Source: Capsaspora owczarzaki ATCC 30864 (Eukaryota; Opisthokonta; Filasterea). From it: a stretch of 64,000 nucleotides of DNA. The number at the start of each line of letters is the position of its first letter. Position 1 is the first letter of the stretch. The notes below the pieces were generated by a model. The model saw only the letters and a list, made by a program, of their open reading frames with translations, ran no database searches and had not been told where the DNA came from. Where the stretch lies: positions 124,001 to 188,000 of the forward strand of contig NW_011887302.1 of the NCBI RefSeq assembly GCF_000151315.2. Reading direction: 5' to 3'. Made by a program: the position numbers and the translations under genes. Below, in pieces: positions 1 through 64,000 of this stretch.

Positions 1-2
1 GG

Positions 3-1157
3 ATTGCTGGCAAGTGGACGATGGTGGCTGGATCGCTGCTCCGGTTTGACCCAGACGACTTGGTCCACTCGAGCAAGATTATCGGGTTTGACCTCGACGA
101 CACGCTCATCACCACAAAGTCGGGCAAGTCGTTCGCGGTCAACTCTGGCGACTGGAAGTGGCTGCATCCCGACGTTCCGACCAAGCTGCGTGAGCTGCAT
201 GCCAACGGAACCAAGCTCGTCATCTTCTCCAACCAGAAGGGCATGACCGGCGGCCAGGTCAACCCGGAGGACTGGAAGAGGAAGGTTTCCGCCATTCTCG
301 CCGACCTGGGCGTGCCGATGCAAGTGTTTGCCGCCATGGGCACCGACCAGTACCGCAAGCCGTCGACGGGCACCTGGGAGCTGCTCACGCTCGGCACTGC
401 CAACGGCAAGGTTCCGGTTGACGCAAGCGTCGCGCTGTACATTGGCGACGCCGCGGGCCGCGCGGCCAACTGGGCTCCCGGGCGCAAGAAGGACTTTTCC
501 GACTCGGACCGCAAGTTTGCCCTCAACCTCGGCATCGGCTTCCACACTCCGGAAGAGTTCTTCTTCAAGCACCAGCCTGCCCCGTTCAAGCTCGCCGGCT
601 CCGACCCGAAGGAGTTTGTCAACGCCTTCAAAAACCTGCCGCTCTTCACGCCAACCACGGCCTCGCTGACCGCGCCCAAGCAGGAGCTGATTGTGATGAC
701 GGGCTTCCCGGCCTCGGGCAAGTCGACCTTTGTCCGTCAGAAGCTCGTTCCCGCAGGCTACGTCCACATCAACCGCGACACGCTCGGAACCTGGCAAAAG
801 TGCGTCGCCGCCACGCGCGACGCCCTGCGCGCGGGTAAGAGCGTCGTGGTCGACAACACCTCGCCCGACACCGAGTCCCGCGGGCGCTACGTCGCCGAGG
901 CCAAGGCGCTGGGCATTCCCGCTCGCGCGTTCGTGATGAACACCACCTACGAGCACGCCCTGCACAACAACGCCTTCCGCGAAGCGACCGATCCCACCCA
1001 CGAGCATGTCTCGCGCATTGGCTTCAACATGTACCGCTCAAAGTACTCCGACCCCACGGCGGCTGAAGGCTTTACCGAGGTGCTGCGCATCAACTTTGCT
1101 CCCGCGTTTACCGATGCTGATCTTCTGCGGCGCTACTCGCAGTGGATGCACTCGTAA
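3..1157 (+). CDS. PNKP: Bifunctional polynucleotide 3'-phosphatase/5'-kinase, 5' partial
   Basis: Repairs DNA strand-break ends in the nucleus by removing 3'-phosphates and phosphorylating 5'-OH ends. The N-terminal half is a HAD phosphatase with the DLDDTLI nucleophile motif (near codon 30 from the left edge), the TNQ-equivalent SNQKG and the IGDAAGR loop with WAPGRKKDFS, all typical of PNKP. The C-terminal half is a P-loop kinase with GFPASGKST (Walker A), the HINRDTLG motif and VVDNTSPD. The first ATG is at 21, but the frame is open to the window edge and the upstream residues (a Trp before the LL-F motif) still resemble the family, so the gene probably starts outside. The animal-type FHA domain, if present, would be there too. 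Ends with TAA at 1155-1157. The gene is convergent with the arrestin-FYVE gene. No intron is seen in this part. Family assignment is very secure. Confidence 0.93.
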   Translation: MAGKWTMVAGSLLRFDPDDLVHSSKIIGFDLDDTLITTKSGKSFAVNSGDWKWLHPDVPTKLRELHANGTKLVIFSNQKGMTGGQVNPEDWKRKVSAILADLGVPMQVFAAMGTDQYRKPSTGTWELLTLGTANGKVPVDASVALYIGDAAGRAANWAPGRKKDFSDSDRKFALNLGIGFHTPEEFFFKHQPAPFKLAGSDPKEFVNAFKNLPLFTPTTASLTAPKQELIVMTGFPASGKSTFVRQKLVPAGYVHINRDTLGTWQKCVAATRDALRAGKSVVVDNTSPDTESRGRYVAEAKALGIPARAFVMNTTYEHALHNNAFREATDPTHEHVSRIGFNMYRSKYSDPTAAEGFTEVLRINFAPAFTDADLLRRYSQWMHS

Positions 1158-1568
1158 ATTGCGTGCGTGCGTGCGTAAATGTCGTGATGCGAATGGGTTG
1201 GATGAGTTTTTTGTTGATGATGATGTTGTTGTTGTTTTTTGGGTTGTTGGATGTTGTAAATTGAATGGCTGTTTTTGTTGTGCCGCGCTGTTGCCCCAAA
1301 GTACACTTGAACGATGATGCGATCAACCTTTGCATTTTGCAGAGTGTAGCAACAACAAATGCCTCGAACAAAAGGAAGAAAGAAAAGGGTTCATTCAGAC
1401 GACACAAAAAGTTATCACTGCGAGTCAAATAACAGGCACGACACGGAGCGATTCGAAACAAAAGCACGACACACAGTGCTCATCAAAACAACAACAGCAA
1501 CAACAACAACAACAACAACAACAGCTTGAACCAGTTGGCAGCTGGCAGCCAACAACAACAAAGACATT
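1158..1568. other. Spacer between convergent genes, with (CAA)n
   Basis: 411 bp between the 3' ends of the PNKP and arrestin-FYVE genes. It holds T-rich and GTT-rich sequence and a CAA trinucleotide run at about 1488-1523. No gene is supported here. Both 3' UTRs must lie in it. Confidence 0.7.
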
Positions 1569-4447
1569 TTACGCGTTCGCAGTGGCATCATCACCCTCCG
1601 GGGCGCTGGCTTGCACGTGTGCATCCTTGCTCACTTCGCCAGACGCGGGAGTCGGTGACATGACCGAGTCGTACGCAGGCGGCGGCGGGTTGTCACCGGC
1701 AGGGTGTTGAGCCTGCGGCACAGGTTGCTGCGGCTGCGACTGCGGCTGCTGCGGAGGGTAGCTGGACTGCTGCTGCGGAGGGTAGCCCTGCTGCTGCGGA
1801 GGGTAGCCTTGTTGCTGCTGGGGCGGGTAGCCTTGTTGCTGCTGGGGCGGGTAACCCTGTTGCGGAGGATACCCCTGCTGCGGCTGCGGAGGATAGCCCT
1901 GTTGCTGCTGCGGAGGATAGCCCTGCTGCTGCTGCGGGGGATAGCCTTGCGGCGGCTGCTGCGGGGGATAGCCCTGTTGCTGAGGCGGGGGAGCAGAGGA
2001 TTGCTGCGGAGGAGGAGCAGAGCTCATGTTCGGCATCGGCGGGGGCACGCCAGCCTGAGCATAGGCGTTGCCCTTCTTGGACACGGGCACGGCGACACGG
2101 CAGGCGCCAATGTCGGGGAACTCGGCCTCGCCAACGGGAGCCAGGTTGGAGAGCTGCGTGTTGAGGCGCTCGCCACCGGACGCGCACAGCGGAGTGCACT
2201 TGCCGCAGACACGCTCGGGGCCAGAGTAGCCGAGATTGGTCAGGGGCACCTTGGTCTTGCAGCACGCCGAGCAGAACACGAGCAGACAGCTGCGGCAGTG
2301 GTGACGGCGCTTCATCAGCGTAAACCCAGCCGAGCACGCGTTGCACGTGTTGACCTCCTCGTCCGCTTGCCACGGAGGGCGGAAGGACACGTCCGGGGGA
2401 AGCGTGACCAGCGAGCCCTGCGGCGCGTGGGACAGGTACAGGGTTTGCGGCGCGGCAATGGTGACGGGCAGGCGGATTTTGAGGTTGAGCGCGCCGGCAA
2501 TGTCGGCCGTGACGTTGATGAAGTACTCTGACGGGGAAGATGGGGGGGGGGTTGAAGAGCAAGGGAGAAGGCAATGAGTGTCGAGGATCGAGCCGGAGCG
2601 TCAGACATCGGATTTGACGCGAAAACTTACCATTCTTCACAAGGCCCGAGCTGGTGGACGGGAGGAGATCGTACGGGATCGGGAACGGAAGGTAGCGCTC
2701 GCCAAAGAAGCACGGATCAAAGCCCGGGTACTTGATGCGATAGACGGTCAGCGTACGCGACGTATGCTGGTTCTGAGCGCGGAGGCTCAGAACACGGACC
2801 ACCTCGACAATCATGCCCTTGGTGCTCTTGGTCGACGTGTTGTTTGCCTCCAGCTTGCAGATGACATTCTCGCCAGGGAAGTAGACGTTTTTGTCTGCCA
2901 GCACAGAGAACAAAGGTGAGTGGCAGTGGTCGGATGTTGCCATGACGGATTTTAGCTGTGCTTACCGAGCCAAATGCGGTTGTGCAGGCGTCCGGAAGCA
3001 GTCAAGAAGTTCTTGGAGTTTTCTGCACAAGTCGAACGAGATGAAGCGTGTGTGAGGTGTCGCCGGAAAAGAGGGCACAAAAACAATTTAAAAAAAAAAA
3101 ACCACCAGCAAGCTTGATAACAACGCACCGCCAAACGCTGGAGTGACGACGCTGCTAATCTTCTCGTTGATGACGAGCAGGGTCGTGCTGTGGAGACCAT
3201 GACGAGCCTGCATGTCAATGGTGGCCTTGAGCTTGTACATGACCTGCATGAAATTGGACAATGAAAAAAAATGAGAACGACCGGAAATCAAGTTCAGTTG
3301 CGGCTTGAGCCAAACTTTACCGAGCCGGTATAGTAGTCGCTACCGTAAGTGCCCGACTCGTAGAAGGTGCCTGCCAGGTTTTCAGGCAGCTGGAAGGAGA
3401 AGGCGAACTGTCACACAACAAAAGAGCGATTTTGATGTTGAGTGATTTTTCGTTCTCATTTCAGCTTGGTTTCGGGGTTGCAAAAGCCAAACAAGAAACT
3501 CTACGTTACCGCCTGCATGCCGGGCATGATCATGCTGCCAGTCGCCGCAGTGTACAGACGGATGGTCTGGCTGAAGAACAGGCGAAAGTCGGCGTGGTGG
3601 TCGGTGTGCTTGTAGTGCCGGTTGGTGTTCTTGTCGTGCTTCATGTACGTGCGCGAGAACGCTGTGCGCTCAAAGCCCTTGACCTGCACCAATAGTTCAG
3701 ATATTTATTTCAGGTCAGGTTTGTTTTGTTTTCTGAGTGTTGCGGTTGCATGCAAGTTGGTATTGTTGGTATTTTCGTTTTGTTGATTTTTGCAGCATGC
3801 GCGTGCAAACAAAAATGAGTTGGCCACTTGACTTTCAGCCAATGCGGGTCGCTTTCGTGTGTCAGTCACCACAATTCACCGTTGCAGCGTTGAGCGCGGA
3901 TGACAAGCGAGTGACGCCCTTTTTCGCCTCCAAAGATATTCACTTTCACGCCCCTCCCAAAATGCCAGCTGTCTTGTTTGATCAGCGGTTTTATTTATTG
4001 TGTGTTTTTGTGTTTTTCAAATAAAAAAAACTTGTTTTTGTTTTTCATATTTTTTGTATTTTTTTTTCATATTTTTCTTCTCGTGTTTTTATTTTCTCCG
4101 CTCGTTCGCCACACGCTCTCGAAACAGCGAGCAGCGAAAGGTCGACGCGAACAAGGCGAGACAGAGCGAGTCGAAAGGGGAAAGGGAGGAAAGCGGAGGT
4201 GGCATTGGGGGGTGGGCGAAGGGTGGAAAAACAGGCAAACCTTGAGGATGAGAGCCGGGCAAACAAACGGCACGGTGCACAACACATGGACCTGGCCAGT
4301 GACGGCCTCGCCGCCAACGTACGACGGCTTGTCCAGCGAGATGTACAGGCGGTTGTTGACGCAGTCGATCGCGCTCTGGATGAACGAGGCAACGACGGCA
4401 CCGTTGCCCAGCGCACGGCCAGCAGCAGCCGCAAGGTGATTCAGCAT
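1569..4447 (-). CDS. Arrestin-domain protein with C-terminal FYVE finger and PQ-rich tail
   Basis: Predicted endosomal trafficking adaptor. Seven exons: 4241-4447, 3510-3683, 3321-3407, 3129-3243, 2966-3022, 2631-2894, 1569-2527. They sum to 1863 nt, giving 620 residues in frame. The N-terminal arrestin lobe includes [17 protein letters not shown], then [11 protein letters not shown] and a VMYKLKA strand. The C lobe includes [16 protein letters not shown] zinc finger follows ([29 protein letters not shown]), with the full basic RRHHCR motif expected for PI3P binding. The last ~150 residues are a proline/glutamine tail of about ten GYPPQQ-like repeats. The architecture matches Dictyostelium AdcA-type arrestin-FYVE proteins. 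The start ATG at 4445-4447 opens the arrestin fold directly. Cargo and partners are unknown. Confidence 0.88.
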
Positions 4448-4847
4448 GGCAAATAAATGAGAAAAAAAATACAAAAAAAAAATGAATGAGAACTGAACCA
4501 AACCAAGAATAAAAAACAGTTCAAATAAAAAATTCAAATAAAAATTCAAATAAAAAAATCTGAAACTCTGTGTATTGTATTAGTGTGGCAAAGCTCAAGC
4601 TCAAGGTAATGACCAAGAAGAAGAAGAAGAAGAAGAACAAAAAACAAATCAAACGAGGACAGAAACAAACAAACGAGAATATGAAACACTCAGCAACCAC
4701 AAAAACCCAAGCCAGCGCGGATGTTGAGACCACCCTCTGAAGTATATTTTGTGGGATTGTGTGCAGCTTGTTTGAAAACAAGTCAAACAGGCGCAAGTCA
4801 AGGCTAAAAACACAAAAACAAGCATTGAAAAAAACGTTGCGGAAAAA
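4448..4847. other. Spacer: arrestin-FYVE promoter and Phactr 3' UTR
   Basis: 400 bp between two tandem minus-strand genes. A/T-rich, with several AAATAAAAA-like blocks at 4505-4560 and a GAAGAA run at 4613-4636. I see no open reading frame worth calling. Confidence 0.6.
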
Positions 4848-5896
4848 TCACTTGTGAAATCGTGTGTACTGAGCGCTTTCCTCATGAACCGGCATGGTGC
4901 GCTTGAAATCGTTGAGCTCTTTTTTGATGGCCACTTTGTCTCTGTTGGCAGGAAGGGAAAACGGAGGTGAGAGCAGGTTCATCAACAACAACAACAGGAA
5001 CAAGAACAACAACAACAACTGCTTGCGGCTCTCTCTTTCTCGTGGCTTGAGACTCACTTGTTGGTTAATCGTGTCCAGGTTTTGTCATTGCTGCGATCGT
5101 AATCCTCGGCGTCGTAGGTAGGGGCCACGGCAACGACGTCTTTGAAACGAATAAGAATGTTGCGATCTTCCAGCTCGAGGAACGAGGGTCGTCGTTGAAG
5201 CTGCATGAAATTGCGCAAGAGGACGTTGCGCCATAGCACATTGGTAAGTCACACCGAAAACCAAAGCCGAAAAGCCGAAAAGGCTCGTTTCCAAAAAAAA
5301 AAGTGTCATTCACCTTCTCCTCGAGATACTCGGCAGTGTTGTCGAATTTGATGGCCGAAAACTCAATCACGACATCGCCAGACTCGTCCACGACATCGTC
5401 CATTCCAAGTTCTGAAGCGTGAGTCAAACCCCCGAGGATGAAAGTGAGAATCAGTCGAGCCAGAGACAGATTGCTCCACAACGTGCACTCACCTTCGCCC
5501 TTCATGATATTTCGGTTGACAAGATCATCAACCGATGGCCTTGTAATCATGTGGGTGATGAGCTTCTTCTCGACGGTCTCTTTCTGCTCCTCGACTTGCT
5601 CGGGAGAAGCCGCTGTTGTTGCAAATTACGATGTTCAAGCCGCCAAGGGTGAGCGAGAGTTCAAGAGGGGGGGTGTGGCAGCAACAGCAATACATGGTGA
5701 TGACGGCAACAACGAGTACATCCGAAAGGCGAAAACTTGCCTGTGAGAATGTGCTTGCCAATCAGCTCCTCCACGTTCGGCCGCATACTCAGCTTGTTGG
5801 ATAACGAGTCCTTTCGATGCCGCCGAATGAGCTGCTCGGACACTGCCACCAGATTGGAATCGACCTTGGCATCTGCGCAAGCAGGGGGGTCAAAGT

Positions 5897-5927
<31 letters not shown>

Positions 5928-7186
5928 CCAAAAAAAAAAAAAAAAAAAAAGTCAACAACTCGCTCAAACACAAAGTAAATGCAAAAACAACCACCACGTA
6001 CCAGTGGACTCGTGAATGATATTCTGTGCAACTAGATCCTTGCGCTCGGCACGGTGTGAAAGTCTTCGCTCGAGATCCGACTTGGCCTCGGTGAAGGAGA
6101 CATTGTTGAGCAGATTGTGGGTGACCTGCACCTCACACGCGTCGCACACTTTTTGCTTGACGCCCTCCGGGTGGAGCTGACCGAACTCGTTCATCCGGAC
6201 CATCTTGGAGCAATGAATGCTGCAGAATATAAGGTGACACCTAACAAGCAAGGAGAATGTCGGCAAAATATGAGTTGAAAATTGCGGTCTGCCAAAAGGC
6301 CGCCTCGTCTGTGCCTCGCCTCTCCCTCGTCAGTGCGTCCCCGACGTCAAGAAGCACATCAGTGGCCACCATACAGAACAACATGCCCAAAACTGACTGT
6401 CTGACAAACCCTCGTCCGTCCCCGACACATATTTCCCAAAAACCTGAGCCTCTCTCCTGCTTGTCCTTCCTCCTACCACTTGCGCAAAATTGCATGACTC
6501 TGTTGTCAAGTTTTCGTTTCGTTTCGCTTTGGTGACGATGATGCTGCTGCTGAACAGCTTTTGTTCAAACAACTGCACAAAACCTCTGCGGTTCCAGGAT
6601 TTGAAAAAAAAAATAACTCTTTCCTTCTATTGCTTTTTTTTTTTTTTTTTTTTTTTTTTGTGCGTTGTTCAATCCAAATGCACTTTTGCCTTCTCTCCTT
6701 CTGTCTGTCTCTGCCACGCGACTGGGGCAACGGCAGGAGAAACACGTACAATCGACACGTGTTCTTGCGGTCAAAGAAGCCAAAGCTGGTCTCGCATTGG
6801 GCATTGGAGCACTTGGTCGAGTTGGAGAGCGTTCGGACGAGCGCCCCAAAGCCCGTGCCACCGCTGCTGCTGCTGCTGCTGCTGCTGCTGCCGCCGCCGC
6901 TTGTTGGTGCTGCTGGCGGTTGGTGTGAGAATGAATGGTGTGCTAGCCCGGGATCGCCTCGCAGCGAGCCGTGCACCGTCGGCATCGAGCTGCTTCGCTC
7001 TGGCGGTGGCGGCGGCGTTCCTCCTGCCGCTGTTCCTGCTGTTCCCGGCGCCTGTGCGTCTGGCCCTGCATCCACGGACGTGTGGTGCTCGTACAGGCTC
7101 GACGACGACGATGCCTGCGGCAGGCGCTCGCGTTTGAACGCGTCCTTTGACCGGAGCGAGAGAAACTTGAGCGTCAGCGATGACAT
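4848..7186 (-). CDS. Phactr-like RPEL actin/PP1 regulator with FYVE-like finger
   Basis: Seven exons: 6750-7186, 6002-6240, 5741-5872, 5493-5612, 5314-5411, 5058-5200, 4848-4941. They sum to 1263 nt, giving 420 residues. N-terminal low-complexity Ser/Pro region, then a FYVE-related Cys finger (CSNAQC, TCRLC, FCSIHC, VCDAC) around residues 130-185. Four RPEL-type repeats follow: SHRAERKDLVAQNII, SMRPNVEELIGKHIL, TRPSVDDLVNRNIM and RRPSFLELEDRNIL. The last runs into the Phactr PP1-binding tail: LIRF (RVxF-like), YDAEDYDRSNDKTWTRL, and a terminus ending in YTRFHK. In Phactr proteins RPELs bind G-actin in competition with PP1 binding by this tail. The finger lacks the WxxD and RRHHCR signatures, so PI3P binding is doubtful. 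The intron after exon 3 has a GC donor (CACAG|GCAAGT). Assignment of the C-terminus is very firm. The finger-RPEL combination is the surprise. Confidence 0.86.
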
Positions 7187-7617
7187 TCAATTTCTCAAAC
7201 AACACAAAAAACAATGGAAAAATTCTCTGCCAAAAAAAAAAAAAAAAAAAAGTGGATTGAAACAAAAAACCAATCAGAAAAAAGCTCAGAAGTGCTGATG
7301 AAAAACTGTCAAGGCGAGAGACAGTCAACGTGAGTGAACAACTCTGAATTTCGATTGATTGGGGGGAAAAAAACGGCAGAGTCCAGCTTGGTTCGATTTT
7401 TAGATCACCTCAAAACTTGACCTGGAACCACGACTGAAGCATTGAAGCATGCGAGAATACAGATGCAAAATGTGCCGTTTACTGAGAATAAAGGAAGGAA
7501 CGAGGGGGGGGGAGGAAAGCCCAATGAGGCAAAGCCCAACTCGTAAACAAAAACACAACCCACAACCAACCAAAAACATCAAAACAGCAAGCTGAAACGC
7601 CGCGCAAACTCTTCGCT
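7187..7617. other. Spacer: Phactr-like gene promoter and HMGR-fusion 3' end
   Basis: 431 bp with a poly(A) run at about 7231-7250 and a G-run near 7505. No gene is seen. It must carry the promoter of the Phactr-like gene and the 3' UTR of the HMGR fusion. Confidence 0.6.
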
Positions 7618-10600
7618 TCAGAGCTTGGACCCAACAATGGGCTCGGCTGGGGTGTTGGCAGCCTCCTCGACGTACTTGTGGAAGCGATTGCTCATCGCGA
7701 CGGATTGCAGATAGCCAAAGTGCGACTGGAGCACGCGGGGCAGGAAGCGATAATCCTTGAAGGTGTGGACCATCGAATACAGCGCAAGACGGTTGATGGC
7801 AAAGTCAAAGCAGGCAAAGTCGAAAATCTTGTCAAACTTGACTGGGTCGAACGTGCGCTTGGAAAAGTGCTCGAGCTGGCCGCGATAGTAGTGGACGTAC
7901 GCGAGCCGCTCGTCCACGGTCGTGGTGGTGGGCAGGGTGAAGGCGAGGAACTCTGCCACGTCGTGCTGCGGCACGTGCAGCGTGGACATTTCCCAGTCAT
8001 ACAGGCAGAGCTGCAGTCCGCCTGCGGGTGTCCGCTTGAGACAGACGTTGCGCGGGTTGAAATCGTTGTGGCAGAGGGTGCGAGGGGCCTGCTCAAGCTC
8101 GGCCCAGATGAACGAAATGTTGTCAATGACGCGCTGCGCCACCAGAACAATCTCCTTGGTCCACAAGTCCGGGAACTCGCGCTGGTTGTGGGCAAGCAGC
8201 TCAATCCAGAGCTCCTTCATCTGGATCATGCGCTGGCGCGTGGGGAAGTCCATCCACTCGGCCTTTTTCAGCTCGTCCGCCTTGTCCAGGAACGAGGCGT
8301 GCAGCTCGGCAATGTCGCGCAGCGCCACGCGAATGTCGTCCGGCGTCCAGATCTCAATCGCGTCCACCGAGTTCAGATGGCTCACCGACTCGAGGTACTC
8401 CATGGCATAGACGAAAATTTCCTTCTGGTCGTCGCGGTTGACGTGGTAGACCTTCGGGGCCAGCCGCTGAATGACGGGATGCTCAAACGACATGGCCATG
8501 AGCGCGAGCTCGCGAATGTGGCACTTGCGGAAGCCCGTCTCAAACTTAAAGTACTCGTACTTGGCCGCCAGACGACCGCCGCAGGCTTGCGCAATCTTGT
8601 TGATCATGTTGATTGTCTCCTCGTCGGTGGCCTTTGCCTTGACGACGATGCGCGACGTCGCGGGCTTTGGCGCAGTGCCAGCCGTGGGCGTGTACTCGAT
8701 CGCAAAGCCAAAGTGGCCGACGAGCTTGCTCAACTCGGTCTTGGTCAGATCGGACAGGATGGAGCTCGATGCGTCCACGGGCAGCTCCGACCACTTGGCC
8801 AGCTTTCCTTCGCGCTTGATGACCTGGCCAAAGAAATCGTCCGTCAGGTACTCGCGCTTGAAGCCAAACTCGGGTCGGTTGCGGCCCAGCTTTTCGTGCG
8901 ACGAGGCAAACTGGCCGCTGCAGATCGCCGTAGACGTCGACAAGTCGAGGGCCAGGCAGTAGCAGGCCAGAATCTCGGCAAAGCGGAAGACGCGGTCCTT
9001 GCCAAAGCAACCGAGCATTTGCAGACACTCGCGCTGCGTGGGCAGGGACGTGCCTCCGCCCACCGTGCCAATAATCAGCGACGGCAGCAGCATGCTCGTG
9101 TAGATGCCGCCGTCGGGCGCCTTCATGACGGTAAACTGTGCGACCGACGACTCGTGCACGCAGGCAATGTCTTGGCCCGTGGCCGTGAACACGCTGCCAA
9201 TGACGTTGGCGGCATTGATGGTAAAGCCCACCATGCCCGTGCGAACGGATGCGCCTTGCATGACCGAAATGAAGCGCACGTACGTGTCTGCGTCCACCTT
9301 GAACACGGATTCGAGCACCTGCGGGCTAATGTAGCACTCTGCCTGGGCGCGGATGCCGCGCGTCGCGATAAAGTTGAGCAGCGTGACCTTCTTGTCGCCC
9401 GATCCGTTGCCGTCAATGTAAAACTCGCGAATGCGAATGCTGGGCTCCCGGGTCTTGACCTGATCGAGAATCCACTGGCATGCGCGCCATGTGGTGGCAG
9501 TGGTCATGTTCTGACCAGCGGCGTCGCCACTTTCGTACAGGAAACGCACATGCAACGAGGCGCCGACCTGGATGAATTCGAAATCCATCAGACGCGCATG
9601 CCGCGACGCCTCTGCGATCGCAGCCTCAATGCCAGTGCGGTTGGTGCGCATAAACTTTTCGAGCGCAAGCGCGTCCACCATGGTCTGGCACACAAACACG
9701 GGCACTCGCATCATCCGCTGCAACGAGGCGTGCGCAGTCGCTCCGCCCGCCCGATTCAACGCCGTAGCTCCGCGCGTCGCCGAGGCAACCAGCGCGCCTT
9801 CCGTCGTGGCAAACGGGCACAGCACGTAGCCTTGCACATGCGTTCCCTTGATGAGCAGCGGTCCCGCCACGCCAACCGGAATTTTGCACAATCCAATCGG
9901 CGCTTCAATGTTGCCCTGTCGAATCCCAAAATCAGATCAGATCAGATCAAAACAATGAGTTGACAATCATTTTGTTCGCTGTTTGGGTGAGGCGATGTTA
10001 CAAATAAAAGCGGTAAAACGTTGTTTTTCACATCCACGTGCGAAAAACAAAAAAATCTGCACGATTCGACTTTTTTTTTTTTTTTTTTTTTGTTCTTTTC
10101 CAGCAATCAAAAAGTGGTTTTCGTCCAAACCGCGTTTCACTTTTGAACATGTTGAGCACGCAAAAGTCGTCAGAATTGGATTCGTAAAGTAGTACGCACG
10201 TTAAAGTTGCGATCTGCCACACTTGCATTGAGCTACGCAACTGCTCGCAAAGAGCAGATCAAACCGCAAAAAAACCAAAAACCAAAGCAATTTGGCCAAA
10301 CCCCACATTGTCGATCATCTCCCGCAATAGTATCAGACAAACGCTCGCACTCGAGTCTGAAATGGGCTGTCGTTGCGATCAAGTCCGAGATCAAAAGGAA
10401 GCGGGAATGCCCAGGGTCTCAGCAGGCGAGACACAGGTCATCAGCTGTCAATTGCGATGATGGGAAAGCAGCCAGATTTTTTTTTTTTTTTTTTTTTTTT
10501 TGAGTTACCTTCAGTTTGAGCGTGTTGGTCGACTCGTCCATGGCGCCACTGCCGCCAGCAGGAGCGCCAGAGTCCCACCACTTGCCAGTGTGCTGCAGCT

Positions 10601-10736
10601 TGGTGTTGGTGAACTTTTCGACCCAGCCGCGGCGCGCATCGCACTTCTCGCGCTCGTAGTAGCCGCGGAACGGGACGCGGGGATGGCCGAACGGATCCTG
10701 ATCGTTGTTGCTGCTGCTTGTTGACTTGTCGCTCAT
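7618..10736 (-). CDS. HMG-CoA reductase fused to APH/choline-kinase-like domain
   Basis: Two exons, 10509-10736 and 7618-9915 (593-bp intron), giving 841 residues. Residues ~75-480 are an HMG-CoA reductase catalytic domain: IPVGVAGPL, the catalytic Glu in FATTEGALVAS (~115), Lys in GSGDKK (~248), Asp in GQDIACVHE (~325), the GTVGGGT dinucleotide loop, and the C-terminal His in SSHEKLGRNRP (~414). All four catalytic residues are therefore present. Residues ~490-840 form a second, kinase-fold domain of the APH/choline-kinase superfamily: IVVKAK (nucleotide Lys), a helix-C Glu in RELALMAM, the CHNDFNPRN catalytic loop (~691) and YDWEM metal motif (~713). There are no membrane helices or sterol-sensing domain, so a soluble enzyme is predicted. 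The HMGR half should make or use mevalonate. The kinase substrate is unknown. A mevalonate- or alcohol-phosphorylating role is only a guess. Confidence 0.88.
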
Positions 10737-12553
10737 GATTTCGTCTCAGAAGGGGCTGGGTTGTTGTTGTTGTTGTTGCTTCTGCTGTTCTTTTGTGGTT
10801 TGGTGAGTGTGAGAATGTGGCTTGTGTGCGTCGCTGCGAAAGTGAGGCGCTTTGCTGCAATTTGTGGTGATTGAAGTGATTTTGGATTTGAAAAAAAAAA
10901 AAAAAAAAAAAGACTAAAGCCAAATTGAGGCGTTGCAATCTGATCAACTGAAATCATTGCGGACGCCGAGATAGCTAAGGGGAGAGAGAGAGATACAATG
11001 TGCTCAATGGCTTAGTGTAGGATGCGCAAAGAAACAAACTGACAAACACGATTTGTCGATCGAAAAGGGCGAAGGTTGAAAATCTCAAGCGAAACCAAAG
11101 ATTCTGAGATGTGACTGAATGAATGAACAATTAAGCGGATTTTCGGTTGCTTCAGTCTGCCTCCTCTAATCATGAATGAATCAACAGAACGCATTCAGGC
11201 TGGTTATCTCGAGCTAGCAGAACTGTTTGATTCGTTTTTGCCGTATTTCTCATCCTGAGGCCGGAATTGCGACCAACCCTCCTCCCGCTCTTGTCCCTGA
11301 ATGAAAACAATGCCGATTAACGACTTGTTTGACTCAAAGCGTTCGCGCATTGAGTGCATCCCAAATTCGGGCTGATTGCATTTTTACTTTCTAACAACTG
11401 AAAAAACGCGTTTGCATGTGTCGGTACGGAGATCAGGATTTTCTGCAATCCAGCAAGAGTCGCTATGCACTAGACCATTCAAGTGATATTCAATGATGAC
11501 AAAAGTGATGGAAGGTCAGCTTCCCAGGCATGTTTTCTGTCCATCTCTATCACTCGAGTGACAGGGTATGATTTCCTCGCTTTCCATCGGCTATTCCCGG
11601 CCCTGGCTGTTCTCCTATAACAACACAATTAATTTTAGCGTACTTTTAACGCAATTGCGGCGCGCTGCACCTCGCATCCAATCTCAATCCACCCTCCTCA
11701 AAAGACGGCGTTGAAGCGCAAACTGTTTTTTCTTTCTTTCCACTCTTTTTTTTTTTTTTTTCGTTTTCAGTAAGGTTTTTTTTTTTTTTTTTTTTTTTTC
11801 CGAGTGCTGCTATTGCGTTTTGTTCGTCGAAGGGCTTTGCGCTTTGCTTGCAAACGACGCCTCCGCCGCGGTTCCTTGCGTTGTACATCCACAGCAAGAG
11901 CACGAACGCAAACGAGCTCCCACATTGCACTGCAGCAACCAACCGAGCGCGAGAGCAACACAACGACTGGTTGGAAGTGAGATCTCGACGTTGTTAGAGA
12001 ACCTCCCCGCCGCCTTCCCCCTCTCGTTGAGCGTCAGAGTGCCGTCACGCTCGTAATGAAGCGCAATGAGCACACGCACCCTTGCTCTGGCACCAACGGC
12101 GTGCGCGGAAGGAGTCCAAGCGCGGGAAGCCTCGCTCAAGTGACTGAGTTTTGCCGCGTCGGCAACTCTTCCCTTCTGCACCATTCGCTTTGGCTGCTGC
12201 CTGTTGGCTCGCTCAGCCGACCTCGCGAAATGTGTGCTTGTTGACAATCCAAAGTCGGCAGCTTTTGGCTTTGGGGTGGTTTTTGACCGTCGGAAGCACC
12301 GCTCAGTTGCACCTGAACGACCCGCCAATGCACTTTCACACACTTGCATCGATTCACACTCACCAACGTTGACTTTCTGGACTTTTGCACTATTGCTTGA
12401 CACAGAAGAGAGAAGAAAAACAAAAAACCCAACCAAACCAAACCAAACTACAAAGACAAGTTCCAAGACACCGCCCAAGAGACACCCGTTCCAGTTTCGT
12501 TTTTGGTTTCGTCTTTGTTGTTGTCGTTGTTGTTTTGGAACCGAGACAAAAAA
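10737..12553. other. Divergent intergenic region, HMGR fusion / TM9SF
   Basis: 1.8 kb between two divergent genes. It contains poly(A)/poly(T) tracts (about 10891-10910, 11747-11800) and otherwise unstructured sequence. Reading both strands I found no convincing gene, tRNA or repeat family. Promoters of both flanking genes, and any 5' UTR introns, should be here. Confidence 0.55.
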
Positions 12554-14876
<2,323 letters not shown>

Positions 14877-14901
<25 letters not shown>

Positions 14902-16853
14902 GGCATTTGTTCTGTGAGGTTTAATGTATTGTTTCTATGATGGAAGTAAAATGTACGATTTTTATGGTAGCTTTGCATGCACGATTCAATCTGGTCCTCT
15001 GCATCAACAAGTTGAAATTGCATTGTTGGAGACCGTACGACATGCCAACTTCCCGCATCGGAAGGTAGCCAGTGGACGGAGCAACCGTACGACATGCCAA
15101 CTTCCCGCATCGGAAGGTAGCCAGTGGACGGAGCAACGACAGCGAGCGTGGGGCCGTCGTCACGAAGTGTGTTTTCCATGAGACGAGGATCGTGATTGAG
15201 CATGTCCTGTGAGCGAAAATAGACAAGCAAACAAACAGACAAACAGACAAACAAACAGACAAACAAACAGACAAACAAACAGACAAACAAACAGACAAAC
15301 AAACAGACAAACAAACAGACAAACAAACAGACAAACAACCAAACAAACAACCAAACAAACAAACAAGTCAGCCGTCACACACTTTCACCCCGCCGTCCTT
15401 GTCGCTCGGAGGGCGCCGTGCTGGTAAACGCGCGAGACTTGACGATGGTCACGGCCCATAAAAAGCGGTCGAGCGACAAGTCCATCTGCTCGATGCGCGC
15501 CGGATACAAGTCACGAAGCTCTCGGTTGACGTGGCGGTAGACGTCCGTCAAATGGGATCGCTCGGCGAGCACGAGATCGAGCATGTTGCGCTCAAAGGAC
15601 GCGCCGACCGCCAACAGTCGTGCGTCAGACCAGAACAATGGCAAAGAATGGTCATCTCCGCGCGGGAGAAGACAAATGTACGGAAACCAGATCGACTCTT
15701 CGCCTTGCGCGTCCTCTGCAAGAATCTTTAACGCCACAGCGAGATGCTCCATGGACAGGGCCGAGTGGAAGGCGATTGGCAGATCCGCGGGAAGCTTGGA
15801 TTCCTTCTCGTAGTCACATCGCGTACCTTCTCGCTGGCCAGCGGCTGCTGCCTTCCGACATTCCGCGGCCATGTCGAGGTTGTCGCCCAGCGTGTCGAAA
15901 AAGTCGGGAAACGTCGTGGCATAGGCCTCGTCACTGGTCAAAAGCAGCGACTTGGGAATGTGCAAGACCGTGTCGTGCGGTTTGACACCTTCAAGCGTCA
16001 CAATCGTGCGACGGCGATGCAGCCCCGGCGTGTCGTACAGCGGGTCTAGCTCTGCTGGGTCGCGGTGGTCGGCGAGCTCGCCATGGCCGCCTTGATCCTG
16101 GGCTTTGTCCAGCTTGCCGCTCAGCAGCGCCTCTCGAAATCGCTTGATTCGCTCTTTGCGTAGCTGGAGACGATCGAGTGCAGCTTTCCTGGCAGCCATG
16201 TACTCTGTCTCTGGCTCGGCGTCCTCGCCCGCAATCCACGGCATGTCAAAGTGTCCGTCAGCCGCGTACTTGATTTCCAACGGCACATGCGAGCCGCCGT
16301 TGGCTCTGACCCAAGCCAGCAAATGTCTGAGCGAGCACTCGTTTGCAGCAATCTGAGCCTCGTTCTGGTCAATCTGGCCATTCTGACTCGGATTCTTGTC
16401 ATTCTGGCTCAGATTCTTGCCATTATGGACTTGACCTTGGCCCGACCGCATCTCGGGCAGTTCCATCTGCTTCCCGTTGTTCTTGAGTGCACCCTTGTTT
16501 GATCCAGATGGTGCGATTGCGGCGGGAACACGGACTGGGATGTGCTCGTCGTGCTGGCGGACGTGCTCGGCTCTGATTTTGCCGCCAAACTCGTCCTGGC
16601 CCAGCCGCGCGCGTGCATGGCGCAGCGACTCCTGGTCGTACGGCGAGTATCGCGCGGGAACGAGCAGCCGGCGTCGTGACAGATCGGCGTCCCAGTCGTG
16701 GGCGACTTGACTGAGCACAATCACAAACGCTGCAAACAGGATCAAATCACAGTGACTGCGGAATTGGCGCCAAATCGGTCGCATTGTCATCATCAGTCCA
16801 TCCACTACAAACAAAGGATGACTGAACAACAACAACAGCAACAGCAACAACAT
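14877..16853 (-). CDS. SET-domain lysine methyltransferase-like protein, membrane anchored
   Basis: RuBisCO-LSMT/SETD3-SETD6 type SET protein. The main exon (about 15380-16853, ~490 residues) starts with a leucine-rich segment and a second hydrophobic helix ([18 protein letters not shown]), suggesting a signal anchor. A Gln/Asn-rich linker is followed by the SET domain: [16 protein letters not shown], the I-SET-like insert with [13 protein letters not shown] and LPLFWS, then [13 protein letters not shown]. The NH motif of the active site (DMLNHDPR) is found only in a second block at 15150-15206, after an intron filled by a 12-bp tandem repeat. Past that motif the reading runs into a 52-bp tandem duplication, is no longer SET-like, and ends at 14877, overlapping the TM9SF stop. 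ATG 16793 or 16784 are alternative starts. The gene may be decaying at its 3' end or misassembled there. Confidence 0.62.
15033..15136. repeat. Perfect 52-bp tandem duplication
   Basis: Two identical 52-bp copies (15033-15084 and 15085-15136). They lie in the putative last exon of the SET gene just after its NHDPR motif. Because 52 is not a multiple of three, the duplication shifts the frame. Confidence 0.95.
15221..15366. repeat. 12-bp tandem repeat (GACAAACAAACA)n
   Basis: About eleven near-perfect units of a 12-bp C/A/G repeat, with degenerate edges (CAAACAACCAAA) at the right. It fills the proposed last intron of the SET gene. Confidence 0.92.
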
Positions 16854-16957
16854 TACGATATCCACGAGGACTGATGATCAATAAAAAAATGGGTTGTGTG
16901 TAATTCGAGTTGAATGGGAAAAAAGACACACACAAAGAGCAAAAGCACAAAATCAAC

Positions 16958-17686
16958 TTAATCCCAGTGTGGCGCCTTCCAGCCATACTTGTGACCGGCC
17001 TCGTACACTTCGGAAATGGTGCTTTCGACGCGGTTTTCAGCTTCAAGCTCCTGGTACTTGCGGTAGAGGAAGAGCGCGCAGCGGGCGTCTTCAATCGAGT
17101 CGTGCATGTCGGCCTGAATGTCAATCTTGAGCAAGTACCAGCAGAGGAATCGCAAAGACACCTTGCGCTGCCGCTTGCGGCTGTACAGCTCAACAGTGTC
17201 AATGATTTGGTCTGGAGGAACCAGGAGGTTGATGACACGAAAGTCCTTCTGCAGGCCATGGCCGACAAACTTGACGCCAGCATCAACCAGGTACCGCAGT
17301 TTAACGTACGCCGCCTTCAACGTGGTAACGTGCTTGGTCGAAATCGCAGCATCGAGATCGCCAGGCTTGATGCCTGAATACTTGGTCAGGTAGTCAGAGA
17401 CTTGCTCGGACGTCGAAATGTAGTCATCAATCAACGGGATGCCTTCCAGCGGTCCTTGACCACGCACCACCGAGACGCGAGCCAGGTGGAACTGTGCGAG
17501 CTTGAGGGTTGACTTCGAGCCGTCGCTGCGCAGCTGGGCTTCTTCTGGGTTGAGCGAAACGAATTCGGCATCAATAGCCACCAGTTGACCGCTGGCCGGG
17601 ATTTCATTGGGCGCCAATGGGGTGAATGTGGGAGGGTGCATGTTGCGTCGCGACTGAGCGGCAGCCAACTGTTGTTGTTGTTGTTG

Positions 17687-17728
<42 letters not shown>

Positions 17729-20700
17729 TTGTTGTTGTTGCTGCTGTTGCTGTTGCTGCTGCTGTTGCGCTGCCACGGACAGACCCAATGGCCCAGCGTG
17801 CTTGCGCACCGTTTGAGCAGTTGCGTGCGTGCTGGCGACACCACCTGCGCCACTCTCATGGAAGACAGCCAGAGTCAGCGGCGATCGAATGGGGGCATCC
17901 AGCAGGAACAGGTCGCGGCGAACATAGATGAGCGAGCACGGTTGCTTCCACGCGCTGTAGAAAGTCGTCGCCTCCAGTTCGGAGCTCTCGTGCACCGAAA
18001 AGTCATTGAACAACATCCACCGGGACGGCTTCATGGTCCAGACTTGGGCGGGATCGAGTCGGAAACGGCGCATGTACTCTTCGGCGACACACACGTGAGA
18101 CACCAGATGGCCAGATGGCGAGTCCTCGTCTTTGATCAATACCACCGTTGCCACGAGCAGGTAGTCGGCGCTCGATGCGTTGGCAGCAGCACTGGCCGCG
18201 GCAGCTTTGTCCTCAGCGCTCAAAGGTGTGACGGTGTTGCTCTGCATGGCTTGGCTGACGGGTATCTCACTCACGCAGACACCACGACCGCGCTTGGCAG
18301 CAGAGCCACCACCCTCCGCGGCCGTGGGCAGGGTGAGCTTCAAGGCACTGGGCACACTGGGAATTGGATCGGTTGAAACGGCGGGATGAGAAGAGTGGTG
18401 GTGATGGTCATCGTGTCCAGCAAGAGTAGCAGTCGTAGCCGTAGCAGCCTTGTTGTCAGCCTCCGATCCAGACTCGTCTGCAAATAGCTGCCGGCGCGCT
18501 TCGCGTTCGGCTCGACGATCTGCAGCAGCGCGCAGGTTGGCAGCGTGCCGAGCTGCATGACCCTTTTCGAGGGCCGACCAGTAGTCGGCGCCACCTTCCT
18601 TGTCAGCAGCCATGTTCAGGGCGAGGACGAACGGAAGATTCGTAAGCGACCGCGTTTGCTCGCTCAGCGAGAATTTGTTGCATCGGTCGCACCAAGCCTT
18701 GGTGGTCTGCTCGCGGCGCAACGAATCCTCAATGATGGAGACGAATGGTCGCACGTGAGCTGCGCGAGAAGGTGTCAAGGCCGGGGCCGCAGCTGCTGAA
18801 GCGTTCGCACCAGTGGTGGAGCCGCCTACTCCTGTTGCCGACACCGAGGTGGGAGACGGCGGATAGATAAGGTCGAAAATGAACGTTTCCGTTGCCTTGA
18901 CCTGATCTGCTCCGCAGGTACAGCGAGTGTGGGTGTCCACGACCGATCCAAAGGCCTGGCGAATGATGGAGACGGCCGGCGCGGGAGAGTTGGACGCGAC
19001 AAGCGACGGCGTGGTTGGCAGCAAGTCTTGGTGCGCCTGCTGAAGCGCAAACCGCAAAAAGCTCTGAATCAGACGTGCCAAGTTGGCCTTGGCGGAGGCA
19101 AATTCATCAGCAAGCAGCAGACCAAGTGCCGACGCTTGCGGCACGTTGCGCAGTGCGCGAATCAAATTGTTTGCTTGGCAGGTGCCGCCAATGGACATGT
19201 CGAGCATGTGGAACAGGAAGGCCAGTTCGCACGCAATGCACGCATCCTTCCAGCACAGGTGGTTTTGCAGATGGGAGCGCAGAGGCCCCAGAAAGTACAA
19301 GACTTGCAAGACTGGGTTGCAGTAGGCGTTCGGGCTCTGTGCCTCGAGACCGCTAAACACGGTTGAATTGTAGTCGCCAAAATCAATGTCCTCCATGCCC
19401 ATGCGCGTGTACTTGACCTCCACCTTTCTGTACTTTGGTGGTACGATCGAGCGGTACAGGACAGACTCGTCCAAGCCAGATGAGGAGTAGGAGGAGGAGG
19501 AGGAGGAGGAGGACGATTGCCCGCCCAACAGTCGTCGATCGCGAGCGGGTGACGAAAGCGCCCCACGACGAGCTGTTGCAGGACCAATTCGAGCAAGCCT
19601 CCCGGCTTGGGCCGCATTGGCGCTACCCGCCGAGTTGCGACCGGCGGCACGAAGCATGCCCTGGCCGATGGGATCAATCCAGTAGCGCGGATAGACGGTC
19701 TGGTTACGTCGGCGGACGGTCGGTTCGTTTGGAGAGTAGCCGACAAAGTCGACCACGCGCATGGCGCGAAGAATACTGTCGTCGATCGGCACAGGAGGTC
19801 GTCGCACAATGACTGTTTTCGACACTGGCCAATCCGAGCTGAGGGTGTCGCTCGACGGGAATGGCATGCCAATCGAGGCAAGCGGCACCGAGGTGTCCTC
19901 GACGGCCAGGGGCACAGCGCCGTCATAGAGCGAGAGAGCGTCTTGCCCGGGATGCTCGGTCTCACGCGAAAACTCATTCACCTGGACGCCGTCAAGTGAT
20001 TCGAGCAGCTGCCCTTCGGGCGTGTAGAGGGAGTAGTCCATGGGAATGGGCTCGCCATTTTCGTCGTACTGCTGCGGCCCTTGGTATGCTTGCTGCTCGT
20101 CCCACACATTGTCGGCAACGAGCGCCGGCACCCACTCGCTCACCATTCCGGAAGAGTCACCGAACGCGAGCAGCTGGCACGAGGCCGACACGTCCAGTGC
20201 CGTGCAGTAGGACTCGTTCGTGTCCATGGCCAGCTTGCCGTAGAAGAGCGGCGGTGCAGCAGTACCAGAAGCATCGTACGCAGACACTGTACCCGAAGCC
20301 GAAACAACGACGATGCGCGACGAGAACTTTGACAAGAAGCGCAGGCGGTGCGCTCCGGTGGGGAAGCTGATGGGGGCTGTCGAGCGCATGTTGCGCAGAT
20401 CATACACTTTGATGAAGGGATCGGCATACAGGTTGTTTCCGCCTCGGAACGAGTAACCGCACGCAGCAAGCAGGTTTCCGCAGACATCAAAGTCGGAAAC
20501 CGGCCCGGTGAATGCCGTGAACTGATGCTCCTGCGCTCAAAAGCAGTGACGACACATGAACAAAGCAGAGGGTGATTCCCGATGCATCAAAGAAAAAAAA
20601 GTGAGTGTTTGAGTGGTGAGTGAGTAACTGAGAATTGTTCGCATTGGCGCTCAGACGAGCGTCGCTTTCGCTCGTTCGCTCGTTTCGCTCGTTCCCTCGT

Positions 20701-21357
20701 TTCGCGTTGTGCACCTACCACTTTGAGCGACTTTGGATCTCGCAGTTGCAGCACTCCTTGGGTTGTCCCGGCGCACAGGAAGCGGGCCTTGCGCAGGGCA
20801 GTGATGCCCGCTGGAGTGCCATTGCTCGGGTCTATAACACCTGCGTCGAGCTCCTTGACGACGCGCTGCTTGTGGAGATCTGCAATGAGCATTGTCGGCT
20901 GCGATCCAGCAAGCACAAAGCTGGCCGACTGAGCGGCGCTGACTTGGGACATGCATGAGAGGGACTGCATTGCGTCGGTCGCGAGGGAGAGCAGCGGGAC
21001 GCCGCCGCGCGACGCAACGACCAGCGCGTCCTGGCCAAGCACGGCAACGCCATTGTCGATCGGCTGCAGCTGGACGACGGGCTGGTGCTGGAGCTGGAGC
21101 TGCACGCCACCGCCATGGGGATGCTGCTGCTGCTCGGCCGCTCGCTGCTGCGCCTGTGCCTGGGTCAGCGAGCGCCGCGTCAGGGGCTCGAACGAGGCAT
21201 AGCGCTCGAGGGTCGGGAACAGGTACCCCGTCACGCGCCCGCTCGCCGAGGCAGACCAGAGCATCTCCTCTGCAGCGTCGAACGCAATGGACGTCGTTCC
21301 CGAGCCAAGCAGATCGTACTCGCGCCGCAGCTCGGCATAAGCACAATCACTCCCCAT
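16958..21357 (-). CDS. PAN2: PAN2 poly(A)-specific deadenylase catalytic subunit
   Basis: Catalytic subunit of the Pan2-Pan3 complex that trims mRNA poly(A) tails in the cytoplasm. Two exons, 20719-21357 and 16958-20530, sum to 4212 nt, giving 1403 residues. Order: N-terminal WD-repeat propeller (residues ~1-380), linker that binds Pan3, an inactive ubiquitin-hydrolase-like domain (GLEAQSPNAYCNPVLQVLYF, HLCWKDACIACELAFLFHMLD), and a C-terminal DEDD exonuclease. The exonuclease has VAIDAEFVSL, KPGDLD, FVGHGLQKDF and HDSIEDARCALFLY, so the acidic residues and His are intact. A run of about 32 glutamines (17671-17767) sits between the ubiquitin-hydrolase-like and exonuclease domains; fungi and animals lack it as far as I recall. 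The start ATG at 21355-21357 lies directly in front of the propeller. The 3' end is only about 100 bp from the SET gene start. Confidence 0.95.
17671..17767 (-). repeat. (CAG/CAA)n polyglutamine tract in PAN2
   Basis: Mixed CAG and CAA codons, read on the minus strand, code about 32 consecutive glutamines. Codon mixing suggests an older, partly stabilised repeat rather than a pure expanding CAG tract. Confidence 0.93.
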
Positions 21358-21615
21358 TTGAAAAAAATGGAACGAATCAAATGATATTGGAGGGAGTTTG
21401 TGGAGTGGGGTTGGGGTGCGGGGGGCGAACGGAAGATAGAGAAAGGGAAAAGACAAAACGACTGAGAACGAATACGAATTTGGAAGCATTCTGAGAGTAC
21501 ATGGATGGATAAATGTCGATTGTATTCGTTTGATCAGTCAAACAGTGACGGACAATCCATTGCTCCACCAACACACACACACACACTCTTTGATAAGAAG
21601 CAGCGCCGGCCTCGA

Positions 21616-22388
21616 TTACGCCTTGCTCGGGGAGTCGCCACTCGCCTTAGATGCGAGCATGAGGGCGATCGCCACAATCGGGATGTGGATCAAGATGCCC
21701 ACGATTTGAAGGGCAAAGCCAGGGCCGTTGTCGGGACTCTCGGGAGATCCAGCATTCTCCAGCAGGTCTTCGACATACTTGCGGTGAATACCGAGACCGA
21801 TAGAGCCGAACAGAATGACCAGGAAGGCACACACGGTCGCGAGCAAGTAGGGAAGCTTTTGGTTTGTCTTCATCCCGACGAGTCCCAGGAAGAAGACGGT
21901 AATGCTGCTCACGAGTGCGGCCGCCGTCAGCACAAGACCACCACGGATCATCGAATCGAAGGTGAATGGGACTCCGGGAAGCTCCAAGGCTGTTCAGTAA
22001 GTAGCAGCGCACACACAAGTACACAAACATTCACAACAACATCAACAACATCACAACAATAGCTTGGTGAGACCACAAAAACCGACAAACAACGCCTCAT
22101 GCTTAAGACTTCATCAGAAGCGCCAGCTTACAATCCCAGTAGCTGAGGGTCATTGAATCGCTGCCCACAACAGCCGCAACGCGGTTAAAGTAAAAGTCAA
22201 TCGATGCGCCGGGGATTTGGGAGACCGGGACGCCTTGCGCGGCACCCAAGAAAATAGTGCCGACAGCGGCTCCAATTGGCAGCAGGAAAGCTGCGAATGA
22301 AAACAAACAAACAAAAGTGAATCAATGTGCAAAGTGAGTGAAAATTCAAACAGGAATCGAAACGATGAAAAAGTGCAACGAGAAACAT
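21616..22388 (-). CDS. Small four-helix membrane protein, family unknown
   Basis: Two exons are solid: 22132-22290 and 21616-21989, joined in frame at YWD|SLELPG. The product has four hydrophobic helices (FLLPIGAAVGTIFLGAA; GLVLTAAALVSSITVFFLG; YLLATVCAFLVILFGSIGL; FALQIVGILIHIPIVAIALML). A longer loop between helices 1 and 2 and a short polar tail follow (ends DSPSKA). This layout resembles claudin/PMP22-like or fungal Sur7-like tetraspan proteins, but I recognise no family motif, so this is topology only. The first coding exon must end in phase 1. Candidates are an ATG at 22388 (good A-rich context, ~60-bp intron) or one near 22666. I give the nearer one with low confidence. It lies between PAN2 and the glutathione transferase on the same strand. 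Confidence 0.55.
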
Positions 22389-24080
22389 TTTCTTGGCTTT
22401 TGTTCAAAATAAATATTGTTGGGATGCGAATTCAAAAAACGAGTCCACAACAAGAAAACTCAACAAAAACAAAAAAAAAAAAAAAAAAAAAAAAAACCAA
22501 AACAAAAACAAGAAAAAAAAATTCAAAACAAAAACAAGAATTTTTTTTTCAAAATCCCATCCTTTTTCTTCTTCTGGCGTTCGCTCTAACTTTGCTCTAA
22601 CTTTGCGATCGATCGCTCGACTCTCTGAAGCACAATAAAACAAACCAGAGTCACGATCACGAGTCATCACTCACGCAAGCGCAGTGCGTTGTGATGAAGC
22701 ACACCCATCACACTGAGTCATGATGTTTTGTGTGCCACAAAAACACACGGTGTGTCGTCACTTTCCCTCCCTCCCCCTGCTCGAACATTCCACCCCAACC
22801 ACCCTCAACGCATCCGCATCAAAGAAGCACACAAACCGGCTCATCACCCAGCCGAGGGACGGGATTCGCGCTCAAAAGCGCAGCTGCTGACGTGGTTTGG
22901 GAAAATCGGATGCGAAAACGATGCAAATCAATGCGAAAAAAAAAAGAAAAAAAAAAAAGGAGGCGTAGCTCTCGTTCAAGTACCCCAACCCACAACGTCA
23001 CTGCACGGCACGGCGCTTTGCAGTCCGGATTCAAAGTCCATTTGACACACAACCCCCTCCGCATCAGCAGATCTGATGGCGGATGGACGCCCGTTTGCTG
23101 CTTGAACTGCCAGAAACAAACTGTTGCATTTTTGTGCTGTTTTGTTCCCATTCCAGTACCCCACACATATTCCGCATTCCCGACCTCGCTCCCCGCTCGC
23201 GTCACCCCTCCCCCCGTCTCGGTGTTTGCTTTGGCAATCGACAATGCCACGTCATTGCATCTGCGTTCGTAATAACTTACACATTTGCGGAGAAAATGAT
23301 TTCTTTCAAAAAACAAAAAAGAGTGATTTTTTTTTTCGATATCGTTCGATTTCTTGTTTGGGCTTTTTCTTGGTTTTTGTTTGTTGTGGACTGTTCGTTT
23401 TAATTTCCATCGTGATTTGAAAAACAACAGTCCGTTCGCTTTCTGCCAAGACAGACCTAGCCACAGAGACAGGCGCAGAGAGACAGAGCAGAGAACAGGC
23501 GCAGAACAAGAGCAGAACACTTGGCACTCTGGAGCACTCCACCGTTCCAAGCGCATCGACAGGGTTGGGGGTGTGGATGAGCACCCCCTCAGCGAACTCG
23601 GAGTCCCGTGCAACCGAAAATCGCCGATTTCGCAGTGTGGCACAAGGTTTGCTCCTCATTGGATTTGTTTTTGTTTAATTTTCAATTTACTTTTTAAATT
23701 TCTTGCTTTCAGAGCGGCTGTTTGCTCCCCTGACGACTGTGTACAGCTTGCACTACAAGCAGCAGCAGCAGCAGCAGCACTTGTAAAAGCGACACTCATT
23801 CGCTTGTTTTGATCGGGTCTGAACATAGAGACCTGCAATTCGGCTGTTTTGCTCTCCCTGAACATAGAGACCTGCAATTCGGCTGTTTTGCTCTCCCGAC
23901 GATCACATCCGTCCGCATGACGATTCGAAAATCACTTTATTCAATTTCTTCCATTTGTCTTTTTTTTTTTTTTTTGTTTGCAACAGTGTTATGGATTGAT
24001 GTCGATATGCACAAGTGAAGTCGCTTGTTTCCCTATTATTACTCGCATCTTCGTGGAACAAGCTCTGATCATAACATTTT
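22389..24080. other. Intergenic region with A-runs and a 39-bp duplication
   Basis: About 1.7 kb, rich in poly(A) (22470-22495, 22936-22959) and TTTG-like sequence. Two short TGACGTGG/CCACGTCA motifs occur near 22886 and 23249. A CAG run lies at 23759-23780, and a perfect 39-bp tandem duplication at 23819-23896. No coding region is supported on either strand. Confidence 0.55.
23819..23896. repeat. Perfect 39-bp tandem duplication
   Basis: Two identical copies, 23819-23857 and 23858-23896, in noncoding sequence downstream of the glutathione transferase gene. Confidence 0.93.
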
Positions 24081-25509
24081 TTACTTGGAGAAAGGAGTCA
24101 CAGTCAGACCCTTCTGGAAGGCTGGGCGGGCAAACAGACGGGCAACCCAGGCATTCACGTTCTTGAACTCGTCCAGCTTCAAGTGCTCGCGACCGGCATA
24201 GCCAGTGTCGAGGCAGCGCACCCACGGGGCGGTGGCAATGTCAGCGATCGTCAGCTCGTTGCCGACAAGGTAGTCATGGCCTTCGAGCTGCTTCTCAAGG
24301 ACGCCCAGCAGACGGCGAGCCTCCGTCGTGTAGCGGTTGATGGCGTACTCGATCTTTTCCGGCGCGTACTTGTAAAAGTGGCCGAATTGGCTGAGGGGTG
24401 TTGTGAGAATCAAAAAGCGCATGCATATGATGATTGATGTGAGTGGTCGTCGATCGTGTCTCTCCTTTGTGTAAGTTTGAAGGAGGCGACAACCAACAAC
24501 ACTCTGAGACGGGCAACTCGAACTTGGCTTACCCAAACATGGGACCGACGCCGGCCATCTGGAAGAAGAGCCACTGGATGACCTCGAGGCGCTGACGAGC
24601 ATCCTTGGGCAAGAGCTTGCCAGTCTTCTCGGCGAGGTGCAGCAGAATGGCACCCGACTCGAAGACGGGCGTTTCCTGGCCGTCCACAGTGTCGACGATG
24701 GCCGGGATCTTTGAGTTTGGGTTGACGCGCTTGAACTCGGGCGTGAACTGATCGCCGCTCATAATGTTGATCGTGTGTGCCTCGTACGGCAGACCGAGTT
24801 CCTCGAGCGCAATGGCGACCTAGCAGATGACACAGAGCAGAGAGCGACGTGAGCGTTTTTCAAATGTTCCGTTTTGAACGCGAATTCACTCAGTCCCACT
24901 GAGGTCAGGGTCAGGGGGAGAGTCCGACCTGCCAGACCAACAACTCCCTCACACACACACACACACGCAAGCACATAGATGTGTGCACACGGCATTGAAC
25001 GCGACGCGGTTGGGGGAAACTGTGCAAAACGTTGTCGGAGGTTTAAGATTTGAAAAAATCTCCGTGCTCGTTGTTGTTGCGTTCTCGCGCTCTGCGCTCT
25101 CATGCCACTCGTCCCACTGCAGAGTGTGGGGGAGTAGAATGACGAGCTTGTCACGGGTGGGGTTTACCTTCTGGCCGTTGGGGGTGGCGAGCGAGTAGAG
25201 CTGGATTGGCTTGGACATCATGGTGCTGGTTGTTCGTGTTGATTTGCTTGACTGTGGAACTGCAGTAGTCGTGGAAAGAGACTGAGCTCGGACTGGCGGC
25301 GGATTTGGATGGGTCGGTTGCTTATGAAGCTGACGGAATAATACGCCGTGTTGCGGTGGTGCGGAACAATGCGAGGCAGACCTCGTCGTCACGGCCGCGG
25401 CGGAGGCCAGGTTTGCACGGCCGATCCTCGTCACAGTGAGCAGCGTCCCAGTCGCAGTGGCCGCTGCTGCGGGAATGACTCGACCACCAGCACGACAAGC
25501 GAGAAGCAT
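24081..25509 (-). CDS. Ure2/YfcG-type glutathione S-transferase, probably mitochondrial
   Basis: Glutathione-dependent transferase or disulfide reductase. Three exons (25168-25509, 24533-24819, 24081-24390) sum to 939 nt, giving 312 residues. The thioredoxin-fold half has [15 protein letters not shown] (the TPNG motif at the glutathione site of Ure2p/YfcG/YghU proteins), [27 protein letters not shown] and [14 protein letters not shown]. The helical C-terminal half has [28 protein letters not shown]. The first 96 codons before the MMSKPIQLY start are Arg/Ala/Ser/Thr-rich with almost no acids ([13 protein letters not shown]..., [10 protein letters not shown]), as in a mitochondrial presequence. 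The in-frame second ATG at 25221 would give a 216-residue cytosolic form of normal family length. The gene is divergent from TFIIS. Confidence 0.9.
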
Positions 25510-25907
25510 TGTGTTTGCAATAAAATAATAAGAATACAAAAAGAGAGAGTGCGTTTCGAGATTACCGGCAAACGAACTAAACTCGAAGTGAAAATCTCCG
25601 TATCTGTGAAGATCAGCACAGCCTTTCGTTGCATCGTTGCATCGTTAGATTGAACGTCAAAGTTGAGAAGACAACTACGCCAAGTCAGTGTAAAATGTTC
25701 TGGTATTGGCCAATTTGATTCGTCGGGAATCGTGCTGTCGTGTAGATCTAGCGAGAACCGGAAGTTGGTTTGGGGAAAACACAGATGATGCCTCTTCGTA
25801 AAGCGTTGTACTGTTGTTGTCCCGAATACAATAGCAAGCAGCCGAATTGCTTTCTTGTCTGAGAACCTGCGCGATCAGTCCATTTTGTTGTTAACGAAAT
25901 CACACAA
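25510..25907. promoter_or_regulatory. Shared GST / TFIIS promoter with ATTGGCCAAT palindrome
   Basis: 398 bp separate the two start codons. ATTGGCCAAT at 25705-25714 is a perfect palindrome carrying a CCAAT box on both strands, roughly midway, as suits a bidirectional promoter of the NF-Y type. No TATA box is obvious. Function is inferred from position and motif only. Confidence 0.45.
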
Positions 25908-27486
25908 ATGAGTGAAGCGGATACACGCACAGCCCTCGCAGAATACGGGCGACAACTGGAGGCATTGGCTTCGGATAATGTGAGGCATTATATATTTTGA
26001 AAGGCGAGAGTGCTTGCTGTCTGAGCAACCAACCAAAGAAGAAAGGGGGGGGGGGGACAACACGATCAGTATCAACTTTTATTGGATAAAATCACAAGTT
26101 CGTAGGATCGACCTCACTAACGTCGGTTGTCCTTCCTTTCTTTTGCTAACCCTCCTGTTCTGTTCTGCGTGTTTTGTCACTTTTCAGGCGGATCGGTCTC
26201 TCGTTGTGCTCAGCGAGCTCGCCAAGCAACCCATCAGCGTCACCTTGCTCTCCGTACGACTTTTCGTTTCCATTGTGGAGTATCATTGATTCATTGATCC
26301 CACACTATGATGCATTGAAGCCGGGGGCAATCGTTTTCAACCCAAAACCCTAACACCCGCGCTCGCCATTGTCATTGTACGAAATTGTAGGACACGGGCA
26401 TCGGCAAGATTGTCAACAACTTTGGTAAGCGCGCGACGAACGCAGCCGTGCAAGCGGAAGCCAAGCGCGTTGTCGCGTTGTGGAAGACGGCGTGCAATGC
26501 CGAGGGCGCTGCTGCTCCTGCCACTCCTACTCCTGTTCCTGCTGGCTTTGCAAGCCAGACTCAGAACGCACCGACGCCGACCGTGTCGCGGGCGGAGAGC
26601 TCAGGTAGTGCGCCTGCCGAGCCAGCCCGTCGATCGTCCGTCAACTCGAACGCCATCTCAACGCTCGTGCACACCGGTGACGCTCATCGAGACAGCTGCA
26701 TTAAAGCACTGGCAAAGGCGCTTGATCCCACCGTGACGGACGAGACGCAAATCTCAGGTTTGAGGCAGCAGCCTTTCTGTATTTTGCATTGTGTTTTTCG
26801 TTTGCCTGGGGTTGCCTCACTTTTGCCTCCTTGCAGAGTACTTTGTGTCATTGGCGCAGAGCATCGAAGCCAGCATATACAAGCTGCACAATAGCGAAGT
26901 GTCGCCAAAGTACAAGACTGCCGTGCGAAGCAAAATGTTCAACTTGAAACAGAACGAAGACTTTCGAAAGGCCGTCCTCAACGGTTCGATCCCACCAGAG
27001 AAGGTTGCTGTCATGACTTCCGAGGTATGGACAGCTAATTGTTCAGCAGAGACGGTGGATATTGATGCGCCGGGGCGGGGAAGGAGGCGGTTTTTTTTTT
27101 TGTTTTGTTGGCCGACACACTCTTTCTCAAATTTGCATTGTTGGTCTGGTTGGCAGGAGATGGCAACCAAGGAGCTGAACGCAGAACGCAAAAAGTTAAC
27201 GACAGAGGCCATGAACGACGCGCAGATGCCTGCACCAAAGATGTCCAAGACGGATCAGCTCCGATGTGGCAAGTGTGGCAAACGCGATGCCTCCTATTTC
27301 CAGTTGCAAACCCGCAGCTCCGATGAACCCATGACAACTTTCGTGACCTGCAACGTCTGCGGTCACAACTGGAAGGTACTGAACGCTTGCGTTGTTTTGG
27401 CTGTGGTTTGCAGCACTGACCTTGTTTGCTTGTTTTCTTTTGTTGTCATTTTTTCTTTTGCGTTTTCTATTTGATAGTTCTGCTGA
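25908..27486 (+). CDS. TFIIS: Transcription elongation factor TFIIS
   Basis: Rescues backtracked RNA polymerase II by stimulating transcript cleavage. Six exons: 25908-25979, 26188-26253, 26391-26757, 26837-27024, 27157-27375 and a 9-nt last exon 27478-27486 coding only Phe-Cys-stop. They sum to 921 nt, giving 306 residues. N-terminal LW domain (ELAKQPISVTLLSDTGIGKIVNNF, VVALWK), Pro/Ser linker, central domain (KYKTAVRSKMFNLKQNEDFRKAVLNGSIPPEKVAVMTSEEMA) and a C-terminal zinc ribbon (CGKCGKRDASYFQLQTRSSDEPMT, CNVCGHNWKFC). The RSSDEPMT hairpin holds the catalytic Asp-Glu pair. The family's conserved WKFC-stop ending proves the tiny last exon. Confidence 0.96.
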
Positions 27487-27675
27487 GCAATTTTCCCGGA
27501 AAGGGGTTAAGCTTCAACCATCTTGAAAGCCCAAAGATGATCATTGAAAACGGCAGCAACAACACAAACCCAAAAAAATAAAAGTACAAGAGACGCCCAC
27601 CACGTTTTTTGTTTTATTCTGCATTCGTTTTCTGTTTCTTTTTTTGGCGGCATTTCTTGGCTGTTTCTTGGCAGG

Positions 27676-28323
27676 ATGACGACAGTGACTGCCGAGCTGG
27701 AGGCTCGAATCCCGCGACCTCGACGCTCGGATCGAGAAACTCAAGGCTGACGCAGCGGCGTGCACGGCGGCACTGATCGCGGCGGGAGATTCGCCGAGTG
27801 AGGACGTCCGACAAACCAAATCTCCAACGCAGGCTTTTCCATCGCCGCCGCGAAGATGATGCAGAAAATCTGGGGTACTGCCCTCGTCGAGCACCTTTCC
27901 AGCGAATTCGAATACAAACTCCACACTCTGCTGATCACGGCGGCCAGAATCAGGGCTGAAGAAAAGTACCTTCGGGCAGGTGAGTGAGCTGCCCAATGTC
28001 GACTGGTAGAGGATGGTTGCGCCGTGCTGCGCTGGCTGACTTTGTTTGTTTTGCGTTTTGATGCAGTCGAAGGTTCACACGTGTTTCCTGCCACTCTCCC
28101 CGACATGCCTACGATCATGTACTGCGATCCTACGCCCATCGCTGCAAAACACCACGACCCTGCCGACTACACGAACAGAACAGAACAGCGCATACTCGTT
28201 GTCCCGAAACTGTCTCCAGCTTAAACGCTCTATCGAACTTAGTCGCGAGTCACACTCGTTGACGACAACTCTCGCACGAAGGCGTTGCAAGCCATGTTGG
28301 AGGAGCTGGGGTTCTCCTCCTGA
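27676..28323 (+). pseudogene. Small coiled-coil gene with apparent frameshifts, unknown family
   Basis: I do not recognise the product. Starting at ATG 27676 the codons read a coiled-coil start (TAELEARI). The heptads then continue in a different frame (RDLDARIEKLKADAAA) after one extra C near 27710, and switch again near 27830 into MMQKIWGTALVEHL...RIRAEEKYLRA. A canonical GT-AG intron (27980-28067) follows, then a proline-containing exon (VEGSHVFPATLPDMP...). A final block, VTLVDDNSRTKALQAMLEELGFSS, follows a CTTAG acceptor near 28242 and ends at TGA 28321-28323. The coding character is clear (G/C third positions, coiled coil), but at least two frame changes are not explained by introns of normal size. 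It is either a recently broken gene or affected by sequence errors. It is downstream of TFIIS on the same strand. Confidence 0.5.
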
Positions 28324-28576
28324 GCCAAATGGAGACAAGATGCTGTGTGTGTGTGTGTGTGTGTGCACGTGTTTGTTTGTTCGGCCGGCTTTAAGCTTGG
28401 CTCGCTTGCTCGACCTTGACTGTACGAAAAATCTGCCCACACATTTAACACTGCACTGTTATTCACCTGCTTTTACATCCTGGTGCACATGCACATGCAG
28501 TCGGCTTGGGTTGAATGGCCAACCATTTGACCCACACCGTCGAGTGCCAGTTTTCCACCAGTTTTCTTGTTTTGCG

Positions 28577-30935
<2,359 letters not shown>

Positions 30936-32414
30936 ATGTTCGCTGCGACGGCCGCGTTCTTCCGGAGACACCGCCGCAAGCTGCTCATCACTGCGGGGGT
31001 GCTCGGCGGGGTCTACTTTGCTGGCAGGCACCTGCTCTCGCGCCTGGCCGACGAGCGCGACAAGGAGCTGGCTGAGCGACTGGCGCACGCACGCATGAAG
31101 CAGCACTTTGAGAGCAACCAGAAGACGTGCACGACGACCGCGCTGTCCCTCATCACGACCCTCCGCGAGCGACTCCTGCTGGCCCTCGACACGGACGAGC
31201 TCACTGCCCAGCTGCGGCGGGGCAGCCCCGACAAGCTCGCGCTATGGGAGCGCTTGAAGGTCGTCTCGTTCACACGGGCAGTCGCTGCCATCTACGCCGT
31301 CTGCTGCCTCGTTGCACTGCTGCGCGTCCAGCTCAACGTCATGGGCCGATACATGTACCTCGACAGCGTCGACAAGCAAAACCGAGCGAATGGCAGTGGC
31401 AATGGCAATGCCAATGCTGGTGGTACGGGTGCAGATCCGACCAACCAAGCGAATAATGGCGCACGCGCAGCTGGTGCATCGGCCATGCACGTCTCGCCGT
31501 ACGTCCAGCGACTCTACCTGTGCCTCGTCCACTTTCTGCTGTCCGACGGGCTCGAGCTGCTGATTGCTGATGTCGAACGATGCGTCCAGGCGCAGATCGG
31601 CGAGATCCCGCTGAAAAAGCAACTCACCCATGCAGGGCTTTGCGGCGTCGTCGATCACTTGCGGATTACGCTCGACCAAAACATCATCCAGGACGGTGAT
31701 ATCACGCGATACTTGCTGCCATCGCTGGACAAGCAGGACACGTTCATGCGCGATGCGTTCGTCCAGACCAACGCTCCTTCGGCTGCCGCTGCTGCTGCTG
31801 GTGGCGCCCGAATCGCACCCGACGACATGCGTCCACTGAGTGTGCTTGTCAACGAAACCCGTCGCGTCCTCGACACGGAGCCGTTCGCCGTTGTGCTCAC
31901 TGCGGCCTTGGATGCTGGATTTGAAGTGCTGAGCGATGGCTTGTTGCCAGTCTTTGCTGGTTCCTCTCCATCCTCCACTACCATCAACAACATCAACAAC
32001 AACAACAACAATGACGGCAGTGGCAGCACAAGTAATGGTGCAGCATCAAGCTCGTCTCCCAGCCGAGCATCAGGCTCATCGGCACCAGCATCTCTCAGCG
32101 ATTCCTTCAGCGCAGACGCGGAGATTGCTTCCATCCCGCTGGCCAAAATTATTCCTTTCGTGAATGCGCAAGTGCATTCCATCTTCCAGGTGCCTCAGAA
32201 CAAGCTTCTCTCGCGTCTCGCAACGCTCCCATTGCTGGACCAATTTTCTGCCGTCATTTACGCCGCCTTTGATGGGAATACTGAAGACCAGCTTGTAAGT
32301 CTTGTTGCATGCTTGGAATGCTGCATGCAAGGATAGAGGTCGTGGAGCTCATTTGTGCTTATTCTCGGACAGAACACGACGTTTGATGCACCAGATACCT
32401 CCCGCATTGCTTAA
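30936..32414 (+). CDS. PEX3: Peroxisomal biogenesis factor 3
   Basis: Membrane receptor for PEX19 that inserts peroxisomal membrane proteins. Exons 30936-32294 and 32373-32414 sum to 1401 nt, giving 466 residues. N-terminal basic stretch RRHRRK precedes the single membrane helix LLITAGVLGGVYFAGRHLL, the peroxisome/ER targeting signal of the family. Then comes HFESNQKTCTTTALSLITTLRERL, matching the conserved FExxQxTC-LxMLPTLRE block. LNVMGRYMYL is the strongest PEX3 signature. Helical PEX19-binding repeats follow. Two low-complexity inserts (Gly/Asn-rich near residue 155, Asn/Ser/Gly-rich near residue 355) are likely disordered loops. The ATG at 30936 starts directly before the targeting helix. 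Confidence 0.93.
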
Positions 32415-32663
32415 ATGGGTGCCTCTCGCGCCAATGTTACATTGTTGGTCGAATCCTGTCGTGCCAATCACACGCAATACAGCAGTCCATCCGGCTCAAA
32501 CTTCAAGATTATAATCGCACTCTCTTGTACAACCAAACCAAATCACAAACACACATCGTCATACAGAAAGCGAATACATACAAAAAACACCAAAAAATCG
32601 TAATGAAACAAAACAAAAACAGGGGAGAGCAGAACAAACAATCAAAATTGTTCACAATCGCCC

Positions 32664-35600
32664 TTAAATCGAACTATCATCGTCGTCGTCAATGCCATGA
32701 AGTGTCATGGGAATGCCGCGTGGCGGGACTGGCGGAGGGATGCGCGGTGGCAAGGCTGGTGGCAAGGCTGGAGGTTGAACGTTCACGTACTCGGAAGCGG
32801 TTGCTGCGGTTGCTGCGGCTGCGCGTGCAGCGGAGGCCTCTTGTGGGCGGACAGAGGAGCGACGCTTGCCTTCGTTGTAACGCGACACGGCAGACATGAT
32901 ATCCTTGGGATGGAGCTGCTGAAGCGCCTTGTTGTTCGAGCGCTGCAGCAGGCGCACCGTGACGGAAGAATCCTCGCGGAACTGCTCCCGGAGTTGTTGG
33001 TTGTGTCGTTCGGCTTCGGCGCGCTCTTCGGGCGTCGAGGCGCGTGCCAGCCTGTCGGCACACGCGCGCTCCATCTGCCGCTCTTGGTCCCGGATGATGA
33101 CCTCGGCCGCATTCATCTGCTTCTCCTGGTGGTTGGCCGCCAGCCGCTCCTTGAGGGTGGACAAGTCGGGCGGGGACTGCGTTTCGGCCAAGTTGCTGCT
33201 CACATGTGGCAACGCGGTCGCCGAACTCTTCATCGTCGAGATGGAGGAAAGCAACGTGCGCAAATGGCGACGCGGGGCAGCCATCGTCGAAGTCGACGTG
33301 CCACCAACCAACACTGACACGGAGCCGCTGCTCTGGGACTGACTGGAGGCGAGCGACATGTCGCGAGAGGAGACGGACGGAAGCGCATTTGTGCTGGTAG
33401 TCGCGACTACTGCAGCAGCCGAAGGTTCGCCGCTGCGACCCACAGAGGCGACCGAGCCTGAGGGACTGAACGAAGTCTGTGAAGTGCTCGGAGACTCTGC
33501 CGGCTCCACGCGTGCACGCACGCCAGCCAGACCTCCGTGAGCGACTTGTTGCCTGCGCTTGGTAGAGTAGGCGCGCAGGAAGGCGTTGGCAGGCAACTCG
33601 GACGTGAGCACTTGCGAGTTCTCGAGCAGCTTGACTGCCGATTTGAGCTCCTGATCGAGATTCGTCGGGCGAGCAGGCATGTTGCGGACGTGGCGGCGCA
33701 GATCGTCGGTAGCAATGTTCTCATACTCGGCGTTGGCGGGTGGTCTGTCGCCAGCGCCGACATTGCCAGAATGACTGCCACCAGCAGCCGCTGCTGTCCT
33801 GGTGTGATGCGCGTGTGCTTCGTTGAGAGCAGCACCCCCGACAGCTGCACTGCCGGCAAGAGCAACCGAGTTGTCTTCGCGGGCCAGCACTCGCTCCAAG
33901 ATGGCAAGATCTGTGTCCTCGCTGGAAGAGTTGATATTTTCCAGAGCATACAGAGCCGCTGCAAACTCGGCGGACAGCGGCGATCCATGAGAGCCATCCG
34001 CACCCAGGGGACTTCCAACAATGGCGCCACTGCTGACAAACCGGCCAGCAGGGGTGATGGAGGCTCCTCGTGTCGCCTCGAGCACAGAGTTTGACGGACG
34101 AGCACCAGGGAAGTGTCCTTCCGTGAGCGCTGATGCGGCATTGCGCATCGTCTGGCCCTGCCAATCTGCGTGGTCCTCGTGGAAAATGGACGGCGCGCGG
34201 CCAGACCTGACCTCGTCGGCAGCGGCGACCGCCGACTCGCGCTGCAAGCTTTGCATCCTGCGTCGGGATTCCTCCTCCGAGAGATGCGCTTCATCACTAA
34301 TCCACCATTGCCTCGGCGATCCGTCGGGATCCTCCTCGGACTCGTGACGGTACGCGCCATTCACCATCGACTTGAAGCTGTCGCGGTTGTGGAAGCGGCT
34401 GCGCACCTTGGTCTTGTTGCGCACAAACGGCACATAGTAGAACAGGTTGTAAAACATGCCAAAGAGGCGGATAAAGACGAGCATCGGCAGCTTGTAGAGC
34501 ACGGGGAACAAGACCATCACCTCGACGGGAACGGCCTTGCGGGCAGGCCAGAGCACAGCCAGGTTGAAGAAGACGTGAATCAACAGTTGAATGGCCCAGC
34601 TCAGCACAAGGCCTCGCAGGAGGTAGATTGGCGTTTGATAGTAGAGGAACACGGCCAGGGTGTAGGCAATCACAGCCCAGTCGTTCAGGATGAGGGCCAA
34701 GTCGTAAATCGCGAGGCAGCGTGCCCACACGCCGCGCCAGCTGTTGATGGAACGCCAGGCAAACAACATTTTGGCGTACTTCCACAAGAAGCGCTGGCGC
34801 GAGACCTCCCAGCCCTTTGCGCGCTGTTGGAAGAGGGACGGCTCGCCGCACTTGCACTTTGCCATGGTCCCACAATGGTCCATCAGCCAAGATGGCAGCA
34901 GATCGCGTGCGTGGAACCAGTGGACGGGAACGTCCGTGGCCACGACAATGGATCCCGCACAATCCACCTTGTACTTGCCAGGATGGACACGCTCGGGGTT
35001 GAGAATCCACGACTTGCCGGCCAACGAGTGCAGCAGCAAGCCCTGTTGCAGGTCGTCGCCGTGATGCATCGTGTCATGGCGGAAGAGAATGTCGACAATG
35101 TACTCGACGCGCCAGGTATTGAAGGCTCCAGATGCAAACAGGGTGGTGCCGAGCTTGGCCTGGACAATCTTCATGTAGCCAGCGAGCAGATACTCAAAGT
35201 GTTCCAGGTGGGCAAGCGTGTGCGTTTGGTTGCGTGCCTCCAGCGGATAGGCAAGACACTTGACGGCCGCGTTGCGCTCAAAGTAGGCAATCACCTCTTC
35301 TTCGCTCCAGGATGCCGGCACAACAGTGTCGTCGTCAATCATGGTGACATAGTCGATGCGGCGGTCAAAGCGGAGCAGGTTGAAGACGGACGCAAACTGG
35401 GCGACCGTCTTGGACCCTTCGCGCAGCGTGCCAAAGTTGATGGGGTGGCCGGCATATCCGGGATGGCTGCGGTTGTAGTCGAGGGACAGCTGCTTGCATG
35501 CCTCCGCCGTGCTCGTCACTTGCTCGGGAGACGAGCCGTTGTCTGCAACAAAGACCTGCCAAGGTTCGCTGCGCAAGAGAATGTTCTCAATGGTCATGTG

Positions 35601-38600
35601 GATCTTGGTGGAGCTGTTGTGGCATGCAATGATGAATGCGTGTCCTCCGCGGTGGATGCCGTCGTACTTTTTGGTTCGTGCCACCGCGGCACTGACCACG
35701 TCCTCCTTGCAGCACGGAGGCAGATCCTTGCCTTCGGGTACGACCAGGAGCGGTGCAGGCATGAGGTGCTGCGGGAGGGCCGGAGTCTCGGACGAGGTGG
35801 AGGCTCGCGCAGATTCGGAGGCGCTAGTTGCTTCCATGCTTGTAAAGTCGGTGCTTCTGCTATAGGAAGGGTCGACCTGGGAAGGGACGGCCAGACGCGA
35901 TTGCTGCTGAGTCATTTCTGACGTGCCTTGGACGCCACGCGACCTGCGATGCGGCGAGGCGACAGCAAGTTCTGCAGCGCGACGAATGGCTTCTGCTGGC
36001 GCATCAACTGGCTGGAATTGACGATGCTGGAGGCGGGGAGAGCCGACACGCGACTGGATGCCCTGCGGCTGCGCTGCATCGCCATCGTCAGAGTGGATGG
36101 ACGAGGCGGACGAACCGACAGCCGAATCCGGGTGCGGGAGGGCATGGTGGTGAGAATGCTGCTGGTGGCGCAGCAGTTGCTGTTGCTGGGCAAACAGCTC
36201 GGCAGGCGGCAAAATTGGCGGAACGGGAATAATGTGCTTGCGCGGCCATCGGATGAAGATGCAGAACAGCGCCAAAAACACAGCGTCCCAGTTCAGCAGC
36301 ACCATGTAGATGCCAAATTCCCACTCCGTGCGACCTGCATCGTCGGCATCCACGTCGGAAGCAACGTCGTACGCCAGCGTGTAGGGATCCTGCTCGCGGA
36401 CAATCCCAAACAAGATGAACGCCGCGGCGAGTGCCGCAAACAAGACAAACGCAAAGAATTGAATGTAGCCAATGCCAGGGTGGGTCTGCTTGAACTTGCG
36501 GCCCGTAAGGCACGGCACCAAGCGCGACACAAGCGGACGAACGACACCGGCAATGAACAGCATGGCCAACAGGAAGAGCGAGCCGTAGGTCATCAGGTAC
36601 ACAAAGACAAGTCGCATCCACCCTGGGCCCGGGACGACAGGGCACTCGCAGTGCATCGGGATTGTCGTTTGGATGCGGTTGGACTCGTCGAGCAACCCTC
36701 GTGCATTGTAGAATGCCTGGGCAGCGAACGCGGCTGTTGGCTTGAAGCGCTCGCAAAAGCACGGCTTGTTCCAGGTGCCGAAGCGGTACTTGGCCGGCGG
36801 TAGGCTCTGCTGATTGACAACGAGCTGCACCGAGATTTCGCCAGGCTCTTCCGTTTCCAAGGCGTGTTCTTGCATGCCAGTGCCCTTGCCCGTCAGGACG
36901 GAGACGACGCTCTTGGACGGATCGATAAAGCCGAGCATCGACCACGGCAAGGACACTTCCAAGGTGCTGCCAACCGCATGCCAGCGATTCATGCTGGAGG
37001 CCAAGGCGTCGTCGGCGGGAGCGTACAAGTAGTTGATGCCGCGCTGGAGACGGCCCAAGTCCGTCACGACGTGGTCGACGGCCGTAAACGAGCCAGACAC
37101 GCTCGGGTCGGCCAGGTACGTGCGCTTACGCGTGAGCGAGCGAATGAGCGAAAAGTAGCCGAGTCGCGAGTCATCTTGACCAGCGCTGGCGGCGGGCAGG
37201 TCGTAGTACGGAGCGTCGGCAATCAAGGGACCGCGTTGGTAGGCATCCAAGTTGTCGTTCACATAGACGTTCAGCTGCCACTCATTCGAGTTGGCTGCCG
37301 AAGCGTCAAAGTTGACGAGATAGTCGGCGGGAATGTTGTAGGAGACCATGCCCGACGCGGGACCGTAAAAGATCTGGGACGTGACCGCGCCCTTGCCCGG
37401 AACAGTGTCAAAGGCAATCCAGAGGGAGTCACCAGGCTGGAAGTCGCTGCTCTTCTCGACGAGCAAAAAGAGTTGCGAGGCGTCAAATTGGGCGCACATG
37501 GACTTGAATCCGACAGCAGTGCCTGACGATCCCAGCATGTTGGTGCAATTGGACCACTCGGAGCTGGTCGATTGGCGGTTGCCATCAATGATGATTGAGC
37601 TCGGAGAGCTTGCGGCAACGAGACCAGTGTTACTTGAGGCAGAGAGCATGTTCAGCCAGGCCTCTGGATGGGATGTGGCATCCTCAGAGTTCCAAGTCGT
37701 CTTGAACCACTCATCAACGAGTTCAAACAGGACGACACCATTGAGCCCGGCGGCTTGAATGAGCTTGATCAGGTTGGCAATCTCCGTACCAGCGCTCTGC
37801 TCATCGATGCCGCCAGAGTTGCGGTTGAGCGAGGCGTCAATGCGAGCGGTGAGGATGCCCGTCGAAATGTCGAGACTCGAGACAATCAGCGGCGCTGACG
37901 GGTAGCGTTGGCGGAGGGTGACAATGTAGGCTGCGTAAGGATCGCTGTTGACGTTTACGCCGGCGGGTGCGTTGGAGGGAATTTCCGAGGCTGGGGTTGG
38001 AGCAATCCCGGCAAGAAAATCGGGGAAACCCGGCTGCACGTCAAAGCTGTAAAACATGCCTGCATAAAAGCCCACGCGGGTGGGGTCGGGCGGCGAGACG
38101 ACAATGTTGGCAGCCTCGATCGACTGCCAGTCATTCTCCGAGTAAGGATAGCCGGGGTCGAGTGCATGCGTCATGGGATCGGTCTCAACAGCGTTCGCGA
38201 TGCCGATCGGGCGCTGCCAACCGCGCTTGGTGTCTTCGGCAGCAAGAATGTCAACCATATAGGCAATCCAGCACTCAAAGGGCGATGCTGCAGTCGTGCA
38301 CGAAAAGAACTGGCCATTGTAACGCGGGACGTTGGCGTTGGCGCCATTGGTCTTGGCAATGTCGGCGGGTGTCCAAGTGCTTCCGAAAATCCAACCAATG
38401 AGATAGGGAGAAATGTTGTACGTGAACTCGCCCGAAATCTTGCGACCGTAGGGGGCCTCTCCTGCGCCATAGACGGCCCGAACGGCGTCCGTGATGGCCT
38501 TGCGCACAATGTTGGTCGAGGCGGGGAGGAACATGTTGATGGACTGGCTCGTTCCAGAGCCCGTGGTAGCTGCCGAGATCTCGTCCGTCAGGTCGTAGCC

Positions 38601-39287
38601 CCAGACTGTCTGCATGACATACAGTGGGGTGATGACGGTCGATTCATTGAGCGGGAAGGGCCTGAAGGCGGTGGCAGCGGATGGAAAGCCGAACGCTGCC
38701 CGATTGTGCTCGTACAAGGCTTGGTAGAAGACAGGCGGCATGATGGAGTAGACGCGAATGACGTTGGCACCCAGAGTGGAGGCGTACCGCATGAATCGGC
38801 GAAAATCATTCAGATTGGCAGCACCGTCGCCCGGCTCGTAGCCTGGCTTGGACGAGCCCATGTTGACTCCAGCAAGGAAGCCGAGATCCACGAGCTGAAA
38901 GTTTGCATCCAGCACATCGAATCCGGGAGCGTTCGCCGTGGCCTGCACGCGAGCAGCGAGCGAAACGGACACTTGGTTGCCAAGCTTCTCAACATCGTAG
39001 CTGATGGTGCTCACGTTGAGTGCACCGCGCCGCATGCCAGCACCACCGGCATTCCGACGTGCTGTCTGCGCAAGGGCATCCAGAGGGAGAAGCGAGTCGT
39101 GCACAACCTTGTTGTTGACCATGGTTTTGCCATTCGCCTGAGCCATGACAAACTGGTTTTGCGGCCAGCCGTGCTGCTCAAATTGGCGTTGGTGCGAAGG
39201 GTTGAAGAGCGGCGCTGGTTGTGGTAGCTCCTCGGCCACCGCGCTCAGACTGGCGGCGACGAGCAACCAAAATGCAACCAAACGCAT
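32664..39287 (-). CDS. Glycosidase-like ectodomain fused to processive GT2 glycosyltransferase
   Basis: One exon of 2207 codons. A signal peptide (MRLVAFWLLVAASLSA) leads a lumenal TIM-barrel glycoside-hydrolase-like domain (~60-590). It carries LGANVIRVYS, YLIGWIFGS and VVLFELVDEWFKTTW near residue 522, the last a likely catalytic acidic strand. A beta-sandwich resembling CBM9/DOMON modules follows (SLPWSMLGFIDPS). Three membrane helices (~890-1020) lead to a cytosolic GT-A domain of family 2: FIIACHNSS, FVADNGSS, MIDDDTVV (metal site, ~1314), FASGAFNTWR, HGDDLQQG (~1407), and QQRAKGW (~1490), a Q-x-x-R-W-like processive motif. Four to five further helices form a polysaccharide channel. The last ~600 residues are a Ser-rich cytoplasmic tail. 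Prediction: synthesises and exports a polysaccharide that the ectodomain trims or transfers. The polymer is unknown. ATG 39317 is an alternative start. Confidence 0.85.
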   Translation of the reverse strand: MRLVAFWLLVAASLSAVAEELPQPAPLFNPSHQRQFEQHGWPQNQFVMAQANGKTMVNNKVVHDSLLPLDALAQTARRNAGGAGMRRGALNVSTISYDVEKLGNQVSVSLAARVQATANAPGFDVLDANFQLVDLGFLAGVNMGSSKPGYEPGDGAANLNDFRRFMRYASTLGANVIRVYSIMPPVFYQALYEHNRAAFGFPSAATAFRPFPLNESTVITPLYVMQTVWGYDLTDEISAATTGSGTSQSINMFLPASTNIVRKAITDAVRAVYGAGEAPYGRKISGEFTYNISPYLIGWIFGSTWTPADIAKTNGANANVPRYNGQFFSCTTAASPFECWIAYMVDILAAEDTKRGWQRPIGIANAVETDPMTHALDPGYPYSENDWQSIEAANIVVSPPDPTRVGFYAGMFYSFDVQPGFPDFLAGIAPTPASEIPSNAPAGVNVNSDPYAAYIVTLRQRYPSAPLIVSSLDISTGILTARIDASLNRNSGGIDEQSAGTEIANLIKLIQAAGLNGVVLFELVDEWFKTTWNSEDATSHPEAWLNMLSASSNTGLVAASSPSSIIIDGNRQSTSSEWSNCTNMLGSSGTAVGFKSMCAQFDASQLFLLVEKSSDFQPGDSLWIAFDTVPGKGAVTSQIFYGPASGMVSYNIPADYLVNFDASAANSNEWQLNVYVNDNLDAYQRGPLIADAPYYDLPAASAGQDDSRLGYFSLIRSLTRKRTYLADPSVSGSFTAVDHVVTDLGRLQRGINYLYAPADDALASSMNRWHAVGSTLEVSLPWSMLGFIDPSKSVVSVLTGKGTGMQEHALETEEPGEISVQLVVNQQSLPPAKYRFGTWNKPCFCERFKPTAAFAAQAFYNARGLLDESNRIQTTIPMHCECPVVPGPGWMRLVFVYLMTYGSLFLLAMLFIAGVVRPLVSRLVPCLTGRKFKQTHPGIGYIQFFAFVLFAALAAAFILFGIVREQDPYTLAYDVASDVDADDAGRTEWEFGIYMVLLNWDAVFLALFCIFIRWPRKHIIPVPPILPPAELFAQQQQLLRHQQHSHHHALPHPDSAVGSSASSIHSDDGDAAQPQGIQSRVGSPRLQHRQFQPVDAPAEAIRRAAELAVASPHRRSRGVQGTSEMTQQQSRLAVPSQVDPSYSRSTDFTSMEATSASESARASTSSETPALPQHLMPAPLLVVPEGKDLPPCCKEDVVSAAVARTKKYDGIHRGGHAFIIACHNSSTKIHMTIENILLRSEPWQVFVADNGSSPEQVTSTAEACKQLSLDYNRSHPGYAGHPINFGTLREGSKTVAQFASVFNLLRFDRRIDYVTMIDDDTVVPASWSEEEVIAYFERNAAVKCLAYPLEARNQTHTLAHLEHFEYLLAGYMKIVQAKLGTTLFASGAFNTWRVEYIVDILFRHDTMHHGDDLQQGLLLHSLAGKSWILNPERVHPGKYKVDCAGSIVVATDVPVHWFHARDLLPSWLMDHCGTMAKCKCGEPSLFQQRAKGWEVSRQRFLWKYAKMLFAWRSINSWRGVWARCLAIYDLALILNDWAVIAYTLAVFLYYQTPIYLLRGLVLSWAIQLLIHVFFNLAVLWPARKAVPVEVMVLFPVLYKLPMLVFIRLFGMFYNLFYYVPFVRNKTKVRSRFHNRDSFKSMVNGAYRHESEEDPDGSPRQWWISDEAHLSEEESRRRMQSLQRESAVAAADEVRSGRAPSIFHEDHADWQGQTMRNAASALTEGHFPGARPSNSVLEATRGASITPAGRFVSSGAIVGSPLGADGSHGSPLSAEFAAALYALENINSSSEDTDLAILERVLAREDNSVALAGSAAVGGAALNEAHAHHTRTAAAAGGSHSGNVGAGDRPPANAEYENIATDDLRRHVRNMPARPTNLDQELKSAVKLLENSQVLTSELPANAFLRAYSTKRRQQVAHGGLAGVRARVEPAESPSTSQTSFSPSGSVASVGRSGEPSAAAVVATTSTNALPSVSSRDMSLASSQSQSSGSVSVLVGGTSTSTMAAPRRHLRTLLSSISTMKSSATALPHVSSNLAETQSPPDLSTLKERLAANHQEKQMNAAEVIIRDQERQMERACADRLARASTPEERAEAERHNQQLREQFREDSSVTVRLLQRSNNKALQQLHPKDIMSAVSRYNEGKRRSSVRPQEASAARAAAATAATASEYVNVQPPALPPALPPRIPPPVPPRGIPMTLHGIDDDDDSSI

Positions 39288-41158
39288 TGTGGTCGAGCGA
39301 GCTGCCGCTGGGCGCATTGGGATGGAAGAAAAGGGAGGGGCGCAATGCGAGCGAGATAAACAAACAACCTGTTGATGCCGTGTCAGCGTGAGTATATTCA
39401 AGTCGAGCGAGGATGCAAAGAGTCGCTTGGTGCGATCTTTCGGTGGCTGTCCGAGGAAGGAGCACCAACCACACAAAGAACGAACAAAAACCGAGCGCCG
39501 AGCAAAGGAGGACTAGAAGATATGAGGTGGGGAGGAACTTGAAACAAAAAAAACAACAAAAACAAAAAAAAAAAAAAAAAAAAAAAACAAGAACGCCAAC
39601 ACGGTAATCGCCCTCTCGACTTTCGCCTCCGCCCTTCGACTTCCATGGCGGAAGCGAGACCTGGAGTGGTTTGCAATCCATGCAGGATCATCTCAAGGTG
39701 GGAGATCAACAGCACCGCAATCGCACCCAAAAGAAAATTGCTGCGAACGCGAAAAAAAAAAAAAAAAAAGACGTGTCTTTCCAACTTGATGATCGATCAC
39801 AAACTCCTCCAAGAAACCGCCGAATGGGGTATCTCGCGAAAAGGGTAGCGTCCATCGTCAAAAAGCGAATGGGAAACGGTTTGACGTCGATGCAGCATGA
39901 TGCATCGCTCTGCACACACTCACAAGCGACCATTGCATCGACTCGGGCAAAAGAGGGCGGGGCCTTTTGGAAGCGAAAGCAATTCTTAGCAAGATGCCGG
40001 CTTTCGTTGCCGCGGTCCTCGCGGGCATGCACAAAAATCGCTGAAACCGCTGCGTTTTTGACATTGTCAAGAAGGCCAGGCGGTTGCTGTTGTGGTGCTC
40101 TCTCGACCCGCTGCGTGCTTCCCCGCGCGACGACTTCAACTTCTCGCTTGCTGCACTCCCTCAGATGCATCGACCCCTTTGCACACAAGACCAAAGAAAC
40201 AAGCCACGTCTTTGTGCAAAACGGTGTGCCGAAATGGTACCCGAGTTGGTCCTTCCTCACCTCTAAAACTCGCCAACAAGATGGGACCCAGGGAATGAAT
40301 CTGAGTTGAGCGGACTACACGTCAATGCACGAGTGATCTTGCGCAAGAGTCCAATAAATAGACAATGAGATGAAGAACAAGACGAAGATGAACACGAAGA
40401 TGAACACGAAGAAACAACAGAAAAAAAAAAAAAAAAAAAAGTAGAACTGAACCGATGATGGCAAATCGAAACAACTTGTCAAAGTCGGAAGTGGCCAATT
40501 TATTATTTTTTCTGTTGTATTTTTGTGAAATTTTTTTTTTTTTTTTTTCTGTTGTATTTTTGTGATTTTTTTTTTTTTTTTTTCGGTTTCGGTACGAAAT
40601 CTGGCCGCTAAGCCGTGTTGTTGGCCACCATTTGGCACAACATGTGGGAAAAATCGCACCAATCCAGTCGTTTTATCATGCGTAGTCAAGATTATTTCGA
40701 ATGTGTGAAATTCGCTTTTGGGATGGTAGGGGCTCGTTTGAGGCAGGAGGCGGAGGGGGAGAGAGGGGGGAACACAAAATCGATTCTCGTTTGGCAACTT
40801 GTCAACAAATACTAGTACGAACAGATACGAACAAGTCGACAAGTGGTTGCTGCTACGACGCTTCCCTGTGTGCATCTACAGCGGTGTCAAGGCGTGTAGG
40901 ATGAAGGGAAGGTGGCGTCACTGCTCGTAGACGCGAACGGACGCTCTATCTGCGCAAGTAGGACAAGGATCCAAAGCCACACCTTCGATCGCATTTTTTG
41001 AAAAGCCCCCCTCCTCCAAAAATGTATTCACGCCGTTACAATGTGCGTCTTGATGGATCGGATCGATTGCTCAACAGAGGTAAAAAGGCAACTGAGTAGT
41101 ACGAACAGACACCGCACATCGGCACACACACACACACACACAAACTTGGACACGACTC
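39288..41158. other. Intergenic region, A/T tracts only
   Basis: 1.9 kb between the GT2-fusion start and the ACSF2-like gene's 3' end. It contains poly(A)/poly(T) runs (39566-39587, 39752-39769, 40421-40441). Two near-identical copies of a TTTTCTGTTGTATTTTTGTG-type unit lie at about 40508-40566, and a GAAGATGAACAC repeat at about 40384-40412. No supported gene on either strand. Confidence 0.55.
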
Positions 41159-43582
41159 TCAAGAATCGCGTTGGAACTCGGCATGCATCTGATCGCGAAG
41201 CATAAACTTTTGGATCTTTCCTGTCACGGTGAGTGGGAAATGAGGCATGATGCGCATGTGCTTGGGGACTTTGAACCGCGCGAGGTGCTTGGAGCAATGC
41301 GATCGGAGCTCGGACTCGATCAGATGGTGGTGCTTGGCGACAATCGCTGCGTCGTCCAAGGCGTGGTGCTCTTTGGCAGCGCCGCCGGCGGAACGGAGCC
41401 AATCCGCGGCAGTGCCGTCCTTGATGATGATGCAGGCGCACACTTTCTCACCATAGTGCTCGTCCGGCAAGCCAACAACAGCCACATTTTGCACCAGGGA
41501 GTGCGAAAAGAGGTGGTCTTCGATTTCACGAGGGAAAATGTTCTCGCCGCCGCGAATGATCATGTCCTTGATGCGGCCAACAATCTTGCCGTAGCCTCGG
41601 TTGTCAATCGTCGCAAGATCGCCGGTGCGCATCCAACCGCGCAAGTCGAGGTTTTGCAGCAGGCCAGGCACCTTGCACGGATCCGGGTCTGCTGCGTTGG
41701 CCTCCTGGATGGACTGAACCGTTTCGGCTGTGGGGAAGATTGGAGCAGGGCGGCCGCTCACGTCCGCGTCGACGGTGGCATCGTCAATGATGGACTCGCG
41801 CGAGGCAGTCGGATTGGCCCAGTAGCCCTTCATGACCGAGTAGCCTCGAGTGAGCAGCTCGCCTGGGGCGCCGATTGGCACCGTCTTGAGCGTGATTGGA
41901 TCCACGACCTTCACTTCCAGGTGCGGGTGAATCTGGCCGACGGTGTGGAGGCGGTCTTCAACGCTGTCGTCGTGCCCAGTCTGCATCGACACTGGGCTCG
42001 TTTCGGTCATGCCGTAGCAAATCGTAATGCCGGGAACATGGAGGTTGCTTCGCACGCGGTTCATGATCTCTGCCGGGCAAATGGACCCGGCCATAATGCC
42101 AGTCCTCAGGCGGCTCAAGTCGCCCGAGGCGGCCAGCGGGTTGTTGAGCATGGCAAGGAACATTGTCGGCACGCCGTGCAGAATGGTGCACTTTTCGTCC
42201 AGCACGGCTCGAAGTGCCGCCTCTGGGTCGAAGTTTGGCGAGGGGTACACCATGACGGCTGTAGGAGGAGCAAGAACAAGGGAGAATAGTGGGAACGAGA
42301 GAACATTGAGCAAAACACACACATACAAAAAAAAAAAAAACAAAAAAAAAAAACGATGCAATGCGGACACTCACAGCGGTGGGTCAGGCACGCAAGATTC
42401 GACATGACCATGCCAAAACAATGATAGAGCGGGACGGGAATGCAAACGCGATCTGCGGGGGTTTGGCGGAGATAATGCCCAACCATTGCGCCATTGTTCA
42501 AAATGTTAAAGTGCGACAGGGTGGAGGCCTTGGGCTTGCCAGTGGTGCCACTGGTGAACTGGATGTTGACGCAGTGGTGCGGGTTCTTGACGACGTCGGT
42601 CAAGAGAAGGTGGTGGGCGTCGAGCGGGGCAGACTGGTCGACCGCTCGGGGAGCAACAGAGTCGAAAGGCAGAAAGCCGAGCGCATTTGCGCGCGTATTG
42701 GCATTGGACGTGCCACTCGTGTACAGCACATGTTGCAGCCCTGGCATGCTTGCGTACTTCGGACGGATCTGGTGGGAGCTTGTTGACGACGCGTTCTTGA
42801 CGGGCGGCGCAGCAGCAGCACACGCGTCTTCAAACCGCGCCAAAAAGTCGACCTTGCCAACAACCGGCGGAAGCACCAACGCGCGCATATCCACCAAATT
42901 GACCGAAAAGGCGAGTTCACTGCCCGTGTACGCCGGGTTGACCGTGACAAGCACCAGACCCGCCTTGGCGCACGCCAATTGCAGCAGCAGATACTCCCAG
43001 CAATTCGGCAACCAGGCTCCGACGCGGTCTCCCGGCTGCAGCTTGAGCGTTGTGAGCAATCGCGCTCCAAGATCATCAGCGTAGGTCTGTGAGTGACAAC
43101 AGCATGGAGCCAAGCATCAACGGGTGAGCTCGTAGACAACACGTTGCAAAATCCTGTCGTAGTGACCAAGAAGCTCAGATTTGAGCTCAAGGCATGAAGC
43201 GTACTTGAAGTTGGCGCCAGGACCAGCGGACGCCCTGGTGCACGACGACGAGGGCAGTGGCGTCTGGGTTGTTGTCGCGGGCAGTCGAAGCGGCGCGGTC
43301 GAGCTCCTGGCCAATCGTGTGGAACAGGAGCGGAGGCGCGCCTGCCTGCTGGCCAGCGATGTGCGAGCGCGTAAACCCGTCAGCCCAGCGCACGAGGCCC
43401 GTTGCAGGGTCGACCAGCTTGGGTGATGAGGCAATGGAAGCAATGCCGCCGTCAGACAGCGAGGCAAACCCGCGACTGGGCTGGGGTTGAATTGCACTGC
43501 TTGGGCGGAACGATGAAGCGGATTGCGCAAGCCGACGCCGAGCGGCAAGGGTGAGAATGTGGCGCGATGATACAGCCAGCAT
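41159..43582 (-). CDS. ACSF2: ACSF2-like mitochondrial acyl-CoA synthetase
   Basis: AMP-forming ligase that activates medium-chain fatty acids to acyl-CoA. Three exons (43205-43582, 42375-43086, 41159-42258) sum to 2190 nt, giving 729 residues. The N-terminus is an Arg/Ser/Ala-rich presequence (SSRHILTLAARRRLAQSASS) ending near a GFAS motif, so mitochondrial import is predicted. ANL-fold motifs in order: IQFTSGTTGKPKAS (P-loop), PLYHCFGMVMSNLAC, YGMTETSP (A5), GWMRTGDLATID (A7), GRIKDMIIRGGENIFPREIE (A8) and the catalytic Lys in TVTGKIQKFMLRDQM. Human ACSF2 is about 615 residues; the extra length is mostly N-terminal and in an Ala/Asp-rich insert. The gene is divergent from the polyQ membrane gene. 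Confidence 0.93.
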
Positions 43583-43890
43583 AGTGTGTGAGTTTGGTTT
43601 GTATTGAGCAATGCAACAAACAAGCACAAAAGGAGGACTGGAGTCGTCCAAGGACAGCTCAGATTGCTGCTCAGTAGTTGCAATGAAGATCGTTTTGTTT
43701 CCATCAAGCTGTCGTTGTTCAACCAAACCATGAATCACACTTCTCTTTACTTCGTTTTTTTTTTAACCTTTGTTCTGCTAGTTTTGCTGGTGTTGATTCC
43801 ACATTGTAAAACTCAGACAATCTTAGAAGCCTTTTTTTTTTTTTTGTCTGGTTCAGTTTTTTTTTTTTTCTCCAATTCTTTTCTTACACA
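43583..43890. promoter_or_regulatory. Shared ACSF2-like / polyQ-gene promoter
   Basis: 308 bp between divergent ATGs with two poly(T) tracts (about 43832-43845 and 43857-43870). A bidirectional promoter is inferred from position; I see no recognised box. Confidence 0.4.
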
Positions 43891-44116
43891 ATGTCGACGC
43901 TGCTGAACTTTGGCGCAGAGACGCCGCTGGTTGCGTTCGGATTTGTCTCGCTGCTGACGATCGGCATTGCGTTCCTTGTGATTATCATGTTCTACGGCAC
44001 CGTGAACAACAAGAAGCAGGCAAAGCAGCAGGAGGGCCGAGCTACGACGACGACGACGACACAAAAGCAGCAGCAGCAGCAGCAACGCAAACCTCAGGCC
44101 CAGCAGCCACAGCCAA

Positions 44117-44159
<43 letters not shown>

Positions 44160-45204
44160 GCAACAGCAGCAACAACAACAGCAGCAGCAGCAGCAGAAGA
44201 CCAAGAAGGTCGCTGCAGCGGCAACTGAGGTGGCAAAGCCCATTCCAGTGCGCGGTGCCGTGTCTGCCTCTGCCCCAGCCAACGGCAGCAGCAGCAGCAG
44301 CAGCGTGAATAAGGGCAAGGGTCCAGCGACCGCAGCGTCGTCGTCCAAGCCCCAGCAGCCCCAGCAGCCCAAGAAGCAGGTAACCAATCTCGCTTCCAAT
44401 CTCTTTCAATCTCTCTTCCAATCTCTTTCAATCTGCTTCCAAATCTCTCTTTCAATCTCATTTTCATCATCGCTGCCTTTGTGTTCGAATGCTGCGATGC
44501 ATCGAACTCTTTATTCGTTTGGATCTTTTTTGATCTTTGTGTGATTGAAGGAACGTTGAACCAAAAAAAAAAAAAAAATCGATCTCGTTTTTTTGTCTTT
44601 CTGTTGATTTTACATTGGGATTGTTTGAGTGAAGAGGATGTTGGGTGCTTACGACAGTGGACGCAGCGATTGTTTGCGTTCATTGTGTTGCATTCGTTGA
44701 TTGCGAGAATGAGAATGAGAATGAAAGAGAAAGACAAAAAGTAAGAATTTGGCGCCAAAATCGCAGTTTCCCGCCCTTTCTCAATCCGCCAAACCAAACC
44801 CAACCAATACGTACTACAATATGTCTCTCACCTCGATTTGCCTCGACCTTTTTGCTGCACAGGTCAAAATCCAAGACCCGCTCGCGGCGGATCCGCACCA
44901 CAATCAGCCGCCGCGCCTCAAGTCGCCGCCACCAGTGCTGGCTTCGACCTCGGTGCCAGCGCATTCATTTGCAGGCATGTACGAGGGCGACACCCCTGTG
45001 CGCGGCCCCGACGAAGGCTGGGTCACAATTGAGCGCAAGAAGCGGCCTCAAAAGCCAGCTGCTGCCACCGCCGATGCTGCCGCCCCACCAGCGTCGGCTC
45101 TGCTCCACCCTTCGGCAACCCCCAATGGTGCCAGCATCTTGAGCCGTCGACGTGTCTCGTTTGGCCATGTCGACACTATTCCCCCACCGACGTTCAAGCA
45201 ATAA
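43891..45204 (+). CDS. Single-helix membrane protein with long polyQ tract, unknown
   Basis: Two exons, 43891-44379 and 44863-45204, sum to 831 nt, giving 276 residues. The N-terminus has one hydrophobic segment (LVAFGFVSLLTIGIAFLVIIMFYG), probably a type III or tail-out anchor without signal cleavage. A glutamine-rich region of about 60 residues coded by mixed CAA/CAG follows, then a Lys/Ala/Ser-rich low-complexity part. The second exon is less biased and ends with GPDEGWVTIERKKRPQK and a basic RRRVSFGHVD segment. I recognise no family. The GWVTIERKKR block, in an otherwise disordered protein, is the best candidate functional motif. The 483-bp intron is long for this region. It could be an ER-membrane adaptor, but nothing in the sequence proves a role. 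Confidence 0.75.
44061..44200 (+). repeat. (CAG/CAA)n polyglutamine tract
   Basis: Mixed CAG/CAA repeat, interrupted near 44090-44118 by Lys/Pro/Ala codons. It codes the polyQ region of the membrane protein at 43891-45204. The reverse strand reads as poly-Leu and poly-Cys, which explains spurious frames there. Confidence 0.92.
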
Positions 45205-45764
45205 CACACCAACTCTGTTATTTCCATTGTTCCTCCTCTTCCCTCCCCGCTCCTTCCACGTGGCAATAGTGTCATGTCCAAGCATGCTACTGCTGCAGCG
45301 CGTGCCGAATAACGGCAGCACTTGTTTCGGTAGCGTGTTGGTTCAGTTCCGTTTCTGTTTGTTTGTTTGTTTGTTTGTTTGTTTGTTTCTCTGCTTGGTT
45401 TGTTTTTGTGATTTGGCAGTTTTTCTGATCGTTTTGTCGTTACTGATGTTGAAGAGTTTCTTTTTTTTTTCTCGTTGTTATTTGCTTGTCTACAACCCAT
45501 GTCGGCGTCTCCTGTCTGTTGTTTCTCTGTGTACTTTGCCGTTGCTTCCCACCCTAACACCCCCTCCTTGAATGCCACATGACTGCTTTTTTTTTTGTTC
45601 TCTGTAAAATCCATTAATTTTGCGCCCTGCAATGTTTTCAAAACAAAAAACAAAACTGGGAAACGGTGTTTTTAATTCCATGCTGAACAATCGCAAAAAC
45701 TTGTTGTCAAAGGGGTAAATGTCGCACAATATCGCACAATCCCTCCCCCGCGCCTCTTTTATTG
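45205..45764. other. Spacer between convergent 3' ends, with (TTTG)n
   Basis: 560 bp holding the 3' UTRs of the polyQ gene and of the acetyl-CoA synthetase. A (TTTG)n run lies at about 45357-45388. A TTTATT (AATAAA on the minus strand) at 45758-45763 sits almost on the acetyl-CoA synthetase stop codon, probably too close to serve it. No gene seen. Confidence 0.55.
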
Positions 45765-48700
45765 TTAATGACCGGGTCGGGTGGAAATGAGCATCTCAAC
45801 CACGTTGGGGTCGGCGAGAGTGCTCGTGTCACCAAAGCTGTGAATGTCGGTTTCGCCAGCAGCAATCTTGCGCAGGATGCGACGCATGATTTTGCCGCTG
45901 CGCGTCTTTGGCAGGGCGGGCGCCTCGTGGAAAATGTCAACAGAGGCAAACGCGCCAATGTTCTCACGCACATCGAGCTTCAAGTGCTGGACGAGCTCTG
46001 GGGTGAACTTGAAGCCTTCCGCAAGGGTGACAAACGCGTAGATGCCCTCGCCCTTGATGTCGTGCGGGTAGCCAACCACGGCAGCCTCGACGACACCCTC
46101 GTGACCAACGAGCGCACCCTCCACCTCGGCAGTGCCAATGCGGTGGCCAGAGACCATCAGCACGTCGTCAATGCGACCGGTGATCCAGTAGTAGCCATCC
46201 TCATCTCGACGGCAGCCGTCGCCCGAAAAGTAGTACCCTTTGTGCTGCGAAAAGTACGTCTCCTCAAACCGCTTGTGGTCGCCAAACACGGTGCGCATCT
46301 GGCCGGGCCAGGACTGCTTGATCACCAGGCTGCCTTCGCCCTCGCCCTCGACTTCGCGGCCCTGGGAGTCAATCAGGGCCGGAACAACGCCAAAGAACGG
46401 CAACGTTGCCGAGCCCGGCTTGCATGGCGTCGCAGCAGGGAAGGGTGTAATCATAAACCCTCCCGTCTCGGTCTGCCACCAAGTGTCGACGATCGGGCAA
46501 CGGCCCTCGCCCACAACATTAAAGTACCACAGCCAGGCGGCGGGGTTGATTGGTTCGCCGACCGTGCCCAAGATGCGAAGGCTGGCGCGGGAGGATCTAG
46601 AGGAAACCAGAAAAAAAAAGGGGGGGGGAAGCACGGCGTGAGATTGAGCGCCAAAAATAGAAAACAAACACGACAACTACAACAACTGACTTACCGAGCA
46701 ACAATTTCATCTCCAAACTTCATCAGGGCACGGATGGCGGTCGGAGCAGTGTAGAACTGCGTGACCTGGTACTTGTCAATGACTTGCCAGCAGCGACCGG
46801 CATCCGGGTAAGTGGGGATGCCCTCGAACTGTTCCAATGAAAAGAATGGAGTGACAAAATCAGTGAAGACGGTCAAATGTGACTCAACATCATTTCTGTA
46901 ACGCTTACCAGCACGCTGGTTGCTCCGTTGAGAAGAGGACCATAAGTGACGTAGGAATGGCCCTGTTACAACAAAACAATCAATGAGGAACATCAAGCAA
47001 TTGAGCTGGTGCAGCATCGGAAAGGTGCACAGTCCCCCGCCCCGCGCATACTCACCGTAATCCAGCCACAATCAGCTGTGCACCAGTACACATCGCCCGG
47101 GTGGTAGTCAAATACATATCTGTCAAGATGACGACAATAAAAGGTGAGAAATACAGAAGCCAACTTAAGGATGAATTGCAAACCATTGCACTCGTACTTG
47201 AATGTCGTGGCTGCCCAGACCATGTAGCCAGCTTGGGTGTGAACGACGCCTTTTGGTCGACCAGTCGAGCCGCTGGTGTAGAGCATAAACAACGGGTGCT
47301 CGGCCTCGAGCCACTCAACAGGGCAGTCGGGGGATGCTTCCGCTTCCAGCTTGAGCCAATCGCGATCAAGTGAGCGCTTTTCTTCCTCTGTTGAATGTTC
47401 GAAAGCGAATCAAGCAGCAGGAGAGTCAGACGCTTGACTTCCAACCAGATGGAAACACAATGCCAAAAACCCCTGCTACGCACCGGGAAGGTTGCCAAGA
47501 TGCGCAAGCACGATGGTAGCCGTAACAGCAAAGCCTTGCTCGGCGCAGTGCTCGATGGCCTTGTTCATAATGTGCTTGAGGGGGATGACCTTTTCGCCAC
47601 GGAAAACACCGTCTGCGCAAACATCACATAAGGCCAGTCCGCTGTTAATAAATCAACGCCAGCAAGAAAAGTCATTCAGCAATAGTTGAAGCTCGTACCA
47701 GCGGTAACAATGACTTTGCACTTGGCGTCCAAGATGCGGCCGGCGATCGCTTCGTGCGAGAAGCCGCCAAACTGCAAAAACCAGGTTCAGTGAGCAATCT
47801 CGATTTGAATTCAGTGATAACCATCTCCTTTCGTCGTGCACGTTTGCTTTTTTGTTTGTTTTTTACCATGACAGAGTGAATAGCACCAATGCGGGCGCAG
47901 GCCAGCATTGCAATCGGAAGCTCAACCACCATGGGCATGTAGACACCCACAGTGTCGCCCTTAGCGACACCAAAGGACTTGAGCACATTTGCAAAACGAG
48001 AGACTCGATCGAGCAACTGGCGATAGGTCAGTTTGGAAGCTTGTTCGGGATTGTTGCCTTCCCTGCGGATTGATTGAAAGTCAAACACAAAATGTTCAAC
48101 GCGAAAGTGAGTGTTTCGAGCTGTTTGGAAGATTTGAAAAAAAAAACTCCCGTCATTTCTCAGAAATGAACACATGAAATTCCGGCTTTTGAAAGAGCAA
48201 CAAACTGTGAGTCCGTTGAAAATGCATTCAGCCTCAATGTCGATAGGTTGGAGATGGCGTGCTTTTTTTTTTTTTTTTTTTTTTTTATTTTGTTTCGTTC
48301 GTTGTTGGGTGACCAATTTCGCGATCATCAGACCGTACCAGAAGAAGGCCACGTTGTCGCCCAGGCCGCGTTCGTGCACGTTGCGATCGAGGCAGTTGTA
48401 GGCCAAGTTGGTGCGGCTCGACTCAAACCACTTGATTGCAACGGGACCAGTGCGGACGTCAAAGTTGCTCTGCTGCGAGGTGACTTTGGTCGGATCCGCC
48501 GCCGCAGGGGCAGCCGCAGCAGCAGCCGCAGTGGTCGCGTTGCCGTTGGCGTGCGATTCAGCGTCTGGCTTGCTCGCGATCGCCGAGGCAGAGGCAGCAG
48601 CATCGCCGGGGAGAATGAACGGTGTCTCCCACGAGAACTCGCGCGCGGCAATCCGGCCCCAGAAGCGGTCGGGATCCTCCACCGACTCGCGGTACATTGA

Positions 48701-48808
48701 TCGGTACGCATCCATGGACGGGACGTGGGCTGCAGGGCGATCGCTGCGGGCGGGCGGCGGCGGGAAGACGGGCGCCGCTTCGTGGTGGACTTCTTCGACT
48801 TGTTGCAT
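45765..48808 (-). CDS. ACSS: Acetyl-CoA synthetase, AMP-forming
   Basis: Makes acetyl-CoA from acetate, ATP and CoA. Nine exons: 48339-48808, 47867-48062, 47699-47771, 47484-47612, 47198-47387, 47056-47119, 46909-46962, 46695-46828, 45765-46596. They sum to 2142 nt, giving 713 residues. Motifs: [17 protein letters not shown] at the N-terminal ACS signature, [44 protein letters not shown] (P-loop), [71 protein letters not shown] and catalytic Lys in [17 protein letters not shown]. No presequence is evident, so it is probably cytosolic/nuclear like ACSS2. A roughly 30-residue Ala/Asn insert (near residues 75-110) is unusual for the family. Confidence 0.96.
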
Positions 48809-49169
48809 TTTCAAAGCAGCGAGAGAGAGAGAAGGATAGAAAGACTGAAGTGGCTGAAATGGCTGAGAAGGGTAGAATAGCGCTAAATAAACCAAATCGC
48901 AACAGGACAGACGGTGGAAAAAATGAGGGAAGAGCACCTGAAATTGTTCATCGCGTCGGCACGTCAAAATCCAACCCAACAACTCCCTCAACTCACAACC
49001 CAACACTCAAACTAAAATCACTGGAACAAAAGCATTACATTTCATATGGTTTTTTGTTAAGACAAGGAGAAAAAAAAGACATTGAACAATCCACAAGCTT
49101 TAAAAAACAAAACCCGCGGATACAAAAACAAAACAACAAAAGCGCAACGACGCCTATCGCACTCTAGAT
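48809..49169. other. Spacer: ACSS promoter and HADHA 3' UTR
   Basis: 361 bp between tandem minus-strand genes, A-rich. No coding potential or repeat family is evident. Confidence 0.55.
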
Positions 49170-51485
49170 CTAGTTCTTGTGGAACTTGGTGCCGTTCTTG
49201 GCGTGCTCGATGAGAAGAGGAGCAGGGGCAAAGTGGTCGCCATACTTGGTGGCGAGTTGCTCGAGACGGTTGACAAAGTTCTTGGCACCGTAGCTATCAA
49301 TCCAGCGGAATGGGCCGCCCTTGTTCGGGGGGAAACCAAGGCCAAAGACGGCGCCAATGTCACCGTCGACGGGCGAGGAAAGAATGCCCTCCTGGAGGCA
49401 GTAGACGGCCTCGTTGGTCATGCGACCGGTGAGACGGAATGCAACCTCTTCGTCGGGAACGGTGAAGGGGCCGGTCTGGTACTTGCGGAAGATGGCAACG
49501 GCATCCTCGTTGATGACCTTGCCCTTGCCCTTGCGCTCAGACCAAATGTAGCAGCCCTTGCCAGACTTGCGGCCGAGGAAGTTCTTGTCAACCATCTCCT
49601 TCAGGACGAGGGCGGCGCGCTCGGCGCCGGGGCCCATGCGGTGCTTGAAGGCAGCGCCAAGATCGTGCGAAACGTGGTAGCCAACGTCAATGCCGACCTC
49701 GTCAGCAAGGGTGACCGAGCCGACGGGGAAGCCGTACTTTTGCATGACCTTGTCGAGGTGGAAAAAGTCAATGCCCTCGGTGAGGGTGGTGATGGCCTCG
49801 GCGAGCATGGGGGCAAGGATGCGGGTGGTGTAGAAGCCGGGGCCGTCCTTGACGACAATGACAGTCTTGCCTTGCTTGAGGCCGACCTGGACGGCGGCGG
49901 CAGCAGTCTCTTTGGAGGTCTTGTCGGTGGTGATGATTTCGAGGAGGGGCATCTTGTCGACGGGCGAGAAGTAGTGCATGCCAATGACCTTGTCGGGGCG
50001 GCTCGAAGCCTTGGCAATCTCGCCGATGGGCAGCGCAGACGTGTTGGAGGCGAAAATGGCGTGCGGGGGAAGGACAGCCTCGACGTCCTTGATGATTCGC
50101 TGCTTGAGGGCGAGGTCTTCAAAGACGGCCTCGATGACCATGTCAACCTCGCCAAAGTTTTGGTATGTGAGCTGGGGCGAGACGCGGGCGACGAGCTGGT
50201 CGCGCTCGAACGAGGTCAGCGACTTCCTCTTGACCTTGCCGTCGAGGTTTTTGTAGATTTGTGCCTGGCCGCGGGCAAGACCCTCGGGCTTCATGTCCTT
50301 GAGGATGACGTTGTAGTTCTTCTCAATGCTGACTTGGGCAATGCCGGCACCCATCAGACCAGCGCCGAGAACGGCAACGTTCTGGGTGGGGCGTTCGGGA
50401 GCGCCGTAGCGGTTCTTCTTGAGGGCAGTCTGGCCAAAGTAGAGGCCGATGAGCGCCTTGGACTCGTCAGTCATGCCGAGCTTGCCAAAGGCCTTGGCCT
50501 CAGCCTGGAGACCGTTGGTGAAGCCGCCGGCGAGGCCAGCGCGGACAACGTCAATGATGGCGAGGGGCGCGGGGTAGTTGCCCTGGGTCTTCTTCAGGAC
50601 AGTCTCGCGAGCCTTCTGGAGGACAAAGTTGCGGCCGTACTCGACCTCCTCGGTCAGGTACTTGGTGATGCCCTTGACGGAGAGCAGGGGGACGGAGCGG
50701 TCGACCTTGAGCTTGCCGGCAGCAAGAGCCTTGGCGGCAATGACGGCCTCGCGCTCGAGGTTCTTGAGCGTGTTGTCGATCGGGTCGGCAATACCGGGGC
50801 CCATGGACTGGACGACAGCGTCAATCAGGCCGAGCTTCTTGGCCTTGTCGGCGCGGACGTTCTTGCCAGTGAGCATCATGTCGAGGGCGTCGGGGAGACC
50901 GACGAGCTTGGGCAGACGCTGCGTGCCACCAGCGCCGGGGAGCAGGCCGAGCATGACCTCGGGCAGGGCAAGGGCGGTCTTGGGGTGGACGGTGGCAATG
51001 CGGTAGTGGCAGGCCATGGCAACCTCGAGACCACCGCCAAGGCACGAGCCGTGGATGGCGGCAACGATCGGCTTGTTGCTCTTGGCAATGCGGTTGAGCA
51101 TGTTCTGGCCGTTGCTGGAAATGTTGGCAAGGTCGTCAGCGTCCTTGGCGGCAGAGAGCATGCCAATGTCGGCGCCGACAATGAAGGCGTCCTTCTTGGT
51201 CGAGATCAGGACGGCAGAGGACACGCGGTTGTCCTTCTCAAGGGCAGAGAGCACGCTCTCAAACTCGGCCGACAGCTCCTGGGAGAGCGAGTTGACCTTG
51301 GGCGAGTCCAGACGGACAATGGCAACGCCGTCGGCGTTCACCGAGGCCTTGATGTGAGTGCCCTGGAAGAGGCTGGCGGCAGCCGAGGTGGCGGCAGCCG
51401 GAGCAGCAACCGCGGCGGCAGCGGCAGTGGCATAGTTGCGCGCACTGCGCTGGAGCAGCTGGCGAGTGAGAGCGGCCGAGAGCAT
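49170..51485 (-). CDS. HADHA: Mitochondrial trifunctional enzyme alpha subunit
   Basis: Catalyses the 2-enoyl-CoA hydratase and 3-hydroxyacyl-CoA dehydrogenase steps of long-chain beta-oxidation. One exon codes 771 residues (human about 763). The presequence [21 protein letters not shown] predicts mitochondrial import. Crotonase half: VDSPK-like [21 protein letters not shown], and [21 protein letters not shown] with the oxyanion-hole Gly, then [20 protein letters not shown] with the catalytic Glu. The dehydrogenase half has [14 protein letters not shown] (NAD loop), [38 protein letters not shown] (catalytic His), [11 protein letters not shown] and a second C-terminal helical domain with [14 protein letters not shown]. 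Very G/C-biased third positions and no introns set it apart from its beta partner. It is head to head with HADHB. Confidence 0.96.
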
Positions 51486-53844
51486 TCTGCAGCACACAAC
51501 AATGCAAGACGACACAAAGGTGAGTTTTTTCATTGTAAAGCTGATGCATTGCTTGCCTTTCTTTGTGTGAGTTTGTTTGTTTGTTTTTGGATCGTAGGAG
51601 AGGGATAGGGCGACACACATGATGCAGAGGGTGATGCAGATGGTCAAGAACGTGGCTGGCGACGCGGGAAAGGTCAGTCCGTCGATCGACACTGGGAGGA
51701 AAGTTGCGAGATCTTGAACAAAGGGAAATAAGAATCAAAAAGAGGAACGAGTTGAACATTGAAAAGTCAAAGAAGAAGGGAAAAAAAAAAGAAAAAAAAA
51801 ACAAGAACAAAGACGAAAAATGAAAGAAAGGGAAATGAAAAGCAGAATGGAAAAAAAAAAAAAAAAAAAAAAAGGAAAAGAAGGGGAAACAATAAAAAAA
51901 AAAAAGAAAAAAAAAAGTCAGTTGGATTTGGCTTTCTGTTGCTGCGCGATGGCAGAGAGTGGATGAACACAGACAAACAAAGAATATCGCGCTGTGTGAT
52001 TGTACTGGATGGTAAAGCGTTTGCTTCAAGTGCATCAACGCCATCAACGCACCAGCAGAACAACAGGGGGAAAAAAAAAAAAAAAAAAAGATCGCTGATT
52101 TTTAGATGGGAGCGATCGACTACTCACACTGGCACACACACTTCACAAGGCTGATGCATGATGCATGGGGGTGGGGTGGATGGCTACGCGGAACCTCAGC
52201 TCAGCCACCAGAAGCCAGCCCGAACGACCCGAACGACAACACACACACATTGAGCGAAAAAAAAAAAAAAAAAAAAGCCGCTTGTTGCTTTCACGTTCTG
52301 GTCCGGCCGATCGACCCCCTTCGCTGTTGAGCCAAGACACAGCACCCCCATCTTCAACACGCAGCATTTGAATCTTCGATCTCTCATCGCTCGGCGTTGC
52401 GGCGCGGTCGCGTGTGCGGTGCAGCAGAACGCGAGCACAAAGAGCAAAAAGCGAAAAAATCAGCACAAGTTCCAAAAAGTCGTACCCAGTTGGTTTCTCT
52501 CAAAAAGAAAAGTGGAAAAGACAAACCCAAACTTGCAATATCAGATGATAGTTAATAATATCCAACAAAGTCGGACACTGAACGATTCGCGGACAGCCAG
52601 AGTGGAGAAGTACGGAGATTGAAACAAAAGTGGGAATCCTCACAGTTGGGGTTTGGTTTGTTTTGGTTTGTTTTGCGGTCTCTTTTCCTCGGTTGCGTTT
52701 TCTTCTTTTGACTGCCGGTTCCGCCCTTCCTTGTTCCATCCCGCGTTCCTCTGATCTCACTGACGGTTGATGGTGAGCAAGTGGGGGAAAAAACAAAAAA
52801 AACAAGCAGGAGTTTCTCGGCTGAGGTTTGTTTTGATTTTCACGTGTTGACACGTGAAAAACCGAATCATCATAAAAATAATAAAAATCAAAGAAGAAAA
52901 AAGCCGCAAAGCAAGTCGGGCTCGTTTGCACAGGAACGAGGGGAGCAAAACGGGAGGAACGTTCAGAGGAAGAGGAGTCACGACGCAGAAGGCAAATGGA
53001 TCGTGCACGGAGAGGATGATGGTGCAATCTCGATGGAGCAGCAAGAAGCGGAGGCGGGCGAAACTGAGGCAAACCGCTTCTGGGACATCTGCCTTTGCCT
53101 CACAGTTTGACTCCAGTCCCCTCCCCTCCCCGCTTACAAGCCTGATCGAATGACTCTGTATTGCTGATTTGTATTGTAATTCGATTTGATTGTTTTTTCT
53201 TGCTTTTCCAAATGCGATTCAGAGCGCAGTTGTGAAATTTGGTAACAAACAGCTTTTTGTATGGAGTTTGCATTTGGAACAAAAAAAAAAAAAAGGCCGT
53301 CCTCGCTCTTTTGCTCTTTGGTTTGATCTTGTGGAGCGGCGGCGCTCTGTGCGACTCGGCTGATCTCGCGGCCTCGCAGCGTTCGTGATGCAGAGGTCAA
53401 GATGTGCAGTACCTGTGCACCCCGCCTTTTGCGCTCCTTGTTAGCGCTCGCTTCAGTTCCAGCCAAAATAATAAAAAAAAAATAATGGATCTCGCTTCTT
53501 TTTTTCTTTTTTTTTTTCCTTCTGCTTCCTCTTCTCCCCATCGTTCTCCTTGAATTCGACTTCCACCCGCTTTTCCTGTTCACACCACAGCTTGAAGTTT
53601 GCAGCTTGGATTGGGAGTGCGAGCGATCGCACGTCAGCCGCTCATGGCGGATCAAGTTTCCCTTCTTTTCCCCTTTCCCCCCTTTCCCCCACTTCCCCAC
53701 TCAACTCCTCTTCCTCACGCGATTGATTCATTCATGCGCCAACTCTGCCGATCCCCAACCATCTGAACTCTGTCCGTCGTTTTTTTGCCGCTTCAACTCA
53801 CTCTGTTTCTTTTTTGTTCCGAATGCAGCACCATTCAACACACA
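51486..53844. promoter_or_regulatory. Divergent HADHA / HADHB control region
   Basis: 2.36 kb between the two start codons, with many poly(A)/poly(T) tracts (51851-51872, 52071-52089, 52259-52276). A CACGTG double E-box palindrome lies at 52837-52860. A pyrimidine-rich stretch (about 53650-53710) lies before HADHB, where GAATGCAG at 53820-53827 could be the acceptor of a 5' UTR intron. No other gene is supported. Confidence 0.5.
52837..52860. promoter_or_regulatory. 24-bp inverted repeat with two CACGTG E-boxes
   Basis: Arms TTTTCACGTGT and ACACGTGAAAA around a 2-bp spacer, a perfect inverted repeat. Each arm holds the palindromic bHLH-zip site CACGTG, ten bp apart, in the spacer shared by the two trifunctional-enzyme subunit genes. 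Regulation by a MAX/USF/MITF-TFEB-like factor is inference. Confidence 0.6.
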
Positions 53845-55656
53845 ATGCAAGCCACTCGCATCGCCTCCAACGTCGCCCGCCGCTCGTTCGCCACTGCTGG
53901 TACGTCTCCTACATGTGATAAGCTCAAAGCACCCGACTTTTGTGTCCTCTCACTTCACTGTTGCTCTCTGCCTGCTTTGATTGCTTTCTCGCATAGCTGC
54001 TGCGCCCAAGCGCTCCGGTCGTGATGTCGTCCTCGTCGAGGCCGTCCGCACCCCCTTCCTGACCTCTGGCTCTGAATTTGCCGAGCTCATGCCCCACGAC
54101 CTGCAGCGTATGGCCTTCAAGGGTCTGCTTGGCCGGTGTGTATTTCGATGCTGCAACGCTTTTGCACTTTGCTCGTGTCTTGTTGAAACCGCATCTCTGA
54201 CTCGCCTCTGTGTTTCTGGCATTGCAGCACTGGCATCAACCCCGCCACCATCGACTACGTCATTGCCGGTACCGTCATCCAGGAAGTCAAGACCAGCAAC
54301 GTTGCACGTGAAGTAAGGTTTTTTGTGATTTCAGAGGCCGGAAAAAACCTCCGGGTCTGTCGCCTTTCCAAGACCGTTCTTGCGACGCTTGATGAAAGCT
54401 GGTTGCATCGCACCCCGGGTATTCACTTGATTTTCTGTTGTATTTTTTTTCTGGTCAATTTTCACTTGCCTAGGCTGCCATTGGCGCTGGCATCCCCCTG
54501 TCGGTTCCCGCCAACACTGTCACCATGGCTTGCATCTCCTCCAACCTTGCCATGACCAACGGTAAGGTTTTTTGAAACCCCCCCCCCTCAGAGACTTCTT
54601 TGAGTGCTTTCGCTCGTCTCACTTTCTTCTTCTTCAACCTGCTTGTCCCGTCTTCCTCACCCTCCAGCCGTCAACCTCATCGCAACGGGCAACGCCGACA
54701 TTGTCGTCGCCGGTGGTACCGAGTCCATGTCGGACGTGCCGATTCGCTTCTCGCGCAACATTCGCAAGCGCCTGATTGCCAGCCGAAAGGTCAAGTCGAC
54801 TGCCGGCTACCTCGGTCTGCTGAGCGGCCTCAAGCTTGCCGACCTCGCCCCCGAGCTGCCCGCTGTTGCCGAGTTCTCCACCAACGAGGTGATGGGCCAC
54901 TCTGCCGACCGCCTCGCCACCGCGTTTGGCGTGACTCGCCGCGAGTCGGACGAGTATGCCCTCCGCTCGCACACCTTTGCCGACAAGGCCGCCAAGGCTG
55001 GCCTCCTCAAGGACGTCCTGTCCGTCATTGTGCCCAAGAAGGCTGTCACCGTCTCTGCCGACAACGGCGTCCGCGTCTCCACCCCCGAGAAGCTCGCCGC
55101 CCTCAAGCCCGCCTTCATCAAGCCCAACGGCACCGTCACTGCCGCCAACGCCTCCTTCCTGACCGACGGTGCCTCGGCCGCCCTGCTGATGTCGGCTGAC
55201 AAGGCCAAGGCCCTCGGCCTCAAGCCCCTCGCCTACCTGCGCGAGCACGTCTACGTCTCGCAAGACCCCAAGGACCAGCTCCTGCTCGGCCCGGCGTACG
55301 CCACCCCCAAGGTCCTCGCCAAGGCCGGCCTCTCCCTCAAGGACATTGACGTTATCGAGTTCCACGAAGCCTTCGCTGGCCAAATTCTTGCCAACATCAA
55401 GGCCCTCGACTCTGACTACTTCTGCAAGACCGAGATGGGTCTCCAGGGCAAGTACGGCGCCCTCGACATGAACAAGTTCAACCTGTGGGGCGGCTCGCTC
55501 TCCCTCGGCCACCCCTTCGGCGCCACCGGTGTCCGTCTTGCCGTCACCGCTGCCCACCGTCTCGCCCACGAGAACGGCCGATATGCCCTGGTCGCCGCCT
55601 GCGCTGCAGGCGGTCTAGGCCACGCCATGGTTCTCGAGCGATTCGAGAAGTTTTGA
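53845..55656 (+). CDS. HADHB: Mitochondrial trifunctional enzyme beta subunit (3-ketoacyl-CoA thiolase)
   Basis: Carries out the last, thiolytic step of long-chain beta-oxidation and pairs with HADHA. Five exons, starting 53845-53899, then about 53997-54136, 54229-54313, 54473-54561 and the long last exon from about 54668 to 55656. The presequence [18 protein letters not shown] is typical of mitochondrial import. Thiolase motifs: [17 protein letters not shown], nucleophilic Cys in [34 protein letters not shown] (catalytic His), [17 protein letters not shown], and [10 protein letters not shown] with the second catalytic Cys. The insert typical of HADHB between the thiolase halves is present, helical and Ala/Lys-rich. 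A possible noncoding first exon lies upstream. The alpha gene lies head to head. Confidence 0.95.
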
Positions 55657-55722
55657 AGAACAAGATTCTCCTTTTTTTTTTGAAAACGAACACACACACA
55701 AACAAAAATACTAGCTAGCCAA

Positions 55723-55728
55723 AATAAA
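55723..55728 (+). terminator. AATAAA polyadenylation signal of HADHB
   Basis: An AATAAA lies 67 bp after the HADHB stop codon, in the 251-bp spacer before the NAT10 gene. It is placed as a typical metazoan-type poly(A) signal would be. Confidence 0.5.
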
Positions 55729-55907
55729 CCTTTGTCAAATAGACTTTACAAGCGTACAAGGCGTGATACACGAAAGAAGAGGGGGTGGTTAGCTATTGGA
55801 CAGTGCAGTTTGTAACAATGTTGTTGCATCCCATTCCATCTCCCATTCTTTGATTCAACTTCATTCATTTTTTTTTCTTCTTCTTTTTCTTCCTCAACCC
55901 TTTCATA

Positions 55908-58900
55908 ATGCGCAAGAAGATTGACGCGCGCATCCGCACGTTGATTGAGAATGGCGTTCAGACGAGCCATCGCTCGTTCTTTGTGATTGTCGGCGACCAC
56001 GGCCGCGACCAGGTGCGACCAATTCACGACCAAATCACAACACTCCACCATCCTGGTCATGTTGATTCGATGGCATCAGCAGCTGAGCGGCGCAGTGAGG
56101 AGGAGGAGGACAGTGAGAAGTGGGAGGGTTGAGGATTGCGAGTAAAGCCATGTGTGCTTTCTAGGCTGGCGGTCGCAATGGACCCAAACCCCCCTCTTCC
56201 CGCTTCACCCCTTCATCGACCTACAATGACTCTTTTGGAGCTTGTTTGGAAAACTGTGTTGATCTGTGATCGACTGGAGTGTGGGGTGGGCGTGTGGGAG
56301 CAAAAGCACGAGCGCAATGAAAACAGCGCTGCTCTCGTTTTGCCATGTGCTGCCCTGTGCTTGCCTGTGTGCTTGCCCGATCACTCACTCACTCACTGTC
56401 GACTCACTCACTTGTCGATTGCAGGTCGTCAACCTCCACTATATGCTCAGCAAGACTGTTGTCAAGACGCGCCCGTCCGTCCTGTGGTGCTACAAGAAAG
56501 AGCTCGGATTTTCAAGGTAAACGTGTCTTCTCCTCCAGCGGTCCTTCACACGCGGATTTTCGTTCGTCTGACCAGCTTCACCGTGTCGTATTTGCTACTT
56601 GTCGCAGCCACAAGCAGAAGCGCATGCGCCAGATCAAGAAGAAAATCCAGCGCGGCTTGCTTGACCCGGACAAAGACGATCCGTTCGAGCTCTTCATCTC
56701 GTCGACCAACATTCGCTACACGTACTATGCCGACACACACAAGATTCTCGGTAACACGTACGGCATGTGCGTTCTTCAGGTAACAACAGAAAGCAATGTC
56801 GTTGGCAGTCATTTCACGATGGAAGCACAATTCAGAGTCTAACTCTTTTTGGCGCAGGACTTTGAGGCGTTGTCACCCAACATGCTCGCTCGTACAATCG
56901 AGACCGTGGAAGGCGGTGGCGTCGTCGTGCTGTTGCTGCGTACCATGAAGTCTCTCAAGCAGCTCTTCACCATGAGCATGGTAAATGGAGACTAGTTTTT
57001 AGTGGACTCGTTGAGAGGGGTTTGCTCTTTCTCACCCCGGAAAAATGCTCGACCGCTTTCCTTCCTGCCTTTTCTCCTTTGCAGGAGGTGCACGCGCGCT
57101 ATCGCACAGAGTCGCATCAAGACGTCGTCGGTCGCTTCAACGAGCGCTTCATTCTGTCGCTCGCGACGTGCAAGACCTGCCTTGTTGTGGACGATGAGCT
57201 CAATGTGCTCCCTCTCTCGGAGCATTCTCTCAGCATCACGGCTGTGCCACCAAAGTCCTCGACGGCGCTCTCGGAGGCCGATCAAGAGCTGCAAGAGCTC
57301 AAGGACTCGTTGGCCGACACCCAGCCTGCTGGTGCCCTGATCAGCAATGCCAAGACCATCGATCAAGCCAAGGCAGTCCTCACCTTTATCGAAGCCATTT
57401 CCGAAAAGACCCTGCGCAGCACGGTGACCCTGACTGCCGCTCGTGGTCGTGGTAAATCGTCCGCCCTTGGTCTGGCGATCGCTTCTGCCGTTGCCTACGG
57501 GTAAGTGGAGTTGGGTTTTCTTTCTTTTTGCATCTTCTCCCTCTCTCTTGGTCATGCGTGAGATACGAGGTCGTTTTGCACGTTACCCCGCAGTATTTTT
57601 CACTTTGCACGTTACCCCGCAGTATTTTTCACTTCGTTTTTGTCTTTTTTTTTGTCTTTTTTTTTTTTGTTTGTTTGTTTGTTTGTCACGTCACCAAGCC
57701 CCGAAAACCTCAAAACACTGTTCGAGTTTGTGTTCAAGGGCTTTGACGCGCTCGAGTACCAGGAGCACATTGATTACGAGCTTGTGCAGTCCACCAATCC
57801 CGATCTGAACAAGGCTATTGTGCGCGTGAACGTCTTCCGCTCGCACCGCCAGACCATCCAGTACATTCAGCCACAAGACGTGCATCGCCTGGGACAGGCC
57901 GAGCTGCTCGTCATTGATGAAGCCGCCGCCATTCCGCTGCCGATTGTGCGCGAGCTTCTCGGCCCGTACCTCGTGTTCATGGCTTCGACCATCAACGGCT
58001 ACGAAGGCACTGGTCGATCGCTCTCGCTCAAGCTCATCCAGCAGCTTCGCAAGCAGCAGTCTGCCACCGGAGCCGCCGCATCCACCTCCTCGAGTGCTGC
58101 AGCGGCCTCGACGAGCATTTCCAGTAGCGCACGTACGCTGCGGGAGCTAGCTTTGGAGACCCCCATTCGTTACGCCGCCGGCGATCCAGTCGAAAAGTGG
58201 CTGAACGAGCTCCTGTGCCTTGATGTTGGCAGCGTGCCCCGCTCGCTCTCGTCCGGCTGCCCGCACCCCAAAAAGTGCGACCTGTACTACATCAACCGCG
58301 ACACGCTCTTCTCGTTCCACAAAGCCTCGGAGAGCTTCTTGCAGCGTCTGATGGCGCTGTACGTGGCGTCGCACTACAAGAACTCGCCAAACGACCTCCA
58401 GCTCATCAGCGATGCCCCAGCGCACCACCTCTTCTGCTTGCTGGGCCCGGTCGATCCTTCGCAAAACGCGCTGCCTGAGGTGCTTTGCGTCGTCCAAGTC
58501 TGCCTTGAAGGCGAGATTTCTCGCGACGTGATTAGCCGATCCTTGGCGCAGGGTGTTCGCGCCTCGGGCGATCTCATTCCATGGACCATTTCGCAGCAAT
58601 ACCAAGACAACGACTTTGGCTCCCTCTCTGGCGCGCGTGTCGTTCGCATTGCCACTCACCCCGACTACATGAGCATGGGCTACGGCGCTCGCGCGCTCGA
58701 GCTGCTCGGTCAGTACTACGAAGGCAAGATCCAGAGCCTCGACGAGTACGAGGACGAGCCTGCAGACTATATTCGCGACAATGTTGTCATTCCCAACAAG
58801 TCCAGCAGCGGCGGCGAGGACGGCGAAGAAGAGGAGGAGGACGACGATGATCAAGACGATGAGGACGAGGAAGAGCGCACGCGCGCCTCTTCGCAGCTCT

Positions 58901-60483
58901 TGCTCGAGGACCTGCGTCCCCGCGCCAATCTGCCTCCTCTGCTCATGAAGCTGACCGAGCGCCGTCCCGAGCGTCTGCACTACTTGGGCGTCTCCTACGG
59001 CCTCACCGAGCAACTCTTCCGCTTCTGGCAACGCGGTGGCTTTACTCCCGTGTATCTGCGGCAAACAGTCAACGAGCTCACTGGTGAGCACACTTGCATC
59101 ATGCTCAAAGCGCTGGATGCTGGCGATCTCCACACCAACTGCCCCGATGGCTGGCTCGACACCTATTGGACTGGTACGTCTCTGACGTGTTTTGTTTGTT
59201 TATGCGGTTGTTTTTTCTGCAACGTTTTGCCTTTGTGTTATGGTTTCTCTCTCTTGCTAACACTGAGGGAAATCGGACCTGTTTGTTTAGATTTCCGTCG
59301 TCGGTTCCTGTCCCTCCTTTCCTTCCAGTTCAAGACATTCGCCCCGGCCACAGCACGGAGCATTTTTGGACGGCCAGGATCGAGCTTTGAAGACGGCCGA
59401 GGTGAGTGCCGTTTGAGTGACGGGCGGTTGATGCTCGAGGGCGTGGCTCATGCTCAAACCCTTTTCTTTGCTCTTGCAGTGCTGACAAAGGAGGCTGCGG
59501 ACGCGCTGTTCACTGTCTTTGACTTGAAGCGTCTCGAGTCCTATGCCCGAAATCTTGTGGACTACCACGTCATTCTTGATTTGATTCCCCAGCTTGCAAT
59601 GGAATGGTTCCAAAACCGTATTCCGGTATGTGGCATTGTTGATGAAATTGTTGATGAGCGGTTTCTGTTTTTTGTTTTTGTTTTGCCTGGGTGGCTTCTC
59701 ACTTGGCTTTGTTCGCGCGGTTGGTAGGTGCAACTCTCCCCGACACAGGCCGAAATCCTCCTCGCAGTCGGTCTCCAGCACAAGGACGTCGATTCCCTGG
59801 AGAAGGAGCTGGCGCTGCCTTCGCAGCAGATTCTCGCCTTGTTCAACAAGTCCATGCGTAAACTTTCCATCTTCTTCCGCAACCTGCAAGAAGAGGCCGT
59901 CGGTGCTACTATTGCGGCACCCAAGTCGAAAGTCCGTCAGAGCGCCGTTGATGATGCTGAAGACGACGATACGTTCGAGCCGCTGGCAGAGTCTCTCGAT
60001 TCCGAGCTTGCCTCGAGTGCCAGCTCTGTCAAGCAGGGTCTGCAGCAAAAGCAGCAGGCAATGCTTGAACTTGGCGACATGGCAGAGTACGTCGTGTCAT
60101 TGCACTTTATCACTGCATGTTTTCGTGGTCTTGATTTGCTTCAAACTCTGATCTCTCTCGTTGTGCTCATCTTTTCATTTTTTATTTCTTTTGCTTTATC
60201 TCGTCGCAGGTACGCCATTTCCGGCACCGATGCGGACTGGAACAAGGCCATTTCGTCCGGCAACGTCCCGAGTGCCATCAGCGTCAAGAGCTCTCGCCAA
60301 AAGCGACCGGCCCCTCGTGACGATGAGGACAACGCTGACAACGACGATGATGTCGGTGGCAAGCAGCAGCGTCCCAAGCACAAGGGCGGTCGCCCAGACA
60401 AGGCCGGACACGGCAAATTTGGCGGCGATTCGAAACGATTCCGTCAAGACAGCCACGGCCGATCGCCCAAGTCGCGCAAGTGA
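55908..60483 (+). CDS. NAT10: RNA cytidine acetyltransferase NAT10/Kre33
   Basis: ATP-dependent enzyme that makes N4-acetylcytidine in 18S rRNA and tRNA in the nucleolus. About ten exons code about 1,120 residues. Order: MRKKIDARIRTLIENGVQ start with VVGDHGRDQ-like IVGDHGRDQVVNLHYMLS, DUF1726 domain (KRMRQIKKKIQRG, SPNMLARTIETVEGGG), helicase module with Walker A TAARGRGKSSALG and Walker B LLVIDEAAAIPLP, FMASTINGYEGTGRSLSLKL, the GNAT domain (VVRIATHPDYMSMGYGARALELL), and a C-terminal tRNA-binding region. The tail is basic (KHKGGRPDKAGHGKFGG). Two low-complexity inserts occur: Ala/Ser at about 58065-58130 and acidic at about 58800-58880. The 5' boundary of the exon beginning at FVTSPSPENL is unresolved: the only upstream AGs are the two copies of CCCCGCAG in a 29-bp duplication (57575-57632). 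Confidence 0.95.
57575..57632. repeat. 29-bp tandem duplication containing a splice-acceptor-like CCCCGCAG
   Basis: Two near-identical 29-bp copies (57575-57603, 57604-57632), each with GTTACCCCGCAG followed by TATTTTTCAC, inside NAT10 before the exon coding VTSPSPENL. Confidence 0.9.
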
Positions 60484-60739
60484 AACAAACCACGAACATG
60501 TTTTTGATTTTGGATGTTTTTCGCTTGAGTGACGGTTGTGCACGAAAATGAAGGAAGGCGTCGTTATTCAGATTGCAGTCGTAATTTTTTTTTTTTCAAA
60601 CGTTCTTCGTTTTCCCGCGCTTTTTTTTTTTTTTTTTTTTTTGTTTCAAAATCCCTTTCATTCATCAAATCCGAGTCGTTCCCGCGTTTCATCATTGTTC
60701 TCATCCTCAACTCGTCATTCCAACAAATCGTCGCTGACC

Positions 60740-63700
60740 ATGTCGTCGTCCAAGCACCGCCGTGTGACGGACTCGGATTCAGACGAGGCTGAGCTCGAGG
60801 TGAACGGTAATGCAAGCCCAGCAAAGAGCAGCGACGACGGCCGAGGACAGCGCCGCCGCAGCACCCAGCGCCAGTCGACCAGTGCTCGAAGGAGCAGCCA
60901 ACAAGATGATGATAATGATGATGACGGTGTTGGCGAGGACGACGACGACGACGACGACGATGAGGACGATGAAGCCGAGCAGATCAGCACTGCAGAGCAA
61001 GCGGTCGCGTACCTGCGAACGGCGCCACCGAGCAAGGCAAACTACGCAGCGCCAATGACATCGCTGACACCAAGGGACGTGGCCGATCGCCGCGAGCGGG
61101 AGCAGAACGACAAGGAACAGCGCCGCGCAGCTGTGCGCGCAGATCCGCAGGCCGCCAAGGAATGGTCCAAGCTGCTGCAGAAGAGCAAGGCGAGGCAGCT
61201 GGTGCGGGTAGCACGCAGTGTGGATCGAGCCATCGAGGTGCTGCAGCAGCAGGCGCAGCGCACCGGGTTGCAGCCGTCGCACCTGCTCACAGTGATTGAT
61301 GCGGCAACGAGCGGCAAGCACAACGACACGCGCGCGTCGCGATTGCTGCACGTGTGTCTGCCGTCGAACGCAGGCATCCCAGAACGATGCTTGGTGGTGG
61401 TGGTGGGTCGCTTGACAGCTCGCATGATGTCGCCCGTCATCCAAGCCCTCGCGCTCAAGTGGTGCGTGTGTGCGCACCCATACCTCAGCTCGACCGACAC
61501 TGTTCACGGCTTGTACGGCATGCTGATGCACTATCTAGACTTTGACACACTCCGACCTTCGGTTTGCGCGCTGCTCAACTTGCTCACACGGCGACGCGAC
61601 GCCCAGCCCTTTCGCGTTCGCCGATTGCTCGATCTCAACCGCAAAGCCGGCGGTGACCACTCACTGCTCGCATTGCTTCGGGTGTACCAGCTGTATCAGC
61701 CAGATCTCATCTCCATTTCGCTCTCCGGGGTCCAGCTGCAGCGTGCCACCTTCCAGGCGCCTGACTCGGTGCTTGCGCGCTTGATGGCTCACACCCACAG
61801 CATTGCCGAGAACTTTGCCAACCCCCGCGGCGATGTGCCATTGTTTTCAGGTGCGTCAGGCGGCGCTGGAAGTCTTGCCATTCTGAGTCGGTCGGCGCTG
61901 CACTACACTCCAGTAGCGCTCAGCAGTAGTCGCCACACCAGCGACTCCACTACTTTGGCCATCACGCCGGCATTCTCCTCATCATTGTCATCGTCGCGGG
62001 CATTGGCGCCCCCAAAGAAACGGTTGCGCCTGGATCCCATCGCTCCCGTTTTGCACACATCTCATATCGCTGCTGGAAGCGTCAAAGGCTTAACTGTGCT
62101 CGGGATGAGAGATATCGGCGCCCGATTCACAGTGCGACACACGGCTACGTTGGAGCAACTAAACTCGCTCTCGGAACTAGGCCACAATATCGACCGCGTT
62201 GAAATGCCAAACCAAATTGCCGCAGTGCTGGAGTCGCCAATTTTGCGCCACGCCTTGTCCTGCGTCGGCGACCCCGTGTTGATTCGTCGGCTCGGCTATT
62301 ACCTGGAACAGTTGCTCGCGGATGAGTTTGGCGCTCGCGACGCAAATACAGCCATGGCAGCAAACACTGCGTCGACGGGCGCGGAACTGGAACGCAACGC
62401 CACTGCTCGCAATCAAGCCGCCTTGAACGAGCGACTAGCCATTCAGCGTGACGCGACAAGTACTGCACGGCTGATGGATCAGACTCGCCATCCCGATCTG
62501 GCACGTGAATTTGAGCTGCCTGGCTTGAAATCAAGTGCTACGGTTGCGCAACCGAGTTTTACGTTTGACGGCGGGCATGATCTCAACGTGCGCGATCGTG
62601 CCATCTACAATCGGCGATCACGACTGCTTCAGACGTTGGTGGATTTGAACGACTTTTTCTTGGAGTCTGACCAGGTCGTGCTCACGTTCTTGACCAAATA
62701 CCTTCGCGTTTGGAATGGAATTGATCATCGTGCCGAGATATTGGCGCTCGTATCTCGCATTTCCCCCTTGTAAGAAGCTTGATGCTGCTGGCTGCAAGTG
62801 TCGCCGTGATGCTGTTGTTTGAAGTCGCCGTCTCACCGGTTTTCTGTCGCAGAATGTACGAGGAACTCTATGGACAGTTCTTGTTTCCTTTGCAGCACAT
62901 TTTCGAAACCTCCTCGCCGCAAGGGAAGGCCGAAATTTTGCTAGCCTACCGCCATTTGTTGCATCGCATGTGCAGCGTGGATTGGCGAAAATTCTTCCTT
63001 TCTCCCTCTGCACCGGGCGAGCCCGAGCACGAGTTTATTTTCAACAGTCATACACTTTCGCGCAAAGTCAACTATTTCCGCACCATTCAAGAATTTGGCT
63101 TGCACGTTCAGCGACTAAGCTTGGTTGCACTTGAAGTACGTTTGGTTGTCGTCGTTGTGCATTGGTCATTCGTCGGTTCTGGACTAATTTCTTCTTCTTC
63201 TTCTTCTTTTTTTTTTGGCTGCTCGTCCGTTTCTCGTCATGCAGCTTGACGCAGATCACATTGTTGTGCAACACGCCGTGCTTTCCTTCTTTGAGCTCGG
63301 AGAGTCGCTCTTGCGGGACTACAATTTGCCATTTTACATTCACCCACCACATAGTATCCTTGCACGGCTGTTTTACAGCACCCAAATGATGGTTGTTTCA
63401 CGTGTGTGCGATTTACTCCAACGGTAAGCGTCTGGGCTTGGTTGAGTTTATGTTTTTTTGTTCTGGTGGGGCCACGAGGTTCTCATTTTATCTGCTGTTG
63501 AACACACACTCACACACTCACTCCTAACGTAGAATCGGAGACACCTACACCAAGATCAAGAAAATTGAACAGTGGGGCATGGTCGACCGTGCAACGTCCG
63601 ACACGATGACTTTGCACAACGCCACCCTGTTGGAAATTGTCAATAGCGTGTGGCGCGACAAGCCCATGCGACAGACTGACTCTCAAGTTCCACTCTTCAC

Positions 63701-64000
63701 AGCCAACGTGGAGCCGCTTGCTATTCGCATTTGTCAAGGCATGGACAATGGGATTCGAGAGCCGCTGGTGGCCGCCCCGATGTCGGATGCCTTGAATCTG
63801 TTCAACCACTTTGCATTCGTGTCGACCACGCGCCAGTTCCTTGTCAAGCACGCCTCCACGCTCAAAATCGGCAACAACAACAACGAGCAGCCGCTCGTGC
63901 CTGCAACGATGGGCCGCCTGGCGCCCCAGCGGTCTCTTTTCTTGTTCGAGCTGGAGCAAGCCAACATTGCACCTGGGTTGATGCGATTGTTGTGCTCTGC
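60740..64000 (+). CDS. CENPI: Inner-kinetochore protein CENP-I/Mis6, 3' partial
   Basis: Subunit of the constitutive centromere-associated network at centromeres. Exons 60740-62769, 62853-63135, 63245-63423 and 63533 onward, cut by the window end, give at least 985 codons. The N-terminus is an acidic/Ser-Arg low-complexity region with a run of about nine Asp. The HEAT-like body has the family blocks VHGLYGMLMHYLDFDTLRPSVCALLNLLTRR, QPFRVRRLLDLNRKAGG and LLALLRVYQLYQPDLIS. Further on come FFLESDQVVLTFLTKYLRVWNGIDHRAEIL and LYGQFLFPLQHIFETSS. The middle carries Ser/Ala-rich inserts (about 61850-62010 and 62340-62470), which make it longer than human CENP-I (about 756). Recognition rests on remembered family blocks, not a search. 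No other kinetochore gene is adjacent. Confidence 0.78.

Follow-up and report, generated by a model that had tools for sequence, protein, structure and literature searches.

We found that one open reading frame in the window, the whole 64,000-nucleotide stretch of DNA analyzed, probably encodes a membrane GT2 polysaccharide synthase (P0001) with its own secreted head, one that handles carbohydrate without cutting it. The genome also has a paralogous gene, probably the version whose head trims or transfers. We give this reading a probability of about 0.58.

The frame is stop-free over 2270 codons (32664-39476) and is 2207 codons long when counted from the ATG at 39287; an in-frame ATG upstream, at 39317, is an alternative start that would add 10 amino acids. 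P0001 begins with a signal-peptide-like stretch, followed by an ectodomain and three hydrophobic helices; the GT2 domain comes after these, then further helices, and the protein ends in a Ser/Ala-rich tail (Table 1). An earlier note on this DNA had described a single open frame with these features, and we located its motifs and segments in the P0001 sequence. Chance is ruled out as a source of this layout because of the match to PF13641 (2e-7), the bacterial relatives of the ectodomain (3e-51) and a paralog whose domains follow the same order.

Table 1. Features of P0001 and their positions in the window.
Feature	Position	Strand	Basis or remark
Whole coding frame, P0001, 2207 aa	32664..39287	(-)	
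Signal-peptide-like N-terminus, residues 1-19	39231..39287	(-)	hydropathy
Clan GH-A-like TIM barrel, about residues 120-560	37608..38930	(-)	predicted model
Thr304, predicted acid/base position after strand 4	38376..38378	(-)	alignment and model
Ser471, predicted nucleophile position, end of strand 7	37875..37877	(-)	alignment and model
Conserved DEW motif, residues 525-527, after strand 8	37707..37715	(-)	alignment and model
Beta-rich second ectodomain part, about residues 565-845	36753..37595	(-)	relatives' alignment, predicted model
Three hydrophobic helices, residues 894-912, 945-963, 993-1011	36255..36608	(-)	hydropathy
Low-complexity linker, residues 1016-1205	35673..36242	(-)	largely missing in paralog
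GT2 domain with DDD, HGDD and QQRAKGW, about residues 1214-1515	34743..35648	(-)	PF13641 2e-7, PF00535 6e-5
Hydrophobic segments beyond the GT domain, residues 1530-1606	34470..34700	(-)	hydropathy
Ser/Ala-rich tail, about residues 1625-2207	32664..34415	(-)	short blocks common to paralog

The paralog lies on another contig and has the identical fused order (ectodomain, helices, GT2) in one frame, and we therefore regard the P0001 frame as one gene. The two proteins are 40% identical overall and 61% identical in the GT region. Hydropathy placed three hydrophobic helices ahead of GT2 in the paralog as well. C-terminal of the GT domain of P0001 there are three clear hydrophobic segments, an odd number, by the same measure. 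Beyond the last helix, the basic stretch RNKTKVRSRF favors a position on the inside for the tail, which is ~580 residues long with 13.4% Ser over residues 1640-2207. The helices here may form the channel that the earlier note described, and the Ser-rich tail may be phosphoregulated, as it suggested.

The predicted structure of the ectodomain is a clan GH-A barrel (model only). The structure check of the N-terminal domain that the earlier note had called for gave a predicted glycosidase-like fold, in agreement with its TIM-barrel glycosidase-like ectodomain. Sequence searches of the P0001 ectodomain against Pfam, NCBIfam and PDB gave no significant match, and a Paenibacillus relative likewise gave nothing significant. 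Thirty family members had only weak matches in Pfam, among them GH113 in three (best 0.0046), GH72 in one (0.019) and Nakanori in one (0.001); in NCBIfam, one of the 30 matched a sorting-signal model. The second ectodomain part, labeled CBM-like in the earlier note, is beta-rich in the model. A conserved ERFK helix (850-862) comes after this part and, in the model, may complete the barrel.

The hallmark of an active clan GH-A glycosidase, a Glu after strand 4 and another after strand 7, is absent in P0001, which has Thr304 and Ser471. We assigned these positions by strand order and alignment, without a solved relative as reference. Among 115 bacterial domains from the best-ranked loci, the acid/base column is Glu in 99 and the nucleophile column is Glu in 103. 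The two occur together in 99 of the 115, and in at least one domain in 82 of 83 loci (80 of them the best of at least 585 relatives). The paralog retains both (Glu223 and Glu379), and its head is likely, on sequence grounds, to be a catalytic version that trims or transfers. The loss in P0001 extends beyond the pair. In the 99 bacterial rows that carry both Glu, 70 barrel columns reach a conservation of at least 95%; P0001 keeps 41 of these and the paralog 58. Besides the two Glu, 20 such barrel residues that the paralog keeps are lost in P0001. In the second ectodomain part, the same test (13 columns) gave 10 for P0001 and 9 for the paralog.

The acidic strand ELVDEWFK singled out in the earlier note is present at residues 522-529 and is conserved: among the 115 domains from the best-ranked loci, D of the DEW motif was found in 115, E in 103 and W in 114. 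It lies just after strand 8, though, away from the catalytic pair. The proposal that P0001 trims or transfers a chain outside the cell is unlikely, given that its predicted catalytic Glu are replaced by Thr304 and Ser471 and both are kept by the paralog.

Ectodomain relatives are encoded in at least 585 bacterial stretches. A tblastn match to a bacterial relative covers residues 137-851 at 27.5% identity (3e-51). We analyzed 83 loci, of which 80 are genome loci, the best of the at least 585 relatives, in a sample biased towards the Paenibacillus query; the 83 hold one duplicate (L007 and L010 come from one species, and their genes at this locus are identical or nearly so). Ectodomain frames numbered 119 at E 1e-5, 117 at E 1e-10 and 115 after removal of two short ones (L062). 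In this best-ranked set, genes for a HEAT-repeat protein and for a GT2 were both present at 65 of 83 loci, with all three genes contiguous at 55, and GGDEF genes were present at 35; the HEAT gene, the GT2 gene or both went undetected at 18. Some may have been missed, because one example, or a few, served as the reference for recognizing HEAT, GT2 and GGDEF genes by similarity. Natural fusions join ectodomain to HEAT in L082 and HEAT to GT2 in L025. This bacterial gene set is likely an exopolysaccharide synthase system.

From these neighborhoods it appears that P0001 unites parts that bacteria encode separately. The bacterial set, mostly from Bacillota, resembles P0001 in an ectodomain homologous over its length and in a GT2 partner gene. 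It differs in having separate genes, a HEAT-repeat protein, GGDEF in some loci and a GT2 of only remote similarity. A profile search of P0001 and P0002 found no HEAT match in either. In a tree of ectodomains, the two eukaryotic proteins grouped together (support 99) on a long branch, set with Deinococcus and second-type Bacillota copies. We claim no direction for any gene transfer, because the placement of such long rows is unsure.

The synthase part belongs to GT2. The PF13641 match (Pfam, E 2e-7) spans residues 1217-1420 and passes the curated cut-off. Processive GT2 synthases have motifs named DxD, TED/GED-type and QxxRW. In P0001, DDD (1318-1320) and HGDD (1409-1412) line up with DAD and GED of bacterial GT2s, and QQRAKGW (1487-1493; LQRGKGW in the paralog) aligns with bacterial QRRRW, with residues and spacing altered. 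Comparison with hhalign aligned the SGAF and Q..W blocks with those of the bacterial operon GT2s, at E 5e-6 and a probability of only 86%, a remote relationship. With phmmer none of the operon GT2s matched at E 1e-3, and blastp against the Deinococcus operon GT2 gave only E 0.037. The predicted GT model (pLDDT 45.7) was too poor for fold comparison. Searches run without a positive control found nothing related to the GT part in PDB and no relative in viral contigs; further searches without a positive control found it in 0 of 8 bacterial genomes and in 0 of 299 genomes of the phylum of the Paenibacillus genome. An ectodomain query matched 17 of the same 299 genomes.

Based on these results we propose that the cytosolic GT2 domain of P0001 probably polymerizes a nucleotide sugar and that the nascent chain is probably fed through the synthase's own membrane helices. 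Outside, the head (clan GH-A barrel and beta-rich part) would meet the emerging chain. With neither predicted catalytic Glu left in its barrel, the P0001 head would most likely serve to bind, guide or scaffold the chain and would not cut it.

Other readings account for part of these observations. It is unlikely, in our estimate, that the GT2 domain is no polymerase and instead transfers a single sugar, or a few, to a lipid or protein, with the head acting on a surface glycoconjugate. The domain is divergent, with GDD and QQRAKGW replacing the usual motifs and no close solved relative, and the operon GT2 profile also matches solved GT2s outside the polymer synthases, SpsA and dolichol-phosphate mannose synthase among them. 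However, helices flank the GT domain on both sides, and the SGAF and Q..W blocks align with operon GT2s; the profile of these matches synthases of cellulose, hyaluronan and chitin, among others. Relatives of the ectodomain also adjoin such GT2s, with GGDEF domains in 35 of the 83 loci (80 of them the best of at least 585).

The model of the earlier note, in which a single polypeptide handles synthesis and export of the chain as well as its trimming or transfer, would need a barrel active through other acidic residues, for example DEW. The barrel fold and DEW motif are kept and the paralog has both Glu, but the loss of the Glu after strands 4 and 7, along with 20 more conserved barrel residues that the paralog keeps, makes this quite improbable for P0001. 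It is least probable, to the point of being very hard to credit, that the frame is an annotation artefact in which two adjacent genes are read through as one. The linker (1016-1205) is of low complexity and the frame is known from genomic sequence; the paralog, however, 40% identical and on another contig, is unbroken across ectodomain, helices and GT2, and the junction around residues 840-1015 is itself conserved between the two.

We also consider, tentatively and with considerable doubt, a longer history for the non-cutting synthase and its paralog. In a unicellular organism closely related to animals, a bacterial exopolysaccharide module linked to cyclic-di-GMP might have become a single-polypeptide synthase, and a later duplication might have given one catalytic and one pseudoglycosidase copy. 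The two might cooperate in building a cell coat or aggregation matrix, with the live head trimming a chain that the dead head guides or measures. P0001 and its paralog are candidates for making matrix polysaccharide in a lineage close to the animal origin. In addition, an unnamed barrel family found beside GT2 genes in many Bacillota is now tied to a holozoan protein that is likely a polysaccharide synthase, and work on either side can test the function of the other. The natural pair of catalytic-type and pseudo-catalytic heads on otherwise similar synthases offers a way to probe the role that an outside glycosidase plays for such an enzyme.

A clostridial cellulose synthase reportedly has a cognate glycosyl hydrolase, CcsZ, encoded by a separate gene; we liken it to P0001 by description, not by sequence. 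In open-licence literature we found no title describing the P0001 protein or the bacterial gene set. The choanoflagellate glycosyltransferases Jumble and Couscous were rejected as counterparts, having a different layout (PMC6322860). The earlier note knew of no hyaluronan, chitin or cellulose synthase with the P0001 layout, but one-polypeptide layouts of this kind are known from two papers (PMC10237404, PMC5753165). In the first, the Pseudomonas BcsA-like Orphan/NdvB is a GH17-GT2 fusion with a proposed model of synthesis, export and outside processing. As in P0001, whose secretion is judged by hydropathy only, a single polypeptide contains a signal peptide, a TIM barrel that is secreted, membrane helices and a cytosolic GT2 (PMC10237404). 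Its barrel is GH17. P0001 has no GH17 match in Pfam at E up to 5, and GH17 was not among the families matched by the 30 members at E up to 0.1; P0001 also has an extra beta-rich part and a long tail and has lost both predicted catalytic Glu.

The fungal alpha-1,3-glucan synthase Ags1/AgsB (PMC5753165), likewise a eukaryotic one-polypeptide machine, resembles P0001 in its signal peptide, extracellular glycosidase-type domain, transmembrane region, intracellular synthase with a Ser-rich region, and multi-helix domain. Unlike P0001, it pairs a GH13-like extracellular domain with a synthase domain that resembles glycogen/starch synthases and is not GT2. An Ags1-type identity was rejected: at E up to 5, Pfam gave two GT2 families and one insignificant match, with no GH13 or glycogen-synthase-type family. 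A search of the genome for PF02364 (glucan synthase), run without a positive control, gave no match. We conclude that P0001 is a variant of known one-polypeptide synthase layouts, not a new category.

The 2207 codons of the synthase gene were open throughout, within a larger frame of 2270 codons, and the layout was kept in a paralog. This confirmed the observation in the earlier note of a single long frame with fused parts, although two of its labels, the CBM-like part of the ectodomain and the cytosolic tail, are putative. We found the paralog (1805 aa) on contig C8 by searching the same genome (a 27.5-Mb assembly of 29 contigs) for GT2 genes. Its single frame has the order of the window protein: hydrophobic start, ectodomain, three helices, GT2, helices and tail. 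The two proteins are 40% identical overall and 61% in the GT region, and residues 1016-1205 of the window protein, a low-complexity linker, are mostly absent from the paralog. That both genes keep the joined frame despite their divergence is our strongest evidence that the window frame is probably one protein. When the genome was searched with the ectodomain, only these two proteins came up. The genome also has a chitin-synthase-type (PF03142) match and three more GT2-type matches (L003, L004 and L005), one in a 1043-codon frame.

Nine of the ten other window frames scanned had a Pfam match, including polynucleotide kinase 3'-phosphatase, PAN2, peroxin-3, NAT10 and CENP-I. Thus, the contig carrying the synthase gene is eukaryotic. 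Integrin-beta gave six matches on four contigs of this genome, as would fit a holozoan. The peroxin-3 gene separates the synthase gene from an epimerase/dehydratase-type gene a few kb away.

Three helices ahead of the GT domain would take the chain from outside to inside, and their inner sides have basic residues. Three clear hydrophobic segments lie downstream of the GT domain. The basic flank after the last segment favours a cytosolic tail, though the helix count is odd.

Coordinates of features in the window protein, the genome and the bacterial loci
Feature	Position	Strand	Remark
Synthase gene	window 32664-39287	-	
Helices before GT domain	residues 894-912, 945-963, 993-1011		hydropathy
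Nucleotide-sugar epimerase/dehydratase-type gene	window 28739-29836	-	
Chitin-synthase-type match	G000:C4:1800033-1800416	-	within 2114-codon open frame
HEAT-GT2 fusion	L025:1293-5429	-	1378 aa
VTC-domain, DUF4956, CotH genes	L009:2940-5796		Planococcus
Small WLW proteins	L012:7982-8878		
	L007:6517-7614		
	L017:14723-15619	-	

Clan GH-A enzymes have their acid/base Glu after strand 4 and their nucleophile Glu after strand 7. The predicted model of the window barrel places these strands at residues 296-301 and 467-472. At the two predicted catalytic columns, Glu223 and Glu379 of the paralog correspond to Thr304 and Ser471 of the window protein. The earlier note had suggested one fused protein that could trim or transfer the chain outside; the paralog supports the fusion, and the replacement of both predicted catalytic Glu argues against activity.

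We compared both proteins to 115 bacterial domains from 83 loci, which include the best 80 of at least 585 relatives. Glu was present at the strand-4 column in 99 domains, at the strand-7 column in 103 and at both in 99, and 82 of the 83 loci had at least one domain with both. The Planococcus locus has the Thr/Ser pair of the window protein. In 15 of these 83 loci a domain with both Glu lies beside one without both, and in four of the 15 (L007, L010, L011 and L012) the latter differs only in having Asp at the first of the two columns. This pattern resembles that of the window protein and its paralog. Conserved columns were defined over the 99 rows with both Glu. In the barrel, the window protein kept 41 of 70 columns conserved at ≥95% (paralog, 58) and 53 of 93 at the 90% cut-off (paralog, 76). 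In the second part of the ectodomain it kept 10 of 13 (paralog, 9) and 17 of 26 (paralog, 17). With fewer columns kept than in the paralog in the barrel and about equal numbers in the second part, decay of the window protein is concentrated in the barrel.

Genes for a HEAT-repeat protein and a GT2 accompany the bacterial ectodomain gene in 65 of the 83 loci (again including the best 80 of at least 585), as detected by similarity to one or a few examples. GT2 alone does so in two; neither was found in 16, some of them short contigs. The HEAT and GT2 genes are ≤400 bases apart on one strand in 64 loci, and in 56 the ectodomain gene is ≤400 bases from one of them; 55 loci combine the two arrangements. 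Of the 83 loci, 35 have GGDEF domains (27 have them on the same strand within 2.5 kb), 32 have histidine kinases and 17 have HD domains; example loci have GGDEF with receiver and Hpt domains, or a histidine kinase, or an HD domain. Natural fusions join ectodomain to HEAT in one locus (L082) and HEAT to GT2 in another (L025), and no ectodomain-GT2 fusion was detected in the 83 loci. We infer that this gene set is an exopolysaccharide synthase system, possibly linked to cyclic-di-GMP. We found no published description of the set (L007 to L089, mostly Bacillota) among the open-licence papers searched.

Some loci have further features. In the L025 fusion, ~500 additional residues matched no Pfam family at E 0.001. 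In Planococcus, the VTC-domain, DUF4956 and CotH genes precede the set. Small proteins near the ectodomain genes of three loci share a similar WLW-containing stretch; those of L012 and L017 had no Pfam match at E 0.01.

Pfam assigned the window GT domain to GT2; its predicted structure model was too poor for use. phmmer found no match between it and the bacterial operon GT2s, and blastp against the Deinococcus operon GT2 gave E 0.037. Profile comparison aligned 245 columns at E 5e-6 with a probability of 86%, and the SGAF, GDD/GED and Q..W blocks coincide in this alignment. The kinship thus appears remote. The operon GT2 profile matches chondroitin, cellulose, hyaluronan and chitin synthases as well as non-polymerising GT2 enzymes.

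The one-polypeptide layout is already known in kind from earlier parallels. These are the Pseudomonas Orphan/NdvB proteins, in which a periplasmic GH17 domain is fused to GT2 and for which beta-glucan synthesis and cyclisation have been proposed (PMC10237404), and the fungal alpha-glucan synthase Ags1 (PMC5753165). The window protein differs from these parallels in its barrel family, in the bacterial operon relatives of that barrel, and in belonging to a pair of genes, one of catalytic type (the paralog) and one degenerate (the window protein).
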